Of a DNA stretch of 64,000 bases, positions 1-64,000 are shown piece by piece. Source of the DNA: Mucilaginibacter sp. 14171R-50 (GTDB lineage Bacteria > Bacteroidota > Bacteroidia > Sphingobacteriales > Sphingobacteriaceae); contig NZ_CP048115.1 of assembly GCF_010093045.1 (NCBI RefSeq), positions 1 to 64,000 of the forward strand, written 5' to 3'. Under the pieces are notes generated by a model, which saw only the letters and a program-made list of their open reading frames with translations, made no database searches and was not told the origin of the DNA. Every line of letters begins with the position of its first letter. Within the stretch, counting starts at the first letter, position 1. The position numbers and the translations under genes are program-made.

Positions 1-1361
1 TCCACAAACTTAACATAACGGTTCTTTATCCTGCGGGCGGTAAACCACGACCACATGATGGTAAACAACACCAATCCAATTGAAAGGGTAAACCAGCCAC
101 CTTCAAAAAATTTATGCAGGTTGCCTATCAGGAATATCCCTTCAATAGTGAGATAAATGGCCAGGAATATCCCGATAAGATAGGCAGGCACTTTTTTACG
201 CTGCAGATATTTGGATACCAGTATAGTGGTCATTAACATGGCAACCGTTATACTTAAACCATAAGCAGCCTGCATTTTTGCTTCGTGCTTAAACAAAAGC
301 ACTACGCCGATACAACCGGCGCAAAGTATCCAGTTAATACTGGGTACATAGAGCTGCCCCTTTTGCTCTGAGGGATAGTTGATGCGCACCTTCGGCCAAA
401 GGTTAAGCCTTACCGCCTCGGCAATAAGCGTAAATGAGCCGGATATAAGCGCCTGACTGGCAATGATAGCGGCAATGGTAGCTATCCCGATACCAAAGAT
501 GAGGAACCATTGGGGCATTAATTGATAAAAAGGGTTATTAACGCTCAAGTCAATAGATTGGCCTGTGTGCTGCAGCAGCCACACCGCCTGCCCCAGGTAA
601 TTTAAAATAAGACAGGTTTTTACATATATCCAGCTTATTTGTATGTTTTTACGGCCGCAGTGCCCAAGATCGGAATATAAAGCCTCGGCCCCGGTAGTAC
701 ATAAAAACACTGCTCCTAAAATTATAAAAGCGTTGTAATCGCTGGTGAGCAGATGATAGGCGTAATACGGGTTAAAAGCCTTTAGTATTACCGGCATTTT
801 AATAATGTAGTTGATGCCCAAAACACCCATCATGCTAAACCATATAAACATCATAGGCCCAAATGCCTTACCTACCAACGATGTACCAAACTGCTGTATA
901 ATAAATAGCGCTGCTATAATAGCTATTACTATTTGCACGGTGGGCAAATTAGGGTAATAGGCGGTTAGCCCCTCTATGGCGGATGATATGGTAATGGGCG
1001 GGGTAATAATACCATCGGCCAATAAGGCGCAGCCTCCTAACACCGCGGGTATAACCAACCACCTGGCCTTGCGGCGTACCAGCGAAAAAAGCGAGAATAT
1101 ACCGCCCTCCCCTTTGTTATCGGCCCGGAGGGTTATTACAACGTATTTTAGGGTGGTTTGCAGTGTAAGTGTCCAGATGATGAGGGAAACACCCCCAACT
1201 ACCAGGGTTTCTGAAATACGCTGCGAAAAGTTAGTATGCCCCAACCCAACAATTGCCTTAAAAACGTATAAAGGTGATGTACCAATATCACCGTAGATTA
1301 TTCCTAAACTAATTAGCAGCCCTGCGGCGGTTAATTTCTGTAAGTCCTTTTGATGTGACAC
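1..1361 (-). CDS. kup: KUP-family potassium uptake protein, C-terminally cut by window edge
   Basis: This encodes an inner-membrane K+ uptake permease of the KUP/HAK/KT family. About 453 codons are present and the reading frame leaves the window at base 1, so the end of the protein is not seen. The GTG start at 1359-1361 was chosen because the following residues (SHQKDLQKLTAAG) align with the start of the downstream paralogue (SNHKDLQKLSASG), which also uses GTG. Visible family signatures are GDIGTSPLYVFKA near the N-terminus, ADNKGEGG, and the membrane segments that follow. It is very similar to the next gene but keeps a short extra loop near residue 40 that the paralogue lacks. The two genes face the same way and probably arose by tandem duplication. 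Confidence 0.93.
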   Translation of the reverse strand, partial: MSHQKDLQKLTAAGLLISLGIIYGDIGTSPLYVFKAIVGLGHTNFSQRISETLVVGGVSLIIWTLTLQTTLKYVVITLRADNKGEGGIFSLFSLVRRKARWLVIPAVLGGCALLADGIITPPITISSAIEGLTAYYPNLPTVQIVIAIIAALFIIQQFGTSLVGKAFGPMMFIWFSMMGVLGINYIIKMPVILKAFNPYYAYHLLTSDYNAFIILGAVFLCTTGAEALYSDLGHCGRKNIQISWIYVKTCLILNYLGQAVWLLQHTGQSIDLSVNNPFYQLMPQWFLIFGIGIATIAAIIASQALISGSFTLIAEAVRLNLWPKVRINYPSEQKGQLYVPSINWILCAGCIGVVLLFKHEAKMQAAYGLSITVAMLMTTILVSKYLQRKKVPAYLIGIFLAIYLTIEGIFLIGNLHKFFEGGWFTLSIGLVLFTIMWSWFTARRIKNRYVKFV

Positions 1362-1423
1362 TTTTTTGTTATTTATTATAAATCAATAACAGCCTGATCA
1401 ATACAATCAGGCTCACTTATTTA

Positions 1424-3370
1424 TTAATTTACCCGGTGTATTTCAACACTGTCAGGTGATGTAAGCATTAACGGTACCTTTTCTACCGTTACAAAGCTTA
1501 GGTCGAGGCCAAAATTGCGCTCTTCCGATAAGCTTACTTTTTTAAGTTGCACGTATATAAACATAATGAAACGTTCGTACAGCGACAGGTTATGCGATCG
1601 CGACAGCACCTTTTCTATCACCACAAACCTAAAATCGCCGACAATTTTATGCTTATGCAACGATTCGTACCGGCTGGTAATATCTACCTCGCCATTCTTT
1701 ACCAAATCTTCCACCACCTTGCGGAACAGCAGGTTTATTTGCTGCTCTACCCGGAACCCGAGTTTAAAATCGATGCGGATGAGCTTACCGGGAATTAGAA
1801 AATCAACTTCGTAATCGCGCTTGTAAGGTTCGTCTACCACATCAACATGCACCAGCCAGTAAACATCGGCACGCTTGGGTTTTTTTTGAAGGATGGAGTA
1901 AATAATTTTTGATTCTATTTCGGAGTTGAAGTTTGCGCTCGTCATATAAACCAGTTGCGATGCATATTTAGGTACCGTCTGGTCTTCGCTCATTTCTTTA
2001 ATAATGTCAAAATAATCGTCGATCTCGATAAATTTAACGAAGCGGTTCTTGATCTTGCGGGCGGAGTACCAGGTCCACATCACTACAAATAGTACCACGC
2101 CTATTGACAGGGTAAACCAGCCGCCATCAATAAATTTATGCAGGTTACCCAATAAAAACGCGCCCTCAATAACCGTGTACATGGTAAAAAATATCACAAT
2201 AAGGTACATGGGCACCTTTTTTCGCCGTAAGAAATTCGAAATAAGGATGGTGGTCATCATCATTGCTACGGTTATGCTAAGGCCATAAGCCGCTTCCATA
2301 GCTTCGGACTTTTTAAACAGCCACATTACGCCTAAACACCCTGCAAAAAGCACCCAGTTAATGCTGGGCACATACAGCTGGCCTTTCTGGTCGCTCGGGT
2401 AAACTATTTTGGCTTTAGGCCATAAGTTTAACCTGACAGCCTCGGCAATTAACGTGAACGAGCTTGATATTACGGCCTGGCAGGCAATAACTGCCGCCAC
2501 CGTAGCTATGCCTATACCAAATATGAGGAACCACGGTGGCATTATCTGGTAAAAGGGGTTAAATACATTCAGGTCAATATCGTTACGGCCGTTACGCTGC
2601 AACAGCCAAACCGCCTGCCCAAAATAGTTTAGCAGCAGGCAGGGTTTAACATATAGCCAGGTTGCCCGTATGTTTGGCCGGCCGCAGTGGCCAAGGTCTG
2701 AGTAAAGCGCTTCGGCGCCGGTAGTACACAAAAAAACCGCTCCCAAAATTACAAACGCGTTATAATCGCTGCTGAGCAGCTGGTAGGCGTAGTAAGGGTT
2801 TATGCCTTTTAATATCGATGGCATTTGCACAATGTAGCTAATGCCTAAAACCCCCATCATGGTGAACCATAAGAACATAATGGGGCCAAATGCCCTGCCC
2901 ACTATCGAAGACCCATACTGCTGTATAAAAAATAAAAACGTAATGATACCTACCACTATATAAAAGGTAGGCAGGTTATGGTAGCGGGAACTTAGCCCTT
3001 CTATTGCCGCTGATATGGTAATTGGCGGGGTGATAATACCGTCGGCCAGTAATGCGCAGCCCCCTATTATAGCGGGGATAACAAGCCATTTGGCGCGACG
3101 TCTCACCAGCGAGAACAACGAAAAAACGCCGCCTTCGCCCTTATTATCGGCCCGTAGGGTTATTACAACATATTTAAGTGTGGTTTGCAGGGTGAGCGTC
3201 CAGAATATGAGGGACACGCCTCCAAGCACTAAGGTTTCAGATATCCTGTTTGTACCGATGATGGCTTTAAAAACATACAGAGGTGATGTTCCTATATCCC
3301 CGTAGATTATTCCTAAACTAATAAGGAGCCCCGAGGCTGATAGTTTCTGCAGATCTTTATGGTTCGACAC
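1424..3370 (-). CDS. kup: KUP-family potassium uptake protein
   Basis: A complete 648-residue KUP transporter, moving K+ into the cell, probably with protons. The N-terminal ~450 residues hold about twelve hydrophobic segments with the family signature GDIGTSPLYVFKA (about 24-36) and ADNKGEGGVFSLF. The remaining ~190 residues form the soluble cytoplasmic C-terminal domain usual in this family. The start is GTG at 3368-3370; no better ATG lies near. It sits upstream of a second kup copy on the same strand with a 62-bp gap (1362-1423), so co-transcription is possible. Potassium uptake is known for the family; division of labour between the two copies is not visible here. Confidence 0.95.
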   Translation of the reverse strand: MSNHKDLQKLSASGLLISLGIIYGDIGTSPLYVFKAIIGTNRISETLVLGGVSLIFWTLTLQTTLKYVVITLRADNKGEGGVFSLFSLVRRRAKWLVIPAIIGGCALLADGIITPPITISAAIEGLSSRYHNLPTFYIVVGIITFLFFIQQYGSSIVGRAFGPIMFLWFTMMGVLGISYIVQMPSILKGINPYYAYQLLSSDYNAFVILGAVFLCTTGAEALYSDLGHCGRPNIRATWLYVKPCLLLNYFGQAVWLLQRNGRNDIDLNVFNPFYQIMPPWFLIFGIGIATVAAVIACQAVISSSFTLIAEAVRLNLWPKAKIVYPSDQKGQLYVPSINWVLFAGCLGVMWLFKKSEAMEAAYGLSITVAMMMTTILISNFLRRKKVPMYLIVIFFTMYTVIEGAFLLGNLHKFIDGGWFTLSIGVVLFVVMWTWYSARKIKNRFVKFIEIDDYFDIIKEMSEDQTVPKYASQLVYMTSANFNSEIESKIIYSILQKKPKRADVYWLVHVDVVDEPYKRDYEVDFLIPGKLIRIDFKLGFRVEQQINLLFRKVVEDLVKNGEVDITSRYESLHKHKIVGDFRFVVIEKVLSRSHNLSLYERFIMFIYVQLKKVSLSEERNFGLDLSFVTVEKVPLMLTSPDSVEIHRVN

Positions 3371-3522
3371 GCTGATTTAAAAAACGATACAAAACTATTA
3401 AAAAAAACCATTAACAACTTAAACTATAAACAACCGTATAAGTCTACTAATCGACAACAACTGATAAAGCGTTATTTTGTTAAAATTTGTTAAAACTATT
3501 TATTAATTCATAACTATATTAA

Positions 3523-3549
3523 TTGATGAGCGCTTTATTTATACTTTTG
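3523..3549 (+). promoter_or_regulatory. Candidate Bacteroidota-type promoter for the T9SS-sorted protein
   Basis: A TACTTTTG word (3542-3549) matches the TAnnTTTG -7 consensus described for Bacteroidota. A TTG lies 16 nt upstream (3523-3525) at about the -33 position. The ATG of the next gene begins 16 nt after the element, which gives a very short leader. Confidence 0.45.
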
Positions 3550-3565
3550 CAAATAATATAATACT

Positions 3566-4066
3566 ATGGTGCAACGATCTACTTTTGTTAATTCCTGGTT
3601 TACCGTAATTGTTTTGGCAATAGCGGTGAACTTTGCGCTTGCAAAAGGGGTTAACGCGCAAAAAAGCGATACTTCGTACCTGCGTAGTCTTAAATCAAAA
3701 GCGAAAACATCTTACTTAAAAACCGGTCTGCACCTGGCATTGCCGCCGTTAAAGCCGGCCGCCGTATCAACAGCAAAAATTAATCTGGCCCGCCCCGATG
3801 ATAAGCTGCTTACCAACGTGCAGGTTTACCCCATACCCGTTACCGATGTTATTAATGTAAAGTACACGGTATCGCGCAGTGCATATGTAAACGTAAACGT
3901 GATGGATGTTTTGGGCAATAATGTGCTCACCCTGTTTTCGCAAAGGGTTGATTTTGGCGATCAAAGCATCAGCTACAACATCAGCAACAAACTGTCACGC
4001 GGTTTTTACTTTATCAGGATAGTGGTTGGAAACGAATCGGTAAACAAGCGCATCTCGGTACTGTAA
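3566..4066 (+). CDS. Small secreted protein made mostly of a T9SS type A sorting domain
   Basis: A 166-residue protein. Residues 1-32 are a signal peptide (hydrophobic stretch, then NAQ). A basic, proline-containing linker runs to about residue 80. Residues about 83-166 look like a type IX secretion system C-terminal sorting domain: the VYPIPVTDVINVKY opening, a VMDVLGNNV core and a C-terminus ending in KRISVL. Such domains direct cargo through the outer membrane, where they are normally cleaved, often with attachment of the cargo to the surface. Here there is almost no cargo in front of the domain, which is unusual. It may be a short surface peptide or the remnant of a larger protein. Function is unknown. 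Confidence 0.8.
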   Translation: MVQRSTFVNSWFTVIVLAIAVNFALAKGVNAQKSDTSYLRSLKSKAKTSYLKTGLHLALPPLKPAAVSTAKINLARPDDKLLTNVQVYPIPVTDVINVKYTVSRSAYVNVNVMDVLGNNVLTLFSQRVDFGDQSISYNISNKLSRGFYFIRIVVGNESVNKRISVL

Positions 4067-4081
4067 GCCCTCCTTATCTAA

Positions 4082-4190
4082 TGTAGAGACGCGATGATTC
4101 GCGCCTTAACCCTGTTATTTTTATGTAGAGACGCGACACATCGCGTCTGAATTGAATATTGTTCAAGACGCGAAGTACCGGGTCTCTACA
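4082..4190. repeat. Cluster of TGTAGAGACGCGA-type dispersed palindromic repeats
   Basis: Two direct copies of a TGTAGAGACGCGA word (4082 and 4123) and one inverted copy ending in GGTCTCTACA (about 4165-4190) surround GCG-rich palindromic cores. A further copy lies at 59388-59414. This resembles the REP-like elements I know from Bacteroidota intergenic regions. Copy number genome-wide cannot be judged from the window. Confidence 0.7.
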
Positions 4191-4202
4191 GGAACGTCTT
4201 TT

Positions 4203-4285
4203 TAGGGTTTTAATTTAGCGTTCAGAATCTAACCCTTAGGATTTTAAAATTAGGATTTAGAATTTAGAGTTTATAATTTCGGCAT
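4203..4285. repeat. Degenerate 7-nt-period array (TTAGGAT-like units)
   Basis: From about 4236 the sequence reads as consecutive heptads resembling TTAGGAT, TTAGAAT, TTAGAGT and TTATAAT. An AGGGTT/AACCCT inverted pair lies in front. It fills the gap immediately upstream of the fumarylacetoacetase-family gene. Similar 7-nt-period arrays with different words occur in several other gaps of the window. Confidence 0.5.
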
Positions 4286-4287
4286 CT

Positions 4288-4899
4288 ATGAAAATAATAG
4301 CTATTGGCCGCAATTATGCCGAGCACGCCAAAGAGTTAAATAACCCCGTGCCCACCACGCCGGTGATATTTATGAAACCGGATACCGCCCTGCTAAAGGA
4401 CAACAAACCGTTTTACCATCCCGATTTTTCGCAGGATATACACCACGAAATTGAAATAGTATTAAAGGTAAGCAAGGAAGGCAAGTACGTAAGTGAAAAG
4501 TTCGCGGCAAGTTATTTTGAAGAAATTGCCCTTGGGGTTGATTTCACCGCGCGCGATATTCAAACCAAACACAAAGAGAAAGGGCTGCCCTGGGAGCTTG
4601 CCAAAGCATTTGATCATTCGGCACCGGTAAGCAACTTTTTACCAAAAGATAAGTTTGCTGATATATACAACCTGAACTTTAAACTGGATTTGAACGGCGA
4701 AACCCGCCAGCAGGGCAATACTCAAAACCTGCTTTTTTCTTTTGAGCGTATAATCGCCTTTGTATCACAGTACATCACCCTGAAAAAAGGCGACCTGATA
4801 TTTACAGGTACCCCCGAAGGGGTTGGTAAAGTACAAGTTGGCGATAGATTGGAAGGATTTTTGGAGGGTGAAAAGCTTTTGGATTTTTATGTTAAATAA
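4288..4899 (+). CDS. Fumarylacetoacetate hydrolase family protein
   Basis: A 203-residue single-domain member of the FAH superfamily, which holds C-C bond hydrolases, decarboxylases and hydratases acting on 2-oxo acids and depending on a divalent metal. The sequence shows the usual IGRNYAEHAKELN start, FMKPDTALL, the metal-binding HHEIEIVL stretch (about residues 50-57), GVDFTARD, and the TGTPEGVG motif near the C-terminus. Its length is typical of the short YcgM/FAHD1-like group, for which acylpyruvase or oxaloacetate decarboxylase activity is known. The exact substrate cannot be read from the sequence. The next gene, an M23 peptidase, follows after a repeat. Confidence 0.9.
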   Translation: MKIIAIGRNYAEHAKELNNPVPTTPVIFMKPDTALLKDNKPFYHPDFSQDIHHEIEIVLKVSKEGKYVSEKFAASYFEEIALGVDFTARDIQTKHKEKGLPWELAKAFDHSAPVSNFLPKDKFADIYNLNFKLDLNGETRQQGNTQNLLFSFERIIAFVSQYITLKKGDLIFTGTPEGVGKVQVGDRLEGFLEGEKLLDFYVK

Positions 4900-4939
4900 A
4901 TATAGTACTACTAACACCGCTGCCAAATTTAAAAATCAC

Positions 4940-5038
4940 CGTCATTGCGAGGAACGAAGCGATCTCAAAACTATGCTTTTTCGTCCTGCATACCGGCTAC
5001 CTGGGTATCAGGAGATTGCTTCGTATCTCGCAATGACG
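4940..5038. repeat. Inverted dispersed repeat (CGTCATTGCGAGGAACGAAGC type)
   Basis: Two 27-nt arms, 4940-4966 and 5012-5038, are inverted copies of one another with three mismatches. They flank a 45-nt centre that contains a smaller palindrome. The right arm reads GAGATTGCTTCG...CTCGCAATGACG. A single copy of that arm occurs at 14237-14263. This is a repeat family I recognise from many bacterial genomes, including Bacteroidota. The last bases of the right arm supply the ATG of the peptidase that follows. Confidence 0.85.
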
Positions 5039-6751
5039 GGACGGCGAAGCCTGCTGACTGTTATCTCGGTTCTTTTTAGCGTTACCACCCACGCCCAGGA
5101 TGTTATCCAGAGCAAGCAATACCCAAAAAATCAGTTCAGGTACCCTTTAGACCTGCCGCCAAGTACAGCAGGTTCATTTGGCGAGCTCAGGCCAAGCCAC
5201 TTCCACTCGGGGCTTGATTTTAAAACAAACCAGCGGATAGGTTTTCCGGTGCACGCCGTTTATGATGGCTATATATCAAGGGTTAGGATACAGTTTGGGG
5301 GCTTTGGCCAGGCGTTGTACATTACGCACCCTAACGGCTATACCAGCGTTTACGGCCATATAGATAGCTTTACGCCGCAGGTTGCCAAATACATACGCGA
5401 TTACCAGTACAAAAACCAAACCTACGAGGCAGACATTGCCGTACCGCAGGGACTGTTTAAAGTTCAAAAAGGAGATATTGTGGCCATATCAGGTAACAGG
5501 GGCGCATCTGCCGGCCCGCACCTGCATTTTGAGATAAGAGATAGCTTGACGGAAGAAACCATCAACCCCCAACTGTTCGGGCTCACCATCCCTGATACGC
5601 GGCCGCCTGCCCTTACCGCTGTTGGCATTTATCATTTAAACGGCAACCCATTTAGCGATAAAACACCAAAAGAGCTTTTGGCCTTAACAGGCTCAAATGG
5701 CAATTATCACTTGTTAAAACCACAAGTACTAAACCTTAGCGGTAACACGGGCTTTGGTATCACCGCTTACGATATGACCAGTGCATCCATGAACCGCAAC
5801 GGCCTTTATTCGGTTGAGCTAAAGCTGGACGGCATCACCATGTATACCTTTGCTGTTGAGCGGTTCGCATTCGACCAAACGCACGCCATTAATGCCTACA
5901 TAGACTACCCCGGGTTTATTTCCTCGCGCCAATGGATACAAAAATGCTTTGTACTGCCCGGCAGCCGCATATCCCTGTACCCGCAGTCTATCAACAGGGG
6001 TATTATGGCATTTAATGATGATGCCCTGCACGAGGTACAGTTTATAGTAAAGGACATAGCGGGCAATACATCAACCCTCACATTAAAAGTACAATCGAGC
6101 ACCCAGGCAGCCAACCTTATGCCCGATAAGCCAACCGGAACGTTGTTTCGCTATGATAAGAAAAGCGAGTTTGCCAACGATAAGGTTAGGGTGAGTGTTA
6201 TGCCGGGCAACTTGTACGACGATCTGGATTTCCAGTATGCCGCCCTACCGGCCAAACCCGGGGCTTTATCGCAAACGCACCGCATTCACAATAAATTTAC
6301 GCCTATCCACGACGAATACGACCTGTGGATAAAACCCGATGTAACCCTTGGGGCCAACGCGGGCAAGGCCGTGATAGTTAACGCTGCCAGCGGCAGCATT
6401 GGCGGCACCTACGAAGATGGGTATGTAAAGGCCAAAGCACATACCTTTGGCGATTATTATATTAAGCTTGATACTGTAGCGCCACGTATTACACCTATAA
6501 ACATACATAACGGAAGTAACCTGCGTGGCATAAGGGCAATTAAGCTGCGTATAAGCGATAACCTTAGCGGAATTAAAAGCTATACCGGCCGTATTGACGG
6601 CAAATGGGTGCTGATGGAGTGGGATTATAAAACTAGAATATTAAGTTATACATTTGACGATACAATAACTGCCGGGAAACATACTTATGAATTTTCGGTA
6701 ACAGATATTAAAGACAACGTTTCAACATTCACAGCAGAATTTACCAGGTAA
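5033..6751 (+). CDS. Secreted M23 (LytM-type) peptidase
   Basis: A predicted periplasmic or surface zinc metallopeptidase or carrier of a LytM domain, 572 residues from the chosen start. The ATG at 5033 gives a clean signal peptide (MTGRRSLLTVISVLF, ending near THAQ). The frame is open upstream to 4823, but that would overlap the previous gene and translate the inverted repeat. The M23 domain lies at about residues 40-175 and keeps the zinc ligands HSGLD and GPHLHFE, so it is probably active. The long C-terminal part looks like beta-rich, Ig-like accessory domains. Peptidoglycan or peptide cross-bridge cleavage is the family role. The gene ends one base before the start of bcp. Confidence 0.87.
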   Translation: MTGRRSLLTVISVLFSVTTHAQDVIQSKQYPKNQFRYPLDLPPSTAGSFGELRPSHFHSGLDFKTNQRIGFPVHAVYDGYISRVRIQFGGFGQALYITHPNGYTSVYGHIDSFTPQVAKYIRDYQYKNQTYEADIAVPQGLFKVQKGDIVAISGNRGASAGPHLHFEIRDSLTEETINPQLFGLTIPDTRPPALTAVGIYHLNGNPFSDKTPKELLALTGSNGNYHLLKPQVLNLSGNTGFGITAYDMTSASMNRNGLYSVELKLDGITMYTFAVERFAFDQTHAINAYIDYPGFISSRQWIQKCFVLPGSRISLYPQSINRGIMAFNDDALHEVQFIVKDIAGNTSTLTLKVQSSTQAANLMPDKPTGTLFRYDKKSEFANDKVRVSVMPGNLYDDLDFQYAALPAKPGALSQTHRIHNKFTPIHDEYDLWIKPDVTLGANAGKAVIVNAASGSIGGTYEDGYVKAKAHTFGDYYIKLDTVAPRITPINIHNGSNLRGIRAIKLRISDNLSGIKSYTGRIDGKWVLMEWDYKTRILSYTFDDTITAGKHTYEFSVTDIKDNVSTFTAEFTR

Positions 6752-6752
6752 C

Positions 6753-7211
6753 ATGGCAACTTTAAAACAAGGCGATAAAGCGCCAAACTTTACTGCTAAC
6801 GATCAGAACGGCCAGCCGGTTTCGTTAAGCGATTTTAAGGGCAAAAATGTCATTCTATACTTTTACCCAAAAGATGATACGCCCGGCTGCACTGCCGAAA
6901 GCTGCGATTTCAGGGATAATTATCAGTCGTTGCTGAGCCGGGGGTTTGAAGTAATCGGCGTAAGTGTAGATGATGAAAAATCGCATAAAAAATTCGAGAC
7001 CAAATACCAACTGCCGTTTACCCTTATTGCTGACACCGATCACAGCATTGTAGAAGCCTACGGCGTTTGGGTTGAAAAAAACATGTATGGCAAAAAATAC
7101 ATGGGCACCGCCCGTACCACCTTTATTATCAACGGCGACGGCATTATCAATAAAGTAATTGATAAGGTTGATACAAAAAATTCATCGCAGCAGGTGCTCG
7201 ATCTGTTGTAA
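6753..7211 (+). CDS. bcp: Thioredoxin-dependent thiol peroxidase (Bcp/PrxQ peroxiredoxin)
   Basis: A 152-residue cytosolic peroxiredoxin that reduces hydroperoxides. The PKDDTPGCTAESCDFRD motif carries the peroxidatic Cys46 and, five residues later, Cys51. This is the C-x4-C arrangement of the PrxQ/Bcp class with an intramolecular disulfide. The rest of the thioredoxin fold (ILYFYPKD, GVSVDDEKSHKKF, ARTTFIINGDG) is intact and the length is normal. The ATG follows the M23 stop by one base, so the two genes are probably translationally coupled, although their functions are not obviously related. Confidence 0.96.
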   Translation: MATLKQGDKAPNFTANDQNGQPVSLSDFKGKNVILYFYPKDDTPGCTAESCDFRDNYQSLLSRGFEVIGVSVDDEKSHKKFETKYQLPFTLIADTDHSIVEAYGVWVEKNMYGKKYMGTARTTFIINGDGIINKVIDKVDTKNSSQQVLDLL

Positions 7212-7219
7212 GCCAGTAG

Positions 7220-7333
7220 CCACTTTCTCCGCTGGTTAGCGAAAGGACTTTAGAGATTAAAGCTTGCCGTGTCGGGGTAGATTTAGAAGAGGCTAAAACA
7301 TATATCAAACAAAAACGCTTTATATTTATTTAA
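7220..7333 (+). pseudogene. Possible fragment of an L7/L12-C-terminal-like protein
   Basis: An open stretch of 37 codons without a start codon runs from a TAG (7217-7219) to a TAA (7331-7333). Its translation contains LEIKACRVGVDLEEAKTYI. This resembles the I-K-x-Y-R-x-x-x-G-x-x-L-K-E-A-K helix-turn motif of ribosomal L7/L12 C-terminal-like domains found in small stand-alone proteins. It may be the tail of a decayed gene between bcp and the sigma factor. The match is by eye only and could be chance. Confidence 0.22.
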
Positions 7334-7351
7334 AAGAATAAATTTTAATAG

Positions 7352-7906
7352 ATGGCCATTCAGGCAGAAGACGAAGAAATATTAAGCAAGTTTAGGGACG
7401 AAGAGACCCGCAACGAAGCGTTTAACCTTTTACTGAAAAAGTATCAGCAAAAAATATACTGGCACGTGCGCCGTATGGTTATTGACCACGACGATGCAGA
7501 TGATATTGTGCAGGATGTATTTATCAAAATATGGAAAAACCTGCCCGGCTTTCGTAACGATGCGCAGTTATACACCTGGATGTACCGCATTGCTACCAAC
7601 GAGTGCATTACCTTTTTAAACAAGAAAAAGCAAAAAAACAATGTATCGCTTGATGATGTGAACTATGAACTGGCGGACACCCTATCGGGCTCAGACCATT
7701 TCAGCGGCGACCAGATACAACGGAAATTGCAGGAGGCTATACTAACCCTGCCGGATAAACAACGGCTTGTTTTTAACATGAAATACTTTGACGATATGAA
7801 GTACGAGGAAATAAGCGATGTTTTGGGTACCAGTGTGGGCGCTTTAAAGGCTTCTTTTCACCTCGCGGTTAAAAAAATAGAAGCATTTATAACATCAACT
7901 GATTAA
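7352..7906 (+). CDS. ECF-type RNA polymerase sigma factor
   Basis: A 184-residue sigma-70 family factor of the extracytoplasmic-function group. Region 2 is visible at about residues 20-95 (HDDADDIVQDVFIKIWKN, then TWMYRIATNECITFLNKKK). Region 4 is at about 125-180 (LPDKQRLVFNMKYFDDMKYEEISDVLG, followed by a recognition helix). No region 1 or 3 is present, as expected. It is followed at 51 bp by a repeat-bearing membrane protein and then a small secreted protein. Such genes commonly accompany ECF sigmas in Bacteroidota, and the three are probably one operon controlled by the sigma itself. The target promoters are unknown. Confidence 0.95.
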   Translation: MAIQAEDEEILSKFRDEETRNEAFNLLLKKYQQKIYWHVRRMVIDHDDADDIVQDVFIKIWKNLPGFRNDAQLYTWMYRIATNECITFLNKKKQKNNVSLDDVNYELADTLSGSDHFSGDQIQRKLQEAILTLPDKQRLVFNMKYFDDMKYEEISDVLGTSVGALKASFHLAVKKIEAFITSTD

Positions 7907-7957
7907 TTTTTAAATTAGCGTTAAACCTTTTGGAACATTATTCATCTATAACAGTGT

Positions 7958-8779
7958 ATGAAAAGCGATATGGAGAATAACGAATGGACCGACGAAGAAA
8001 TGTCACTTAAACGGTTTAATAAAACAAACCCGTTTACTGTGCCATCCGGCTATTTTGAAGAGGCCGGTGAACGCATATCATCCCTGGTAAAATTAAACCA
8101 GCTTAAGGGCGACGATATGGGACAGGGCTTTGCTGTACCGCAAAACTATTTTGATGAGCTAACTTCCAATATACAAAGCAGGATAAATATCGACAGCCTT
8201 GCGGGTAACGACGAAAAAGGTTTTACTGTACCACAGGGATATTTTGAAGAGCTTACCCATAATATACAAAGTCGCATCAGCATTCAAGCTGCCGTAAACC
8301 CGGCAGAAACAGGCTTTGCGGTTCCGCAGGATTATTTCGGCAACCTGCAACAGCAAATAACCGGCAGGATAGCCGTTGAGGAGGTATTTAACACCAATGC
8401 CCCCGCCTTTGCTGTACCTGAGAATTACTTTGAAAAGCTTAACCAGGATATTTTAAATAAAACGGTTAATAAAGAGGCCGTGTTGCGTAAAACTATTGTG
8501 CGCAAACTGTGGGCATCCAATACGTTTAAATATGCTACCGCGGCATGCCTTGCTTTGATAGTTGGTGCAGGCGCTTTTTTAAGGGAAGCGCCACAACCGC
8601 TTACCCATACGCAAACCCTGCTGCATAAACAGGTATCGAACATTCCGGTAGACGAAATAAAAGACTATCTTGAATTAAATGTAGATGCCAATGATACCCG
8701 TAGCTTAATTGGTAACGATAAAGAAATTAATACTGATGCCCTGGATGCCGACCTGCAGGACTATATTGATGTTAATTAA
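7958..8779 (+). CDS. Five-repeat single-pass membrane protein, putative anti-sigma partner
   Basis: A 273-residue protein with five near-identical cytosolic repeats built on F-x-V-P-x-x-Y-F-(E/D)-x-L-x-x-x-I. The leading Phe residues fall at 26, 58, 89, 120 and 151, a spacing of 31-32. One hydrophobic segment follows (about 190-208). A C-terminal part of about 65 residues, rich in Asp, Leu and Asn, lies beyond the membrane. Many Bacteroidota encode a protein with one VP-x-x-YF motif directly after an ECF sigma factor. By position it may bind or anchor the sigma, but no classical zinc anti-sigma motif (HxxxCxxC) is seen, so this is inference. An alternative start is Met5. Confidence 0.72.
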   Translation: MKSDMENNEWTDEEMSLKRFNKTNPFTVPSGYFEEAGERISSLVKLNQLKGDDMGQGFAVPQNYFDELTSNIQSRINIDSLAGNDEKGFTVPQGYFEELTHNIQSRISIQAAVNPAETGFAVPQDYFGNLQQQITGRIAVEEVFNTNAPAFAVPENYFEKLNQDILNKTVNKEAVLRKTIVRKLWASNTFKYATAACLALIVGAGAFLREAPQPLTHTQTLLHKQVSNIPVDEIKDYLELNVDANDTRSLIGNDKEINTDALDADLQDYIDVN

Positions 8780-8790
8780 CACTACTTTTA

Positions 8791-9261
8791 ATGAACAGGC
8801 TGTTTGGATATATTTTATTTTTATTAGTATTTGCAATAGGCAACCACAACGCCGTAGCGCAGGTAAACAGCTTTCGCCGGCCTTCATCTGCGGCTAAAGC
8901 AAAAACGCGCAATCCAAAGCTTCAGGCAGTACGCGATAAATTTATAGGTCAGCAGCTTGCACTTACTTCAGATGAGTCGCGCAAATTTTGGCCGGTATAC
9001 CGCCGGTATCAGCAGGATCTGATGGCTGTTACGATATTGAAACGCCAAAACAATTCCAGTTCTACAGCCAACGGCATGGACCAGATAAACAGAGAGCTGG
9101 AGCTGGATAATCAGATGGTTGAAATCCGGAAGCACTATCGCGATGAGTTCTTAAAAATATTACCCCCCGAAAAGGTAAGCACGCTTTATAAAAGCGAGGT
9201 TGAATTCAGGAACGAACTTATCAAACAGTTCAGCGAGCGCAGTATACGCGCAGGTAATTAG
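8791..9261 (+). CDS. Small secreted Spy/CpxP-like protein of the ECF operon
   Basis: A 156-residue exported protein with a signal peptide (residues 1-24, ending AVAQ). The mature part is highly charged and helical. A core LTSDESRKFWPVYRRYQ motif is followed by ELELDNQMVEIRKHYRDEFLKILPPEKV, the alternating helix pattern seen in periplasmic LTxxQ (Spy/CpxP) chaperone-like proteins. Homologues in Bacteroidota are often named sensor of ECF-type sigma factor. Here it begins 11 bp after the putative anti-sigma gene. A role in sensing envelope stress for this operon is plausible but unproven. Confidence 0.75.
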   Translation: MNRLFGYILFLLVFAIGNHNAVAQVNSFRRPSSAAKAKTRNPKLQAVRDKFIGQQLALTSDESRKFWPVYRRYQQDLMAVTILKRQNNSSSTANGMDQINRELELDNQMVEIRKHYRDEFLKILPPEKVSTLYKSEVEFRNELIKQFSERSIRAGN

Positions 9262-9297
9262 AATTTGAGAGAGGTTGACCTCACTGTTAAAAGTTTT

Positions 9298-9322
9298 GAA
9301 GCAATGCTCCGGCATTGCTTTT
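9298..9322 (+). terminator. Rho-independent terminator after the ECF operon
   Basis: An AAGCAATGC / GCATTGCTT stem with a short TCCG loop is followed by T-rich sequence, 37 bases after the stop of the Spy-like gene. Confidence 0.75.
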
Positions 9323-9377
9323 CTGTTTGGGCAAAATTTAGTGTACCATCATTTTGATTTTACAGCCTTACATTTCA

Positions 9378-9406
9378 TTGTTACCATAAAAATCATCCTA
9401 ACTTTA
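9378..9406 (+). promoter_or_regulatory. Candidate promoter for the class III aminotransferase
   Basis: A TTG (9378-9380) and a TAACTTTA word (9399-9406) are separated by 18 nt. The second word differs from the Bacteroidota TAnnTTTG element at the last base. The spacing fits and it lies 37 nt before the ATG. Confidence 0.35.
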
Positions 9407-9443
9407 CAGCTTTAAACATTCCAACCTCACAACAACTTACACC

Positions 9444-10640
9444 ATGCTTACGCTACGCCAGCTTTTTTTGAACAACAACGCCCAAACAACTCATTTCCCG
9501 TTGTTGCTGGAGTTTGAACGCGCAGAAGGTGTGTATATGTATGATAGCGAAGGCAAAGCGTATACCGACCTGATATCAGGCATTGGGGTAAGTAACCTGG
9601 GCCACGGTAATCCTAAAGTAGTGCAGGCTGTTAAACACCAGACTGATAAATATATGCACCTGATGGTGTACGGCGAGTATGTACAAACTCCACAGGTGCG
9701 CTTTGCCCAAAAGCTGGTTTCTGTTTTACCATCCACACTAAATTCTGTTTACTTTACCAACTCTGGTGCCGAGGCTGTTGAAGGTGCTTTAAAATTAGCT
9801 AAGCGCTTTACCGGGCGGCAGCAGATCGTGGCTTTTCAGGGGTCGTATCATGGCAGCACGCACGGCGCCTTAAGCGTTATGGGCAACGAGGAGTTTAAAC
9901 AAGCTTACCGGCCTTTATTGCCGGGCATAAATTTTATTAGCCTTAACCATCTGCCGGAGCTTGATCTTATCACTGATCAAACCGCCTGCGTAATCCTCGA
10001 AACCATACAGGGCGAGGCTGGCATACGCGTACCTGATGCGGGGTATATGAGGGCCTTACGCAAACGTTGCAGCCAAACCGGCACATTACTCATTTTCGAT
10101 GAGATACAGGCCGCCTTTGGCCGTACCGGTAAGCTTTTTGCATTCGAACATTTTAATGTGGTGCCCGATATTTTGCTGCTGGCCAAAGCCCTTGGCGGTG
10201 GCATGCCGGTTGGGGCTTTTATTGCTCCGGTTAATATTATGGCAGCCTTTAAAGAGAACCCCATACTGGGCCATATCACTACCTTTGGCGGGCATCCTGT
10301 ATGCTGTGCCGCCGGCCTGGCGGCACTGGAGGTTTTGCTTGAAGAAAACCTGACAGAACAGGTAGCTAAAAAAGAAGCATTTATCAGGCAGCGCCTGGTG
10401 CATCCGGCCATTAAACAAATACGCGGCAAGGGCCTAATGCTCGCCGTTGAATTTGAAAGTTTCGAACTGAACAAAAAAATAATCGACCGGTGTATACATA
10501 ATGGTGTAATTACCGACTGGTTCCTGCATTGCAGCAATGCCATGCGTATTGCCCCGCCGCTCATCATAACCGGGCAGCAACTGGCTCATGCATGCGATAT
10601 CATTATGGAGGCTATTGAGTCTCAAACACATACAGTTTAA
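9444..10640 (+). CDS. Class III (acetylornithine-type) PLP-dependent aminotransferase
   Basis: A 398-residue fold-type I aminotransferase of subgroup III, transferring the omega-amino group of compounds such as acetylornithine, GABA or beta-alanine to 2-oxoglutarate or pyruvate. Visible features are FTNSGAEAVEGALKLA (PLP phosphate contact), the FDEIQ motif whose Asp holds the pyridine nitrogen, and LLAKALGGGMPVGAF with the Schiff-base lysine at about residue 250. Length and end are normal. No arginine or other pathway gene lies beside it, so the substrate cannot be fixed. It stands alone, with a promoter-like element in front and a 249-bp gap after it in which I see no further gene. Confidence 0.9.
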   Translation: MLTLRQLFLNNNAQTTHFPLLLEFERAEGVYMYDSEGKAYTDLISGIGVSNLGHGNPKVVQAVKHQTDKYMHLMVYGEYVQTPQVRFAQKLVSVLPSTLNSVYFTNSGAEAVEGALKLAKRFTGRQQIVAFQGSYHGSTHGALSVMGNEEFKQAYRPLLPGINFISLNHLPELDLITDQTACVILETIQGEAGIRVPDAGYMRALRKRCSQTGTLLIFDEIQAAFGRTGKLFAFEHFNVVPDILLLAKALGGGMPVGAFIAPVNIMAAFKENPILGHITTFGGHPVCCAAGLAALEVLLEENLTEQVAKKEAFIRQRLVHPAIKQIRGKGLMLAVEFESFELNKKIIDRCIHNGVITDWFLHCSNAMRIAPPLIITGQQLAHACDIIMEAIESQTHTV

Positions 10641-10889
10641 ATAGCGCCTTCCAGATCACGCGTTTAAATTCTAATTAATAATTTAACTGTAAAAAGAAAG
10701 TTACGGTGCCCTTTTGAATGGTATTGGTATAATTTATGCATATACTATGTACCCGTATAAATTGCGCCTATAACCTGTATAAATACTGTTTTTGAGGTCA
10801 CCAGTGCATACTTTTCGGGTCAGCGATGGCTTAAATTTTATGTACAAGCTATCCCGGTGTTAAAACAATAGCAACTTCTACAAACAAAC

Positions 10890-13166
10890 ATGAAAATAGC
10901 CTACATATCAACCTATCCGCCCCGCGAATGCGGTATCGCTACCTTTAACCAAAATTTAATGCATGCTATCAACGCCAATTTTCCCGATAGGAAAAGCTCG
11001 CTTGATGGGGGATTTATAGTAGCATTAAATGATTCAGAAGACCTGCAGGAGTATGAATACCCTGCCGATGTTAAATACGTTATCCGCCAAAACCATCAAA
11101 AAGATTATATACGCGCCGCTAACTTTATAAATACCAGTAATGTGGACGCATGTATCCTGGAGCACGAGTTCGGTATTTATGGCGGAGAAAGCGGTATTTA
11201 CGTTTTGCCTTTGATAAACCGTTTAGAGAAACCGCTGATATCTATTTTACATACCGTTTTAAAAGACCCAAGCTATGTACAGCGCATTATTATCCGCGAG
11301 ATTGCCGAGCAATCATCAAAAATAATTGTAATGAGCAAACGCGCTGTTGAGTTTTTAACTACTATTTATGATATCCCTGCCGAAAAAATTCAGATAATAG
11401 AGCATGGCGTACCTGATTTGGAAGCACCCGAGGTTAACCCCGTTAAAAGCTTAAGTCAGTTTAAAAACCACCGCGTACTGTTAACATTTGGTTTGTTAAG
11501 CCGTAATAAAGGCCTGGAAACGGTTGTTAAGGCACTACCGAAAATAGTGGCTAAACACCCTGATGTTATGTATGTCGTACTGGGCAATACCCATCCCGGG
11601 GTTATCAAAAATTCGGGAGAGGAGTACCGCGACCACCTTAAAAATCTTGCAGCGCAGTTAAAAGTATCTCAACACCTGTCATTCATTAATAAATTTGTGG
11701 CCGAAGATGAATTGATAAATTATCTTACCGCTGCAGAAGTGTATGTCACGCCATACCTTAACGAAGCGCAAATTACCAGCGGTACCTTATCATACGCTGT
11801 GGGTGCGGGCGCGGCGGTAGTATCAACGCCTTACTGGCATGCAACCGAACTGCTGGCCGATGGCCGCGGCCGCTTATTTGATTTTAAGAACGCCGATGGG
11901 CTTGCCGAAACAGTAAATGAACTGATGGATAACGAGCATGCCCTAAACGAACTAAAGGAAAACGCTTACGAATACGGATTACATTTGCGCTGGCCGGCAA
12001 CCGGCGCCGAATATATACGGGTTGCCCAAGAGGCTGCAGCTACCCATGACTTTAGCGATAAAATACTTAAAAACAGCATAGTAGACCCCGAGATATTACC
12101 AAAGTTCAGCCTTGCACACATCTTACGTTTAACAGACGATACAGGAATTGTACAGCATGCTAAATATGGGATACCCAACTTAAAAGAGGGCTACTGCCTT
12201 GATGATAACGCGCGTGCGCTTATTATGGCCCTAATGGCCTACCAGCGCAATAAAAGCAATGATGCATATAAATTATTGCCGATATACCTCAGCTATATCC
12301 ACTACATGCAAACAGAGGACGGCAATTTCCGGAATTTTTTAAGTTTTAACCGCCAGTATTTGGACGAGGTAGGCTCAGAAGATTCCTTCGGACGCACTAT
12401 ATGGGCATTAGGCCATTTGATCAGCTGCGCGGCAAGTAACTCCTATCGCGAGTTCGCGCTGGAACTATTCCATAAATCGTATCCGCACTTTAAATCGTTA
12501 AAATATATAAGGGGGCAGGCTAACACCATTATTGGTATTGCTTTATACCTGCAAGCCTACCCTACCGATGAAGGCATGATAGCCGAACTGGTACGCCTAA
12601 CCCAGCCGTTAATAGATGCGTACGAATCAACACGATCTGATGACTGGGAGTGGTTTGAAGAAAGCATGACCTATGATAATGCTATCCTGCCGCTGGCCCT
12701 GCTGCACTCGTGCGAGATAACCGGCAACCAGAAGGCCAAAGATATCGCCCTTAAAACCATGGCGTTTTTAGATAAGCTCACCCTGTCAAACGGGTATTTG
12801 AGCCCTGTGGGCAACGATGGCTGGTACTATCGCGGCGGTACCTTCCCTACTTTCGACCAGCAGGCTATCGAAACAATGGCCATGGTGCTTATGCATTTCC
12901 AGGCCTATCAGATCTTCCGTAAACCGCGGTACATCGAGAAAATGTTCCTGAGCTACAAATGGTTCCTGGGCGAGAATACGTTGCGCGCGCCGCTATACGA
13001 CCACGAGACCAAGGGATGCTGCGATGGCTTGCTGCCCACGGGCATCAACCGTAACCAGGGCGCCGAAAGTACACTGGCTTACATGATATCGCACCTTACC
13101 GTATTAAAGGCGTTTGAACTGGAATACGAGTATAACAAGATAGATCAGCAGGTAAAGATGTGTTAA
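10890..13166 (+). CDS. GT4 glycosyltransferase fused to a probable (alpha/alpha)6-barrel domain
   Basis: A 758-residue cytosolic protein. Residues 1 to ~385 form a GT-B glycosyltransferase of the GT4 type, with a P-R-E-C-G-I-A-T-F N-terminal signature, LLTFGLLSRNKGLETVVKAL, and a C-terminal sugar-nucleotide region around TPYLNEAQITSGTLSYAVG. Residues ~400-750 are a second domain with regularly spaced helices and motifs such as EGYCLDDNARAL, SEDSFGRTIWALGHL, TYDNAILPLALL and NQGAESTLAYM. This pattern recalls alpha/alpha-barrel glycosidase or phosphorylase-like folds. The stop abuts the start of a second GT4 gene, and a GH130 gene converges from downstream. A linked role in building or recycling a mannose-type glycan is inference. 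Confidence 0.85.
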   Translation: MKIAYISTYPPRECGIATFNQNLMHAINANFPDRKSSLDGGFIVALNDSEDLQEYEYPADVKYVIRQNHQKDYIRAANFINTSNVDACILEHEFGIYGGESGIYVLPLINRLEKPLISILHTVLKDPSYVQRIIIREIAEQSSKIIVMSKRAVEFLTTIYDIPAEKIQIIEHGVPDLEAPEVNPVKSLSQFKNHRVLLTFGLLSRNKGLETVVKALPKIVAKHPDVMYVVLGNTHPGVIKNSGEEYRDHLKNLAAQLKVSQHLSFINKFVAEDELINYLTAAEVYVTPYLNEAQITSGTLSYAVGAGAAVVSTPYWHATELLADGRGRLFDFKNADGLAETVNELMDNEHALNELKENAYEYGLHLRWPATGAEYIRVAQEAAATHDFSDKILKNSIVDPEILPKFSLAHILRLTDDTGIVQHAKYGIPNLKEGYCLDDNARALIMALMAYQRNKSNDAYKLLPIYLSYIHYMQTEDGNFRNFLSFNRQYLDEVGSEDSFGRTIWALGHLISCAASNSYREFALELFHKSYPHFKSLKYIRGQANTIIGIALYLQAYPTDEGMIAELVRLTQPLIDAYESTRSDDWEWFEESMTYDNAILPLALLHSCEITGNQKAKDIALKTMAFLDKLTLSNGYLSPVGNDGWYYRGGTFPTFDQQAIETMAMVLMHFQAYQIFRKPRYIEKMFLSYKWFLGENTLRAPLYDHETKGCCDGLLPTGINRNQGAESTLAYMISHLTVLKAFELEYEYNKIDQQVKMC

Positions 13167-14174
13167 ATGAGAGCAGCCGTATTAGCGCCCGTTGCCTGGC
13201 GCACACCGCCCCGGCATTACGGGCCATGGGAACAGGTGGCATCAAATATCGCCGAAGGCCTTATTAAGCTCGGGGTAGATGTTACCCTCTTTGCCACAGG
13301 TGATTCTATTACGCAGGGTAAGCTACAACACGTTTGCCGGCAAGGTTACGAGGAAGACCGTACGCAGGACGCTAAGGTGCTGGAATGCCTGCATATCAGC
13401 AACCTGATGGAACAGGCAGGTGATTTTGATATAATTCACAACAATTTTGATTTTTTACCGCTTACGTATACAGGATTAATCAATACGCCGGTAATAACTA
13501 CCATTCACGGTTTTTCGTCGCCGCGCATAATACCGGTTTATAAGAAGTATAACGCACGCGGGCATTACGTTTCTATCAGCAACGCCGACCGCAGTCAGGA
13601 ACTCAAGTATATTGCCACTGTTTACAATGGTTTAGATACAGACGCTTTTAAGTTTACTGAAAAACCGCAGGACTACCTGTTGTACTTTGGTCGTATCCAT
13701 CACGATAAAGGCCCTGTAGAAGCTATACAGATAGCTAAAAAGGCCGGGAAACAATTGATAATTGCGGGTATAATACAGGATGAAAATTATTTTAAAGAAA
13801 GGGTTGAACCCCACCTTAACGAACAGATATCCTATATTGGACCGGCCGGCCCTGATAAGCGTAACGAACTTTTAGGCAGCGCGCTGGCGCTGCTGCATCC
13901 CATAAATTTTGCTGAGCCGTTCGGCATGAGCGTTGCCGAGGCTATGCTTTGTGGTACGCCGGTGATAGCTTTCAATAAAGGTTCGATGCCTGAATTGATA
14001 CAGCACGAAAAAACGGGTTTCTTGGTAAATACGGTTGAAGAAGCGGTTGACGTTATTGGCCAACTCAGTTCTATCGATCGCAAATACTGCCGGGAATGGG
14101 CAGGTTCGCAGTTCTCAAAAGAGAAAATGGCGAGTGATTATTTTAAGCTTTATCAGCGAATATTGGGAATTTAA
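13167..14174 (+). CDS. GT4-family glycosyltransferase
   Basis: A 335-residue GT-B glycosyltransferase. It shows the usual N-terminal donor/acceptor fold start (APVAWRTPPRHYGPWEQVASNIAEGL), the central YFGRIHHDKGPVEAIQIAKKAG strand-loop and the donor-site EPFGMSVAEAMLCGTPVIAF with the E-x7-E type arrangement. The family transfers sugars from nucleotide donors with retention of configuration. Its ATG follows the stop of the larger fused GT gene with no gap, so the two are almost certainly co-translated and probably act on the same glycan. A strong shared terminator lies between it and the convergent GH130 gene. Donor and acceptor are unknown. Confidence 0.92.
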   Translation: MRAAVLAPVAWRTPPRHYGPWEQVASNIAEGLIKLGVDVTLFATGDSITQGKLQHVCRQGYEEDRTQDAKVLECLHISNLMEQAGDFDIIHNNFDFLPLTYTGLINTPVITTIHGFSSPRIIPVYKKYNARGHYVSISNADRSQELKYIATVYNGLDTDAFKFTEKPQDYLLYFGRIHHDKGPVEAIQIAKKAGKQLIIAGIIQDENYFKERVEPHLNEQISYIGPAGPDKRNELLGSALALLHPINFAEPFGMSVAEAMLCGTPVIAFNKGSMPELIQHEKTGFLVNTVEEAVDVIGQLSSIDRKYCREWAGSQFSKEKMASDYFKLYQRILGI

Positions 14175-14236
14175 CCACCTGTATCAATTACAAGCGTAAG
14201 CGTCTACTTCATATCAGGGTGCACAATTGTCCTAAA

Positions 14237-14263
14237 GAGATTGCTTCGTACCTCGCAATGACG
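14237..14263. repeat. Single arm of the GAGATTGCTTCG...CTCGCAATGACG dispersed repeat
   Basis: A 27-nt sequence differing by one base from the right arm of the inverted repeat at 5012-5038. No opposite arm is present nearby. Confidence 0.8.
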
Positions 14264-14273
14264 TATCTTTCTG

Positions 14274-14309
14274 CAAGAAGAGCGATGAGACATCTCATCG
14301 CTCTTCTTG
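14274..14309. terminator. Bidirectional terminator hairpin between convergent GT4 and GH130 genes
   Basis: A perfect 17-bp inverted repeat (14274-14290 and 14293-14309) with a 2-nt centre lies between genes that converge. The stem starts CAAGAAGAGCGATG. Confidence 0.8.
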
Positions 14310-14372
14310 TAACTTTATACTTCAGCTATCCCCCGGCTAAGCCACGCGTAGGCATTTAACTTTATATTCTCC

Positions 14373-15842
14373 TTAATCTATCCCGTCTTCCTTAAACCTG
14401 GCCAGCAACTCGTCAAGGTCAACTTCGGCGAATGATGTAGATGAATCTGATATACCGTACGGTATAATAAGCTTATTATTATGTATCATAGACCCGCATG
14501 AATATAACACGTTTGGTACGTATCCTTCGCGTTCATCGCTGTTGGGTACTAACAACGGTTCTTTCAGGCGGCCTATTTCTATGGTGGGGTCATCCAGTTT
14601 AAGCAGGCTTGCACCTAACACATAACGCCGCATTGGGCCCACGCCGTGCGTAATTATCACCCATCCGTCCTTAGTTTCAATAGGCGATCCGCAGTTACCT
14701 ATCTGCACAAACTCCCATGTAAATTTAGGCTGCTGCAGCAAAACGGGCTTTTCCCAAATATTGATCTTATCCGAGTACATGATGTAATTGTTACATCCGT
14801 CTATACGGGATATCATGGCGTAACGGCCGTTAATTTTTCGCGGGAAAAGCGCCAGGTTCTTATTTTGCGCTCCGGCACCGTACAAAGGCATTATTTTAAA
14901 ATTGTAAAAATCGTTTGTTTGCAACAATTTGGGCATTATCAGCGAGCCATCATACGCGGTATAGGTTGCATAGTAAACATATGTTCCGTCGTCGTTCACA
15001 AACTTAACAAAACGGGCATCTTCAATACCTTTGCGTTCGTACTCCGATATTGGGAATATTACCCGGTCAGAAATATCCGTGTCAAGCGAAAAAACAATTT
15101 CGTAATATGAATCTGCCAGCCAAAGCACCTTATCATATTCTAACTGCATCAAATCATTTTCCTGCAGTTTCTGCGAATCAAGTATAATACGGCGCAGATT
15201 AGAATATTCAAAATGATGATCGAGTTTGTCCTCCAGCTCGTTAAGCACATTTATATTTATCTGCGTAATAGCTGCTTTTTCAAAAAAGAGTTTTTTGTTA
15301 TATACAGCGTTTCGTACAATTTCGGCCTCATCGATGTAGCTGCCGGCCGGCATAACCGTGATCTGGTTATCCTTATCAATCATTGCCCTGCGAAAGGTTA
15401 TAGATGAAATGTGCCCCTCGCCTACCGCCCTAAAGCTGATAATAACACGCCTTTGGCCGTCCTCCATCTCTGTTTGATCCGGGTCTTCGATAATAGATGG
15501 GTTAAAAAAAGCAGCCGACTCAATAGAATATTCGTGGGTAAAATACGATCCTATCAGTAGTTTACGGTACACGGTAAGGGTATCAAAATCAATACCCAGT
15601 TCGTTAAAAAGGGGTTTTAACTTGCTGCAATGCCGGTTTAAAACCCGGGTGATGTTGCGGTGGCGCTTAGAGTATTCCTGCAGTAAGGGCGATACAATAC
15701 CAAATGCTTCGTCTTCGCTGATGCCCATTACCCGTTGTAAAACCTCTTTAGCCCGGTCGTTCCCGTTAAAAAAAAATCTTGCAATTACACGCTTCGGATC
15801 AGGATTTACTCTTATTGGTTTTCGTTCTACAGAAAGTCTCAT
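14373..15842 (-). CDS. Glycoside hydrolase family 130 (mannoside phosphorylase-like) protein
   Basis: About 489 residues from the chosen ATG at 15842 (MRLSVERKPIRVNPDPKRV). A longer frame opens at 15875 but adds an atypical hydrophobic leader. The central five-bladed propeller signature of GH130 is visible in GIEDARFVKF (about residue 270), in ALFPRKINGRYAMISR, and in GNCGSPIETKDGWVIITHGVGP. GH130 enzymes split or make beta-mannosidic bonds by phosphorolysis, giving mannose 1-phosphate; some are hydrolases. A long N-terminal extension (~150 residues) marks a less-studied subgroup. Opposite the GT4 pair, it may recycle or trim the glycan they make (inference). Confidence 0.85.
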   Translation of the reverse strand: MRLSVERKPIRVNPDPKRVIARFFFNGNDRAKEVLQRVMGISEDEAFGIVSPLLQEYSKRHRNITRVLNRHCSKLKPLFNELGIDFDTLTVYRKLLIGSYFTHEYSIESAAFFNPSIIEDPDQTEMEDGQRRVIISFRAVGEGHISSITFRRAMIDKDNQITVMPAGSYIDEAEIVRNAVYNKKLFFEKAAITQININVLNELEDKLDHHFEYSNLRRIILDSQKLQENDLMQLEYDKVLWLADSYYEIVFSLDTDISDRVIFPISEYERKGIEDARFVKFVNDDGTYVYYATYTAYDGSLIMPKLLQTNDFYNFKIMPLYGAGAQNKNLALFPRKINGRYAMISRIDGCNNYIMYSDKINIWEKPVLLQQPKFTWEFVQIGNCGSPIETKDGWVIITHGVGPMRRYVLGASLLKLDDPTIEIGRLKEPLLVPNSDEREGYVPNVLYSCGSMIHNNKLIIPYGISDSSTSFAEVDLDELLARFKEDGID

Positions 15843-16013
15843 ACAAAAAAAGATGCGTTTATTCATTAACACCATGCCTGCTAAATTGATTTCGCCAATT
15901 TCACAAACGTTGGTAAAATGTGTAAATAATACGTAATGGAGTCAAATAGTTTGTTAAAGTTTAAGTTATGTTCAATATAAAAATCATTTCGCCCTTTGCC
16001 GCTTGCAACGCGC

Positions 16014-16934
16014 TCAGATCATGTTGTTACGTTTAATGAGGTATTCTTTTAAAATACCGTTGTAACCTTGGTCAATATCGGCATCTACCAGTTGTATGTG
16101 GTACTGGGCGCACTTCAATTCAAGCTGGTGCCGGTACTCTCTCAGGGCCGATTGATAGCTCTCTCTGATTTTATTGGGATGTACGCGTACTTCAGCCCCG
16201 GTTTCTATATCAACAAAATGATGCGGGCGGTTATCAAAGTCGAACTCGAGCTCTTTTTTACGGCTGGTTACATTAAAAATGATCACCTCGTGCTTTTTAA
16301 ATTTTAAATGCTGTATGGCGGCAAAAAGCTGTCGTGTTTTTTCGGCGTCAAGACTATTCTCCAGCATATCGCTAAAAATAATAACCATTGATCGCTGATG
16401 TATCCCGGCGGCTACGTGATGCAACACCCGGGCAATGCTGGTAGTGGTATTTTCCCGGGGGATATCATATACCTTTTCAAGCTCTGTATACAGGTGAAAC
16501 AGGTGCTTTGAGGTTGACCGGGCCGGGCTCATCCAATCTACCTTGTCCGAAAACAAGCACAGCCCGAAGGCATCGCGCTGTTTTTTAAACAAGTACATCA
16601 ACGACGCTATGGCGTAGATGGAGAATTGCAGCTTGCTTGTACCATTTTCCGGAAAGTTCATGCTCGACGAGGTATCCAGCAGTAAATAGCAACGCAGGTT
16701 GGTTTCTTCTTCAAACTGCTTTACAAAAAGTTTATCAGTGCGGGCCAGCAGTTTCCAATCGATATTTTTTACCGATTCGCCATTATTATACAACCTGTGC
16801 TCGGCAAACTCGACCGAAAACCCATGAAACGGACTTTGGTGCAGGCCGGTTATAAAGCCCTCAACCACCTGCCGGGCAAGCAACTCTAAATTGGCCAGTT
16901 GCCGTATATGCTGGTCGTTACTAAGTGTGGGCAT
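16014..16934 (-). CDS. DUF58 domain protein (vWA-like)
   Basis: A 306-residue soluble protein of the DUF58 family. It shows the opening LARQVVEGFITGLHQSPFHGFSVEFAEHR and then GESVKNIDWKLLART. A von Willebrand A-like Rossmann fold follows, with a metal site motif DTSSSM (about residue 90), and IIFSDMLEN further on. Such proteins normally work with a MoxR-type AAA ATPase in chaperone-like or stress-linked complexes. No MoxR gene is seen beside it in this window. The next genes on the same strand are unrelated outer-membrane proteins. Confidence 0.88.
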   Translation of the reverse strand: MPTLSNDQHIRQLANLELLARQVVEGFITGLHQSPFHGFSVEFAEHRLYNNGESVKNIDWKLLARTDKLFVKQFEEETNLRCYLLLDTSSSMNFPENGTSKLQFSIYAIASLMYLFKKQRDAFGLCLFSDKVDWMSPARSTSKHLFHLYTELEKVYDIPRENTTTSIARVLHHVAAGIHQRSMVIIFSDMLENSLDAEKTRQLFAAIQHLKFKKHEVIIFNVTSRKKELEFDFDNRPHHFVDIETGAEVRVHPNKIRESYQSALREYRHQLELKCAQYHIQLVDADIDQGYNGILKEYLIKRNNMI

Positions 16935-16983
16935 TATGCAATATATAAACTTTAATGTTTACCTGCACTGCTTATTTTTACTG

Positions 16984-17697
16984 TTAAAACCGGGTGTATA
17001 TGGCCGCTTGTAAAACATGGTTAAAGTAGCTACCGGCCGTTTGCTGTACAAACTGGTTAAGGTAACCTACCTCTACATCGGCCTTTTTATGCACCCGGTA
17101 TCCAACAGCTGCATATGCGCGGTTCTGATCAAAAAAATGATTATTTACCTTATGGTTGTTTTGCACATTAACCATAACCTCGTTTTGCAGGCCTACAAAC
17201 GGGCCCTTGGTAAAGGTCTCGGCTTTTTTTAGCGGGATTACGGCCCTTGCAAAGTAGCGCACACGCTGGGCAAAGTAGTGGTCGGTTTTATTGGTGGTGT
17301 TACCCAAAAAACGCTGTTCTAACCGTAAACGGTGCTGTAGCGTAGCGGCCTTGCTTATTTTTGTATTAATGATAAGCTGTTGCCAGATACGGCTCTCGGG
17401 CCGGAATGTTTTTGCCCCGGTTGGCAAATGGTTGTTGGCTGAGATATAAGCATAACCCAAAGCAGCCATTTTATTATTGTCGAAATAGTAGTTCACCGAA
17501 GGGCGAAGTAATACGTTTTGCAAATAATCGTAATGGTTCGCCGAGCGGAACTGAGCGTCAAACGACATGCCCCATTTATCTGAAAACTTTTGTGTGTGAA
17601 ATAATGCCGCCCAGCCTGAAAAACGGTTTTGCTGCGCGAATAATTTACCAGGGATGGCCAAGCCGATAAGTAATAGTAGTATCAGTGTTTTTTTCAT
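16984..17697 (-). CDS. DUF2490 outer-membrane beta-barrel protein
   Basis: A 237-residue exported protein with a signal peptide (residues 1-21, ending LFAQ). The rest alternates aromatic and polar residues in beta-strand fashion and carries the DUF2490 pattern WQQLIINTKIS...LQHRLRLEQRFLGN...FAQRVRYFARAVIPL. It ends in an aromatic residue, as barrel proteins often do. A paralogue lies at 58530-59267. DUF2490 proteins are presumed outer-membrane barrels of unknown function. Confidence 0.85.
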   Translation of the reverse strand: MKKTLILLLLIGLAIPGKLFAQQNRFSGWAALFHTQKFSDKWGMSFDAQFRSANHYDYLQNVLLRPSVNYYFDNNKMAALGYAYISANNHLPTGAKTFRPESRIWQQLIINTKISKAATLQHRLRLEQRFLGNTTNKTDHYFAQRVRYFARAVIPLKKAETFTKGPFVGLQNEVMVNVQNNHKVNNHFFDQNRAYAAVGYRVHKKADVEVGYLNQFVQQTAGSYFNHVLQAAIYTRF

Positions 17698-17821
17698 AGG
17701 GAGATAGATGTATACGGCGAAGATAAAAAACTATGCTTATCTGAAAAAAAGTTTATCATTCTAAGCAGCAGCCAGGGGTAGACACTGCGTTATCAAAGCC
17801 GATGTACAAGCCAAATGATTC

Positions 17822-18844
17822 CTAATCCTTAAACCTTGCCACCTGCTTACGGCCAATGTCGTACGTTAGGCGGAATGCTTCCTGGTTGCTGAACCGTCCA
17901 GGGGTGTTATGCAGGCTTAATACAAATTGCCCCCTTAAACCGTTCGCTATAAACGGCGTATAAATAATATCTAAACGGTTATACGTTTTATACTGATAAT
18001 AAGCATCACCAAAAGCGATGTGGTGGCCATCGCCTTTATAAAATTCATCGTTAAGGGCAAAGCGTTTATAGCTGGCGTAAGCGGCCAATACAAGGCCCTT
18101 TGGTTTCTGCCACCCGTCTACTCCCCGGCTGCGCTCTAATGAAAGCATGCCGCCGGCCTCGAAGCTAAGCGAATCTAAAAACGTTTTATGGCTTAAATTT
18201 GCACCCAGCCTGATCTGCGCAGCGCCGTTATCGCGTATATGGTCATCAGGAATGGCGATTGCCGGGCCTGCATCGTGCAACAAAAAGAAATAATGCGACA
18301 CATAAAATGGCCCACTCAATGATGGCTGGTACTTCCCCGAAAAACCAAACAGGAACTGCTCTCTGTCCACATTGGTTTGGCGGCTCACCCAGTCTATCCA
18401 AACAGTTTCGGTAATATGGCTGCTTTTAAATCGCGTTAGCAAACCCTCTACATCGGGCCGGTAATAACGCAGCGTATCATTCAGCATGGCGCGGGGGTAA
18501 TCGGTAAGTAACCCTTCGCGCGAAAAAGCGCCGGCGTTGAACAGCCATTTCTTTCCGGTGTGGCTATAATAGGCTACCGGGTTTACCCGTACAAAAAAAG
18601 GGTTGCCGCCAAACTCGTGCAGGGCATTGGCGCCAAAAATAAAATGATTGGCGCTATCAATATTAAAACCAACATCGGCAGCGATGCGAACACCCGAATA
18701 GGTACGCGAGCGGGTCACAAACTCTTTATACTCACGATTATCAAAAAAACCCATTCCATTTATATGGAAATCTACATTTTGCGCCCGTGCAGCGCCTGCG
18801 GTTAATACTGGTATTAGTAGAGTGAAGTATATCTTCCTGATCAT
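17822..18844 (-). CDS. Exported beta-rich protein of unknown function, probably outer membrane
   Basis: A 340-residue protein with a signal peptide (residues 1-21, ending ARAQ). I do not recognise a named family. The mature part is rich in Tyr, Phe and Gly with alternating strand patterns, for example VNPVAYYSHTGKKWLFNAGAF and AAYASYKRFALNDEFY. There are repeated short loops and few Cys, which fits a beta-barrel. It is followed 12 bp upstream on the chromosome by the GT39-like gene, which is transcribed towards it, so the two may be co-transcribed. Confidence 0.7.
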   Translation of the reverse strand: MIRKIYFTLLIPVLTAGAARAQNVDFHINGMGFFDNREYKEFVTRSRTYSGVRIAADVGFNIDSANHFIFGANALHEFGGNPFFVRVNPVAYYSHTGKKWLFNAGAFSREGLLTDYPRAMLNDTLRYYRPDVEGLLTRFKSSHITETVWIDWVSRQTNVDREQFLFGFSGKYQPSLSGPFYVSHYFFLLHDAGPAIAIPDDHIRDNGAAQIRLGANLSHKTFLDSLSFEAGGMLSLERSRGVDGWQKPKGLVLAAYASYKRFALNDEFYKGDGHHIAFGDAYYQYKTYNRLDIIYTPFIANGLRGQFVLSLHNTPGRFSNQEAFRLTYDIGRKQVARFKD

Positions 18845-18856
18845 GCTGTATCGTAA

Positions 18857-20587
18857 TTATTCAACTGTAAACTTTATTATGCCGCTGTTTTTACTGCCCG
18901 TAAACGGCTCGGTACGTATGGAAAAAAACAAGTCGAATATGCCTTTGTGTATCGGGACGTTCACTGTCATTTTATAATGCAGGCTTTGGCCCGGCGTAAA
19001 TGCAAGGTTATTGAAAGCGCTATCGGCCGGCTGCACGCTTACCGGTGTAACATGGGTAAAAAAGCAAGCCTCTAAAATTACCGGGTGCTTGTAACCGGCG
19101 TTGGTAAAATTAACTGCAAAAGGATATGGATTAGTAACAGTAAGGTCAAAATGTACCTTTTGCCCGGGCTTGGCTTTTATTTCGGTTTTCCCCGCATCTA
19201 TAGCTATCTTTTGGTAAGTACGGGTATCATCAACCCAACCGCCGTACCAGGTACCTGCATCGCATTTTATACTATCGGTAGTAACGCCCGGCATTTTGTA
19301 CTTAAGCAGATAGTATGTACGCTGATGCTGTAAACTGTCTTCCATTGGCCAGATATCAAACATGGTGCGCCCGTAATAGCGCGAATCGTATCCAAATCCT
19401 TTAAGGCTGTTGGTGTAAAAGCTGTACTTTGACGGATTTTGAAAACCTTCGTCCATCACTACGAAAGCGTTGCCGGCCTTTTGGCGTACCAGGTTCGCCC
19501 ATTCATGAAAACCAAAATAGCTTTTTAGCGCCTCTGCTTTTTTAATAAAAGGGAAGCCCGCTATCAACGATAAACGCAGGACGAGGATCAATGCAATATT
19601 GGCTAAAGCCAGCAGGTAAAACCATCTTGCGTTAAAGTTCTCCCGTTTAAAGCTGATCAATACTAAACATATTAATGGAATAAATGCAATGAGCGTATAA
19701 TGCGGTTGAACGTTAACCTTTAAGGTGTTTAGCAGGAAAAAGCCGAAGGTGCCTACAGCATTTACCATCAGGCAACGGGTAAAAACATCTGTTATTTTTG
19801 TAGTAAAGCCCCGATAAAACAGGTACCAGCTCATCAATGCGCCGCCAAGCAAAAGCTGCCCTAAAATAAATGTTGTGCTTATGCTAATATTGTACCCAAA
19901 TGCTGACGAACGCTCGAACAGTTGATAATTTACTGCCGGGAATCCACGGTGCATTTGCCATAAGATATGTGGGGTGTACACGATAAGCCCGGTTATAATA
20001 GCCAGGTAAAACGTTTTCCGGGTGAATAATTTAATATTTGATAACAGGGTGAACCCAACAAGCAACACGCCATGATACTTGCTGTAAAGCAAACAGGCAA
20101 CTACTACCCCTATCATAAAAGCGGTTAGCCAGTTATCCTCATCAATATATCGCTGGTACAAGTAGTAAAACAATACCGCGAAAAAAAACAAAGGTGCATC
20201 GGGCGTACTGGTAAAGCCATACACATGAAAAATCAATACGCCGGAAATCAGCACTATAAACCATTTGGTACTTACAGCGTATTTTTTTACGATAAGCCAT
20301 AGCAGGTAGATGGCAAGGCTATTAGAAAGTATCGTTATCAGCCGCACGCCCAGTTCGTTATGAAAAAGCATATCGCCTGCTTTGATGAAAAGCGCCACCA
20401 TAGGCGGATGATAGAAATACCCCCAATCCAGTTTTTGGGCGAACATCCAATAGTAAGCCTCGTCGGCGTGCAGTTCCAGGGCATAAGCCTGCACGGTATT
20501 CAATATCGCCCAGCCTAATATAAAATAGCACAAGGGCCTGTTTAACTGTATTGAACTATTTATTTTAGCTGCCGGCATTGTTTGCAA
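18857..20587 (-). CDS. ArnT/PMT-like membrane glycosyltransferase with C-terminal beta domain
   Basis: A 576-residue integral membrane protein. The N-terminal ~360 residues hold about ten hydrophobic segments. The first loop carries LHADEAYYWMFAQKLDWGYFYHPP, the catalytic acidic loop of GT39/ArnT-type enzymes, which transfer sugars from polyprenyl phosphate to lipids or proteins at the outer face of the membrane. The family usually ends near the membrane part plus a periplasmic domain. Here the last ~120 residues (KPGQKVHFDLTVTNPYPFAVNF onward) look like an Ig-like beta-sandwich. Acceptor unknown. An alternative start is Met4. Confidence 0.85.
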   Translation of the reverse strand: MQTMPAAKINSSIQLNRPLCYFILGWAILNTVQAYALELHADEAYYWMFAQKLDWGYFYHPPMVALFIKAGDMLFHNELGVRLITILSNSLAIYLLWLIVKKYAVSTKWFIVLISGVLIFHVYGFTSTPDAPLFFFAVLFYYLYQRYIDEDNWLTAFMIGVVVACLLYSKYHGVLLVGFTLLSNIKLFTRKTFYLAIITGLIVYTPHILWQMHRGFPAVNYQLFERSSAFGYNISISTTFILGQLLLGGALMSWYLFYRGFTTKITDVFTRCLMVNAVGTFGFFLLNTLKVNVQPHYTLIAFIPLICLVLISFKRENFNARWFYLLALANIALILVLRLSLIAGFPFIKKAEALKSYFGFHEWANLVRQKAGNAFVVMDEGFQNPSKYSFYTNSLKGFGYDSRYYGRTMFDIWPMEDSLQHQRTYYLLKYKMPGVTTDSIKCDAGTWYGGWVDDTRTYQKIAIDAGKTEIKAKPGQKVHFDLTVTNPYPFAVNFTNAGYKHPVILEACFFTHVTPVSVQPADSAFNNLAFTPGQSLHYKMTVNVPIHKGIFDLFFSIRTEPFTGSKNSGIIKFTVE

Positions 20588-20698
20588 AGGTAAAATAAAA
20601 GCAACATGCGCAAATATGTATTCGCCACGCCAATTTGGATATTAAGGGTTATCCGTGGCGGTATAAACAGGCAGATGTTATAAGGGAAAGTTAATCAA

Positions 20699-21280
20699 TT
20701 ATATTTCACCGTCTAAATTAAAGCAAGTGCGGCAACGGGCTTCGTAAGTTTCTTTTTCGCCCAACAGTATCCGGCGCTCATTTGGCACCAGGCGATATGA
20801 GTACATGGCCTGCTGGCCGCATTTTACACACACCGCGTGCAGCTTTGTAACCGAATCGGCAATAGCCATTATACGTGGCATGCTTCCAAAAGGGCGGCCC
20901 TTAAAATCCATATCAAGGCCGGCAACAATAACCCTTACGCCACTATTTGCAAGGGCCAGGCAAACCTGGGGTAATTCATCGTCGAAAAACTGGGCTTCAT
21001 CGATCCCTACAACCTGGATGTGCTCGGCAAGCGGCAAAATTTCGGCTGCCTTACCAACCGCCTTTGATGGAATAGAAGTAAGATTATGCGATACCAGGGC
21101 ACTTTTATCGTAACGTGTATCGGCTAAAGGACTAAAAATTTCTACATTAACTTTTGCTATGCGCGCACGGTTAACGCGCCTTATCAACTCCTCGGTTTTA
21201 CCCGAAAACATTGATCCACAGACAACTTCAATACTCCCGCCAATCTCGTCCCGCCTTTTAAAAATCTCCTGATTGTACAA
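20699..21280 (-). CDS. tdk: Thymidine kinase
   Basis: A 193-residue type II thymidine kinase, phosphorylating thymidine to dTMP in the pyrimidine salvage pathway. The P-loop CGSMFSGKTEEL (about residues 21-32), the Walker B-like GIDEAQFF, and paired cysteines of the structural zinc site (CVKCG near 147 and CRTC near 184) are all present. The length is normal. It diverges from the acidic coiled-coil gene at 21358 across a 77-bp gap. Confidence 0.96.
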   Translation of the reverse strand: MYNQEIFKRRDEIGGSIEVVCGSMFSGKTEELIRRVNRARIAKVNVEIFSPLADTRYDKSALVSHNLTSIPSKAVGKAAEILPLAEHIQVVGIDEAQFFDDELPQVCLALANSGVRVIVAGLDMDFKGRPFGSMPRIMAIADSVTKLHAVCVKCGQQAMYSYRLVPNERRILLGEKETYEARCRTCFNLDGEI

Positions 21281-21357
21281 CGTCTCAATTCTTTTGTGAG
21301 GGGCTAATATCAGAATTTTATGCTATTTTTGAGAAGCAATTTTCTAACATTAAAGCC

Positions 21358-22425
21358 ATGAAGCAGCAGGAAGTATTTAGAAAGACCGGCGCAATAATTA
21401 AAGAACTTAACGAGCAATATGAGTATCTGCAAAACACTGCAGATAACCTTAACGACCTTGAACTGGAACTGTTTGTTGCCAACACCCACTTTTTAAAAGA
21501 TCATGCCGAAATATTAAGAAAACTTAACCTTCAAAAGGAGCAGTTACAGCATACGCTGCCCCCGCACGTTGAAGAAAAAAAGCAACCCGAAACGATACGG
21601 GAACAACCGGAACCGCAAAAACCTGTGGTTGAGGAAATAAAGAAAGCCGTTACCTATGAGCCTAAATATTTCGAGCCCCTGGTACAACAGGTAAAACCAA
21701 TCATAACGGATCGCGCATGGTCTAAACCGGGCCCCGAAAAAACCACGCAGCCCGAACCTGTTAAATTGGACATTACACCGGTTAATGAAGAAACACCTGC
21801 ACCGGAAATAGATTTGCATACCGGCAGTGATGCGGACAGCTATTCGTTTGAGCGCGAAGAGCCGGAAACCATACGGCACGAACTGATTTTAGATGAGGCC
21901 GAAGACTGGGACGAAGAAGAAGAGGTTGTACCGGTGGTTACTGCCGACAAAACCAGGAAATTTCCGGAGGTGACCATGGAGAATATTTTAGACGGCGAAA
22001 TTATTGCCGCTGACGATGAAACCGCAGAACCGAATATTGTGCCTACCAACCCCGAGCCGGTTATTGACAATACACCAAAAGTTAAGGCCGAGGAACCAGC
22101 TGAAGCGCAAAAGGTGCTTACCTTAAATCAAAAAATGTCGGCGCAATTAAGGGGAGATCAAATAACCGTTTCCGAGCCCGCCGAAGCACCCGTAAAAGAT
22201 ATCAAAACAATTATAAGCCTTAACGATAAGCTGCTGTTTGTAAAAGACCTTTTTAATGGTTACAGCCTTGCTTACAGCGAAGCGATTGAAATAGTGAACC
22301 GCTTCTCGAGTTTTGAAGAAGCCGACCGTTTCCTGAAAACCAATTACGTAACCAAAAATAACTGGGAGGGTAAAAAGGCAACCGCCGATAAGTTTTATGC
22401 TTTGTTAAAAAGGCGCTACGCGTAG
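21358..22425 (+). CDS. Acidic protein of unknown function with N-terminal coiled coil
   Basis: A 355-residue cytosolic protein without a signal peptide. Residues 1-70 are a likely coiled coil (KELNEQYEYLQNTADNLNDLELELF). Residues ~80-270 form a low-complexity region rich in Pro, Glu and Asp, probably disordered. The last ~80 residues are ordered (SLNDKLLFVKDLFNGYSLAYSEAIEIVNRF, then FYALLKRRYA) and look like the conserved part. I cannot name a family. The end overlaps the convergent rodA stop by 10 bp. Confidence 0.7.
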   Translation: MKQQEVFRKTGAIIKELNEQYEYLQNTADNLNDLELELFVANTHFLKDHAEILRKLNLQKEQLQHTLPPHVEEKKQPETIREQPEPQKPVVEEIKKAVTYEPKYFEPLVQQVKPIITDRAWSKPGPEKTTQPEPVKLDITPVNEETPAPEIDLHTGSDADSYSFEREEPETIRHELILDEAEDWDEEEEVVPVVTADKTRKFPEVTMENILDGEIIAADDETAEPNIVPTNPEPVIDNTPKVKAEEPAEAQKVLTLNQKMSAQLRGDQITVSEPAEAPVKDIKTIISLNDKLLFVKDLFNGYSLAYSEAIEIVNRFSSFEEADRFLKTNYVTKNNWEGKKATADKFYALLKRRYA

Positions 22426-23687
22426 ATCATACCCATCCGGTTCGAATCGAGTTTTAGCAGGATAAACAGTAATATGGTAAAACTCCATAACGATGAGCCG
22501 CCATAGCTGATAAAGGGCAACGGGATGCCTATAACCGGCATATATCCTATGGCCATGGCAATATTGATAACCACGTGGCAAAATATGATAGATGCCACAC
22601 CATAGCCATAAATACGCGAAAATGGGGCGCGCTGCCGCTCGGCTATCATTATTATCCGCAGCAGTAAAAAAAGGTATAAGCCCAATACTACAACCGAGCC
22701 TGCAAAACCCCACTCCTCGCCCACAGTACAAAATATAAAGTCGGTGCTTTGCGCGGGCACAAAGGAGTATTTGGTTTGAGTGCCCTGCAAGTACCCTTTG
22801 CCCCATATACGGCCTGAACCAATAGCTATTTTTGATTGATTTTGGTTATAACCTACGCCGCGCAGATCTTTAGAGAGCCCGAGTACTTCATCTATACGCA
22901 CACGCTGGTGTGGTTTTAAACCATGGTAGTAAAGTGGTTTAACACAAAAAACAAAACCAATAGATAATATAGCGGCAATGATAAGGCCTGTTGCAAACTT
23001 TCGGTTACGGCTAAACATCAGCAACAGCAACACAGCTGCCGCAATTATTGCTATAATAATATACCACACGTTTATTAGCAAAGCCGATACAAATAGTGTC
23101 GCCAGCAAGCCTATTACGATCAGGAAATAAACTGATAAACCTTCGCGGTAAAGTACAAATATCAATGAGCAGAATACAAGGGTCGATCCATCGTCCGGCT
23201 GCAGCTTTATCAGCATCATGGGCAGCAAAATAATACCGCCCGCTATCAGAAATGATTTGGGGTCGGTAACCTTTACATTCGTGGCGCTCAGGTATCGCGC
23301 CAGCAACAAACAGGTTGCAAATTTGGCAAACTCCGACGGTTGCAGTCTAAACCCGCCGCCCATATCGATCCACGCCTGGTTGCCACCTACATTGTGCCCG
23401 GCAATCAGTACAATAAACAGCAAAATAACGGTCACTATGTAAAACGCCGGTGCCAGCGCAGACAAAAAACGGCTCTCGAGCAAGAGTATGACCGTACCGA
23501 TAACCAACGCCGAAACAATATAAATAAACTGCTTACCATATTCGGTGCTCATATCTATCAAACTGCTATGGCTTTCGTCGTATACGGCGGCGCGGATATT
23601 GAACCAGCCAATAACGCACAGCGCCAGATAGATAAACACTGTTACCCAATCTACATTAAAAAAGAAACTTCGCTGCTGGTTATTCAT
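22416..23687 (-). CDS. rodA: Rod-shape SEDS peptidoglycan polymerase RodA
   Basis: About 423 residues from the ATG at 23687 (MNNQQRSFFFNVDW); the frame is open a further 96 bases upstream, but that part lies inside mrdA. RodA is the SEDS-family glycosyltransferase of the elongasome and works with PBP2. About ten membrane segments and the SEDS signatures GNQAWIDMGGGFRLQPSEFAK and PIIGIPLPFISYGGSS-like (here MPVIGIPLPFISYGGSS) are present. The start overlaps the mrdA stop by 8 bp (ATGAATAA), which suggests translational coupling with its enzymatic partner. Confidence 0.95.
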   Translation of the reverse strand: MNNQQRSFFFNVDWVTVFIYLALCVIGWFNIRAAVYDESHSSLIDMSTEYGKQFIYIVSALVIGTVILLLESRFLSALAPAFYIVTVILLFIVLIAGHNVGGNQAWIDMGGGFRLQPSEFAKFATCLLLARYLSATNVKVTDPKSFLIAGGIILLPMMLIKLQPDDGSTLVFCSLIFVLYREGLSVYFLIVIGLLATLFVSALLINVWYIIIAIIAAAVLLLLMFSRNRKFATGLIIAAILSIGFVFCVKPLYYHGLKPHQRVRIDEVLGLSKDLRGVGYNQNQSKIAIGSGRIWGKGYLQGTQTKYSFVPAQSTDFIFCTVGEEWGFAGSVVVLGLYLFLLLRIIMIAERQRAPFSRIYGYGVASIIFCHVVINIAMAIGYMPVIGIPLPFISYGGSSLWSFTILLFILLKLDSNRMGMIYA

Positions 23688-25797
23688 CGTCCTTTCGTTT
23701 TGGCAGTACCGCGGTAAAATCGGATGTCGTGGTGAGCCTATCAAACCATAGTTGAGAAAGCCCTTCGGCACCTGTTTCGACAAGTTCAGGCCGATATTCT
23801 GTACTTACCCGCAACTCACTGCTGCTGCTTTTTTTTGCGGCATTATTTTGTGCCGATCTAAGGCCGGCTTGCTTAAGTGAATCGGCTTTGTGCTTTTTAA
23901 TCGAATCAGCCTTTACTTTTTTAGCCGAATCGGCCCTCAGTTTGGCTTTATCGGCCGGTTTCAATACAATTTCGGGCAGCAGGTTCTTCTCTATATAATA
24001 GTCTGGGCTGATTCCCGACGGGCGCTTGGATATGCTGCCCCGCAAATACTGCTCAACAATAAAGCTGGCTATTGGTGCCGCCCACGTAGCGCCCTGACCG
24101 GAATTTTCGACCACAACAGCAATGGCTATTTTGGGCTTATCGCGCGGCGCGAAAGCAACAAATACCGAGTTGTCTTTATGGTTCCTGACCTCAGCGGTAC
24201 CGGTTTTGCCGCACATGATGATACCCGGTATTTTTGACCCTTTGGCCGTACCGTAATCAACCACACTTTGCATACCGTTTATAACCGGTTCAAAATATTG
24301 CGAATCGACCCCTACATAGTTGCGTACCTTATACTCGTGTTTTATCACTTTTTTGTCTCCAATAGCCTTTACCAAATGCGGCTTGTAATAATAACCGTGA
24401 TTAGCTATGGTAGCCTCGATATTAGCAAGCTGCAATGGCGTAGCCAACAGTTCGCCCTGCCCAATACCTAATGATATTACAGTGCTTGAACGCCAGCCGC
24501 CCTCACCATATATCTTATCATAGTATGCAGCTTTTGGCAAATTGCCCCGGTTTTCGTTAGGCATGTCAAGGCCCAACTTAGCGCCCAGCCCAAACTTGGC
24601 AACATTATTACGCCAGTAATTAAATGAGGTATCTGTATAACGGGGGCCGCGCCGGTTCACCAGCTTCTCAAAAACCATATCAAAATAACCGTTGCATGAA
24701 TGGGCAACGGCACTGGCCAGGTCTACATTACCATGCACCTCGCCCTGAAAACATTTAATGCGGCGGTTACCTGCCTGGTAGTACCCGGGGCAATGGTAGA
24801 TAGTTTGCGGTGTAATCACCCCTTCCTGCATCGCAATAAGAGCGCTTAGTGGCTTAAATGAAGAGCCGGGCGGATAATATGCCTGAACCGGCCTGGTGAA
24901 AAACGGTTTGTAGGGATCCTTGTATAATTTAGCTGCGTTATTACCGCGTTCGCGGCCTACCAGCAAGTTGGGGTCGTAGGTTGGGCTGCTCACGTAGCAA
25001 AGTATCTCGCCTGTAGATGGTTCTATAGCCACAATACTCCCTACCTTATTTTGCATTAGTTTTTCGCCCAGTTTCTGAATCTTCATATCCAGCGACGATA
25101 TCAGTCGCTCGCCGGCTACAGCAGCTGTATCGTAAGCCCCGTTAGCATAACTGCCTTTTGGCACGTTGTGCGAATCATATATCAAATTACGTACGCCACG
25201 CTGTCCGCGTAAAATGGTTTCGTATGATTTTTCGACGCCGGTGATACCCACATAATCGCCCGGGCTGTAATATCCGCCCGACCGTTTAATAATAGCGTCA
25301 GTAACCTCGCCGATATAACCTAAAAACTGCGCCGCAGCCGAATCGGGATAGCTGCGCACTGAGCGCTGAACCGGGTAAAATCCCTGAAATTCTGACAGCC
25401 TTTCCTGGAAGGCAGCGTAAGATTGCAGCGTAAGTTGTTTTTCAAATACAGATGCCCTGATGGGCGAATAAACCTTTGCCTTTGCAAAGCGCTTATCAAA
25501 GCCTTCTTTGTCAATACCCAAAAGTTTGCAAAATTCAACGGTATCAAATGGCTTTACCTGTTTGGGTACCACCATAATATCGTATATCGGTTCGTTCTGA
25601 ACCATTATTTTGCCGGTACGGTCAAGGATAGGGCCGCGCGCCGGATACTGAACATACCGGCGTACCACATTATTTTGAGCGTACAGAAAATAACGATCGT
25701 CGATCACCTGTATGTAAAATAGCCTGCCCAGCAGTATCAGCAAAAGGGTTATAAATATCCCCGCTATTACATATCTACGCTCAAAAAAACTATTCAT
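23680..25797 (-). CDS. mrdA: Penicillin-binding protein 2 (MrdA) with extended repeat-bearing tail
   Basis: A 705-residue class B PBP, the transpeptidase of the elongasome. It has an N-terminal membrane anchor (about 10-30), a dimerisation/pedestal domain, and a transpeptidase domain with the SxxK motif PGSSFKPL, the SxN motif SCN and the CGKTGTAE motif. The C-terminal ~100 residues are unusual. A Lys/Ala/Asp octad-like repeat (ADSAKKVK, ADSIKKHK, ADSLKQ; about 622-643) is followed by a Ser-rich stretch. A segment around residues 668-691 is encoded by repeat-like DNA. The stop overlaps rodA by 8 bp and mreD lies directly upstream with no gap. Confidence 0.95.
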   Translation of the reverse strand: MNSFFERRYVIAGIFITLLLILLGRLFYIQVIDDRYFLYAQNNVVRRYVQYPARGPILDRTGKIMVQNEPIYDIMVVPKQVKPFDTVEFCKLLGIDKEGFDKRFAKAKVYSPIRASVFEKQLTLQSYAAFQERLSEFQGFYPVQRSVRSYPDSAAAQFLGYIGEVTDAIIKRSGGYYSPGDYVGITGVEKSYETILRGQRGVRNLIYDSHNVPKGSYANGAYDTAAVAGERLISSLDMKIQKLGEKLMQNKVGSIVAIEPSTGEILCYVSSPTYDPNLLVGRERGNNAAKLYKDPYKPFFTRPVQAYYPPGSSFKPLSALIAMQEGVITPQTIYHCPGYYQAGNRRIKCFQGEVHGNVDLASAVAHSCNGYFDMVFEKLVNRRGPRYTDTSFNYWRNNVAKFGLGAKLGLDMPNENRGNLPKAAYYDKIYGEGGWRSSTVISLGIGQGELLATPLQLANIEATIANHGYYYKPHLVKAIGDKKVIKHEYKVRNYVGVDSQYFEPVINGMQSVVDYGTAKGSKIPGIIMCGKTGTAEVRNHKDNSVFVAFAPRDKPKIAIAVVVENSGQGATWAAPIASFIVEQYLRGSISKRPSGISPDYYIEKNLLPEIVLKPADKAKLRADSAKKVKADSIKKHKADSLKQAGLRSAQNNAAKKSSSSELRVSTEYRPELVETGAEGLSQLWFDRLTTTSDFTAVLPKRKDDE
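23725..23795. repeat. Degenerate inverted repeat (GGCCTGAACTTGTCGAA type) inside mrdA
   Basis: On the minus strand the word GGCCTGAACTTGTCGAA is followed about 25 nt later by a degenerate inverted partner (plus-strand GGTGAGCCTATCAAACCA). Both resemble the CCTGAGCTTGTCGAAGG family of intergenic repeats I know from Bacteroidota. Here it lies within the last 40 codons of mrdA. Confidence 0.5.
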
Positions 25798-26316
25798 TTA
25801 TTTACGCTCTTTCTTTCTGAAAAACAACAAGCCCGAAACCAGCATCAAAAATACTGTAAATATTGAACTCAATAAAAACCGGCTTAGTGTATAGGTAATT
25901 TCAGATAACCTGAAAACTTCCAGATTGAAGAGGAAGAAATGATGAAAGAGCGTAAGCACAAGTGCATAAGTAAAAAACCAAGTGAAACCCATAATGCTCA
26001 GGGTGGGCTCGGGCTCGTTATCAAAGCCATCTTTTTGTACGGTTATACTAATAAAAAGTACGCGCACAAAGGCAAGCAGCGTACAGGCAGCAGCATGCAG
26101 GCCGGGGGTATCATAAAAAGCATCAATGGTTAAACCCAATATAAAGGCCAGCGCAAAAAGTACCAGGTTGGGTGTTTCAAAAGGCAGCAACAGTATAAAA
26201 AGAATGTACAGGTATGGCACCGCTAAATTATACAGCGAAATATTTTTAAGTAAAAAAACCTGCAGCAGGACAAGTATTACAAATCGCGACAGGTTTATCA
26301 AAATTATCCTACTCAT
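25798..26316 (-). CDS. mreD: Rod shape-determining protein MreD
   Basis: About 172 residues from the ATG at 26316 (MSRIILINLSRF). The upstream-extended frame would add a basic leader that overlaps mreC. It is an integral membrane component of the elongasome, with about five or six hydrophobic segments and a short cytosolic tail ending KKERK. Sequence identity in this family is low, so the call rests on size, topology and the position between mreC and mrdA. The ATG overlaps the mreC stop by 8 bp (ATGAGTAG). Confidence 0.9.
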   Translation of the reverse strand: MSRIILINLSRFVILVLLQVFLLKNISLYNLAVPYLYILFILLLPFETPNLVLFALAFILGLTIDAFYDTPGLHAAACTLLAFVRVLFISITVQKDGFDNEPEPTLSIMGFTWFFTYALVLTLFHHFFLFNLEVFRLSEITYTLSRFLLSSIFTVFLMLVSGLLFFRKKERK

Positions 26317-27142
26317 CCTTTTTTTCCCGGGCCTCCAACCCCGCCTGCTCTTTGGCAAACTTATTAATTATCACGTAAACGTATTCCAGTTTGCTAAAGT
26401 CGGTTGCAAAGGTTATTTCCATATTCAGGAAAAAACCGCCGCCCTTGGCCTTTAATTTACTTACTTTGCCCAATGTTATACCGGCAGGGAAAAGTGATAG
26501 TTCTGATGTAACCACATTTTCGCCAATCTTAGGCTGCGCATTGTTAGATACATCTACAAGTAAGCCCTTCTGGGGGTTCATACCCTCGCCCCATTCCACA
26601 TACCCTATCTCTTTATTGGTAGCGAGCATGGCGCTAAACCGCGACTCTTTATGAAGCAAAGACTGCACTATAGACAGGTGTTCGCCCACAAACATCACTT
26701 TACCAACCACACCAAGGCTCGAAATTACACCCATACCCTTTTCAATGCCATCGCGGCTGCCGCGGCTAATGGTTATGTAGTTATTACGCTTATTTATCGA
26801 ATTATTGATAACCCGGGCTTCGATATACTCGTATTGCTGTTTGTAAATGGTATCATTTACCATTTTACGTGCAACTGTATCTGCATACTTTGATGATCGT
26901 AACTGGTTACGTAACTGGGCGTTCTCTTTTGCCAGTTTATCATTCACTTCCTTTAAAGACAGGTACCCCTTCAGTTCATCGGCTTTGGCATATAAATTAC
27001 CGGTAACCTGGTTGGTGCTGTTAATAAAAGATGCTTTTTGAAACGAATTGTATTTGATATAGATGATGAGCGAAACTATCTCGAAAATGAGAAACAAAAA
27101 GAATGCGTTGTACTTGGTGATAAATATCAGGAGGTTACGCAT
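26309..27142 (-). CDS. mreC: Rod shape-determining protein MreC
   Basis: A 277-residue protein with one N-terminal membrane segment (about 8-30), a short coiled coil (about 60-90, KEVNDKLAKENAQLRNQL) and a periplasmic beta domain with ISRGSRDGIEKGMGVISSLGVVGKV and NPQKGLLVDVSNNAQPKIGENVVTSEL. MreC links MreB filaments to PBP2 in cell elongation. It lies 92 bp downstream of mreB. That gap is filled by an inverted pair of 7-nt-period arrays. Confidence 0.95.
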   Translation of the reverse strand: MRNLLIFITKYNAFFLFLIFEIVSLIIYIKYNSFQKASFINSTNQVTGNLYAKADELKGYLSLKEVNDKLAKENAQLRNQLRSSKYADTVARKMVNDTIYKQQYEYIEARVINNSINKRNNYITISRGSRDGIEKGMGVISSLGVVGKVMFVGEHLSIVQSLLHKESRFSAMLATNKEIGYVEWGEGMNPQKGLLVDVSNNAQPKIGENVVTSELSLFPAGITLGKVSKLKAKGGGFFLNMEITFATDFSKLEYVYVIINKFAKEQAGLEAREKKDE

Positions 27143-27147
27143 TGCTT

Positions 27148-27230
27148 ATTAGATATGAGATGTGAGATATCAGATTTGAGATCAAAGAAAAATAGCATTT
27201 CTCATATCTCACATCTCCTATCTCACATCT
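27148..27230. repeat. Facing 7-nt-period arrays between mreB and mreC
   Basis: The left arm is heptads of the type ATATGAG, ATGTGAG, ATATCAG and ATTTGAG. The right arm is their approximate reverse complement (CTCATAT, CTCACAT, CTCCTAT, CTCACAT). The arms are about 30 nt each, separated by an A-rich centre, and could form one long imperfect hairpin in the transcript. Confidence 0.75.
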
Positions 27231-27234
27231 AAAA

Positions 27235-28257
27235 TTATTGCATTAAAAACTTAAAGTTACCTATATTTTTAAGGGCTGTACCGGTGCCGCGCACAACCGC
27301 CCTAAGCGGATCTTCGGCAACGTGCACAGGTAATTTGGTTTTAGCGGCCACACGTTTATCAAGTCCGCGCAGTAGTGCGCCACCGCCGGTAAGGTAAATA
27401 CCTGTTTGGTAAATATCGGCAGAAAGCTCGGGCGGGGTAATTTCCAATGCTTTCAATATCGCTTCCTCAATTTTCGAGATAGATTTATCAAGGCAATGCG
27501 CAATTTCGGTGTAAGATACGGTGATCTGTTTAGGTACGCCTGTCATCAGGTCGCGTCCTTGTACGGCAAAATCTGCCGGCGGTTCAGATAGTTCGGGTAA
27601 TGCGGCGCCCACTTCAATTTTTATTTTCTCGGCAGTACGGTCGCCTATCATAATGTTATGCTGGCGGCGGATGTACTGAACGATATCAGAGTCGAAGTTA
27701 TCGCCCGCCACACGGATAGACTGATCGCATACGATACCCGAGAGCGCAATAACGGCGATCTCGGTAGTACCCCCGCCAATATCAATGATCATGTTACCCA
27801 TAGGCTCCTCAACATCAATACCAATACCTACGGCAGCAGCCATTGGTTCGTATATCAGGTACACCTCTTTGGCGCCTGCAATTTCGGCGCTGTCGCGCAC
27901 GGCGCGTTTCTCAACCTCGGTAATACCTGATGGGATACAGATAACCATACGCAGCGATGGGAAGAACCAGCCCTTACCCTGGTTTATCATCTTGATCATA
28001 CCGCGTATCATCAATTCTGCAGCGTTAAAGTCGGCAATCACACCATCTTTAAGCGGGCGAACGGTACGGATATTATCGTGGGTTTTGCCCTCCATTTGCA
28101 TAGCCTGGCGGCCAATGGCAATTACTTTGTTTGTTGTACGGTCAAACGCCACTATCGAGGGCTCATCAACAACAACTTTATCATTATGTATGATAAGGGT
28201 ATTGGCCGTACCCAGATCAATAGCTATCTCTTGCGTAAAAAAATTAAATAAACCCAT
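27235..28257 (-). CDS. mreB: Rod shape-determining protein MreB
   Basis: A 340-residue actin-like ATPase that forms membrane-associated filaments guiding lateral wall synthesis. Visible signatures are the phosphate-1 loop IDLGTANTLI, the phosphate-2 loop IDIGGGTTEIAVI, and LTGGGALLRGLDKRV near the C-terminus. Its length is normal. It follows purH by 233 bp on the same strand; purH-mreBCD-mrdA-rodA is a gene order I associate with Bacteroidota. Confidence 0.98.
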   Translation of the reverse strand: MGLFNFFTQEIAIDLGTANTLIIHNDKVVVDEPSIVAFDRTTNKVIAIGRQAMQMEGKTHDNIRTVRPLKDGVIADFNAAELMIRGMIKMINQGKGWFFPSLRMVICIPSGITEVEKRAVRDSAEIAGAKEVYLIYEPMAAAVGIGIDVEEPMGNMIIDIGGGTTEIAVIALSGIVCDQSIRVAGDNFDSDIVQYIRRQHNIMIGDRTAEKIKIEVGAALPELSEPPADFAVQGRDLMTGVPKQITVSYTEIAHCLDKSISKIEEAILKALEITPPELSADIYQTGIYLTGGGALLRGLDKRVAAKTKLPVHVAEDPLRAVVRGTGTALKNIGNFKFLMQ

Positions 28258-28379
28258 TTGGCGTTATTCTGATTAGCTGGAATTTAAATATTAAGACTGT
28301 TTTGCGCCAAATAACACGGGCGCTATATTCGTGTAAATTAGTAATTAATAACTCTAATTTTTAAAAATTCGTATTTGTT

Positions 28380-28490
28380 ATTAGAGATTAGTTAATCAGA
28401 TATTGGAGATTAGTTAGTCATAAAAAGTAATAACTTATTTACTACAACCCACTGGCCCTAATCTCTAATCAACAAATCTCTGATCTTTAA
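28380..28490. repeat. Degenerate 7-nt-period inverted array between purH and mreB
   Basis: A left part with TTAGAGATTAGTTAATCAGA and GGAGATTAGTTAG words faces a right part with CTAATCTCTAATCAACAAATC. The units are about 7 nt long and the arms are imperfect reverse complements. The array ends at the purH stop codon. Confidence 0.55.
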
Positions 28491-30017
28491 TTAGTGTTTA
28501 AAATGCCTTACTCCGGTAGTAACCATCGCAATGCCCTTTTGGTTACACATATTGATGGAATCCTGATCTTTTATGGACCCGCCCGGCTGCAAAACGGCTG
28601 TAATGCCTGCATCTCCTGCTATCTCCACACAATCCGGGAAGGGGAAAAAAGCATCTGATGCCATTACCGCGCCCTTAAGATCGAACCCAAAGCTTTCGGC
28701 TTTAATAATAGCCTGCTTCAAGGAATCGACCCTTGATGTTTGGCCAACACCGCTTGCCATTAACTGGTTGTTTTTGGCAAAAACAATGGTGTTTGATTTG
28801 GTATGTTTAACCACTTTATTAGCAAAATAAAGATCGCGCAATTCGTGCTCTGTTGCCTTTTTTTCGGTAACCGGGGTCATTTGTGCCGGGCCTTCAACAA
28901 CCAGATCTTTATCCTGCTCAATCACGCCGTTAAGCAAGGTTTTAAACTGCTTAACAGGTAACTCAACCCGATTGCGGATTAATACAATGCGGTTCTTTTT
29001 AGCCGAAAGAATATCTATAGCCTCGTCTGTAAAAGCCGGCGCTATAAGCACTTCGTAAAATATCTTATCAATTTCGGCAGCGGTAGCGGCGTCTATTTCG
29101 TCGTTGGCAATAATAACACCACCAAAAGCCGAAACCGGGTCACAGGCCAGTGCATCTATCCAGGCTTCTTTTATAAATGTGCGGGTTGCAACGCCACAGG
29201 CATTGGTATGTTTTAAAATAGCTACGGTGGGGTCGGTAAATTCGTCAATTAAAGCAACGGCCGCATCCACATCAACCAGGTTGTTGTAAGATAGTTCTTT
29301 GCCGTTAAGCTTTGTAAACATCGCGTCAAGGTTACCATAGAAGATACCCTTTTGATGCGGATTTTCGCCATATCGTAAAACCTGGCTGGTTTGGATGCTC
29401 TGTTTAAACACAGGCATCGGCTCGCTATGGTCAAAGTACTGAAAAATGTGCGTATCGTAGTTTGAAGAAATGTTGAATGCTTTTTGAGCGAAACGGCGGC
29501 GCTGATCAATAGTGGTTGCACCTTGCTGCCTTTTTAATATTTCTTCAAGTTCGGTATAGTCATTCTTAGAAGCAACAATTACAACATCTTTATAATTTTT
29601 TGCTGCCGCCCGGATAAGCGAGATTCCGCCAATATCTATCTTCTCAATAACATCCTCCTGGCTCGCGCCCGAGTTTACGGTTTCTTCAAAGGGATAAAGG
29701 TCAACAATCACCAGGTCAATTTCCGGTATTTCATACTGTACAAGTTGCTGCTCATCACTATCAAAACTTCTGCGGGCAAGTATGCCGCCAAACACCTTTG
29801 GGTGCAGGGTTTTTACCCGGCCGCCCAGGATAGACGGATACGAGGTAAGATCTTCAACAGCAATAACATCAACACCAAGATCGCGGATAAAGGTTTCGGT
29901 ACCACCGGTAGAATATATCTTTACACCAAGGCGGTTCAACTCATGAATTATATGTTCAAGGTTGTCTTTGTAATAAACAGAAATCAGCGCGTTTTTTATT
30001 TGTACAGAATGACTCAT
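28491..30017 (-). CDS. purH: Bifunctional AICAR transformylase / IMP cyclohydrolase
   Basis: A 508-residue enzyme catalysing the last two steps of IMP synthesis. The N-terminal ~190 residues form the MGS-like cyclohydrolase domain (IYSTGGTETFIRDLG, GGRVKTLHPKVFGGIL). The rest is the transformylase with LRYGENPHQKG, ILKHTNACGVA, and SDAFFPFPDCVEIAGDAGI. Length and motifs are complete. It lies upstream of mreB and downstream of purN on the same strand, so it may belong to a purine and cell-shape transcription unit. Confidence 0.98.
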   Translation of the reverse strand: MSHSVQIKNALISVYYKDNLEHIIHELNRLGVKIYSTGGTETFIRDLGVDVIAVEDLTSYPSILGGRVKTLHPKVFGGILARRSFDSDEQQLVQYEIPEIDLVIVDLYPFEETVNSGASQEDVIEKIDIGGISLIRAAAKNYKDVVIVASKNDYTELEEILKRQQGATTIDQRRRFAQKAFNISSNYDTHIFQYFDHSEPMPVFKQSIQTSQVLRYGENPHQKGIFYGNLDAMFTKLNGKELSYNNLVDVDAAVALIDEFTDPTVAILKHTNACGVATRTFIKEAWIDALACDPVSAFGGVIIANDEIDAATAAEIDKIFYEVLIAPAFTDEAIDILSAKKNRIVLIRNRVELPVKQFKTLLNGVIEQDKDLVVEGPAQMTPVTEKKATEHELRDLYFANKVVKHTKSNTIVFAKNNQLMASGVGQTSRVDSLKQAIIKAESFGFDLKGAVMASDAFFPFPDCVEIAGDAGITAVLQPGGSIKDQDSINMCNQKGIAMVTTGVRHFKH

Positions 30018-30057
30018 TACAACAGGGAAATTTTGAGCCGCAAAGGTAAGGAATTTA

Positions 30058-30178
30058 GTTAATTAGTGGTGAGTTAATTGGCGATTAGTTGTGGATTTGA
30101 TTGGCGCATGGTTATTAAGGGGTATGCAAATTCCAAAGGCCAACAAACCGCCGCTAATTAACCAATCACAAGTAACTA
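30058..30178. repeat. Degenerate 7-nt-period array between purN and purH
   Basis: TTAGTTAATTAGTGGTGAGTT-like heptads face CTAATTAACCAATCACAAGT-like heptads on the other side of a GC-richer centre. The right arm runs up to the purN stop codon. Confidence 0.5.
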
Positions 30179-30754
30179 ACTCCGCATCTTCTTCAATAAA
30201 CTCTCAATTACCTTCGGAAAATGCTGGTGCTCCAGCTGCTGGCCTTTAAATTTCACCATTTCCAGGTTATCGCCGGGCTCTATCTTAAAACGAGACTGGT
30301 GGATGATCTCGCCCTCGTCAAATTGGGTATTCACAAAATGTATGGTAATACCCGATTCTTCTTCACCGGCTTCAAGTACAGCTTTATGAACGTTATCGCC
30401 GTACATGCCTTTACCGCCAAACTTCGGCAGCAGCGCAGGGTGCAGGTTGATGATTTTATTAGGAAACGCATTTAATAAAGCAGGTGGTACCAGCCACAAA
30501 AAACCGGCAAGCACAATAATATCTACCTGCAGGTTTTTAAGCAGGCTTATCACTTCATCAGTTTCGTAAAACTCGTGGCGCGTAAATATGTGCGATGGTA
30601 TCTCAAAATTATCCGCCCGCTGCAAAACGTAGGCCTGCGGGTTATTAGTTAGGATCAATACAACTTCAGCATCGGCATTTCGCTTAAAATGCTCCATTAT
30701 TTTCTGAGCATTCGACCCTGAACCCGAAGCAAAAATGGCAATTCTCTTTTTCAA
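30176..30754 (-). CDS. purN: Phosphoribosylglycinamide formyltransferase
   Basis: A 192-residue folate-dependent GAR transformylase of purine synthesis. The N-terminal FASGSGSNAQKIMEHF loop binds GAR phosphate. The catalytic NLHPALLPKFGGKGMYG stretch and the HFVNTQFDEGEII region with the conserved His and Asp are present. It precedes purH on the same strand with a 158-bp repeat-bearing gap. Confidence 0.97.
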   Translation of the reverse strand: MKKRIAIFASGSGSNAQKIMEHFKRNADAEVVLILTNNPQAYVLQRADNFEIPSHIFTRHEFYETDEVISLLKNLQVDIIVLAGFLWLVPPALLNAFPNKIINLHPALLPKFGGKGMYGDNVHKAVLEAGEEESGITIHFVNTQFDEGEIIHQSRFKIEPGDNLEMVKFKGQQLEHQHFPKVIESLLKKMRS

Positions 30755-30798
30755 AACGATCGGTAGATTTTATTTTGCAAAATATAAAATTTTATCAA

Positions 30799-31299
30799 TT
30801 ATTTGGCAATCGCTGGCTTAATCCTGGTAAATCCGTAACGTCGAATGGTCCTTTTGTCGTTGGCCGTGTAATATGTTTGCAGGTCACCCGTTTCAAGCAC
30901 CATCGAAAATTCGCCCAGGTTTGTAATATGCGAGTTAATAAACGGCTGTTTGGTGCCGGCCGAAGTGATATCGGGATAGGTAATATCTGCAAACAGGTAA
31001 AGCTTGGTATCTGATAACGACCATGTGCCGCTCATAGTAGTTGGGTTGCAGTCAAAATTGGTGTAACTGCACGTTTTATCGTCATTGAATTTAAAGATCT
31101 GAACAGAATCACATTCCAGTGTATCAACCGAAGTCTGCGAATCGCCAAGGTATTTATATTCCATTACAGAACCCAACCGCCAGGTTCCGTAGGTGAGCAG
31201 GCCCGGTATGCTGCTTTGCTTTTCTTTTTTACATCCATTGACAAAAAAGCTGATAACAACAACCCCCGCCAGTAAAAAATATAAGTTTTTATTTGTCAT
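30799..31299 (-). CDS. Small lipocalin-like lipoprotein
   Basis: A 166-residue lipoprotein. The signal peptide ends in VNGC (Cys23), giving an N-terminal lipid anchor. The mature domain (GTWRLGSVMEYKY, CSYTNFDCNPTTMSGTWSLSDTKLYLF) resembles lipocalin-like domains of Bacteroidota. It lies upstream of purN on the same strand, 44 bp away. Function unknown. Confidence 0.72.
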   Translation of the reverse strand: MTNKNLYFLLAGVVVISFFVNGCKKEKQSSIPGLLTYGTWRLGSVMEYKYLGDSQTSVDTLECDSVQIFKFNDDKTCSYTNFDCNPTTMSGTWSLSDTKLYLFADITYPDITSAGTKQPFINSHITNLGEFSMVLETGDLQTYYTANDKRTIRRYGFTRIKPAIAK

Positions 31300-31416
31300 T
31301 AAGCTGCAAATATAGTTTAGTTACGCAATTGGAAAGGTGCTTTAATATAACTATTTATGCCATAAAATATTTCGATACGCGGTAACTATAGTTCATAAAC
31401 CGTTGCCGAAGCTTTA

Positions 31417-31424
31417 TATATTTG
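31417..31424 (+). promoter_or_regulatory. TAnnTTTG element very close to the dlgD start
   Basis: TATATTTG matches the Bacteroidota -7 consensus and ends 4 nt before the ATG at 31429, so a transcript from it would be almost leaderless. No good -33 element is seen at standard spacing. Confidence 0.3.
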
Positions 31425-31428
31425 CTTC

Positions 31429-32409
31429 ATGCGTATACCCTACCCTCAACTTAAAGCCGAATTTAAACGGGTGCTCACCAGCCTGGATATCAACGATGCC
31501 GTGGCCGATGCGTGCGCGGCGGTTTTTGCTGATAATAGCCGCGACGGCGTTTACAGCCATGGCTTAAACCGTTTTGCGGTTTTTGTTGAATACATAAGGG
31601 AAAAACTGGTTATACCCCATGCTTTACCTGCATTGGTAAGCTCATTTGGCGCCGTTGAGCAATGCGATGGCAATATGGGCCCCGGCATGTTAAATGCTCA
31701 ATTCTGTATGGGCAGGGCAATTGATATTGCAAAAAACAATGGCATTGGCTGTGTTGCTATAAAAAACACCAATCACTGGATGCGTGGCGGCACATACGGT
31801 TTGCAGGCCGCCGAAGCGGGTTATATAGGCATATGCTTTACCAATACTATTGCCAACCTGCCCCCATGGGGCGGTACCGAGCCGCGCCTGGGTAACAACC
31901 CTCTTGTAATAGCCGTGCCCCGGCAGGGTGGTCATGTAGTGTTGGATATGGCGATGACACAATATTCGTTTGGGAAGCTTTGGCAATACGAGGCGCAGGG
32001 TAAAGAACTACCCGTGCCGGGTGGTTACGATAAAGAGGGTGAACTTACAACCGATGCCGCCGCCATAGCGGAAAGTAAACGACCATTGCCTATCGGATTC
32101 TGGAAAGGGTCAGGGTTGTCGTTAGTGCTGGATCTGATGGCTACAGTATTGAGTGGTGGCGATTCCACCCCGGTAATAACGCAAAGCGGCCGTAAAGAAA
32201 CCGGGGTTTCGCAGGTGTTTATTGCCATTAAAACCGATAATGAACGGAACGCCGCATTGATAGAAGAGATCATCAGCTACACCAAAAGCAACAGTGAGGG
32301 TAACGAGATCCTCTTCCCCGGCGAAAACATGCTAAGGACAAGGGAACAGAGTTTAAAGGATGGTGTATGGATTGATGAGGAGATTTGGGAGAAAGTGAAG
32401 GGCTTGTAA
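31429..32409 (+). CDS. dlgD: 2,3-diketo-L-gulonate reductase-like NAD(P)H dehydrogenase
   Basis: A 326-residue enzyme of the malate/L-lactate dehydrogenase (Ldh2) family, which does not use a Rossmann fold. It closely resembles E. coli YiaK/DlgD along its length: YSHGLNRF (His of the active site), NHWMRGGTYGLQAAEAGYIGICFTNT, PPWGGTEPRLGNNPL, and LPIGFWKGSGLSLVLD. YiaK reduces 2,3-diketo-L-gulonate in ascorbate/lyxose-type sugar acid use. None of the other yia/ula genes is nearby, so the natural substrate may differ. The start is fixed by alignment to YiaK. Confidence 0.88.
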   Translation: MRIPYPQLKAEFKRVLTSLDINDAVADACAAVFADNSRDGVYSHGLNRFAVFVEYIREKLVIPHALPALVSSFGAVEQCDGNMGPGMLNAQFCMGRAIDIAKNNGIGCVAIKNTNHWMRGGTYGLQAAEAGYIGICFTNTIANLPPWGGTEPRLGNNPLVIAVPRQGGHVVLDMAMTQYSFGKLWQYEAQGKELPVPGGYDKEGELTTDAAAIAESKRPLPIGFWKGSGLSLVLDLMATVLSGGDSTPVITQSGRKETGVSQVFIAIKTDNERNAALIEEIISYTKSNSEGNEILFPGENMLRTREQSLKDGVWIDEEIWEKVKGL

Positions 32410-32784
32410 CGCTCGCTGATTTTCTGTGCTTGTTAGGCGCGCCAGCAGGTTACGTTAAGCCTGTGGATGTTCATTTTCTTTGTCTTAGCCACAAAGAAAA
32501 CGAACCAAAAGAAAAGGCCAAGTCAAAGCGACGCTTCCGCCCGCCCTGCCGGTTCTTAACGCTTTCTCCCGCATGCGCGAGTTCGAAAGCTAAACCGTCA
32601 TTCACGCCATACTCCCGGCCCGCCCGCTTTGACAGAAGGCCGGCGCACATAAGAAATGATAGCGATAAGTTTACCTCCCATCGTTATAGACGCAAATGCG
32701 TTAGGGATAGCAGCGAATACCGGCCTTGTGGCTAAGGCCTGAGCAGTATGAGCGGATAGCCCGGGCCGCAGGCAACGCCCAATA
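32410..32784. repeat. Structured dispersed-repeat region next to the HNH gene
   Basis: This gene-free stretch holds a 10-bp hairpin (TTTTCTTTGT...ACAAAGAAAA, about 32473-32499). A second inverted pair follows (GTCAAAGCG ... CGCTTTGAC). A GC-rich segment ending in TATCCGC-type and AGCCCGGGCCGC words comes last. I recognise the first part and the last part as sequences that recur between genes in Bacteroidota. A 116-codon frame crosses it (32385-32735), but I take it as spurious. Confidence 0.55.
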
Positions 32785-33141
32785 TTATCTTTTGCCAAAG
32801 TTACACCGATAACACAGTGGTTGAATATTATCTATACTGTCAGAGCCGCCTTTAGTGAGGGGAATAATGTGGTCTTTTGTCCAGACGTGCTTGTATCGCT
32901 TGTCAGCTCGCGGCTCAATTAACGACCATTTCCTATTACATCCTGGACAGAACTTAAACTCATCCAATTTGTTAAGCCATTGTTTTTGGGAATGTTTCCC
33001 AAAAGCATCACTTTTCCTTTGATTGTACGTGGCAGCCCTTTCTCGCCGACAACTTTTGCAATATTTATAGACTTTAAATGAAGACGAAGACGTCCAATTA
33101 CTCCAATTATCGTTACCACATTTATTACAAATCATCTGCAC
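32785..33141 (-). CDS. HNH endonuclease
   Basis: A 118-residue small nuclease of the HNH family. The C-terminal half carries the motif KDHIIPLTKGGSDSIDNIQPL followed by CYRC. The structural cysteine pairs CNKC, CKSC, CPGC and CYRC indicate bound zinc. Stand-alone HNH proteins of this size occur in mobile elements, phage and as accessory nucleases. It starts 2 bp after the pseudouridine synthase stop, so it is probably co-transcribed. It ends at the dispersed-repeat region, an accessory-looking setting among housekeeping genes. Confidence 0.88.
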   Translation of the reverse strand: MQMICNKCGNDNWSNWTSSSSFKVYKYCKSCRRERAATYNQRKSDAFGKHSQKQWLNKLDEFKFCPGCNRKWSLIEPRADKRYKHVWTKDHIIPLTKGGSDSIDNIQPLCYRCNFGKR

Positions 33142-33143
33142 AT

Positions 33144-33866
33144 CTATTCTATCAGTCCCTCAAACTTCTCCCAAAAACCATCTTTGGGCAGCGGTGCCAC
33201 TATAAGTACCGGCTCGTTTTTAACAGGGTGTATAAATTGCAGGCGGCGCGCATGAAGGCAAATGCTTTTTCGCAGGCTGCCGCGCGGATAGCCATATTTA
33301 TTATCGCCCACTATGGGGCAGCCCAGGGTTGATAGCTGCACCCGTATTTGATGGGGGCGCCCGGTTATAGGGTCTACCTCTATTACATAATAATCCTCGC
33401 GCTCGCCTACCAGTTTATAGTTTAGTTCAGATCGCTGGCTACCCGGCACTTCTTTATCATGTGCCTTAGTGACATTCTTTTGCGGGTTTTTAAGCAGGTA
33501 ATGTACAAGGGTACCAGCCTCGGGATGCGGGCGCTTGCGCACAATAGCATAATAGGTTTTATGCATTTCGCGCCCTTTAAACATTTTATTGATCCGCTCT
33601 AACGCCTTGCTGGTTTTGGCAAACAGGATAACCCCGCTAACGGGTCTGTCTAACCGGTGAACAACGCCCAGGAATGCACCATTAGGTTTATTATACTTTT
33701 TGGCGATATATTTCTTTACCTTCTCGTCCAGTGATTCATCGCCGGTATCGTCTACCTGTACTATATCGCCCGCACGCTTGTTTACCGCTATCAGGTGGTT
33801 ATCCTCATACAGTATATCCGCATCGGTAATATCCTTGCTTATATAATTAAATTCTGGTCGCGCCAT
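33144..33866 (-). CDS. RluA-family RNA pseudouridine synthase
   Basis: About 240 residues from the ATG at 33866 (MARPEFNYISKD). The longer frame from 33893 translates part of a heptad array. The enzyme isomerises uridine in rRNA or tRNA. The catalytic motif VHRLDRPVSGVILFAKTSKA (Asp nucleophile), the KTYYAIVRK stretch and the PITGRPHQIRVQL motif are present. No S4 domain is seen. The exact target site cannot be told from the sequence. Confidence 0.92.
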   Translation of the reverse strand: MARPEFNYISKDITDADILYEDNHLIAVNKRAGDIVQVDDTGDESLDEKVKKYIAKKYNKPNGAFLGVVHRLDRPVSGVILFAKTSKALERINKMFKGREMHKTYYAIVRKRPHPEAGTLVHYLLKNPQKNVTKAHDKEVPGSQRSELNYKLVGEREDYYVIEVDPITGRPHQIRVQLSTLGCPIVGDNKYGYPRGSLRKSICLHARRLQFIHPVKNEPVLIVAPLPKDGFWEKFEGLIE

Positions 33867-33879
33867 TTTTTTCAGTCGA

Positions 33880-33980
33880 TGGTCCACTGTCAATGGTCCA
33901 TAATTATGTTTATTGCCCGGTTTGGGTCGATATCATAATTCTTTTCTACTATGGACTATCGACTATTGACCATGGACTAC
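33880..33980. repeat. Facing 7-nt-period arrays between rluA-type gene and panB
   Basis: The left arm carries TCGATGG, TCCACTG and TCAATGG heptads. The right arm carries CTATGGA, CTATCGA, CTATTGA and CCATGGA heptads and touches the panB stop codon. The arms are imperfect reverse complements. Confidence 0.75.
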
Positions 33981-34796
33981 TTAATACTCTTCTTTCTCGT
34001 TCGGGAAGCTTCTTGCTTTTACATCACCAACATAATTGGTAATAGCATCGTTCATTACATCAAACAAATTGGCATATTGGCGTAAAAAGCGTGGTTTAAA
34101 CCCTTTGTTTATGCCCAGCATATCATGTATCACCAAAACCTGCCCGTCGCAATGCTGGCCGGCGCCAATACCTATAGTTGGTATACTTACTGATCTGCTA
34201 ACCTCGGCAGCAAGCTTTGCAGGTATCTTTTCTAATACAATGGCAAAGCAACCCAACTCCTGCAGCTTTAGTGCATCATCCTTAAGTTTTGCGGCTTCTG
34301 CCTCTTCTTTAGCCCTTACAGTATATGTACCAAATTTATATATCGATTGTGGCGTTAAACCCAGGTGTCCCATTACCGGGATTCCGGCTGCGAGTATCCG
34401 GGTAACCGATTCTGCAATTTCTACTCCCCCTTCTAATTTTACACCATGCGCACCCGCTTCTTTCATGATACGGATAGCCGAAGCCAAAGCTTCTTTAGAG
34501 TTGCCTTGGTATGACCCAAAAGGAAGATCGACGATCACCAGGGCCCTTTTGGCCGCACGTACCACCGAGGCCGCGTGATAGATCATCTGGTCCAGGGTAA
34601 TGGGAAGCGTGGTTTCATGTCCGGCCATAACATTACTGGCCGAATCGCCCACCAGGATAATATCCGTACCGGCATTATCTACTATGGCGGCCATCGAAAA
34701 ATCGTACGCCGTAAGCATCGCTATTTTTTCTCCGCGGTTTTTCATTTCCTGCAAAATGTGCGTGGTGATGCGTTTAACTTCCTTGTTTACCGACAT
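33981..34796 (-). CDS. panB: 3-methyl-2-oxobutanoate hydroxymethyltransferase
   Basis: A 271-residue TIM-barrel enzyme that adds a hydroxymethyl group from methylene-tetrahydrofolate to ketoisovalerate, the first committed step of pantothenate synthesis. Metal-binding and catalytic stretches [52 protein letters not shown] and the [15 protein letters not shown] region are intact. No other pan gene is adjacent. Confidence 0.97.
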
Positions 34797-34828
34797 GGGA
34801 TGGTTTTTAGTTTTTTAGCAAATGTACA

Positions 34829-34869
34829 GTTTTGGATTTCGGATTTCGAAATTTCGATTTAGGATTTAA
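34829..34869. repeat. Short TTTCGGA/TTTAGGA heptad array
   Basis: Consecutive units TTTCGGA, TTTCGAA, ATTTCGA, TTTAGGA and TTTAATT make up the region between the divergent panB and zinc-ribbon genes. Confidence 0.6.
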
Positions 34870-34922
34870 TTGCGCACAGATAATCTTGATATATTTGAAC
34901 ACCACATCAGCTATATTTAAAC

Positions 34923-35522
34923 ATGGCAACCAACAGATTTCAAGACAAGAATTTTCGCATCTCGCATTTTGAAGATGAAATTTTTGTGGAATGCCCCAAA
35001 TGCGAAAAGCGCGCCGTTATAACAAAAGACGACCCCGCTTCGTATTTTTCTTCCCGGACCTTGAAATGCCCAAATTGTTTTTATTCGCTAAACGGGAGGC
35101 ATAAATCATACACTGTAACTCTCGACTGTCACTGTTCGCATTGCGCGGCTCAGCTAAAGGTTGAAATAAAAAACGTTACAGACAAAAAAGAAAGCATTGC
35201 TGTAAAATGTTTTAACTGCGGTAAGACAGAAAAGTATGAACCGAGAAATGAAATGCAGGAATGGTATTTTAAAGATACAGGGAAATTATCTGACGGATAC
35301 TTTGGTCTACCTTTTTGGTTGTCGAAAAATTTCAGGGGCGATGATTTTTTTGCCTATAACTACAGGCATTTAGAATACCTGAAACAATATATATCTGCCG
35401 ACCTAAGGGAACGGGACAACCGCAGTCATTGGACAATGGTCGAAAAACTTCCGGATTGGATAAAGTCAGCAAAGAACCGGGATAAACTGATTAAACTGAT
35501 AACAGAACTGGAGAGAAAATAA
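34923..35522 (+). CDS. Protein with two zinc ribbons, function unknown
   Basis: A 199-residue soluble protein. Cysteine pairs at 24/27 and 49/52, and at 71/74 and 96/99, form two probable zinc ribbons, with an extra Cys69. The C-terminal half (YFGLPFWLSKNFRGDDFFAYNYRHLEYLKQYI) looks helical and has no motif I can name. It resembles the zinc-ribbon proteins sometimes annotated as TFIIB-type in Bacteroidota. It stands alone upstream of carA. Confidence 0.72.
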   Translation: MATNRFQDKNFRISHFEDEIFVECPKCEKRAVITKDDPASYFSSRTLKCPNCFYSLNGRHKSYTVTLDCHCSHCAAQLKVEIKNVTDKKESIAVKCFNCGKTEKYEPRNEMQEWYFKDTGKLSDGYFGLPFWLSKNFRGDDFFAYNYRHLEYLKQYISADLRERDNRSHWTMVEKLPDWIKSAKNRDKLIKLITELERK

Positions 35523-35638
35523 ACGTTTTCCATCCATAACCGTAGATTATAACGCCGCTTATTTATTCAAATTCATGTCAGGATTTGTTATTATCCCAAA
35601 AATTCAAAATTGGATATCCAAAATAGCAAATTTTTGCC

Positions 35639-35646
35639 TACTTTTG
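35639..35646 (+). promoter_or_regulatory. TAnnTTTG element upstream of carA
   Basis: TACTTTTG matches the -7 consensus and would give a leader of about 95 nt before the carA ATG. No convincing -33 element is seen at standard spacing. Confidence 0.4.
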
Positions 35647-35748
35647 CGGCGTGAATAAAGAGGTATCTTACTTCAGCCTTCCGGTTTGTTTTCACGGAGC
35701 TTCGAGCCAGAAAATCCGAATTAATAACCCTTTCAATTTTTTTGCTAA

Positions 35749-36852
35749 ATGAATCATTTCACCAAATTACCTGCTGTTTTATTGTTAGCCGACGGTACCG
35801 TATTTTACGGAAAAGCTGCCGGGAAAATTGGTACTACCACAGGCGAAATTTGCTTTAACACCGGTATGACCGGCTACCAGGAAATTTTTACCGACCCATC
35901 CTACTTCGGGCAGATTATGGTAGCCACTAATGCGCACATCGGCAACTACGGTATCAATACCGATGAGGTTGAATCCGGACAGATACAAATTGCGGGTTTG
36001 GTATGCAAAAATTATAACATCGCTTACAGCCGCAAGCAGGCAAACGAGTCGATACAGGATTATTTTCAGGAGCAGAACATTGTAGGTATATCTGACGTGG
36101 ATACCCGCCAACTCGTTCGCCACATACGCGATAAAGGTGCCATGAACGCTATTATTTCGTCAGAAATATTAGACCTTGACGTACTGAAAGCCAGGTTGGC
36201 CGAAGCGCCTGATATGGATGGCCTGGAGCTTTCATCGCAGGTATCAACCAAAGAAACTTACACTTTTGGTAACGAGAACGCCGCCTACCGTGTAGCCGTG
36301 CTTGACCTGGGTGTTAAAAAGAACATCCTGCGCAACTTTGATGACCGCGACGTTTATGCCAAGGTGTACCCGGCAAAAACCACTTTTGAAGAAATGGAAA
36401 AAGATTTCGCACCATCGGGGTATTTCATTTCTAACGGCCCCGGCGATCCGGCTGCCATGCCTTACGCCATAGAAACTGTTAAAAAGATATTAGAGACCGA
36501 TAAGCCGATGTTTGGCATTTGCCTTGGCCACCAGCTGCTTGCCCTGGCTAATGATATACCAACTAAAAAAATGTTTAACGGCCACCGCGGGTTAAACCAT
36601 CCGGTGAAGAATGTCATTATTGATCATTGCGAAGTTACATCGCAAAACCATGGTTTTGGTGTGGTACAGGAAGCAGTAAGAGCATCTGATAAGGTAGAAA
36701 TTACCCACGTAAACCTTAACGACCAGTCGATTGAAGGTATCCGTGTAAAAAATAAAAATGCTTTTTCGGTACAATATCACCCGGAGTCTTCACCCGGCCC
36801 GCACGATAGCCGTTACCTTTTCGATGATTTCATTGGGATGATGAAGAAATAA
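35749..36852 (+). CDS. carA: Carbamoyl-phosphate synthase small subunit
   Basis: A 367-residue glutamine amidotransferase subunit supplying ammonia to CarB for carbamoyl phosphate, used for arginine and pyrimidines. The N-terminal domain shows GTTTGEICFNTGMTGYQEI. The class I glutaminase domain shows the nucleophile loop FGICLGHQLL (Cys) and the catalytic QYHPESSPGPHD (His, Glu). CarB is not adjacent here. A clear terminator follows. Confidence 0.97.
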   Translation: MNHFTKLPAVLLLADGTVFYGKAAGKIGTTTGEICFNTGMTGYQEIFTDPSYFGQIMVATNAHIGNYGINTDEVESGQIQIAGLVCKNYNIAYSRKQANESIQDYFQEQNIVGISDVDTRQLVRHIRDKGAMNAIISSEILDLDVLKARLAEAPDMDGLELSSQVSTKETYTFGNENAAYRVAVLDLGVKKNILRNFDDRDVYAKVYPAKTTFEEMEKDFAPSGYFISNGPGDPAAMPYAIETVKKILETDKPMFGICLGHQLLALANDIPTKKMFNGHRGLNHPVKNVIIDHCEVTSQNHGFGVVQEAVRASDKVEITHVNLNDQSIEGIRVKNKNAFSVQYHPESSPGPHDSRYLFDDFIGMMKK

Positions 36853-36874
36853 ATATGCAGATATGCAGACTACA

Positions 36875-36907
36875 TAGAGCCTTTCGAGTTTAGCTTGAAA
36901 GGCTCTA
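36875..36907 (+). terminator. Terminator after carA
   Basis: An 11-bp perfect stem TAGAGCCTTTC / GAAAGGCTCTA is followed by a T-rich run. Two ATATGCAG units (36854-36869) lie between the carA stop and the stem. Confidence 0.8.
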
Positions 36908-37010
36908 TTATTTTACCACGAAGTGCCACATACTCATTAAGAACGAACGTTTAAAACTGATTTTCGACCACATCGTGATTTTCAAATTCTCTTTTCCTAC
37001 ATTCGCTGCA

Positions 37011-37550
37011 ATGAAATTTACAGGTACCCCACGCATCATATTTTTCCTGGTTATACTCGCGCTAAACATCGTTGCCGACCAGGCTACTAAATCCATGATG
37101 CGCGCGCATATCGGCTATTACGATCAATATTTCTTTTTTAACAACCACGTTACCTTGCTACGGGTTGAAAACACCGGCGCTTTTTTAAGTCTGGGGGCAA
37201 AGTTGGTACAACCCTTCAGGTTTATCTTGCTTACGTTGTTACCTGCAATTGCCCTGTTAGGCGCATTATTTTACAGCATTACCAAAAAAGGCCTCAGCAA
37301 TTTAATGGTAACCGGCATTGTGTTTTGTATTGGCGGCGGTATGGGTAACCTTTACGACAGGATAGTGCGTGGCTCGGTAACCGATTTTGTGCACCTAAAA
37401 TTCGGCCCGTTGCAAACGGGGATTTTTAACGCTGCCGATGTTTCTATCATGATTGGTTTTGGGCTGATACTGCTAAACGCGTTTTTGAGGCGGAACGATG
37501 ATCAAAAGGCAGAAAAAACGATAATCGAAGATCACTCCGTCGAGCTGTAA
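37011..37550 (+). CDS. lspA: Lipoprotein signal peptidase (signal peptidase II)
   Basis: About 179 residues from the ATG at 37011 (MKFTGTPRIIFF); the frame can extend to a GTG at 36975. It is an inner-membrane aspartyl protease that removes signal peptides from prolipoproteins. Four hydrophobic segments are seen, with RVENTGAFLSLG, and the catalytic Asp residues are predicted in VTDFVHLKFG and FNAADVSI. The C-terminal tail is polar. Convergent with the histidine kinase of the partner-switching module. Confidence 0.94.
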   Translation: MKFTGTPRIIFFLVILALNIVADQATKSMMRAHIGYYDQYFFFNNHVTLLRVENTGAFLSLGAKLVQPFRFILLTLLPAIALLGALFYSITKKGLSNLMVTGIVFCIGGGMGNLYDRIVRGSVTDFVHLKFGPLQTGIFNAADVSIMIGFGLILLNAFLRRNDDQKAEKTIIEDHSVEL

Positions 37551-37634
37551 GGGCTTCTTATACATCTAATACCTGTTTTCGCAAGAGCCGGCCGCTGCTG
37601 CTATGACGTTGCATAGTTATTAACGCCACTCAGG

Positions 37635-38834
37635 CTACGCTCCGTTAACTACCGGCAGGCTGAAATGGAATTTAGTCCACTGGCTTTCCTCGCTTTCCAC
37701 CCATATTTTTCCGCCGTGGTCGTTAATGATTTTGGATGAAATGTATAGGCCCATACCCAACCCCGGGTGGGTAGATATCACATCCTGGGCACGGTAAAAC
37801 TTATCAAATATCAATTGCATAGTTTTTAGCGACATCCCTTTTCCGTAGTCTTTTATTGAAACGATAACATGCCCATCAGCATCAATGGCAGTACCCACTT
37901 CAATCTTTGTGTTTACTTGGGAGTATTTTGCGGCATTACCCAACAGGTTAGAGAACACTTGCTCCATTCTTAAAATATCAGCCGCTACGTACACATCCTT
38001 TCCTAAAACGCTCTCTAAAGTGTGATTGGGTAAAATTTGCTGCATTACCGCCAGTTGGTCTGTAACAAACCCGTTCAGGCTGATGTTGGTCATGTTGTAT
38101 TGCAAGCTGCCATTTTCAATTTTCGACAGATCGAGCAGTTGCTGCACAAGCGAATTGAGTTTTGAGGCCTGCACATCTATTTTGGTCAAAACACCTTTCA
38201 AATGCTCCGAAAGGGGTTCCTTAGTGGCTTTGGCTATTTGCGTATAGGCCTTTAATACCGTCATGGGCGTTTTCAGCTCATGGCTGGCTATAGATATAAA
38301 CTCTGTTTTCTTTTCGTCTATAAGTTTTGACCGCTTGATCTCCTCATCTTTTTCTTCAGCTATCTTTGACAAGCTAAAATTTCGGCGTTTGATCTCTTCG
38401 TAGGCGCTAATGGGTGCCTGGCCATTAAAAAACTCGCGCAGCTTGTTTATTTTTACCGGGTCGATCTTTAAAGATCGTGGCAGCCCTATCTTCATTTGTA
38501 TAGCGGTAACGCCGCTGTTTACTGTCACTTCAAATTCGGGCACCAATTTTTGGGCATAAAAAAAGCCTTCGTGAGCATCGTTAAAAGCAACATCGCTCTC
38601 AAAGGTCACCATTGCTACCAAAGCATAGCGGGTTTTATTTTGATCGAGCCCGATAGACAGTGCCCCGTTATCAGTATACTCAATTACAGTTCTCGATATT
38701 TCAGATACTGCGGTGGCAAAAGTAGTTTGCGTTGCAATGGTTAGGCCCAATTTATCTGCAACCTGCATAGATTTCTTGTGCGCCAGAACAAGGTCCATAT
38801 CGTTCTCTAACGACATACTAACTACTTCTTTCAT
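37635..38834 (-). CDS. Cytosolic histidine kinase with degenerate RsbT-like N-terminus
   Basis: A 399-residue sensor kinase without membrane segments. The N-terminal ~120 residues resemble the RsbT-type HATPase fold, but the N-box is altered (AVSEISRTVIEYTDNG). A helical linker follows, then HisKA with the phospho-acceptor His185 (SIASHELKTPMTVL), and a C-terminal HATPase with NLLGNAAKYSQ, DYGKGMS and GLGMGLYIS. It is the last gene of the rsb-like unit, with its ATG directly after the previous stop. No response regulator is seen in the window, so its output is unknown. Confidence 0.9.
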   Translation of the reverse strand: MKEVVSMSLENDMDLVLAHKKSMQVADKLGLTIATQTTFATAVSEISRTVIEYTDNGALSIGLDQNKTRYALVAMVTFESDVAFNDAHEGFFYAQKLVPEFEVTVNSGVTAIQMKIGLPRSLKIDPVKINKLREFFNGQAPISAYEEIKRRNFSLSKIAEEKDEEIKRSKLIDEKKTEFISIASHELKTPMTVLKAYTQIAKATKEPLSEHLKGVLTKIDVQASKLNSLVQQLLDLSKIENGSLQYNMTNISLNGFVTDQLAVMQQILPNHTLESVLGKDVYVAADILRMEQVFSNLLGNAAKYSQVNTKIEVGTAIDADGHVIVSIKDYGKGMSLKTMQLIFDKFYRAQDVISTHPGLGMGLYISSKIINDHGGKIWVESEESQWTKFHFSLPVVNGA

Positions 38835-39845
38835 TTATTTTACTTTTGCTATAACAACCGACATATCATCAGTTCGCCGGGCGTGGTCTTTATAAATAGC
38901 TGATGCTAAAATAGTAGGATCGTATTTGTATATCATTGGGTACCGGGCCATATCGATACGTGTTTTTATACCATCCGAACATAGCATTAAATGGTTGTAT
39001 TCATCCGCGGCGTATTGTTGGTCGTTCATAGTATTAGGGATATTATGTCCTACAATACCGTTATACGACATTTGATTTTTTAAGTTAGTGTTGTTAAAAA
39101 ATCGTGCAGCGATGTTACCAACCCCTGCCGAGGTCCACATTTTACGTTCAAGATCGTACCCCACAACACTAATAACAGCGCCCCTGGTTTTTTTGATATT
39201 GGTATGAATAAAGCGAATAGTTTCTGTAGGGCTAAAATCCGGGAATACTCTAAAGGCGTTAGCTGCTTCATTAACCGCAATATTGGCCTCGGGGCCATGG
39301 CCAAGTCCATCGGCCAGCATCAGCTTAAAATACTTTTCTGTTTTTTTAAACGCAAAGCCGTCGCCGCTGGTTTTTTCACCCGGTTTATAAACCACTATAG
39401 GCCGTATAACTACAGAAGGTTTAATACCTGTTGGGGGTTGGCGGTTATATACACGGCTTAACACTATGGTGCCCCAGCCCGGCTGAGAGTAAAGCTCAAA
39501 CGTATCTGATAACCTTTTCATACTGCCCAGCCCGTGGCCCAGAGTGTTGGTGGTTGACATGCCATCCTGCATCATCCGTGCGGGGTTTACCATCCCCGGA
39601 CCGTTATCAATACTTATAAGCTCTACATACGGCTCGCCCCCGTTGGCAAACACGCCAACAAGCAGTTCACCATCGTTGCTATATTTAAATAGATTGGAGG
39701 TCATTTCGGCCACTATCAGGTCAAGTTCATTAGTACGGGCAACGCCAATGCCTCCCTCGGTGGCCATGCGGTGTATCTCCTTTTTTATCAGCGAGAAATA
39801 ACTGCGGTCGTCCGCCGTAAAACTGATATGCGTTGCATCAACCAT
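38835..39845 (-). CDS. RsbX/RsbU-like PP2C phosphatase fused to an anti-sigma-type HATPase
   Basis: A 336-residue protein. The N-terminal ~135 residues are an RsbT/RsbW-type ATPase domain with N-box AEMTSNLFKYSNDGE, DNGPGM and the GHGLGSMKRLSD lid. The C-terminal ~190 residues are a SpoIIE-type PP2C phosphatase with LADGLGHGPEAN and MLCSDGIKTRID metal sites. PP2C proteins of this kind dephosphorylate STAS antagonists (RsbX acts on RsbR and RsbS). The start overlaps the RsbT-like stop by 8 bp. Having kinase-like and phosphatase domains in one chain is notable. Confidence 0.9.
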   Translation of the reverse strand: MVDATHISFTADDRSYFSLIKKEIHRMATEGGIGVARTNELDLIVAEMTSNLFKYSNDGELLVGVFANGGEPYVELISIDNGPGMVNPARMMQDGMSTTNTLGHGLGSMKRLSDTFELYSQPGWGTIVLSRVYNRQPPTGIKPSVVIRPIVVYKPGEKTSGDGFAFKKTEKYFKLMLADGLGHGPEANIAVNEAANAFRVFPDFSPTETIRFIHTNIKKTRGAVISVVGYDLERKMWTSAGVGNIAARFFNNTNLKNQMSYNGIVGHNIPNTMNDQQYAADEYNHLMLCSDGIKTRIDMARYPMIYKYDPTILASAIYKDHARRTDDMSVVIAKVK

Positions 39846-40251
39846 TAGCCCATTTTAATATCGTTACCACTGTACCCTCGCCCACTTTACTCTTAATATC
39901 AAACTCGTTTACAAGGCGTTTGGTACCGGGTAAGCCCAAACCCAGGCTTCGGCCGGTAGAAAAGCCATCGCGCATGGCGGCAGCTATATCCGGTATACCG
40001 GGGCCATTATCTGTAAAGGTTAAGCGCACGCCGTTATTGCGCCCGCTTGATACCACCTCAATAAGGCACGAACCGCCATCGGCATAGCGCATCATATTTC
40101 TTACAAGTTCGCTACATGCCGTTAGTAAACGGGTTTGGTTAACCAGCCCCATCTTAATTTTTACCGCGGTTTCCTTTACACGGTTCTTTAAAAAAACCAC
40201 GTCCTGTTCTTTAGATACCTGAATGGTATCTTTACTCAGCGATAAGGTCAT
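39838..40251 (-). CDS. rsbT: RsbT-like serine/threonine kinase (anti-sigma-type HATPase)
   Basis: A 137-residue single-domain GHKL ATPase. The N-box ELVRNMMRYADGG (about 48-60), DNGPGIPD and GLGLPGTKRL nucleotide-binding motifs are intact. RsbT phosphorylates RsbS and RsbR in stressosome-type modules and, when released, activates a downstream partner. It overlaps rsbS-like by 20 bp and the RsbX-like gene by 8 bp, indicating tight coupling. The symbol is by homology and gene order. Confidence 0.9.
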   Translation of the reverse strand: MTLSLSKDTIQVSKEQDVVFLKNRVKETAVKIKMGLVNQTRLLTACSELVRNMMRYADGGSCLIEVVSSGRNNGVRLTFTDNGPGIPDIAAAMRDGFSTGRSLGLGLPGTKRLVNEFDIKSKVGEGTVVTILKWANG

Positions 40252-40642
40252 CGGTGGTTTGATCTTCGTCTGCGTCGTCCTCCTGATCTCCTACCATGGA
40301 TTTTAACAGTTTCATGCCTCTTTCCATATCCAGCGCAGTGTGTACGCCTTTAAGCGGCAAACCCAGCTCAATTAATGTAATTGCAACGGCCGGCTGCATG
40401 CCAACCACCACGGTTTGGGCATCCAGTATTTTAGACATACTGGCGATGTTGCCAATTATCCGCCCCATAAATGAATCGACTATCGAAACAGCGGAAATAT
40501 CAATTAAAACCCCTTTTGCGCTTGTTTTGTTAACCATTTGTACCAGGTCGGCCTCCAGGTTCAGGGCAAGCCTGTCGTAAAGATCAACCTGTATGGTAAC
40601 CAGCAAAAAGGCTCCCATCCTTAGAATAGGAATTTTATCCAT
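40232..40642 (-). CDS. rsbS: RsbS-like STAS domain protein
   Basis: A 136-residue single STAS domain. The core is GVLIDISAVSIVDSFMG, in which Ser57 of the V-D-S-F motif is the likely phosphorylation site by comparison with RsbS. TVVVGMQPAVAITLIELGL follows, a very typical RsbS stretch. The C-terminal ~25 residues are acidic and extra. RsbS is the scaffold antagonist that holds RsbT in stressosomes. It lies 11 bp after the RsbR-like gene. Confidence 0.9.
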   Translation of the reverse strand: MDKIPILRMGAFLLVTIQVDLYDRLALNLEADLVQMVNKTSAKGVLIDISAVSIVDSFMGRIIGNIASMSKILDAQTVVVGMQPAVAITLIELGLPLKGVHTALDMERGMKLLKSMVGDQEDDADEDQTTDDLIAE

Positions 40643-40653
40643 TACTTAATCTA

Positions 40654-41514
40654 TTATATTTTTGATACTGTATTAAGCCTTTTAACCTCTAATCTCATCG
40701 CTTTAAAAGAATAGGCCAGCGCGCTGGCTAAGGTAGCCTTGGTGATTATGTTAGAAAGATCGATACCCAAATGCACCACCGTTTGTGCAATTTCGGGGCG
40801 TATTCCGCTAATTATACACTCGGCACCCATCAGGCGTGTGGCGCTTACGGTTTTTATAAGATGCTGCGCTACCAGTGAATCTACAGCAGGTACACCCGAT
40901 ATATCCAGAATGGCGATACTGGAACCCGACTCTACAATTTCCTGTAAAAGGTTCTCCATTACTATCTGTGTGCGCGCGCTATCAAGCGTGCCGATAATAG
41001 GCAGGGCCAGTATACCATCCCATACCCTGATAACCGGTGTAGATATCTCGGTTATCTCATCAGTTTGGCGCAGTATTACTTCTTCGCGTCCTTTAATAAA
41101 TGTTTCAAAGGTAACCACGCTCAGGCTATCCATCAGGCGGTTTATCTTCTGGCTTTCTGCAAAAAGCGCCCTCGGGTCGTCTACCTCATTCTGTAACACT
41201 TCCAGGATAGCCTCTTTCAGCAAGAAAACAAAATTACCCGTTTCGCGCGGACTAAAGCCCTGACGTGCACGTGTAATGGCTATACCACCTAATATTTCAA
41301 TTACCGGATTCCACTCGTCAGATTCGAGGTTGGTAAGGTTACTTCCGGACAGGTTACCCACCAGCGCGTCAATTAACTCTTCCGATTGATTTCTCAATTC
41401 GTCGTTGCTGATCAGGTCTTCACGCAAACCCTCGTCGGTCAACTGGTTTTTCATCCAAAGTTCAAGGATGTTCTTTTTTTTATTTTGTAGCAATTGATAA
41501 GTATTTTGTGACAT
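40654..41514 (-). CDS. rsbR: RsbR-like stressosome sensor (N-terminal sensor plus STAS)
   Basis: A 286-residue protein. Residues 1 to ~145 form a helical RsbRD-type N-terminal domain (NKKKNILELWMKNQL, ETGNFVFLLKEAILEVL). Residues ~160-275 form a STAS domain with ILDISGVPAVDSLVAQHL and IISGIRPEIAQTVVHLGIDL. Ser213, Ser236 and Thr245 are candidate sites for the RsbT kinase. It is the first gene of the five-gene unit. The N-terminal domain has no haem or flavin signature I can identify, so the signal is unknown. Confidence 0.9.
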   Translation of the reverse strand: MSQNTYQLLQNKKKNILELWMKNQLTDEGLREDLISNDELRNQSEELIDALVGNLSGSNLTNLESDEWNPVIEILGGIAITRARQGFSPRETGNFVFLLKEAILEVLQNEVDDPRALFAESQKINRLMDSLSVVTFETFIKGREEVILRQTDEITEISTPVIRVWDGILALPIIGTLDSARTQIVMENLLQEIVESGSSIAILDISGVPAVDSLVAQHLIKTVSATRLMGAECIISGIRPEIAQTVVHLGIDLSNIITKATLASALAYSFKAMRLEVKRLNTVSKI

Positions 41515-41849
41515 GGTTGAAGGATACAGATTGATAAGTAAAATTCAAACTTGACAAGTTAAATTAAGTGTGAAAGGTAGATAATAGGTATTGCATTACA
41601 AAATTTATTTAGCAGGGAATAATTAAGTAATTAATTAGTAAGCAATTTCATATCCTAATACGATGCAACTTTACCCACTAACCCGTAGTCATATCCTGTC
41701 ACCCCTACATCACATTACAGCCATTAATACTACTTGCATATAAAAAGCGTATCTTTGCATAATTACCCGTTGATTTACGGTTTTGATTTATTAGACACTC
41801 TTCAGATCCGCTTAATGCTTCGCGTTAGCACATACATTACAATCATTAC
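41515..41849. other. Divergent intergenic region with a promoter element for rhlE
   Basis: 335 bp between the rsb-like unit (minus) and the helicase gene (plus). TATCTTTG at 41750-41757 matches the TAnnTTTG -7 element and would give a leader of about 85 nt for the helicase. For the minus-strand unit I see only AT-rich sequence near 41545-41600 and no convincing element. No gene or RNA is apparent. Confidence 0.4.
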
Positions 41850-43190
41850 ATGTCATTTGAAAATTTAAATTTAATTGAGCCTATTTTAAGGGCTTTAAAA
41901 ACAGAAGGCTATACTACGCCTACTCCAATTCAAGAACAAGCTATACCCTATATATTACAGCACCGCGACCTTTTGGGTTGCGCGCAAACCGGTACCGGCA
42001 AAACAGCTGCTTTTGCTATACCCATACTGCAATTATTGTTTTTGGATAAACAAAAACACAAAGAGCAAAAACAAATAAAGGCCTTAATACTTACCCCAAC
42101 CCGCGAACTGGCCATACAAATTGCCGAAAGCTTTACCGCGTACGGCAAGAATACAGGACTTAAAAACCTGGTTATTTTTGGCGGTGTATCGCAAAACCCC
42201 CAGGTTGATGCTTTGCGCCGCGGGGTGGATATCCTGATAGCAACTCCGGGCCGTTTGTTAGACCTGATGAACCAGCGTTACGTACATATCGACCAGATAA
42301 AAATGCTGGTGCTTGACGAGGCCGACCGAATGCTGGATATGGGCTTTGTAAACGATGTTAAAAAAGTGATAGCCAAAGTGCCCGCTAACAGGCAAACACT
42401 TTTCTTTAGCGCAACCATGCCTAATGAAATTCAAAGCCTGGCCGATAGCATACTGCAAAAGCCTGCAAAGGTTGAAGTTGCACCTGTATCATCAACCGCC
42501 GATACGATACAGCAATCGTTGTTTTTTGTTAGCAAGGGCGATAAACGCTTGTTACTTAACCACATCTTAAAAGATAAAGACATTAAAACCGCTCTGGTTT
42601 TTACACGCACAAAGCATGGCGCAGATAAGGTGGTAAAAGATCTTGTACGCGCAGGCATCACCGCCGAGGCCATACATGGCAACAAATCGCAAAACGCGCG
42701 TCAGCGTGCGTTAACAAATTTTAAAAACCGTACCACACGTGTGCTTATAGCTACCGATATTGCCGCCCGCGGTATAGATATTGACGAGCTTACGCACGTG
42801 ATCAATTACGAGATACCTAACATTCCTGAAACCTACGTACACCGCATTGGCCGTACTGGCCGTGCGGGGGCAAGCGGTATAGCCCTTACCTTTTGCGATG
42901 GCGAGGAAGAAATAGATTACCTTAAGGATATTCATAAGTTGATAGCCAAAGAAATACCGGTTGAGCAGGGACATCCCTACCCGTTAAGCTTTCAGGCGAT
43001 GACGGAAAAGATGATGAGCAAAGCCAAAAACGGTACGCCTAAAAGCGCATCACCTGCCGGCGGCAGGCATGGTGGCGGCAACAAGCGCCCGGGTGCAGGC
43101 GGTAGGCCGGCGGGTCACCGTGGCAGCGCAGGCAACAGCCGTGGCAGTGCGGGCAGCAGGGCCGAATCGGGGCGATCAGGACGCCGATAA
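41850..43190 (+). CDS. rhlE: DEAD-box ATP-dependent RNA helicase (RhlE type)
   Basis: A 446-residue helicase that remodels RNA, for example in ribosome assembly or RNA decay. All core motifs are visible: Q motif with TPTPIQEQAIP, AQTGTGKTAAF, PTRELAIQ, TPGRLLDL, DEADRML, SAT, and in the second RecA domain ATDIAARGIDI and HRIGRTGRAG. The last ~65 residues are Gly/Arg/Ser-rich and basic, a usual RNA-binding tail of this group. An intrinsic terminator follows. Confidence 0.94.
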   Translation: MSFENLNLIEPILRALKTEGYTTPTPIQEQAIPYILQHRDLLGCAQTGTGKTAAFAIPILQLLFLDKQKHKEQKQIKALILTPTRELAIQIAESFTAYGKNTGLKNLVIFGGVSQNPQVDALRRGVDILIATPGRLLDLMNQRYVHIDQIKMLVLDEADRMLDMGFVNDVKKVIAKVPANRQTLFFSATMPNEIQSLADSILQKPAKVEVAPVSSTADTIQQSLFFVSKGDKRLLLNHILKDKDIKTALVFTRTKHGADKVVKDLVRAGITAEAIHGNKSQNARQRALTNFKNRTTRVLIATDIAARGIDIDELTHVINYEIPNIPETYVHRIGRTGRAGASGIALTFCDGEEEIDYLKDIHKLIAKEIPVEQGHPYPLSFQAMTEKMMSKAKNGTPKSASPAGGRHGGGNKRPGAGGRPAGHRGSAGNSRGSAGSRAESGRSGRR

Positions 43191-43213
43191 GCGGTTTTAG
43201 CGACTAAAAATTG

Positions 43214-43254
43214 AGGTTGGAAATTTAGGTTTGCTAAATTTTCAACCTTTTTTT
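43214..43254 (+). terminator. Terminator after rhlE
   Basis: A 14-bp stem with one G-U pair (AGGTTGGAAATTTA / TAAATTTTCAACCT) is followed by a run of Ts. Confidence 0.85.
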
Positions 43255-43321
43255 ATATCCTGATTCCCAGGGCTTAATCATGAATCTTCAACATCTGGAC
43301 TCTTTTTCCCGCACGCTAAAT

Positions 43322-43329
43322 TATATTTG
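43322..43329 (+). promoter_or_regulatory. TAnnTTTG element for the FtsB/DivIC gene
   Basis: TATATTTG matches the -7 consensus and would start transcripts about 45 nt before the ATG at 43381. It overlaps a TTG that would otherwise look like an upstream start, which argues for the later ATG. Confidence 0.5.
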
Positions 43330-43380
43330 CACCCTTCAAAGAAATTAAATAGCTTTATAGTGAAAATCCAACCGATACAA

Positions 43381-43677
43381 ATGAGACGCCTTTTAGACCT
43401 TATAAAGAATAAATTCTTCCTGGTTACACTGGCCTTTGTGGTATGGATGACCTTTTTTGATAAAAACGACCTCTTCTCTCAGTACGATTATCATCAGCAA
43501 CTGAACAAACTAAAGCAAGAACAAGCTTTTTATCAATCAGAAACCGCTAAGGTTAACAAGGACCTGGAGGAGCTTACCTCAGATAAGGTTAAACTCGAGA
43601 AATTTGCCCGCGAAAAGTACCTCATGAAAAAAGATAACGAAGACGTTTTTGTTATCGTTCACGAGAAGAAAAAATAA
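43381..43677 (+). CDS. Septum formation initiator (FtsB/DivIC family)
   Basis: About 98 residues from the ATG at 43381 (MRRLLDLIKNKFF). One N-terminal membrane segment (about 10-28), then a periplasmic coiled coil (HQQLNKLKQEQAFYQSETAKVNKDLEEL) and the short conserved end KFAREKYLMKKDNEDVF typical of FtsB/DivIC. These proteins form the FtsQLB-type divisome core. Its usual neighbours are not strongly conserved in Bacteroidota. Confidence 0.88.
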   Translation: MRRLLDLIKNKFFLVTLAFVVWMTFFDKNDLFSQYDYHQQLNKLKQEQAFYQSETAKVNKDLEELTSDKVKLEKFAREKYLMKKDNEDVFVIVHEKKK

Positions 43678-43813
43678 CCCCGCATTCTTAAAAATTTCCG
43701 AAAAAATCAGACTTTTTTCCGCAAAAATCCGGGAATTATCTGCACTTTTTTAGTGTTTGCAATAACGTGTGGAGCTCACCCATGAAACTAACCGCCGCAT
43801 TTTTTTATGCGGT

Positions 43814-45592
43814 CTAATTTCCGCTTTTGGGGTCGGGTTTGGGTATGGCAAACATGGCCTCTTTAATAAATTTAACCGGGGCGCTGCCGTAACTCAAAAA
43901 CTTCTCGTTAAACAATTTTACCTTGTACTTATCGGCTTGTTTTTTCTTCCACTCGTCGTGCAGGGCGTTTATTTCTTTGTAGCCGGTGTAATAGCTGGTT
44001 AGCTGTACGCTGGTTACGCTTACACGCTTCCATTTGTTTTCGGCCTCGGTTTGCTGCTGAAACGCTTCTTTGGTAAGTAATTTAAGGGCTTGTTCTTTGG
44101 CCATGTTCGATGTGTGCACGCTGTAATCCAATATGGTGTTACAAACCGACCGCAGGTGCCATTTATACCACATCAGCCGCATTTCGGGCGCGTTGTCGCC
44201 AAAGCCCGCATCCAGCATCATTTGTTCGCTGAACACGGCCCACCCTTCTACCATGGCGCCATTGCCCAATACCGATTTTATTAAGCTCGGCGATTGATTT
44301 GCATACACCAACTGCGTGTAATGCCCCGGTATAGCTTCGTGTATACACAATATCTGCAAAGTGTAGTTGTTGTACTCGCGCAGGTAACTCTCGGCCTTTT
44401 CTGCCGACCAGCCCGCAAGGCTGCCCACGTTGTAGTACGTATTGCCATTTTTATCATATGGCCCGGGCGAACTGATAGAGGCGCCTGCAACCCCAGCCAT
44501 GTAACCCGGTTCTTTGCGCACAACTAATGGTTTTGAAGGGTCGAGCGTTAACAGGTCCTTGCTCCTGATAAAAGCGGTAAGCCTGGGGATCTCTTTTTCA
44601 ATAGCCGACTGGAAATCGCCCGGGGCAACGTGTTTAGACGATAACGTATCTATAACTTTGGCAATAAACTCAAGCGAATCTTTAGGGATGGGCTGTGTGC
44701 CAAAGTATTTCGGCCAAAGCTTCCTGCTCAGCTTGGCCATCTCGCGGTGCAGAAACTTCTTGCGCTCCACTGCCGAGTTATAAGTTTGCTGGGCTGTTCC
44801 CTCGGCTTGGATATCGTATTTGAACTTCGCTTCGTAAAGTTGTTTACCTAACCTGAAACTGCGGGGCTTATCGTTTTTCATGGCCTTTAAATAGGCCACA
44901 TAACCCTTAATAGCTTCTGCGGATGCTTTGGCACGGTCGGTCATTAATTTTTGTTCGGCCGCGGGGATATTTGTTTTCTTAACGGAATCAGCAAAATCGT
45001 TTTCGATGATGCCCAAACCGCCCAGGTGCTGGTCAATGGCGAGTTCGGTTAATTCGGTAACCGGGTTTTTAAGCTGCTTTTCAGCCTCTTTGTAGTAAGT
45101 CGGTATATTCTCCATTTTTTGGTAAAAACTGCGCAGGCGCTTGGTAAGGGGTGCGTAGTTTTCGTTAAGTATGGTAGCAAATGTGCCAATTACATTATAT
45201 GATGATGGGTCCCACTCGTACGATTTTAGCTGCTCGGTGTACCACTGCAGGCTTTCCATCTGGTTTTGCATCAGGCGGTGGTCTATCTTATTCGCATCGT
45301 TTAAACTGTTTACTTCATAGCGGCTTAACGAGTCTATCTGCACTTTAGCAAATTTTATGGCCTGTTCTCGGGTTTTTTGGCTGGGCACAAGCAAAACGCT
45401 GTCGTACTTATGGTAGCCCACGCTGGTTGCCCAATCAGGGTTGTTCTTCCACAATTCTTCCAAAAAATGATCTTCGTATCTTAAAAAGGCGGCATCATCC
45501 TTTAATGACATATCCTGTGTAACTTCACCATCCTTTTTACATGCTGTAAATGCAGCCACATACAGGGCCATTAAGAGTATTTTTTTAATCAC
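43814..45592 (-). CDS. DUF885 metallopeptidase-like lipoprotein
   Basis: A 592-residue lipoprotein with a lipobox ending at Cys18 (AFTAC). The DUF885 domain covers nearly all of the mature protein. The zinc-binding HEAIPGH (HExxH-like) motif, then GAMVEGWAVFSEQM, match the gluzincin-like pattern of this family. It is probably a periplasmic or surface carboxypeptidase-like enzyme. It diverges from the DinB gene across ~90 bp. Substrate unknown. Confidence 0.88.
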   Translation of the reverse strand: MIKKILLMALYVAAFTACKKDGEVTQDMSLKDDAAFLRYEDHFLEELWKNNPDWATSVGYHKYDSVLLVPSQKTREQAIKFAKVQIDSLSRYEVNSLNDANKIDHRLMQNQMESLQWYTEQLKSYEWDPSSYNVIGTFATILNENYAPLTKRLRSFYQKMENIPTYYKEAEKQLKNPVTELTELAIDQHLGGLGIIENDFADSVKKTNIPAAEQKLMTDRAKASAEAIKGYVAYLKAMKNDKPRSFRLGKQLYEAKFKYDIQAEGTAQQTYNSAVERKKFLHREMAKLSRKLWPKYFGTQPIPKDSLEFIAKVIDTLSSKHVAPGDFQSAIEKEIPRLTAFIRSKDLLTLDPSKPLVVRKEPGYMAGVAGASISSPGPYDKNGNTYYNVGSLAGWSAEKAESYLREYNNYTLQILCIHEAIPGHYTQLVYANQSPSLIKSVLGNGAMVEGWAVFSEQMMLDAGFGDNAPEMRLMWYKWHLRSVCNTILDYSVHTSNMAKEQALKLLTKEAFQQQTEAENKWKRVSVTSVQLTSYYTGYKEINALHDEWKKKQADKYKVKLFNEKFLSYGSAPVKFIKEAMFAIPKPDPKSGN

Positions 45593-45681
45593 TACGGTAC
45601 AGTTTAGCTTTGGTAAACTTAAACTTTTGAGGCATATAAATCAAACCCGTATCTATTTTGTTAACCTGTAAAACTGGTATT

Positions 45682-46155
45682 ATGAATGATGAGCATGAGA
45701 TTTTGATAAAAGAGCTAATAAAACTATTGGAAGGCGGCGGCGCACATGCAACATTAAAAGATGCGCTAAGCGGCTTACCGCCGGAACTGCGCGGCGTAAA
45801 ACCTGCTAACCTCCCCTACAGCATCTGGCAGCTGGCCGAGCATATTCGCATTGCGCAATGGGATATGCTGCAGTTTAGTAAAAATGCTAACCATCAATCG
45901 CCAAAATGGCCGGACGAATACTGGCCAAAGGCAAGCACGCCTGCAGATAATACGGCATGGAATAAAACCATTGAGCAGATCAATACCGATAGGGAGGAAT
46001 TTATTGACCTGCTTAAAAGCGGTGATATTTTTCAAAACATACCCCACGGAGATGGCCAAAGCATTTTGCGCGAAGCATTACAGATTGCCGACCATAACGC
46101 TTATCACACCGCCGAAATTGTTTTGCTGAGAAGATTGTTGGGGGCGTGGAAATAA
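45682..46155 (+). CDS. DinB family protein
   Basis: About 157 residues from the ATG at 45682 (MNDEHEILIKELI); a TTG at 45658 is less likely. A four-helix DinB/YfiT-type fold is suggested by SIWQLAEHIRIAQWDMLQF and the C-terminal EALQIADHNAYHTAEIVLLRR. The His residues of these stretches are the usual metal ligands. Members include thiol S-transferases such as the bacillithiol transferase BstA. The true activity here is unknown. Confidence 0.85.
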   Translation: MNDEHEILIKELIKLLEGGGAHATLKDALSGLPPELRGVKPANLPYSIWQLAEHIRIAQWDMLQFSKNANHQSPKWPDEYWPKASTPADNTAWNKTIEQINTDREEFIDLLKSGDIFQNIPHGDGQSILREALQIADHNAYHTAEIVLLRRLLGAWK

Positions 46156-46300
46156 TGCGGATGTGCAGATTACAAATGTGCAGATATGCAGATGGTTCAT
46201 TTCGCATCGCATATCCGTGCATATTTTCAAATATGCAGATGATTCGTATGTATACAATTATTATCACATCCGCATATTTGCACATTTGCACATTCAGACA
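46156..46300. repeat. 8-nt-period inverted array (ATATGCAG-like) between convergent genes
   Basis: The left arm holds ATGTGCAG, ATATGCAG and ATGCGG units. The right arm holds GCATATTT, GCACATTT and GCACATTC units in the opposite sense. It fills the whole gap between the convergent DinB and hydrolase genes and could form a long hairpin acting as a terminator. Two ATATGCAG units recur downstream of carA. Confidence 0.65.
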
Positions 46301-46301
46301 T

Positions 46302-47585
46302 CTACTTTAACCCCTTTACAAAATTGACAATGCCGCTTACAAGTTCGGGTTTTAATGGCAGGTCGGGTTTATTGTAAGTTGCAATGTTCTGGTTCCTATC
46401 GGCGGGGGCCTCTTTTAAAACATGGTTCATACCCTGTATTATAACCAGCGTAGCTTCTGATTTGGCCTTTTTCAACAGTTCTGCATCAGTAACCGGCACC
46501 TGTATATCTGTAGTGCCTTGTAGTATCAATACCGGTATTTTTACTTTCTTCATTTCTTTGGCAGGATCATATCTAAACCACGATAAAAGATAGGGCTGGA
46601 TATCGGGCCTTGCAATGGCATATAGTTTTGGGTCGATGTTATCTGTAAATTTCCCCCTTTTCAGGCTATCCAGCATAACCTTAAAATTATCCTGCAGGTA
46701 CTGCGGCATCGATTTGACCTGTTCTGTAACGATCTGATCTGCACGGCGGCCCGCTCCCGCTACAGATATGAACGCGTTTACAGGCTGATCGCGAATAGCC
46801 AGCAAACCCACAAGCGACCCTTCGCTGTGCCCCAACACTATTACTTTTGAAAATCGCTCGTCGCTGCTTAGCTGATTTATTAAACCAACAGCATCATCTA
46901 CATAATCTTCAAAACGCAGTTGCTTCTCTTTTGTAGTAGATACGCTCTGGCCAACAAGACGCTTATCATAACGTACAGTAGCAATACCATTTTTACCCAG
47001 CTCGTTAGCCAGCATTTTGTAAGTATTACCATTTAAGCCCAGTTTAGGGCTGTTACCGTCACGGTCGGTAGGCCCCGAGCCGGCAATAATCAGCACAACC
47101 GGTATTTTACCGTTAACGTTTACGGGTGTAGTTAAGGTACCTGATATCGACCCTGAAAAAGTTTTAAGCAATATGGGCGTTTCTTTCAGCGATGCATCAA
47201 GCGCTATTGTTTTTGCTTCCTCTACGTAAGGGCTAAGCAACAGGCCGGTCATCTTACCCTGCCCATTGAGCGATATATTAAGCAAAAAAACAGCGTTATC
47301 AAACGTTGCCTTGTAAACCGCCAGCGGCTGGTTGTATTTGACGAAATCTGTGCTAACTAAAGCGCCCAATTGCGATTTTAATTGTATGGTAGTAGGTTTA
47401 AACTTATCAAGCGGCAAGCTGGCCTTCATTTCGGGGCTAAACATATTAAAAATGCTATCCGGCTGGTTACCGTTATAAAATTGTTTAAACTTATCAGCCG
47501 CCGCTGTATAATTTGCCGGGGCATCCTGAGCTTTCGCAATAGCTGATGTAAGCACGATAAATGCTAAAAGGTATATTTTTCTCAT
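46302..47585 (-). CDS. Secreted alpha/beta hydrolase with N-terminal DUF3887-like domain
   Basis: A 427-residue exported protein (signal peptide 1-19, ending AKAQ). Residues ~25-125 resemble the DUF3887 fold often found before esterase domains. The C-terminal alpha/beta hydrolase keeps the nucleophile elbow VLGHSEGSLVG, the acid near TTDIQVPV and the His in GMNHVLKEA. An esterase or peptidase-like (S9-type) role in the periplasm is likely; substrate unknown. Confidence 0.87.
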   Translation of the reverse strand: MRKIYLLAFIVLTSAIAKAQDAPANYTAAADKFKQFYNGNQPDSIFNMFSPEMKASLPLDKFKPTTIQLKSQLGALVSTDFVKYNQPLAVYKATFDNAVFLLNISLNGQGKMTGLLLSPYVEEAKTIALDASLKETPILLKTFSGSISGTLTTPVNVNGKIPVVLIIAGSGPTDRDGNSPKLGLNGNTYKMLANELGKNGIATVRYDKRLVGQSVSTTKEKQLRFEDYVDDAVGLINQLSSDERFSKVIVLGHSEGSLVGLLAIRDQPVNAFISVAGAGRRADQIVTEQVKSMPQYLQDNFKVMLDSLKRGKFTDNIDPKLYAIARPDIQPYLLSWFRYDPAKEMKKVKIPVLILQGTTDIQVPVTDAELLKKAKSEATLVIIQGMNHVLKEAPADRNQNIATYNKPDLPLKPELVSGIVNFVKGLK

Positions 47586-47787
47586 ATCGTATCCAAAAGG
47601 GTCACTGTTGGCGAAATTAATAAAATTGAAAGGGAATTTGCTTTAATATATCTACAATAACTAAAAGCAACATTTAATATTATAATACGTAAAACACTGT
47701 GTAGCATAATTAACATTGTATTATTGTTGTTATATTTAATTTTTTTTTGAGGGCTAAACTATAAGGAAATTTCTACGAGGTACATTA

Positions 47788-50223
47788 ATGAGGGTCAAAT
47801 TTGGATGCTTTTTTATAGCTGTCCTGGCAGGTTTATTTAATTTTTGTTACGCCCAAACGGGTGCATCTGCCATACGAGGCAGCGTTTTTTTACAAAATAA
47901 TCAGCCTGCCGATGCCGCGACCGTTATTTTATTATCCTTGCCCGATTCGGCCGTAGTGATGTCGGCCCTGGTTACTGAACAAGGTGCTTATCAATTTTCT
48001 GACATTAAACCCGGTAATTATTTAATACTTACCACAAGGCTTGGGTATAAAAAGGTTTATTCAAAAAATTACACGCTTGCCACGGGGCAGGTGGTAACAG
48101 CTGTGCCGATCATCCTGTCGCCCGCCAGCAACGAATTAAAGGAAATATCCATTGTCGCAAAAAAACCGTTTATTGAAGTAAGGCCAGGCAAAATGGTTAT
48201 TAACCCGGCCTCCAGTATAATATCCGCCGGACAATCGGTATTGGATATACTACGGCAATCGCCAGGCGTACGGGTTGGCAATAACGACAACGTAAGCATT
48301 AACGGGCGCCAGGATGCGCTGGTATTGATTGATGGAAAAGCCACTAACCTAACGGGTGCCGAGCTGGCCGCGCTTTTAAAAAGTACCCAGGGCAGCAGTA
48401 TAGATAAGGTAGAAGTGCTGACCGGCGGTTCGGCGAAATACGATGCAGCGGCCGGCGGTATCATTAATATTATTTATAAAAAAGGCACAAACATAGGCAC
48501 AAACGGCACGTTTAGCGCTTCGGCGGGGTATGGCAGGTATTATAAGGCAAATACGGGGCTTACCTTTAATCATCGGGCTGCCTTCTATAATATTTTCGGA
48601 AGCTACAACGTAAGTGCCAATAAAACGTGGAAACAGCTATATACGGGCCGGGGTATTAACTACGCCGGGCTGCAAAGCAATTATAACACAACTTATAATA
48701 GTGTACAAGAATATCAGAATCATAACTTCCGGCTTGGTACCGATTTCTTTTTGTCGCCGGGCAACAGCATCGGCTTTCTGATAAGTGGCCTGGTTAACAA
48801 TAATACCTTTGATAAAAATAACACTCTGGCCATATTTAACCGGGGCATGCTTGACTCTACCATACTTGCCAATTCAACTATAGACCGCGACATCAGCAAT
48901 ATCAACTACAATATAAACTATACCAGCGTTTTAGATAAGGCCGGCAAAGCGCTCAGCGCTAACTTCACCTATACCCGGGCCAACCGACACTCTGCAGAAT
49001 ATATCACCAATCGTTTTTTTGACGGTGATGGCAGTGTTTACCGCGACCCGCTGCTGCTGCAAAACATCTCGCCAACAAAAATGAAAAACTGGACGGCGCT
49101 GCTGGCCTACAGCAACCCACTGCCAAAGGATGCAAAATTTGATGCCGGTTTCAAATTCAGCCGTACAGTAAGCGATAACAACCTGGTATTTGGCCCACAG
49201 ATAAACGGTATTTATACCGCTGATCCGGCTTACACCAATTACTTTATATTTACCGAAAATGTTGGCGCCGCCTATGTAAATTACACCGGCAAGTTTGGTA
49301 AGCTTTCTTTAGATGGCGGCTTGCGCGGAGAATACACCCGTAATAACGGCAACTCTGTAACTAATAACACCCAAACGGCGCGCAATTATTTTAACGTTTT
49401 CCCTACGGTGTTATTGAGTTACAGTTACAATGACAAAAACGAATACAGCATTAGCTTTACGCGCGGCATTGAACGGCCAACATACGATAAACTAAACCCT
49501 TTCTTGTCGTTTTTAGATCTGTATAATTACCAGGCCGGTAACCCCTACCTGCTGCCCGACTATAGTAACACCTTAAGGCTTAGTCATACATACAACCAGG
49601 AAACCGTTACATCACTGTATGCTACGCTGCTCACGGGTGCAGCGTTCCCTTTTTATGAGCAGGACGATGCAAGCAAGGTTATACTTACCACCGATGTTAA
49701 CCTGGGGCGTGTGTATACCTACGGCCTTAACCTGGGTACACCGTTTAAATTCACATCGTGGTGGAGTAGCCGTTACGATATTGATGCCTCATACCAAAAA
49801 TATGTGGCCTATCGGCAATATGGCACCCTGAACAAAGGCACCGGCGACCTGATTGTACAATGGTGGCAAAACTTCGCGATAAGCAGCACCCTTGCGGCAG
49901 AACTATCAGGCAGGTACGAAACCGCAACCTTTTACGGTATTAACAATGTAAGGCCAAACTATTATGTTGATGCCGGTATAAGCAAACAAATATTTAATAA
50001 GTTAGGTAAGCTAAGCCTTGCGGTTAACGACATATTTAAAACCAACCAGGACCGCGTGTTCACCAATTATCAAAATCTGGATCGTGTGATGACGGATAGG
50101 CGGGAGTACCGCAAGGTTACTTTAAGCTTTAGCTACCGCTTTGGCAAAACAAGTGTAAAGGGTGCGGCCAGCCACGTTACCGGCAGCGAAGACGAGCAAA
50201 AAAGGATGCGCCTTAATAATTAG
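47788..50223 (+). CDS. TonB-type outer-membrane protein with carboxypeptidase-regulatory-like domain
   Basis: An 811-residue outer-membrane protein with a signal peptide (1-23, ending CYAQ). It has a CarboxypepD_reg-like domain (about 25-110) and a plug-like region (RPGKMVINPAS, SVLDILRQSPGVRV, ILIDGK-like LVLIDGKATNL, GGIINIIYKKG). A large barrel follows with features of the OMP_b-brl_3 group of TonB-dependent receptor-like proteins. No SusD partner is present. The end overlaps the convergent KTSC stop by 4 bp. Substrate unknown. Confidence 0.88.
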   Translation: MRVKFGCFFIAVLAGLFNFCYAQTGASAIRGSVFLQNNQPADAATVILLSLPDSAVVMSALVTEQGAYQFSDIKPGNYLILTTRLGYKKVYSKNYTLATGQVVTAVPIILSPASNELKEISIVAKKPFIEVRPGKMVINPASSIISAGQSVLDILRQSPGVRVGNNDNVSINGRQDALVLIDGKATNLTGAELAALLKSTQGSSIDKVEVLTGGSAKYDAAAGGIINIIYKKGTNIGTNGTFSASAGYGRYYKANTGLTFNHRAAFYNIFGSYNVSANKTWKQLYTGRGINYAGLQSNYNTTYNSVQEYQNHNFRLGTDFFLSPGNSIGFLISGLVNNNTFDKNNTLAIFNRGMLDSTILANSTIDRDISNINYNINYTSVLDKAGKALSANFTYTRANRHSAEYITNRFFDGDGSVYRDPLLLQNISPTKMKNWTALLAYSNPLPKDAKFDAGFKFSRTVSDNNLVFGPQINGIYTADPAYTNYFIFTENVGAAYVNYTGKFGKLSLDGGLRGEYTRNNGNSVTNNTQTARNYFNVFPTVLLSYSYNDKNEYSISFTRGIERPTYDKLNPFLSFLDLYNYQAGNPYLLPDYSNTLRLSHTYNQETVTSLYATLLTGAAFPFYEQDDASKVILTTDVNLGRVYTYGLNLGTPFKFTSWWSSRYDIDASYQKYVAYRQYGTLNKGTGDLIVQWWQNFAISSTLAAELSGRYETATFYGINNVRPNYYVDAGISKQIFNKLGKLSLAVNDIFKTNQDRVFTNYQNLDRVMTDRREYRKVTLSFSYRFGKTSVKGAASHVTGSEDEQKRMRLNN

Positions 50224-50438
50224 CCGCTCACTTTCTTTTCGGGATATTTGCCTCTGATTTTGGTTGAAAAAAAGTTTCCGCGCGATTCGCTGTCCAGAAA
50301 CCTTTTATAGGTAGCAGGCTTAACGTTAGCATATTGCCATACGTCGCCATTTTCCCTAAACTCCAGTTCAAGGATGTGCTCTTCAGCATCGTAGCCAATA
50401 CTTTTTAACGCCGATGATTGTACTGCCTGCCTGCGCAT
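50220..50438 (-). CDS. KTSC domain protein
   Basis: A 72-residue cytosolic protein consisting of the KTSC domain. SSALKSIGYDAEEHILELEFRENGDVWQYANV is followed by the Y-x-x-F-L-D-S-x-S-x-G-x-F-F end and the basic tail RGKYPEKKV. The domain is linked by family knowledge to RNA metabolism and conflict systems in other bacteria, but its role here is unknown. It overlaps the outer-membrane gene by four bases. Confidence 0.9.
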   Translation of the reverse strand: MRRQAVQSSALKSIGYDAEEHILELEFRENGDVWQYANVKPATYKRFLDSESRGNFFSTKIRGKYPEKKVSG

Positions 50439-50477
50439 AACTGATAAACCATTGCAACTGCAAAATGGTTTTTAAGA

Positions 50478-50861
50478 TCAGCCTGCGTACCCGCTAAAAG
50501 CGCTGATAAGGATGATAAGCAGTACTACAAAGGTAATTGCGGTGTATAGGCGGTCTTTCTCGATAATAAAGCCCACAGCACTGAACGCTACCCTGATAAT
50601 AGGCGTTGCTATCAGTAAAATTATACCCATTTGTATAATGGCCCGGCCGCGCAACGCAAATACACCATGTATGACCCCTGACGCGCTTTGAACAAACGCC
50701 GGAACGCCCTTAAAGTCGTGGTAGTTTGGTACAGAGTGCCCATGGCGGTACAAATAGATAACGCCACCGATAAAAACCACGATCATAGATATGAATACAC
50801 CGGCACGCAGCACCCATCCTATTATCACCTGCATATCTTTATCTTTAAACTTCTGCATCAT
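50478..50861 (-). CDS. DUF1634 small membrane protein
   Basis: A 127-residue integral membrane protein with three hydrophobic segments (about 15-36, 73-95 and 105-122), the DUF1634 pattern. The family is usually encoded next to a TauE/SafE (TSUP) transporter. No such partner is visible here. It lies upstream of the KTSC gene on the same strand. Confidence 0.85.
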   Translation of the reverse strand: MMQKFKDKDMQVIIGWVLRAGVFISMIVVFIGGVIYLYRHGHSVPNYHDFKGVPAFVQSASGVIHGVFALRGRAIIQMGIILLIATPIIRVAFSAVGFIIEKDRLYTAITFVVLLIILISAFSGYAG

Positions 50862-50975
50862 TAAGCCGGTAGGTATCGTTGTATCGCCCGATACCAGGGT
50901 CTAAAATAAGTGTTAAATAGTGGGCTGCCAACTTTAATGTTAACCTATATATTATATAGACTTTGTTGAAAACCG

Positions 50976-51070
50976 AGCCTCTCTCCGGCCCTCTCGATGG
51001 GAGATGGGGTCAAAAAACCTTCCCTGCAGATGAGTAAAGTCGCCCCTATTGGGGGAGATTTAGAGGGGGC
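50976..51070. repeat. Dispersed CCCCCAATAGGGG-type repeat upstream of leuS
   Basis: GAGCCTCTCTCCGGCCCTCTC, then CCCCTATTGGGGGAGATTTAG and AGGGGGC form a G/C-run-rich segment. It resembles the CTCCCCCnnnnGGGGGAG intergenic repeats that I know from Bacteroidota. A related segment lies at 61445-61516. Confidence 0.45.
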
Positions 51071-51130
51071 TTATAGCTGATGTTAGAGCAGTTTTTACTA
51101 TTTTCGCAACCTTATACGGTAATTAAGCAA

Positions 51131-53932
51131 ATGGACTATCAATTTAAAGATATAGAGCAGAAATGGCAGCAATTTTGGGCCGAAAATAAAACCTTCAGGG
51201 CCGAAAATAAAACCAGTAAACCCAAGTATTATGTGCTGGATATGTTCCCCTACCCATCGGGTGCGGGGCTGCATGTTGGCCACCCGCTGGGCTACATAGC
51301 ATCTGATATCTTTGCCCGTTACAAACGGCTCAAAGGCTTTAACGTATTGCACCCTATGGGTTACGATAGCTTTGGCCTGCCAGCCGAGCAATATGCCATA
51401 CAAACCGGCCAGCACCCCTCAATTACTACCGAGGCCAATATTGCCACTTACCGCCGCCAGCTTGACCAGATAGGCTTTTCGTTCGACTGGGAACGCGAGG
51501 TGCGCACCAGTTCGCCGGATTATTATAAGTGGACGCAGTGGATATTTATGCAGCTGTTTAACAGCTATTACGATAAAGATACCGATAAAGCCGAAAGCAT
51601 TGCCAAACTGGTAGCGCATTTTGAAGCTAATGGCTCCGCCGGCATAAGCGCCGTGTGCGATGAAGAGATCTTGAGCTTTACCGCCGAAGAGTGGAAAGCG
51701 ATGAGCGAGCAGCAGCAACAAGCCGAGCTGTTAAAGTACCGCCTTACTTACCTGCGCGAAAGCACGGTAAACTGGTGCCCGGCATTGGGGACCGTATTAG
51801 CGAACGACGAGGTGAAAGACGGCTTTAGCGAGCGCGGCGGATACCCTGTTGAACAAAAGAAAATGATGCAGTGGAGCATGCGCATTACCGCTTATGCCCA
51901 GCGCCTGCTGGAAGGTTTGGATACCATTGACTGGCCCGAACCGCTAAAAGAAATGCAGCGCAACTGGATAGGCAAAAGTGTTGGAGCCAGTGTTAAGTTC
52001 CCGTTCGATAAAACCACTCAACACTCAACACTCACTACAAACTACATAGAAGTCTTCACTACCCGTGTAGATACCATTTTCGGGGTAAGCTTTTTGGTGA
52101 TAGCGCCCGAGCATGAGCTGGTTGCCGAGTTGACCACGCCCGGGCAAAAGGGCGATATTGATGCCTACATTGCCCAAACCAAAAATAAAAGCGAGCTTGA
52201 CCGTATGGCCGATACCAAGACCGTATCGGGCGCGTTTACGGGCAGTTATGTAACCAACCCGCTCAATGGCGATAAAATACCCGTTTGGATTGCCGATTAC
52301 GTTTTAGCCGGTTACGGCACCGGCGCGGTTATGGCTGTACCCAGCGGCGATCAGCGGGATTATTTATTCGCCAAGCATTTTAATTTGCCGATAGTCCCGA
52401 TCATCGACATTCAAAAAATTGATGATGAGGCCGACCCAACCAAGGAAGGTAAATATATCAACTCCGACTTTATGAACGGCCTGGGTTATAAAGAAGGCAC
52501 CGCAGCTGTTATTGCCAAACTGGAAGAATTAGGAGCCGGCAAAGCCAAGGTAAACTTCAGGATGCGCGACGCTATATTTGGCCGCCAACGCTACTGGGGC
52601 GAACCGGTACCTGTGTATTTTAAAGGTGATTTGCCTTATTTAATTGATGAGCGGCATCTGCCTTTATTATTGCCCGAAATTGATAAATACCTGCCAACCG
52701 AGAGCGGCGAGCCGCCATTAGGCCGTGCTACGGATTGGAAACATCCTGAAGGGGAATATGAACTGAGCACCATGCCGGGCTGGGCCGGCAGCAGCTGGTA
52801 CTGGTACCGCTACATGGATGCCCATAATGATAAAGAGTTTGCATCGCGCGAAGCGATTGAATACTGGAAAGATGTTGACCTGTACATTGGCGGCAGCGAA
52901 CATGCTACCGGTCACCTGTTGTACAGCCGTTTCTGGAACAAGTTTTTGAAGGATATTGGCAAAGTAGTTGAAGAAGAGCCTTTCAAAAAGCTCATCAACC
53001 AGGGGATGATACAGGGGCGCAGTAATTTTGTGTACCGGTTGATAGATGACGAAGGCAGGGGTACCAACACCTTTGTCTCGCACGGGTTGATCAAGGGTTA
53101 CAAAACATCGCCCTTGCATGTTGATGTCAACATTGTAGAGAATGATGTGCTGAACCTGAATAAGTTTAAAGCCTGGAGGGATGATTTTGCCGAGGCTGAA
53201 TTTATATTGGAGAACGGCAAATATATCTGCGGTGTTGAAGTGGAGAAAATGTCGAAATCCAAATTCAACGTGGTTAACCCCGATGACCTGATAGCCCGTT
53301 ATGGCGCGGATACTTTGCGTATGTACGAGATGTTCCTGGGCCCGCTTGAGCAAAGCAAGCCATGGAATACTAATGGTATCGAGGGCGTGTTTAAGTTCCT
53401 GCGTAAGTTCTGGCGGTTGTTCCACGATGCGGAATGGAACTTTAATGTTAGCAACGAAGCCCCAACTAAGGCCGAGCTGAAATCGCTGCACAAGATCATT
53501 AAAAAGGTTGAGGAAGATATCGAGCGTTTCTCGTTCAACACGTCGGTATCCAGCTTTATGATAGCCGTTAACGAGCTTACCGACCTTAAATGCAACAAGC
53601 GCGCTATCCTGCAGGATCTGGTAGTTGTACTCGCCCCTTACGCCCCGCATATTTGCGAGGAACTTTGGGTATTGCTGGGTAACCCCGCGGGCAGTATATC
53701 AACTGCCGCCTATCCAAAATTCAACCCGGATTATTTGGTTGAGGACGAGTTTAGCTACCCGGTTTCTATCAACGGTAAAATGAAAACCAATGTTAGCTTA
53801 TCATTAACAATGGAAACAACCGATATTGAAACCGCCATTTTAGCAAACCCTGATGTACAAAAATACCTTGACGGCAAAACTCCTAAAAAGTTAATAGTAG
53901 TGAAAGGCCGTATCGTAAATATTGTTATATAA
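51131..53932 (+). CDS. leuS: Leucyl-tRNA synthetase
   Basis: About 933 residues from the ATG at 51131 ([16 protein letters not shown]), which is the usual LeuRS start; an upstream ATG at 51080 adds 17 atypical residues. It charges tRNA-Leu. The HIGH-type motif [14 protein letters not shown], the editing (CP1) domain, [12 protein letters not shown] and the KMSKS motif (EKMSKSKFN) are intact. A short low-complexity stretch at about residues 296-307, just before the editing-domain TTR motif, is encoded by 7-nt repeats. A terminator follows. Confidence 0.97.
52016..52050. repeat. 7-nt tandem units inside leuS
   Basis: ACTCAAC, ACTCAAC, ACTCACT, ACAAACT and ACATAGA run consecutively. Two units are identical and the others are diverged. 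The stretch is coding and stays in frame. Confidence 0.7.
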
Positions 53933-53950
53933 ATAATATATAGTTCCATG

Positions 53951-53993
53951 TACCCCTGTATGTTGTAAACAGCAACATGCAGGGGTATTTTAT
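53951..53993 (+). terminator. Terminator after leuS
   Basis: A 15-bp stem with one mismatch (TACCCCTGTATGTTG / CAACATGCAGGGGTA) is followed by TTTTATT. Confidence 0.85.
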
Positions 53994-54104
53994 TGAAGCT
54001 TAGTGTAACATGTACATTACAGTTGTATATTATTTACATAAATCAGATTTATGCCTGTAACATTTTAGGCAATTTCGCCTCCAATTACAAAAATCAACAA
54101 AAAC

Positions 54105-56684
54105 ATGAAACGTGTACTTTTACTTATAATAGTTATTTGCGCCACCGTATCGGCCAAAGCCCAGTTTGGGGTTGGCGGAGGGGGCTCATCCGTAGTCGGT
54201 AAAATATCGGGTACGGTTATCGACTCGCTTACCAAAAAGCCAGTTGACTATGCTACCATCAGCTTGTTTAAAAGCGGTGCAAAAGCACCTATAAACGGTG
54301 TTCTTACTGACGAAAAGGGCCACTTCCAGATCAATAACGTGAAGGCCGGAAAATACAAGGTAACCATCTCGTTCATTGGCTACCCCTCAAAAACCTTCGA
54401 TCCGGTTGAAACCACTGCTTCAAAGCCCGATAACGATATGGGCGACCTGGTGATCGCACCAAGCGCTAAAGCGTTAAAAGAAGTTGCCATTGTGGGCCAG
54501 GCGGCACTTATCGAAAACAAAATAGATAAGATAGTTTATAACGCCGAAAAGGACCTTACCGCCGCAGGTGGTAACGCAACAGACGTATTGCAAAAAGTTC
54601 CGCTGGTATCGGTTGATATGAACGGTAACGTAGCTATACGTGGCGATGGTAACGTTAGGGTACTTATAAATGGCAAGCCTTCCGGCGCTACATCTGCAAG
54701 CTTAAGCGATGTGTTAAAAACCATCCCTGCCGACCAGATCAAAAGCATTGAAGTGGTAACTTCCCCGTCAGCAAAATACGATGCCGAAGGTTCTGCAGGT
54801 ATCATCAATATCATTACCAAATCTAAAAACGCATCGGGCATAAGCGGTTCTGTTAGCGGTGGTGTTGGTACCCGCCAAAACAACGGTAACATCAACCTAA
54901 ACTACAGCAAAAACCGTTTTAACTTTTCGGCAAACTTAGGTGGTAACCTTACCTGGCCGCAAACCATGACCACGATTTTTGACCAAACCATTAACACCGG
55001 CGCTTTAAACCGCCGTAACCTTAATAACACCAGCAGCGAAACCAAGCGCCATGGCGCAAGGGGTACTTTTACGGCCGGCTACGAGTTTAACGGATTTAAC
55101 AGCATTAACAGCACTATTGCCGTAAACGATGGTGGCTTTAACACCAATGGCGGGGGTAATTACAGCATTGAAGACTTTGCCACCCCTGCAAACAGTATTG
55201 ATTATATAGGTAAAACATTAAATCATAACAAATTCAGCGGGTTTGACTGGAACCTTGATTATACGCATAAGTTTAAGAAAGAAGGGCACGAGTTAACTGT
55301 ATCGGGCCAATGGAGCCATAGTATCATCAAAACAGATTACTCTACCTTATATACATCGCAGCAAACCACACCTGCAATTCCGCAGCCAAACCAAATGGGT
55401 AGCAACGATGGTAAAAACAACGAGTACACTGCCCAGGCAGATTACAGCAACCCTTTAACCAAAACGTTAAAACTTGAGGCTGGCGGTAAAACCATACAAA
55501 GGCGCATAAGCAGTATTTACGATATATTTTCGGTAGATGCCGATGGTAACAACCCGGTGTTGGATGTGGAGAACTCTAACTTATACAACTACAACCAAAA
55601 CGTATACGCAGGTTATAGCGTGTTTACCATCACCTTACCCAAAAACTTTTCGGTATTGGCCGGTTTCAGGTACGAAAACACACAGATAAAAGGTGACCCA
55701 AAAACACCGTATGCAAGCAACGATAACCAACAGGAGTTAAATCCGTTTACGGCAAGCTACAACACTTATGTGCCAAGCTTAACGCTACAAAAAGTTTTTG
55801 GTACAAATACTTTCAAATTATCATACAGCAAGCGTATACAAAGGCCAAGCCTTTTTGTACTGAACCCTTTCATAAACAGGGCCAGTTCACAGGCACAATC
55901 GGTAGGTAACCCTAACCTGGCGCCGGAAGTATCGCAAACTGTTGAATTGAATTATAACACCTTTATCAAAAGCTCGGTATTAAACTTTTCGGTTTATTAT
56001 AAAAGAACGAATGACCTGATTGAAGGTATAGCCGTGCCTATTGACGAGATAGTTGATGGCAAACATGTGGTAGGTACACGTACTGTACAAAACAACGTAG
56101 CGCTAAATAATTCGTTAGGAGCAAGTTTCTTTGGTTCGATAAACCCAATCAAACCTTTAACACTTCGCAGCAGCATAAATGTGTTTACCTATAACCCTAC
56201 GGTTTACGATCAGTACGCCGGATCGGTAAATCAGGACGCTCTAAAAACCCGCGTTCAGTACACTATGTTTGGCAGCGCGCAATACACTTTCCCTAAAGAC
56301 TTTATATTTGAGGCTTTTGGTTTTGTTAACTCGCCGCGACGTACCATACAGGGTAGCAGCCCGTCGTTCGGTATTTATGCTTTCGGTGTTAAAAAACAAT
56401 TCATGAACAAGAAAGCTTCGCTTGGCTTTAACACTGTGCAGCCATTTGCGGTTAACAAAGCGTTCAACCAAAATATATCAAGCCCTGGTTTCACCCAGAT
56501 CAGCCGTACGCAGTTTCCTTTCCAATCATTTGGTATAACGTTTAGCTACAGCTTTGGTAAGTTAAACTTTAGCAACCCGCAGCAAAAGAAAAAGAAAGGT
56601 GTTAACAACGACGACCAGATAGGCGGCGGCGACCAGGGAGCTGGCGGCGGTGTTGGCGGTGGCGCACCGGCAGGCGGCAAATAA
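54105..56684 (+). CDS. TonB-dependent receptor-like outer-membrane protein
   Basis: An 859-residue outer-membrane protein of the OMP_b-brl_3 type with a signal peptide (1-19, ending AKAQ). A carboxypeptidase-regulatory-like domain (about 28-120) is followed by the plug (DVLQKVPLVSVD, VRVLINGKPSG, SAGIINIITKSK) and a large barrel. The barrel-like part ends near SYSFGKLNF. It is followed by a Lys-rich turn and a Gly/Asp-rich tail of ~28 residues (about 832-859), which is unusual for this family. No SusD partner is seen. Substrate unknown. Confidence 0.9.
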   Translation: MKRVLLLIIVICATVSAKAQFGVGGGGSSVVGKISGTVIDSLTKKPVDYATISLFKSGAKAPINGVLTDEKGHFQINNVKAGKYKVTISFIGYPSKTFDPVETTASKPDNDMGDLVIAPSAKALKEVAIVGQAALIENKIDKIVYNAEKDLTAAGGNATDVLQKVPLVSVDMNGNVAIRGDGNVRVLINGKPSGATSASLSDVLKTIPADQIKSIEVVTSPSAKYDAEGSAGIINIITKSKNASGISGSVSGGVGTRQNNGNINLNYSKNRFNFSANLGGNLTWPQTMTTIFDQTINTGALNRRNLNNTSSETKRHGARGTFTAGYEFNGFNSINSTIAVNDGGFNTNGGGNYSIEDFATPANSIDYIGKTLNHNKFSGFDWNLDYTHKFKKEGHELTVSGQWSHSIIKTDYSTLYTSQQTTPAIPQPNQMGSNDGKNNEYTAQADYSNPLTKTLKLEAGGKTIQRRISSIYDIFSVDADGNNPVLDVENSNLYNYNQNVYAGYSVFTITLPKNFSVLAGFRYENTQIKGDPKTPYASNDNQQELNPFTASYNTYVPSLTLQKVFGTNTFKLSYSKRIQRPSLFVLNPFINRASSQAQSVGNPNLAPEVSQTVELNYNTFIKSSVLNFSVYYKRTNDLIEGIAVPIDEIVDGKHVVGTRTVQNNVALNNSLGASFFGSINPIKPLTLRSSINVFTYNPTVYDQYAGSVNQDALKTRVQYTMFGSAQYTFPKDFIFEAFGFVNSPRRTIQGSSPSFGIYAFGVKKQFMNKKASLGFNTVQPFAVNKAFNQNISSPGFTQISRTQFPFQSFGITFSYSFGKLNFSNPQQKKKKGVNNDDQIGGGDQGAGGGVGGGAPAGGK

Positions 56685-56712
56685 AACCCGTAATTCAATA
56701 CATAAATTAATA

Positions 56713-56745
56713 GAAAGCCCCTTCAAAATGAAGGGGCTTTCTTTG
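56713..56745 (+). terminator. Terminator after the TonB-type receptor
   Basis: A 12-bp perfect stem GAAAGCCCCTTC / GAAGGGGCTTTC with a 5-nt loop is followed by T-rich sequence. Confidence 0.9.
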
Positions 56746-56762
56746 TTTGACTTAACTTGTCA

Positions 56763-56894
56763 TCGCCGTTATTGGTGTTGTTAACCAGGGGGCAAAAACT
56801 TATGCCCCTCATTTCGCCGTTATTGATGTTATACCAACGACCTTAAGGCAGTGATCAGCAAGCATGGCGTCTTGTTGGTGACAACACCAACAAG
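56763..56894. repeat. Structured gene-free segment with direct and inverted repeats
   Basis: Two direct copies of TCGCCGTTATTG(G/A)TGTT start at 56763 and 56814. A GGGGCA/TGCCCC pair (56788-56808) lies between them. A perfect 10-bp stem CTTGTTGGTG / CACCAACAAG with an ACAA loop sits at 56871-56894. The rest of the 441-bp gap to eno, about 56895-57050, shows no gene that I can support. Confidence 0.45.
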
Positions 56895-57054
56895 GGCAAA
56901 AGCATGTGGAAGGCTGTGCGGCGGCGTACAGTCGGCCGATGGTTCGATACGTTCACCATGGCATTGTGCTTTTTGCAGTGAAGAATCTATTATCGCTATG
57001 CACAGCGGTTGATAGTTGCATCACTATGTTCAGCACAACAAGAACATGAGGCAA

Positions 57055-57087
57055 TAAAAAAGCCGGTCAGATTGATCTGACCGGCTT
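57055..57087 (-). terminator. Terminator after eno
   Basis: A perfect 13-bp stem AAGCCGGTCAGAT / ATCTGACCGGCTT is followed, on the minus strand, by a run of Ts. Confidence 0.9.
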
Positions 57088-57125
57088 GATTCCTATTCAA
57101 CTCCCTTTCAGGTAGTGCGGGGGTA

Positions 57126-58454
<1,329 letters not shown>

Positions 58455-58529
58455 CTATACTAATTTGGTCGGCTAAGTTAAGCGCAAAAACAGGAAATAC
58501 CAACGCAAATTTTGCATTTGTAATCATTA

Positions 58530-59267
58530 TTAATCGTTTGTGGTCGGTAAACGCTCGTGGTCGGCAGTGTTTTTACGGTTTATACGATACATCAGCGTAA
58601 ACATCATATTATTTTTGGCGCTGCTTGTTACCGGCGTGTAATTACGCTGGTTTATCCAGCCGGCCTGCAGTATCCATTTTTTATCAAACTGGTAGCCCAA
58701 TGCTGCCGATACTCGGTTACGTTCAAAGTTGGGCACTTCGTTAGTGAAGAAGATTTCATCAAAAACTGATAAAAACCAAGTTTTAGCCACTATTTTTTTA
58801 TTGTTAAGTGGTACAAACATGTTTAGCCTGTAGCGGAAACGGTTGCGGTAATCGCCGTTTACCCAGCGCTGCTCCACCCGGTAGCGGTGCTCAAATTTTA
58901 AAGGCGTTAAAAACTGGTTAATGGTCATTTGCTCCCAAACCCTAAACTCGTTGGTTAGCGGACCTTTACCCAGGTCAAAATAATCGTAGGTATGGTAGGT
59001 ACCTGTACCCAACAGGGCGATAAAATTTTTATCGATATCGTAGCTTACGCCTGCTTTGGCTTCGTAATATTGAAACTGGCTAAAGCCTGCGCCGTTGGTA
59101 CGCCCCTGAAACTCGGTATAGCCCCCCCAGCGGTGTACGCTATCGCCGGGCATAACAATAGTTACAATTCCCCAGGTACCTGTTTTTGAATCCTGTGCGT
59201 TAACTTTTAATGAACATACCGTTAAGATAATAAGCGGCAATATTAAGCGTGTGATATTCTTTAACAT
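58530..59267 (-). CDS. DUF2490 outer-membrane beta-barrel protein
   Basis: A 245-residue exported protein (signal peptide 1-24, ending VNAQ). The mature part shows the DUF2490 strand pattern RVWEQMTINQFLTPLKFEHRYRVEQRWVNGD and FRYRLNMFVPLN. It is a paralogue of the protein at 16984-17697. It lies upstream of eno on the same strand, but a promoter or terminator between them is not clear. Function unknown. Confidence 0.87.
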   Translation of the reverse strand: MLKNITRLILPLIILTVCSLKVNAQDSKTGTWGIVTIVMPGDSVHRWGGYTEFQGRTNGAGFSQFQYYEAKAGVSYDIDKNFIALLGTGTYHTYDYFDLGKGPLTNEFRVWEQMTINQFLTPLKFEHRYRVEQRWVNGDYRNRFRYRLNMFVPLNNKKIVAKTWFLSVFDEIFFTNEVPNFERNRVSAALGYQFDKKWILQAGWINQRNYTPVTSSAKNNMMFTLMYRINRKNTADHERLPTTND

Positions 59268-59387
59268 TTGATTAATATTATTTTAATGCAAATGTATTTC
59301 CTGATTGTTACCTGCGTGTTAAGTACACAAGTGTTAATATTATTAAAATGTTAAGGATTATAGTTAATGTTAAATTAGTGTTAACAA

Positions 59388-59414
59388 AAGACGCGAGGTA
59401 TCGCGTCTCTACAT
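59388..59414. repeat. GACGCGA-type dispersed palindrome
   Basis: AGACGCGAGGTATCGCGTCT is a short palindromic core flanked on the right by CTACATA. It matches the family clustered at 4082-4190. Confidence 0.7.
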
Positions 59415-59435
59415 ATTTCGTTTCCTGCTCTTCCC

Positions 59436-60554
59436 TTATTCCCATTTAAAGGTTTTTACGGCTACGGCGTAAATGCCAATGCCCCATAACAGCAGGATAA
59501 ACAACTGGTGCGTTACATCGCCCAGGCCCGCCCCTTCAAAGGCGACCTTACGCATTGCATCATTTAAATGTGTTAGCGGCAATACTTTGCTTATATGCTG
59601 CAGCCATGTTGGAAAGGCAGTTATTGAAAAGAACGTGCCCGACAGCAAAAATTGCGGCAGGGTAACGATATTGGATAGCGGCGGCACTGTACTTTCGTTT
59701 TTGGCTATGCCGGATATGGTGAACCCGAAACCCATGAAAATGATGAGCCCTATTGTGCACAGTAACAGCATATTGGCTACCGTTGCAATGCCGTGAATAA
59801 GTGTGAAGCCAAAAACGTAATGCCCTATCATGATGATGAATAGCGCACCCAACAACGAGAACACGATACGCGCCAGGGCCTCGCCCAAAACTATACTGTA
59901 TCTTTTTACCGGGGTAGCAAAAAAACGTTTAATAACCAGTGTTAGCCTCAGGCTTATGAATACGAAAGCCGTACCGAACACACCGCTGCTTAACAACGAA
60001 AAACCTAACTGACCGGGCAATATAAAGTCGATGTATTTATATTCGCGGCCGGTTACAATGGTTTCTTTAAGCTCGACCGCAGGAGGTATCTTTATACCCG
60101 AATACGACTGGATCCGGCTTAATTGTTGCGACTGTATGTTGTAAAAGATGTTTTGAAGCATAGACCGTAATACAGCGCTCTTATCGCCCGACGCATGGCT
60201 GTATTGCACGTTCATATTGATGCTTTTGGGCGGATTGAATGGTGTAAGATGAATAATGGCATCCAGACTGCCCTTTGCCAGGTTGGCGTTCATCTGATCG
60301 GTGCTTTGGTTTTTTATTAAATGCACCATGTTAATTTTTTGCAAGGCTTTATAAACAGGGTTAAGGGTATCGCAGCCCTTACTTACACCTACATCTATCG
60401 TCATGCCGCCGCCGCCAATATTGGCAAACACCACTATAAATATCAGCGGGAAGGCTAAACTAAATACCACTGCCGAGGGGCTGCGTAAAATAGAACGAAA
60501 ACTGGCCCTGGCAATGGCCAGTGTAGCGCGGGTGTTGCTGTATTTTTGGTTCAT
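59436..60554 (-). CDS. ABC-2 type transporter permease
   Basis: A 372-residue membrane component of an ABC exporter. One N-terminal membrane segment (about 25-47) is followed by a ~130-residue outer domain and then five C-terminal hydrophobic segments, the ABC-2/NatB-like layout. It works with the ATPase encoded directly upstream (60629-61393). The substrate may be a drug, ion or lipid and is not evident. Confidence 0.9.
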   Translation of the reverse strand: MNQKYSNTRATLAIARASFRSILRSPSAVVFSLAFPLIFIVVFANIGGGGMTIDVGVSKGCDTLNPVYKALQKINMVHLIKNQSTDQMNANLAKGSLDAIIHLTPFNPPKSINMNVQYSHASGDKSAVLRSMLQNIFYNIQSQQLSRIQSYSGIKIPPAVELKETIVTGREYKYIDFILPGQLGFSLLSSGVFGTAFVFISLRLTLVIKRFFATPVKRYSIVLGEALARIVFSLLGALFIIMIGHYVFGFTLIHGIATVANMLLLCTIGLIIFMGFGFTISGIAKNESTVPPLSNIVTLPQFLLSGTFFSITAFPTWLQHISKVLPLTHLNDAMRKVAFEGAGLGDVTHQLFILLLWGIGIYAVAVKTFKWE

Positions 60555-60628
60555 TGGTTCAATAATTCATTTGTTTATTGGTATTTAATGCGCCTGCAAA
60601 CTGCTAACTAACAACTGCAAACTTCTTC

Positions 60629-61393
60629 CTAACTTTCCCGCCATTCCTTGCCTGTCAGGCTTATAAATACATCCTCCAGGTTGGCGCCTTTGGTTTGTTT
60701 TTCGCGCTCAAAGCCGCTGGCTACCAGTTGGTCAATAAAATGGTCAGGCGTATCTATGCCAATGATATGGCCGCCGTCAACAAAGGCTACACGGTCGCAA
60801 AGTACTTCGGCTTCGTCCATATAATGAGTGGTAATAACAACAGTAGTGCCTGCATCACGTATCTCGCGGATCAGGTCCCAAAGGTTACGGCGGGCCTGCG
60901 GGTCAAGGCCCGTTGTAGGCTCATCTAAAAAAATAATGCGCGGGTTATTTATTAATGTAGTAGCGATAGAAAACCGCTGCTTTTGCCCGCCGGAAAGATC
61001 TTTGTATTTGGCTTTCGCTTTATCAGTAAGGGCAACCTTCTCCAGCATCTCTGCGGGCGTTTTATTTACCCCATATAGCCCGCTGAATAATACGATAAGT
61101 TCTGAAAGATTTAAGTTTGGATAATACCCCGCGGCCTGCAATTGTACGCCTATACGTTTTTTAATACTATCAGCATCCGTCCCGATATTGAACCCGTCAA
61201 CCATTATCTCGCCTGACGTCTTTTCGCGCAGGGTCTCGATAATTTCCAGCGTGGTGGTTTTGCCTGCGCCATTTGGGCCTAGCAGCCCAAATATCTCCCC
61301 TTCGTAAACTTCAAAGCTAATGTCTTTTACAGCTTGAAAATCGCCATAATTTTTAACCAGGTTTTTTACTGTAATAATAGGTTGGTTTGCCAT
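60629..61393 (-). CDS. ABC transporter ATP-binding protein
   Basis: About 254 residues from the ATG at 61393 (MANQPIITVKNLVKNYG); the longer frame from 61444 adds 17 residues with no family match. Walker A GPNGAGKTT, the signature LSGGQKQRF, Walker B IIFLDEPT and the switch His (VITTHYMDE) are present. It is a CcmA/NatA-type ATPase driving the permease encoded 74 bp downstream. Confidence 0.95.
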   Translation of the reverse strand: MANQPIITVKNLVKNYGDFQAVKDISFEVYEGEIFGLLGPNGAGKTTTLEIIETLREKTSGEIMVDGFNIGTDADSIKKRIGVQLQAAGYYPNLNLSELIVLFSGLYGVNKTPAEMLEKVALTDKAKAKYKDLSGGQKQRFSIATTLINNPRIIFLDEPTTGLDPQARRNLWDLIREIRDAGTTVVITTHYMDEAEVLCDRVAFVDGGHIIGIDTPDHFIDQLVASGFEREKQTKGANLEDVFISLTGKEWRES

Positions 61394-61444
61394 GATGTAA
61401 ATATCAGATGTATTAGTGTGATATACAAGCCCGGAGTGAGCCAT

Positions 61445-61516
61445 TCCGGCCCCGCTAACTCTCGCCTGGCAGGGGAGTTTTAAATGCTCTTTCCGGTGGG
61501 GGGTTAGGGGCGTGCC
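61445..61516. repeat. G/C-run dispersed repeat (GGGGTTAGGGGC type)
   Basis: GGCAGGGGAGTTTTAAATG, then CCGGTGGGGGGTTAGGGGCG, resembles Bacteroidota intergenic elements related to the one at 50976-51070. It lies upstream of the ABC ATPase gene. The rest of this 332-bp gap (to 61776) holds the small hydrophobic frame listed next. Confidence 0.4.
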
Positions 61517-61536
61517 TGGCTGCGGCCGGTTCGATA

Positions 61537-61635
61537 TTAAAATATCAAATGGCCTAACAAACTAATTAAAACAACAGCTTTTGCAAGCAGGGCAACTATT
61601 GCCGTAAGTACAGGTAGTGTTAATAAAGTTGTCAT
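61537..61635 (-). CDS. Possible 32-residue single-span membrane peptide
   Basis: ATG at 61633-61635, TAA at 61537-61539. The predicted peptide starts MTTLLTLPVLTAIVALLAK and ends LLGHLIF, so it is hydrophobic over almost its whole length with one Lys and one His. It would form one membrane helix. The sequence upstream carries an ACACTA...TAGTGT palindrome and a CATTTG word at about the -7 distance. There is no homology evidence, and it may be chance. Confidence 0.3.
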   Translation of the reverse strand: MTTLLTLPVLTAIVALLAKAVVLISLLGHLIF

Positions 61636-61776
61636 GATGTTTAGTGTTTTTACACTACAAATGTGTATCAAAACCAAACTTTTTGACAGGGTTTTTAGGT
61701 GAACATATCCAAATTGTCGGTAAACGTATTCTTATAAAGAATAAGCGCAGGTATTTTAAAGGTTGACCTTTAAAAA

Positions 61777-63582
61777 CTATTCTCCAACCACATCAATACC
61801 TATCTGTTTTAGCAGCAGCGATGCATTAAACGTTTTGCACTCGCCATGCTTTAGCTTATAGTCAAACAGCATTTCGCCGTTTTGCACCTTTATATCAAAG
61901 TAATAATTACGTACGTAATTGGGGTACTTATCTTCAAGCCGGGCTATCTGCAAATCGTGCGTAGCAACCATACCCACCCCTTTTTTTCTAATCAACTGCT
62001 CGATGACCGCCTTGCTGCCCAGGTATTTATCCATAGAGTTGGTGCCGCGCAGCATCTCGTCAATCAAAAAGAAAACGCGGTGCTCATGCTCAACAGCACC
62101 CATCAGCATCTGCAGGCGGTCCAGTTCGGCTTTAAAGGTTGATGTACTTTCATTGAGCGAATCCTTTATGCGCATATAGCTTACTATCGTGATAACCGAA
62201 ACTTCCATTGCCCTGGCACATACGTTTGCCCCTGCCAGGGCCATTACCGTATTGATGCCTACCGTTCGCAAAAAAGTACTCTTGCCGGCCATATTACTGC
62301 CGGTGATAATATCGATGCTATAAGCATCGCTCAATTCATAATCGTTATCAACCCTGTTTTCGCGGATAAGCGGATGGGCAATATTTTTAGCTGTAAGGGT
62401 GTAACCTTCAGTATCTGCAATTGCCGGGCAAACCCAATCCGGGTAATTAATGGCAGTTACAGCTATACTTATAAGCGCCTCAAACTCGGCTATTACATCA
62501 AAGGCAGTCTCCAGATTTTCGTGGTTATTGCGTTTCCAGTTTTCAATGGCTATGATCTGCCTGATATCCCACAGGAAAAATAAATTAAGGATAACCCCTA
62601 CAATAATATTCAGGTGATAATTGAGCTTGTTGATAAGTTCGGATAGCTCCTGTATCTTTTGGGATGTTTTATCGTTCTTTAGCTTCTGAACGAGATTATT
62701 GGAATAAGCAGCGGTCCACTCCTCACTCTGTATCTTACTGAACACGCCGGCGTATTTACCCAGCATGGTGCCAATTTTATCGGCTATCATGTCGGCCTTT
62801 TTAATATACGACGCTTTTGACGCTACAATGCCCAAATTGGCAAGCCCTATTGCAATGGCAAGTATTTTCGCCGGTGCGTAAAAGTATGCTGCAACAATAG
62901 CTGCGACTAATATATACGGCGCGAGCAACGCATATTTTCCAAGTCCCTTTTCGCCCGGCAGGTTCAATGGCAGCCGTAAATAACTGAATAATTTATTCAA
63001 GCGGCTTATGTCGCCATCATTACTGAACAGCAGCAGCGCTTGCAACTCTTTTTTCCAATTGTGTTTGGCGGCTATTTCTTTCACTGCTTGCTGCCTGGCT
63101 AGTATGGTTGGTTTATCGGCGGGGGCATTTAACCACGAAGCTAATTTGTCGTTACCGGTAGCAGTAGACGAACGGTTGATCAGGTTATACAACGATGCAT
63201 CACCAAAAATATCCAGATCAGAACTGTAGAAGTGTTTTTCGTTATAGTACCGCTGGCCATTATTATAAAGGTTAATGTTGCCTTGCAAACTGTTTATCTC
63301 GTTCAGGTTTATGCTTTCCAGATCGAGGTAGTAATCGCGCCGGCGCTCGTATTCGCTTTGGCGGGCAACCAGCCAGGCAAAAGCAGCGAGCAATATCACA
63401 ATTGCGACGGCCATAATGGTAAAATCGTCGTTGGCGATCGTTAAGTACACCGAAAATATCATCAGCCCGAAAATGGCCAGCCTTAACAGCGAATAGGTGT
63501 TGGCTTGCGTTTTATATTTATCGGCTTGCTGCTTTGCCAGCGCGGCCGCTTGCGTATAGTTGTTTATAATATCCTGTTCCAT
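61777..63582 (-). CDS. Membrane-anchored MutS-like ATPase
   Basis: About 601 residues from the ATG at 63582 (MEQDIINNYTQAA); the frame opens further to 63642. The C-terminal ~220 residues are a MutS-type ATPase with GSNMAGKSTFLRTVG, FFLIDEMLRGTNS (Walker B region) and a VATHD motif. A MutS lever/core region lies in the middle. The N-terminal mismatch-recognition domain is missing. Hydrophobic segments at about 30-70, 225-260 and 330-350 suggest membrane attachment, which is unusual for MutS proteins. It is probably not the main mismatch-repair MutS. Confidence 0.87.
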   Translation of the reverse strand: MEQDIINNYTQAAALAKQQADKYKTQANTYSLLRLAIFGLMIFSVYLTIANDDFTIMAVAIVILLAAFAWLVARQSEYERRRDYYLDLESINLNEINSLQGNINLYNNGQRYYNEKHFYSSDLDIFGDASLYNLINRSSTATGNDKLASWLNAPADKPTILARQQAVKEIAAKHNWKKELQALLLFSNDGDISRLNKLFSYLRLPLNLPGEKGLGKYALLAPYILVAAIVAAYFYAPAKILAIAIGLANLGIVASKASYIKKADMIADKIGTMLGKYAGVFSKIQSEEWTAAYSNNLVQKLKNDKTSQKIQELSELINKLNYHLNIIVGVILNLFFLWDIRQIIAIENWKRNNHENLETAFDVIAEFEALISIAVTAINYPDWVCPAIADTEGYTLTAKNIAHPLIRENRVDNDYELSDAYSIDIITGSNMAGKSTFLRTVGINTVMALAGANVCARAMEVSVITIVSYMRIKDSLNESTSTFKAELDRLQMLMGAVEHEHRVFFLIDEMLRGTNSMDKYLGSKAVIEQLIRKKGVGMVATHDLQIARLEDKYPNYVRNYYFDIKVQNGEMLFDYKLKHGECKTFNASLLLKQIGIDVVGE

Positions 63583-63670
63583 GTAGCTTTGCAGCTTATA
63601 ATAGGTAATTTTGCCTTCAATGTTACAACAATAAGAGCACATTTATACTTTATAAGTTACAACTCTGTTA

Positions 63671-64000
63671 ATGAAAATTACTTTTATAACCGTTGGCAAA
63701 ACCGAAGACGCCTATTTAAAAGATGGTATTGAAAAGTATGTAAAGCGCCTTAAGCATTACACGCGCCTGGAGATGGCGGAGATACCCGAGCTTAAAAACA
63801 CCAAAGCTCTTACCGAAGATCAGCAAAAGACCAAAGAGGCGGAACTTATCCTCAAAAAGATTAATCCGCAGGACCATGTGATCCTGCTCGACGAGAACGG
63901 CATGGAATTTACTTCGGTACAGTTTGCCAACTATATCAGCAAGCGCTCGGTATCGTCATCAGCAAACCTGGTTTTTATTGTAGGCGGCCCCTATGGCTTC
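63671..64000 (+). CDS. rlmH: 23S rRNA pseudouridine1915 N3-methyltransferase, cut by window edge
   Basis: The first 110 residues of a SPOUT-class methyltransferase acting on 23S rRNA Psi1915. MKITFITVGKTEDAYLKDG opens the protein, and LLDENGMEFTSVQFA and FIVGGPYGF are family signatures. The frame runs out of the window; roughly 45-50 residues are missing by family length. It diverges from the MutS-like gene. Confidence 0.96.
   Translation, partial: MKITFITVGKTEDAYLKDGIEKYVKRLKHYTRLEMAEIPELKNTKALTEDQQKTKEAELILKKINPQDHVILLDENGMEFTSVQFANYISKRSVSSSANLVFIVGGPYGF

Follow-up and report, generated by a model that had tools for sequence, protein, structure and literature searches.

An RsbRSTX-type operon of Mucilaginibacter sp. 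14171R-50 closing with a histidine kinase that carries a predicted degenerate RsbT domain

Operon layout and conservation

If a stressosome-like gene cluster has no sigma factor beside it, to which protein does it pass its signal? The question is raised by five genes at 37635-41514 of the window, i.e., the whole 64,000 nt stretch that was analysed (positions 1 to 64,000 of contig NZ_CP048115.1, Mucilaginibacter sp. 14171R-50). They form an rsbR-rsbS-rsbT-rsbX-like operon that closes with the gene of a cytosolic histidine kinase, and its kinship to RsbRSTX is firm:

40654-41514, minus strand: rsbR-like gene R, 286 aa, RsbRD_N sensor domain and STAS domain
40232-40642, minus strand: rsbS-like gene S, 136 aa, one STAS domain
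39838-40251, minus strand: rsbT-like switch kinase gene T, 137 aa, GHKL motifs intact
38835-39845, minus strand: gene X (ORF), RsbT-like ATPase domain and RsbX-type PP2C domain
37635-38834, minus strand: gene K (ORF), cytosolic histidine kinase, last of the operon

By ORF coordinates, R and S are separated by 11 bp, S and T overlap by 20 bp, T and X overlap by 8 bp, and X and K abut (0 bp), exactly the tight packing given in the first-pass annotation of this DNA. That annotation had suggested a search for the five-gene order, and had held that a lack of conservation as a unit would count against its reading. The complete order R-S-T-X-K was found in 87 of 88 fetched relative loci, far beyond chance expectation. 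The sole exception (L096) has broken reading frames, and the 87 include one locus (L090) in which K is truncated by the contig end. Leaving out these two and five duplicate loci gave 81 unique relatives, or 82 modules with the window, and across these 82 the catalytic residues and the counterparts of known phosphorylation sites are invariant. Three loci with uncertain K starts (L065, L068 and L095) were passed over in the choice of K references; L033 was also excluded from alignments A1-A3, which were thinned by identity (A1, short K only, 35 rows; A2, 50; A3, 38).

No RsbU, RsbV, RsbW or SigB-type sigma factor was found among the ORFs at 34-45.5 kb or, by eye, beside the operons of 12 relatives. 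A Bacteroidota promoter pattern has three matches in the window where 2.7 would be expected, none of them near the operon, and so gives no evidence of a promoter.

RsbR, RsbS and RsbT

The STAS and ATPase proteins might have belonged to unrelated sigma-regulator families, a possibility raised at the outset that the matches do not bear out. Residues 8-268 of R (Pfam RsbRD_N, 101 bits; STAS, 55 bits) align with the solved RsbR chain of 7b0u (E 1.9e-31), and residues 128-280 with chain B of 7o0i (E 1.3e-34). S (STAS, 28 bits) matches the solved RsbS chain 6qcm over residues 4-118 (E 1.9e-32), and the PP2C domain of X matches 3zt9 and RsbX. T (HATPase_c, 54 bits; HATPase_c_2, 32 bits) is a stand-alone GHKL kinase with N, G1 and G2 boxes intact, and its D-x-G-x-G and G2 patterns are present in 82/82 sequences. 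Alignment to the solved chains placed three serine codons at positions equivalent to known sites of RsbT-dependent phosphorylation:

40978-40980, minus strand: codon of RsbR Ser179, which aligns to residue 175 in the RsbR chain 7b0u
40876-40878, minus strand: codon of RsbR Ser213, which aligns to residue 209 in the RsbR chain 7b0u
40472-40474, minus strand: codon of RsbS Ser57, which aligns to residue 56 in the RsbS chain 6qcm

The Listeria sites given in PMC6614362 are T175 and T209 of RsbR and S56 of RsbS. All three counterparts are present here, those of RsbR as Ser and not Thr, and each is Ser in all 82 sequences; the residue aligned with RsbS Ser57 in entry 9o4r is Ala. RsbR Thr245, an early candidate for a phosphorylation site, was ruled out, as the alignment gives Ser179 and Ser213.

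X combines an RsbT-like ATPase domain with an RsbX-type phosphatase

X has two domains (Pfam HATPase_c_2, 34 bits; SpoIIE/PP2C, 27 bits):

39447-39845, minus strand: N-terminal RsbT-like ATPase domain (residues 1-133), ATP motifs intact
38838-39398, minus strand: C-terminal RsbX-type PP2C domain (residues 150-336), matching 3zt9 and RsbX

The PP2C domain matches 3zt9 (E 6.6e-17) and RsbX 3w40 (E 3.5e-5) by sequence, and the same two entries led the fold search with the X model, which also had SpoIIAB among its matches. Its acidic residues D162, D179, D291, D326 and D327 are invariant (82/82). The N-terminal domain aligns with RsbT in a profile-profile comparison (hhalign; prob 99.5, E 4e-23), and its ATP motif patterns are likewise found in all 82. 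RsbX taken as a single-domain protein does not describe X, with its additional N-terminal domain; judging from these matches, X is an RsbX-type phosphatase plus one extra domain.

Such a protein could be a bifunctional kinase-phosphatase, its RsbT-like domain serving not for docking but as a second switch kinase on RsbS/RsbR, opposed by the PP2C domain of the same chain. It would suit this that the ATPase motifs are invariant along with the acidic residues of the PP2C domain, but each of the 82 compared modules has an adjacent RsbT gene, and X is a lone PP2C domain in 16 of 33 loci of other modules of the phylum, so that the second ATPase is dispensable there. Bifunctionality is therefore considered unlikely, and a docking role of the X N-terminus is preferred.

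The kinase K begins with a degenerate RsbT-like domain

Three domains and the phospho-acceptor residue were located in K:

38460-38834, minus strand: degenerate RsbT-like domain (residues 1-125), ATP motifs lost, lid deleted
38055-38342, minus strand: HisKA dimerisation and phospho-acceptor domain (residues 165-260), Pfam HisKA 60 bits
38280-38282, minus strand: His185 codon, His in 82/82
37638-37988, minus strand: catalytic HATPase_c domain (residues 283-399), Pfam HATPase_c 91 bits

The HATPase_c domain, with G1 and G2 patterns in 82/82, is the fourth GHKL domain of the operon. The kinship of the N-terminus was obtained by profile-profile comparison with hhalign: residues 1-125 align with RsbT over 106 columns (prob 96.6, E 5e-10). 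RsbT matched the ordinary HATPase_c of K more strongly than this (prob 98.2), and the four controls (the R N-terminus, S, PP2C and K's own HATPase_c) all gave 0.2 against the K N-terminus. The first ~120 residues of K are accordingly best read as a degenerate RsbT domain, newly recognised here, that has kept the helical half and lost the ATP motifs and lid. An RsbT-type fold in three of the five proteins, as claimed in the first reading, thus holds at the level of sequence (T, and the N-termini of X and K).

The domain is ~13 residues shorter, the ATP lid being part of the loss. The D-x-G-x-G pattern persists in 2/82, the G2 pattern in 3/82 and the N-box Asn, scored by aligned column, in 9/82, all nine being long-K proteins (a loose text pattern, 43/82, was set aside). 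The window's K N-terminus matched no Pfam family at E up to 0.1; over 50 K N-termini, HATPase_c_2 was found in two and HATPase_c in one. RsbU_N (PF08673) was absent from K and from the 14 families matched by these 50, and the same tool detects RsbU_N on other kinases. Run against solved structures, the profile of the K N-terminus had no matches at E up to 1. AlphaFold2 predicts the N-terminus as a block with pLDDT 81-94, and the predicted strand-helix order is that of the N-terminal domain of X without its lid. In fold searches with the whole K model the 50 matches listed in each were all kinase proteins, aligned through their kinase domains, and are uninformative for the N-terminal domain.

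Against 395 genomes, the K N-terminal profile found 20 places: eight K-type kinases, nine RsbT, one RsbT-kinase fusion and two small RsbT-like proteins. At E up to 1e-3 in the window genome it found K itself only, and the adjoining RsbT was not matched.

Two types of K, of ~400 aa and ~545 aa, both retain the RsbT-like domain, and 50 sequences, with identity to the window's down to 31%, share 10 invariant columns (start Met included). This bears on a mechanism of the transient kind suggested for the Vibrio vulnificus kinase VvD1, in which K would be controlled by RsbT-dependent Ser/Thr phosphorylation and its N-terminus would be a mere relic. In the work of Heinz et al. (2022, PMC9237108), no positive interaction of VvRsbT with VvD1 was obtained, and the authors suggest that the sensor kinase is phosphorylated in an RsbT-dependent manner. 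However, a relic would be expected to have decayed further than a domain conserved in two otherwise different kinase types, and this mechanism appears quite improbable for K.

Related kinases elsewhere in the phylum

RsbT-kinase fusions with intact ATP motifs were found in three other genomes of the phylum (L182, L284 and L285). The downstream protein was scanned in 12 of the 16 single-PP2C modules (all but L184, L291, L296 and L300), and nine of the 12 carry RsbU_N on the kinase at the equivalent operon place (L181, L183, L186, L189, L288, L290, L294, L295 and L298), eight of them above the curated cut-off. Like the operon described here, these have a kinase after X, stressosome genes upstream and a two-component output; they differ in having RsbU_N instead of an RsbT-like domain, a single-domain X and HisKA_3 kinases. 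In eight of the nine, the next gene encodes a regulator of two-domain size (~210-250 aa), of NarL type by eye in L183 and L186. A strict rule that an X fusion pairs with a K fusion was dropped, as L292 violates it (read by eye on a 9-bit match). One further place, G583:C148 (E up to 1e-16), was not in the fetched set of other modules.

These kinases are relevant to the idea that RsbT is the messenger, as in Bacillus. Freed RsbT would pair with the RsbT-like domain of K as a GHKL heterodimer and activate or inhibit the kinase, the K domain binding RsbT and not the STAS core. GHKL proteins of the SpoIIAB/RsbW type dimerise, and the classical RsbT-binding domain, RsbU_N, sits on a kinase at the same operon position in the modules just listed. 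Operons that combine rsbT with an RsbU_N kinase are also described in PMC9237108 and PMC12143880. The K domain, however, is position by position like RsbT and unlike an RsbT-binding domain, and the three intact fusions bear the motifs of a working RsbT, for which competing with RsbT is more natural than receiving it. A messenger role of RsbT is rather unlikely on these grounds, and docking of K on the STAS core is the preferred reading.

Response regulators and other candidate outputs

The first-pass annotation saw no response regulator nearby, considered the output open and suggested looking for a regulator linked elsewhere. The first statement is right for the stretch around the operon and wrong for many relatives: in 33 of the 81 unique relatives the gene directly downstream of K encodes a single-domain response regulator, leaving 48 loci without a same-strand regulator in that position. 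It is present in 22 of 25 long-K loci versus 11 of 56 short-K loci (the automatic count was 10/56; the L039 regulator, whose ORF start overlaps K, was added by reading). The output is less open than claimed also in that the window genome encodes a best-matching orphan:

930778-931179: orphan single-domain response regulator of the window genome, nearest homologue of the K-linked regulators

It scores 193.6 bits, the runner-up in the window genome 93.1 bits, and no kinase was seen beside it. The orphan is genus-core, with a match in 139 of the 149 genomes (E up to 1e-38), versus 39 of 149 for the K N-terminal domain (E up to 1e-20), and must therefore have other partners too; a module-specific role was rejected for the same reason.

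In a regulator tree (FastTree, roughly rooted), the 13 K-linked Mucilaginibacter copies do not form one group. Ten are in a clade with support of 0.72, and L204 and L036, which are one genome sampled twice, fall outside it; some other locus pairs in the tree are likewise one genome twice. The L039 regulator lies within the core clade together with L228, which is linked to K in G551. The regulators of seven loci (L055, L060, L061, L063, L067, L073 and L080) fall among other genome regulators, indicating that the linkage arose more than once.

The true output could also lie at distant loci, in partner switching of sigma or STAS type, with K as a side branch. The window genome does hold a REC-PP2C/STAS cluster at ~3443.5-3446 kb, an RsbW-like protein at 1098 kb and a 412-aa PP2C protein at 1050 kb, but none of these genes is linked to the module, the REC-PP2C protein comes with a receiver input of its own, and the region-3 sigma factors detected, three in number and with open frames of 285-290 aa, all lie away from the module. 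With a response regulator gene following K in the relatives counted above, such a distant output is very improbable.

Comparison with known stressosomes

Like the Bacillus/Listeria stressosome, the operon has RsbR, RsbS and RsbT, a phosphatase of RsbX type and the same positions for the phosphorylation sites; it differs in that no RsbU, RsbV, RsbW or SigB is seen around it, both RsbR sites are Ser instead of Thr, and the output is a histidine kinase. The PP2C domain of X is closest, in sequence and fold, to 3zt9 of the Moorella thermoacetica stressosome (entry title 'The bacterial stressosome...'), whose genes are named MtR, MtS, MtT and MtX. In Moorella, too, the output is another signalling enzyme and not a sigma factor (PMC4976288), but there it is an RsbU_N-GGDEF cyclase (PMC12143880), and here a kinase with an RsbT-like domain.

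A kinase at the end of such a cluster, singled out at first as deserving a look, is already published: RSTX modules linked to HisKA/REC proteins are described in PMC9237108. What is unusual is the degenerate RsbT domain at its front. The nearest parallel is the Vibrio vulnificus RsbRSTX-D1/D2 locus as described in PMC9237108 and PMC10014275, where rsbR-S-T-X precede a two-component kinase, also with no downstream RsbU, no SigB and no RsbU_N detected on the kinase. The Vibrio R has a heme globin sensor, whereas R here has RsbRD_N; X in the globin-sensor clusters is described as a single-domain PP2C, whereas here it has the added ATPase domain; and VvD1 has a PAS domain, whereas K of Mucilaginibacter sp. 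14171R-50 has the degenerate RsbT domain and no PAS.

Proposed mechanism and significance

A somewhat better than even case can be made for an RsbRSTX stressosome in which phosphatase and kinase dock through their RsbT-like domains, partner-switching with RsbT, and the output is two-component signalling. RsbR and RsbS would build the STAS core, as in the known families. When stress is sensed, RsbT would phosphorylate the core at RsbS Ser57 and RsbR Ser179/Ser213, and the PP2C domain of X would strip these phosphates and reset it; for this organism, assembly and phosphorylation are argued by analogy. The RsbT-like domains of X (intact) and K (degenerate) may dock on the RsbS/RsbR surfaces used by RsbT, and RsbS phosphorylation would alter the choice among RsbT, X and K as bound partner. 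Binding or release of K, whichever the sign of the switch, would change the dimeric kinase via its helical linker. K would then autophosphorylate at His185 and pass the phosphate to a single-domain response regulator, in the window genome probably the orphan at 930778-931179. Counting against docking, the ~13 residues lost from the K domain, including the ATP lid, might be required for holding a STAS partner. Other points against the reading are that RsbT matches the K domain less well than it matches K's ordinary HATPase_c, that the K profile reaches neither the adjoining RsbT in the window genome nor any solved structure, that the listed fold-search matches brought no confirmation, that the orphan regulator is genus-core, that 48 loci lack an adjoining same-strand regulator, and that L292 departs from the pairing of X and K fusions.

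More tentatively, and with slightly less than even confidence, the operon may represent a class of stressosomes in which output enzymes, and not RsbT alone, are partner-switched on the core. Phosphatase and kinase would have gained RsbT-like domains by gene fusion, that of the kinase then dying as an enzyme to become a pure docking module, so that the scaffold directly gates a two-component kinase and replaces the RsbT-RsbU_N link. The series from RsbT, through RsbT-kinase fusions with intact motifs, to a kinase-borne RsbT domain that is dead as an enzyme appears to be a clear example of a signalling enzyme becoming an interaction domain.

The signal output of stressosomes without SigB is treated as an open question by Heinz et al. 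(2022, PMC9237108), where most surveyed downstream signalling proteins are without RsbU_N. A degenerate RsbT domain on the kinase offers a concrete alternative, that the kinase itself docks on the core, its predicted partner being RsbS/RsbR. Should VvD1 and kinases like it conceal such a domain, an absent RsbT-kinase interaction would follow, and hidden RsbT-like domains may account for the published downstream kinases on which no RsbU_N was detected. The module thus suggests a route from stress-sensing complexes to ordinary two-component signalling without a sigma factor.

The five-gene module and its relatives

The genes for RsbR, RsbS, RsbT, an RsbX-like phosphatase (X) and a cytosolic histidine kinase (K) are located at 37635-41514, all on the minus strand and exactly at the positions claimed in the first-pass annotation, in a genome that consists of a single contig of 4.54 Mb. 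Pfam domains are RsbRD_N and STAS in RsbR, STAS in RsbS, HATPase in RsbT, HATPase and SpoIIE in X, and HisKA and HATPase_c in K. RsbR, whose best named relative in a scan of the species collection is from Mucilaginibacter rigui (94% identity), aligns over nearly its full length with the solved RsbR chain 7b0u, and its second half with chain B of 7o0i, while RsbS matches the RsbS of 6qcm. We take 7b0u and 6qcm to be Listeria proteins. The PP2C domain of X is nearest, by sequence as well as by fold, to 3zt9, a structure from work on the stressosome; RsbX comes second in both comparisons.

The first-pass annotation also suggested that the genes form a unit, to be sought in relatives' genomes, and this was borne out. 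The same five genes occur in the same order at 87 of 88 loci, made up of the best 80 of 523 loci with RsbR relatives in the species-collection scan and eight from whole genomes; because selection was by RsbR similarity, these 88 all belong to a single broad clade and cannot count as independent. Removal of L090 (K cut) and five duplicates gave 81 loci, or 82 unique modules with that of the window. Across all 82, RsbS Ser57, RsbR Ser179 and RsbR Ser213 are invariant, as are the acidic residues of the X PP2C domain and His185 of K. The three serines align with S56, T175 and T209, respectively, which are phosphorylation sites according to passages of PMC6614362, with which the numbering of 7b0u and 6qcm agrees.

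The module is thus firmly kin of the RsbRSTX kind. Published accounts of such modules include examples from Bacteroidetes, and some with HisKA/REC outputs, as in Dogia and Ruegeria (passages of PMC9237108). It is a new variant in how its phosphatase and kinase are attached. The phosphatase of globin-sensor clusters is called single-domain in the same passages, whereas X of the window has an added ATPase domain (residues 1-133). A histidine kinase bearing an RsbT-like domain is not described in the titles, abstract openings and cited passages covered in the open-access literature.

Distribution within the genus is patchy. The K N-terminus was detected in 39 of 149 genomes, and in 33 of the 117 good ones (E up to 1e-20), and K-type kinases in eight of 395 sampled genomes of the phylum, the present one included. 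Some Mucilaginibacter carry two whole five-gene modules per genome (L041 and L043; L048 and L052; L029 and L031).

A degenerate RsbT-like domain at the N-terminus of K

Among the 81 relatives, K has about 400 residues in 56 (short K, as in the window) and about 545 in 25 (long K); both long proteins scanned contain PAS. The kinase halves of the two types differ, but the N-terminus (residues 1-125) is common to both. By profile-profile comparison it matches RsbT over 106 columns (probability 96.6, E 5e-10) and the X N-terminus weakly (32.7), with values of 0.2 each against the RsbR N-terminus, RsbS, PP2C and K's own HATPase_c. RsbT scores higher still against the ordinary HATPase_c of K (98.2), because all are GHKL domains. 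When the K N-terminus profile was run against the 395 genomes, it gave 20 matches with E of 1e-3 or better: eight K-type kinases, nine RsbT, one RsbT-kinase fusion and two small RsbT-like proteins, one of which is matched by the K profile alone. K was the only match in its own genome at this threshold.

The domain retains two helices, and its strand and helix order in an AlphaFold2 model (block pLDDT 81-94 for the N-terminal part) is that of the X N-terminal domain minus the lid. At the N-box, Glu is kept in 81 of the 82 modules and Arg in all, while Asn occurs in nine, all of them among the 25 long K and none being the short K of the window; the D-x-G-x-G motif and lid region are gone. In three other genomes of the phylum (L182, L284, L285), a histidine kinase carries a fused RsbT domain whose N-box, G1 and G2 motifs are intact; its gene belongs to the same operon and follows those for RsbR, RsbS, RsbT and an ATPase-PP2C X. 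At L182 one more kinase gene separates X from the fusion. On the alignment of these sequences, K would derive from an active RsbT that became fused to a kinase and later lost ATP binding.

At L182 (5687-12322), RSTX is followed in turn by a REC-REC-kinase, the RsbT-kinase fusion, a single-domain regulator, a double-REC protein and another REC-REC-kinase, so that an extensive phosphorelay cluster adjoins the stressosome genes. Degenerate RsbT-like proteins of 133-137 aa also stand alone in other genomes of the phylum, at L187:6828-7229, with receiver-domain genes directly next, and at L184:5719-6132, where the K profile alone gives a match (22 bits). Such proteins could act on kinases as decoys or as adaptors for docking.

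Two kinase types at one operon position

A further 33 loci, most of them selected through RsbT-type matches, were compared. X has an N-terminal ATPase domain at ten, and all ten operons include a kinase whose N-terminus is RsbT-like; L174 and L175, two of the ten, are apparently copies of L035 and L053. X is a single-domain PP2C at 16, of which only L292 seems to have such a kinase N-terminus, degenerate and judged by eye. No PP2C of the X type was seen downstream of RsbT in 6 of the 33, and no RsbT above threshold at L187. RsbU_N is the domain by which RsbT activates RsbU. Within the single-PP2C group, it was found by Pfam in 9 of 12 downstream proteins scanned, eight above the curated cut-off and L189 just below (25.0 against 25.5), and was absent from those of L289, L292 and L299. 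RsbU_N kinases and RsbT-like kinases therefore substitute for each other at the same operon position. At L299:4275-7466, X is followed by a SpoIIE-HATPase protein and a second RsbR-like STAS protein, with no kinase there.

Response regulators

A single-domain response regulator is encoded directly 3′ of K, on the same strand and within 300 bp, at most long-K loci (22 of 25) and at a minority of short-K ones (11 of 56; ten by script, and L039 added by reading). The most distant is 232 bp from K (L080). The rate expected by chance is about 0.3% per locus, calculated by hand from a density of 71 receiver domains over 4.535 Mb and on the assumption that other genomes are equally dense. No regulator directly follows K in the window. 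A profile of seven linked Mucilaginibacter regulators has its top match in this genome at 930790-931140 (193.6 bits; the runner-up scores 93.1), within the following gene:

G000:C1:930778-931179 (L202:5279-5680), orphan single-domain response regulator, unlinked to the operon, containing the string MDNWIPDAGG

Inspection by eye of the genes up to about 5 kb away showed no kinase. Members of its family were detected in 139 of the 149 genomes of the genus and in 114 of the 117 good ones (E up to 1e-38), making it far commoner than the module, and eight genomes with a linked copy placed by coordinates have two or three such regulators each. The orphan is a genus-core regulator with a receiver domain only and no obvious partner. 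Its genus-wide spread counts against a private partnership with the module; that spread and the two or three copies per genome make a shared core regulator possible, and the module may plug into one also used by other kinases.

The same genome has a second partner-switching cluster, unlinked to the module, at about 3443.5-3446.0 kb (L151:955-2979): a REC-PP2C phosphatase and a STAS protein, then a protein that by eye looks like an ATPase, with overlapping ends.

A possible mechanism

In passages of PMC9237108 and PMC6614362, the core holds RsbT, which under stress phosphorylates RsbR and RsbS and then leaves, and RsbX resets the core. RsbU_N-coupled kinases are known, and activation of RsbU by RsbT reportedly works through stiffening of the RsbU linker (passages of PMC12143880). 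No RsbU_N and no sigma cascade turned up next to the present module. In the main rival to the docking account given below, RsbT would pair with the K N-terminal domain. In globin-sensor clusters, RsbU_N is present on some downstream proteins and absent from the majority, for which RsbT-dependent phosphorylation has been proposed (passages of PMC9237108). The ATP motifs of RsbT and of the X N-terminus are intact in 82/82 modules, and the latter may be a dock alone or a second kinase. Docking of X and K at the RsbT sites of the core is the simplest account of why both carry RsbT-like domains: these domains would occupy the sites, and phosphorylation of RsbS would then re-partition RsbT, X and K.
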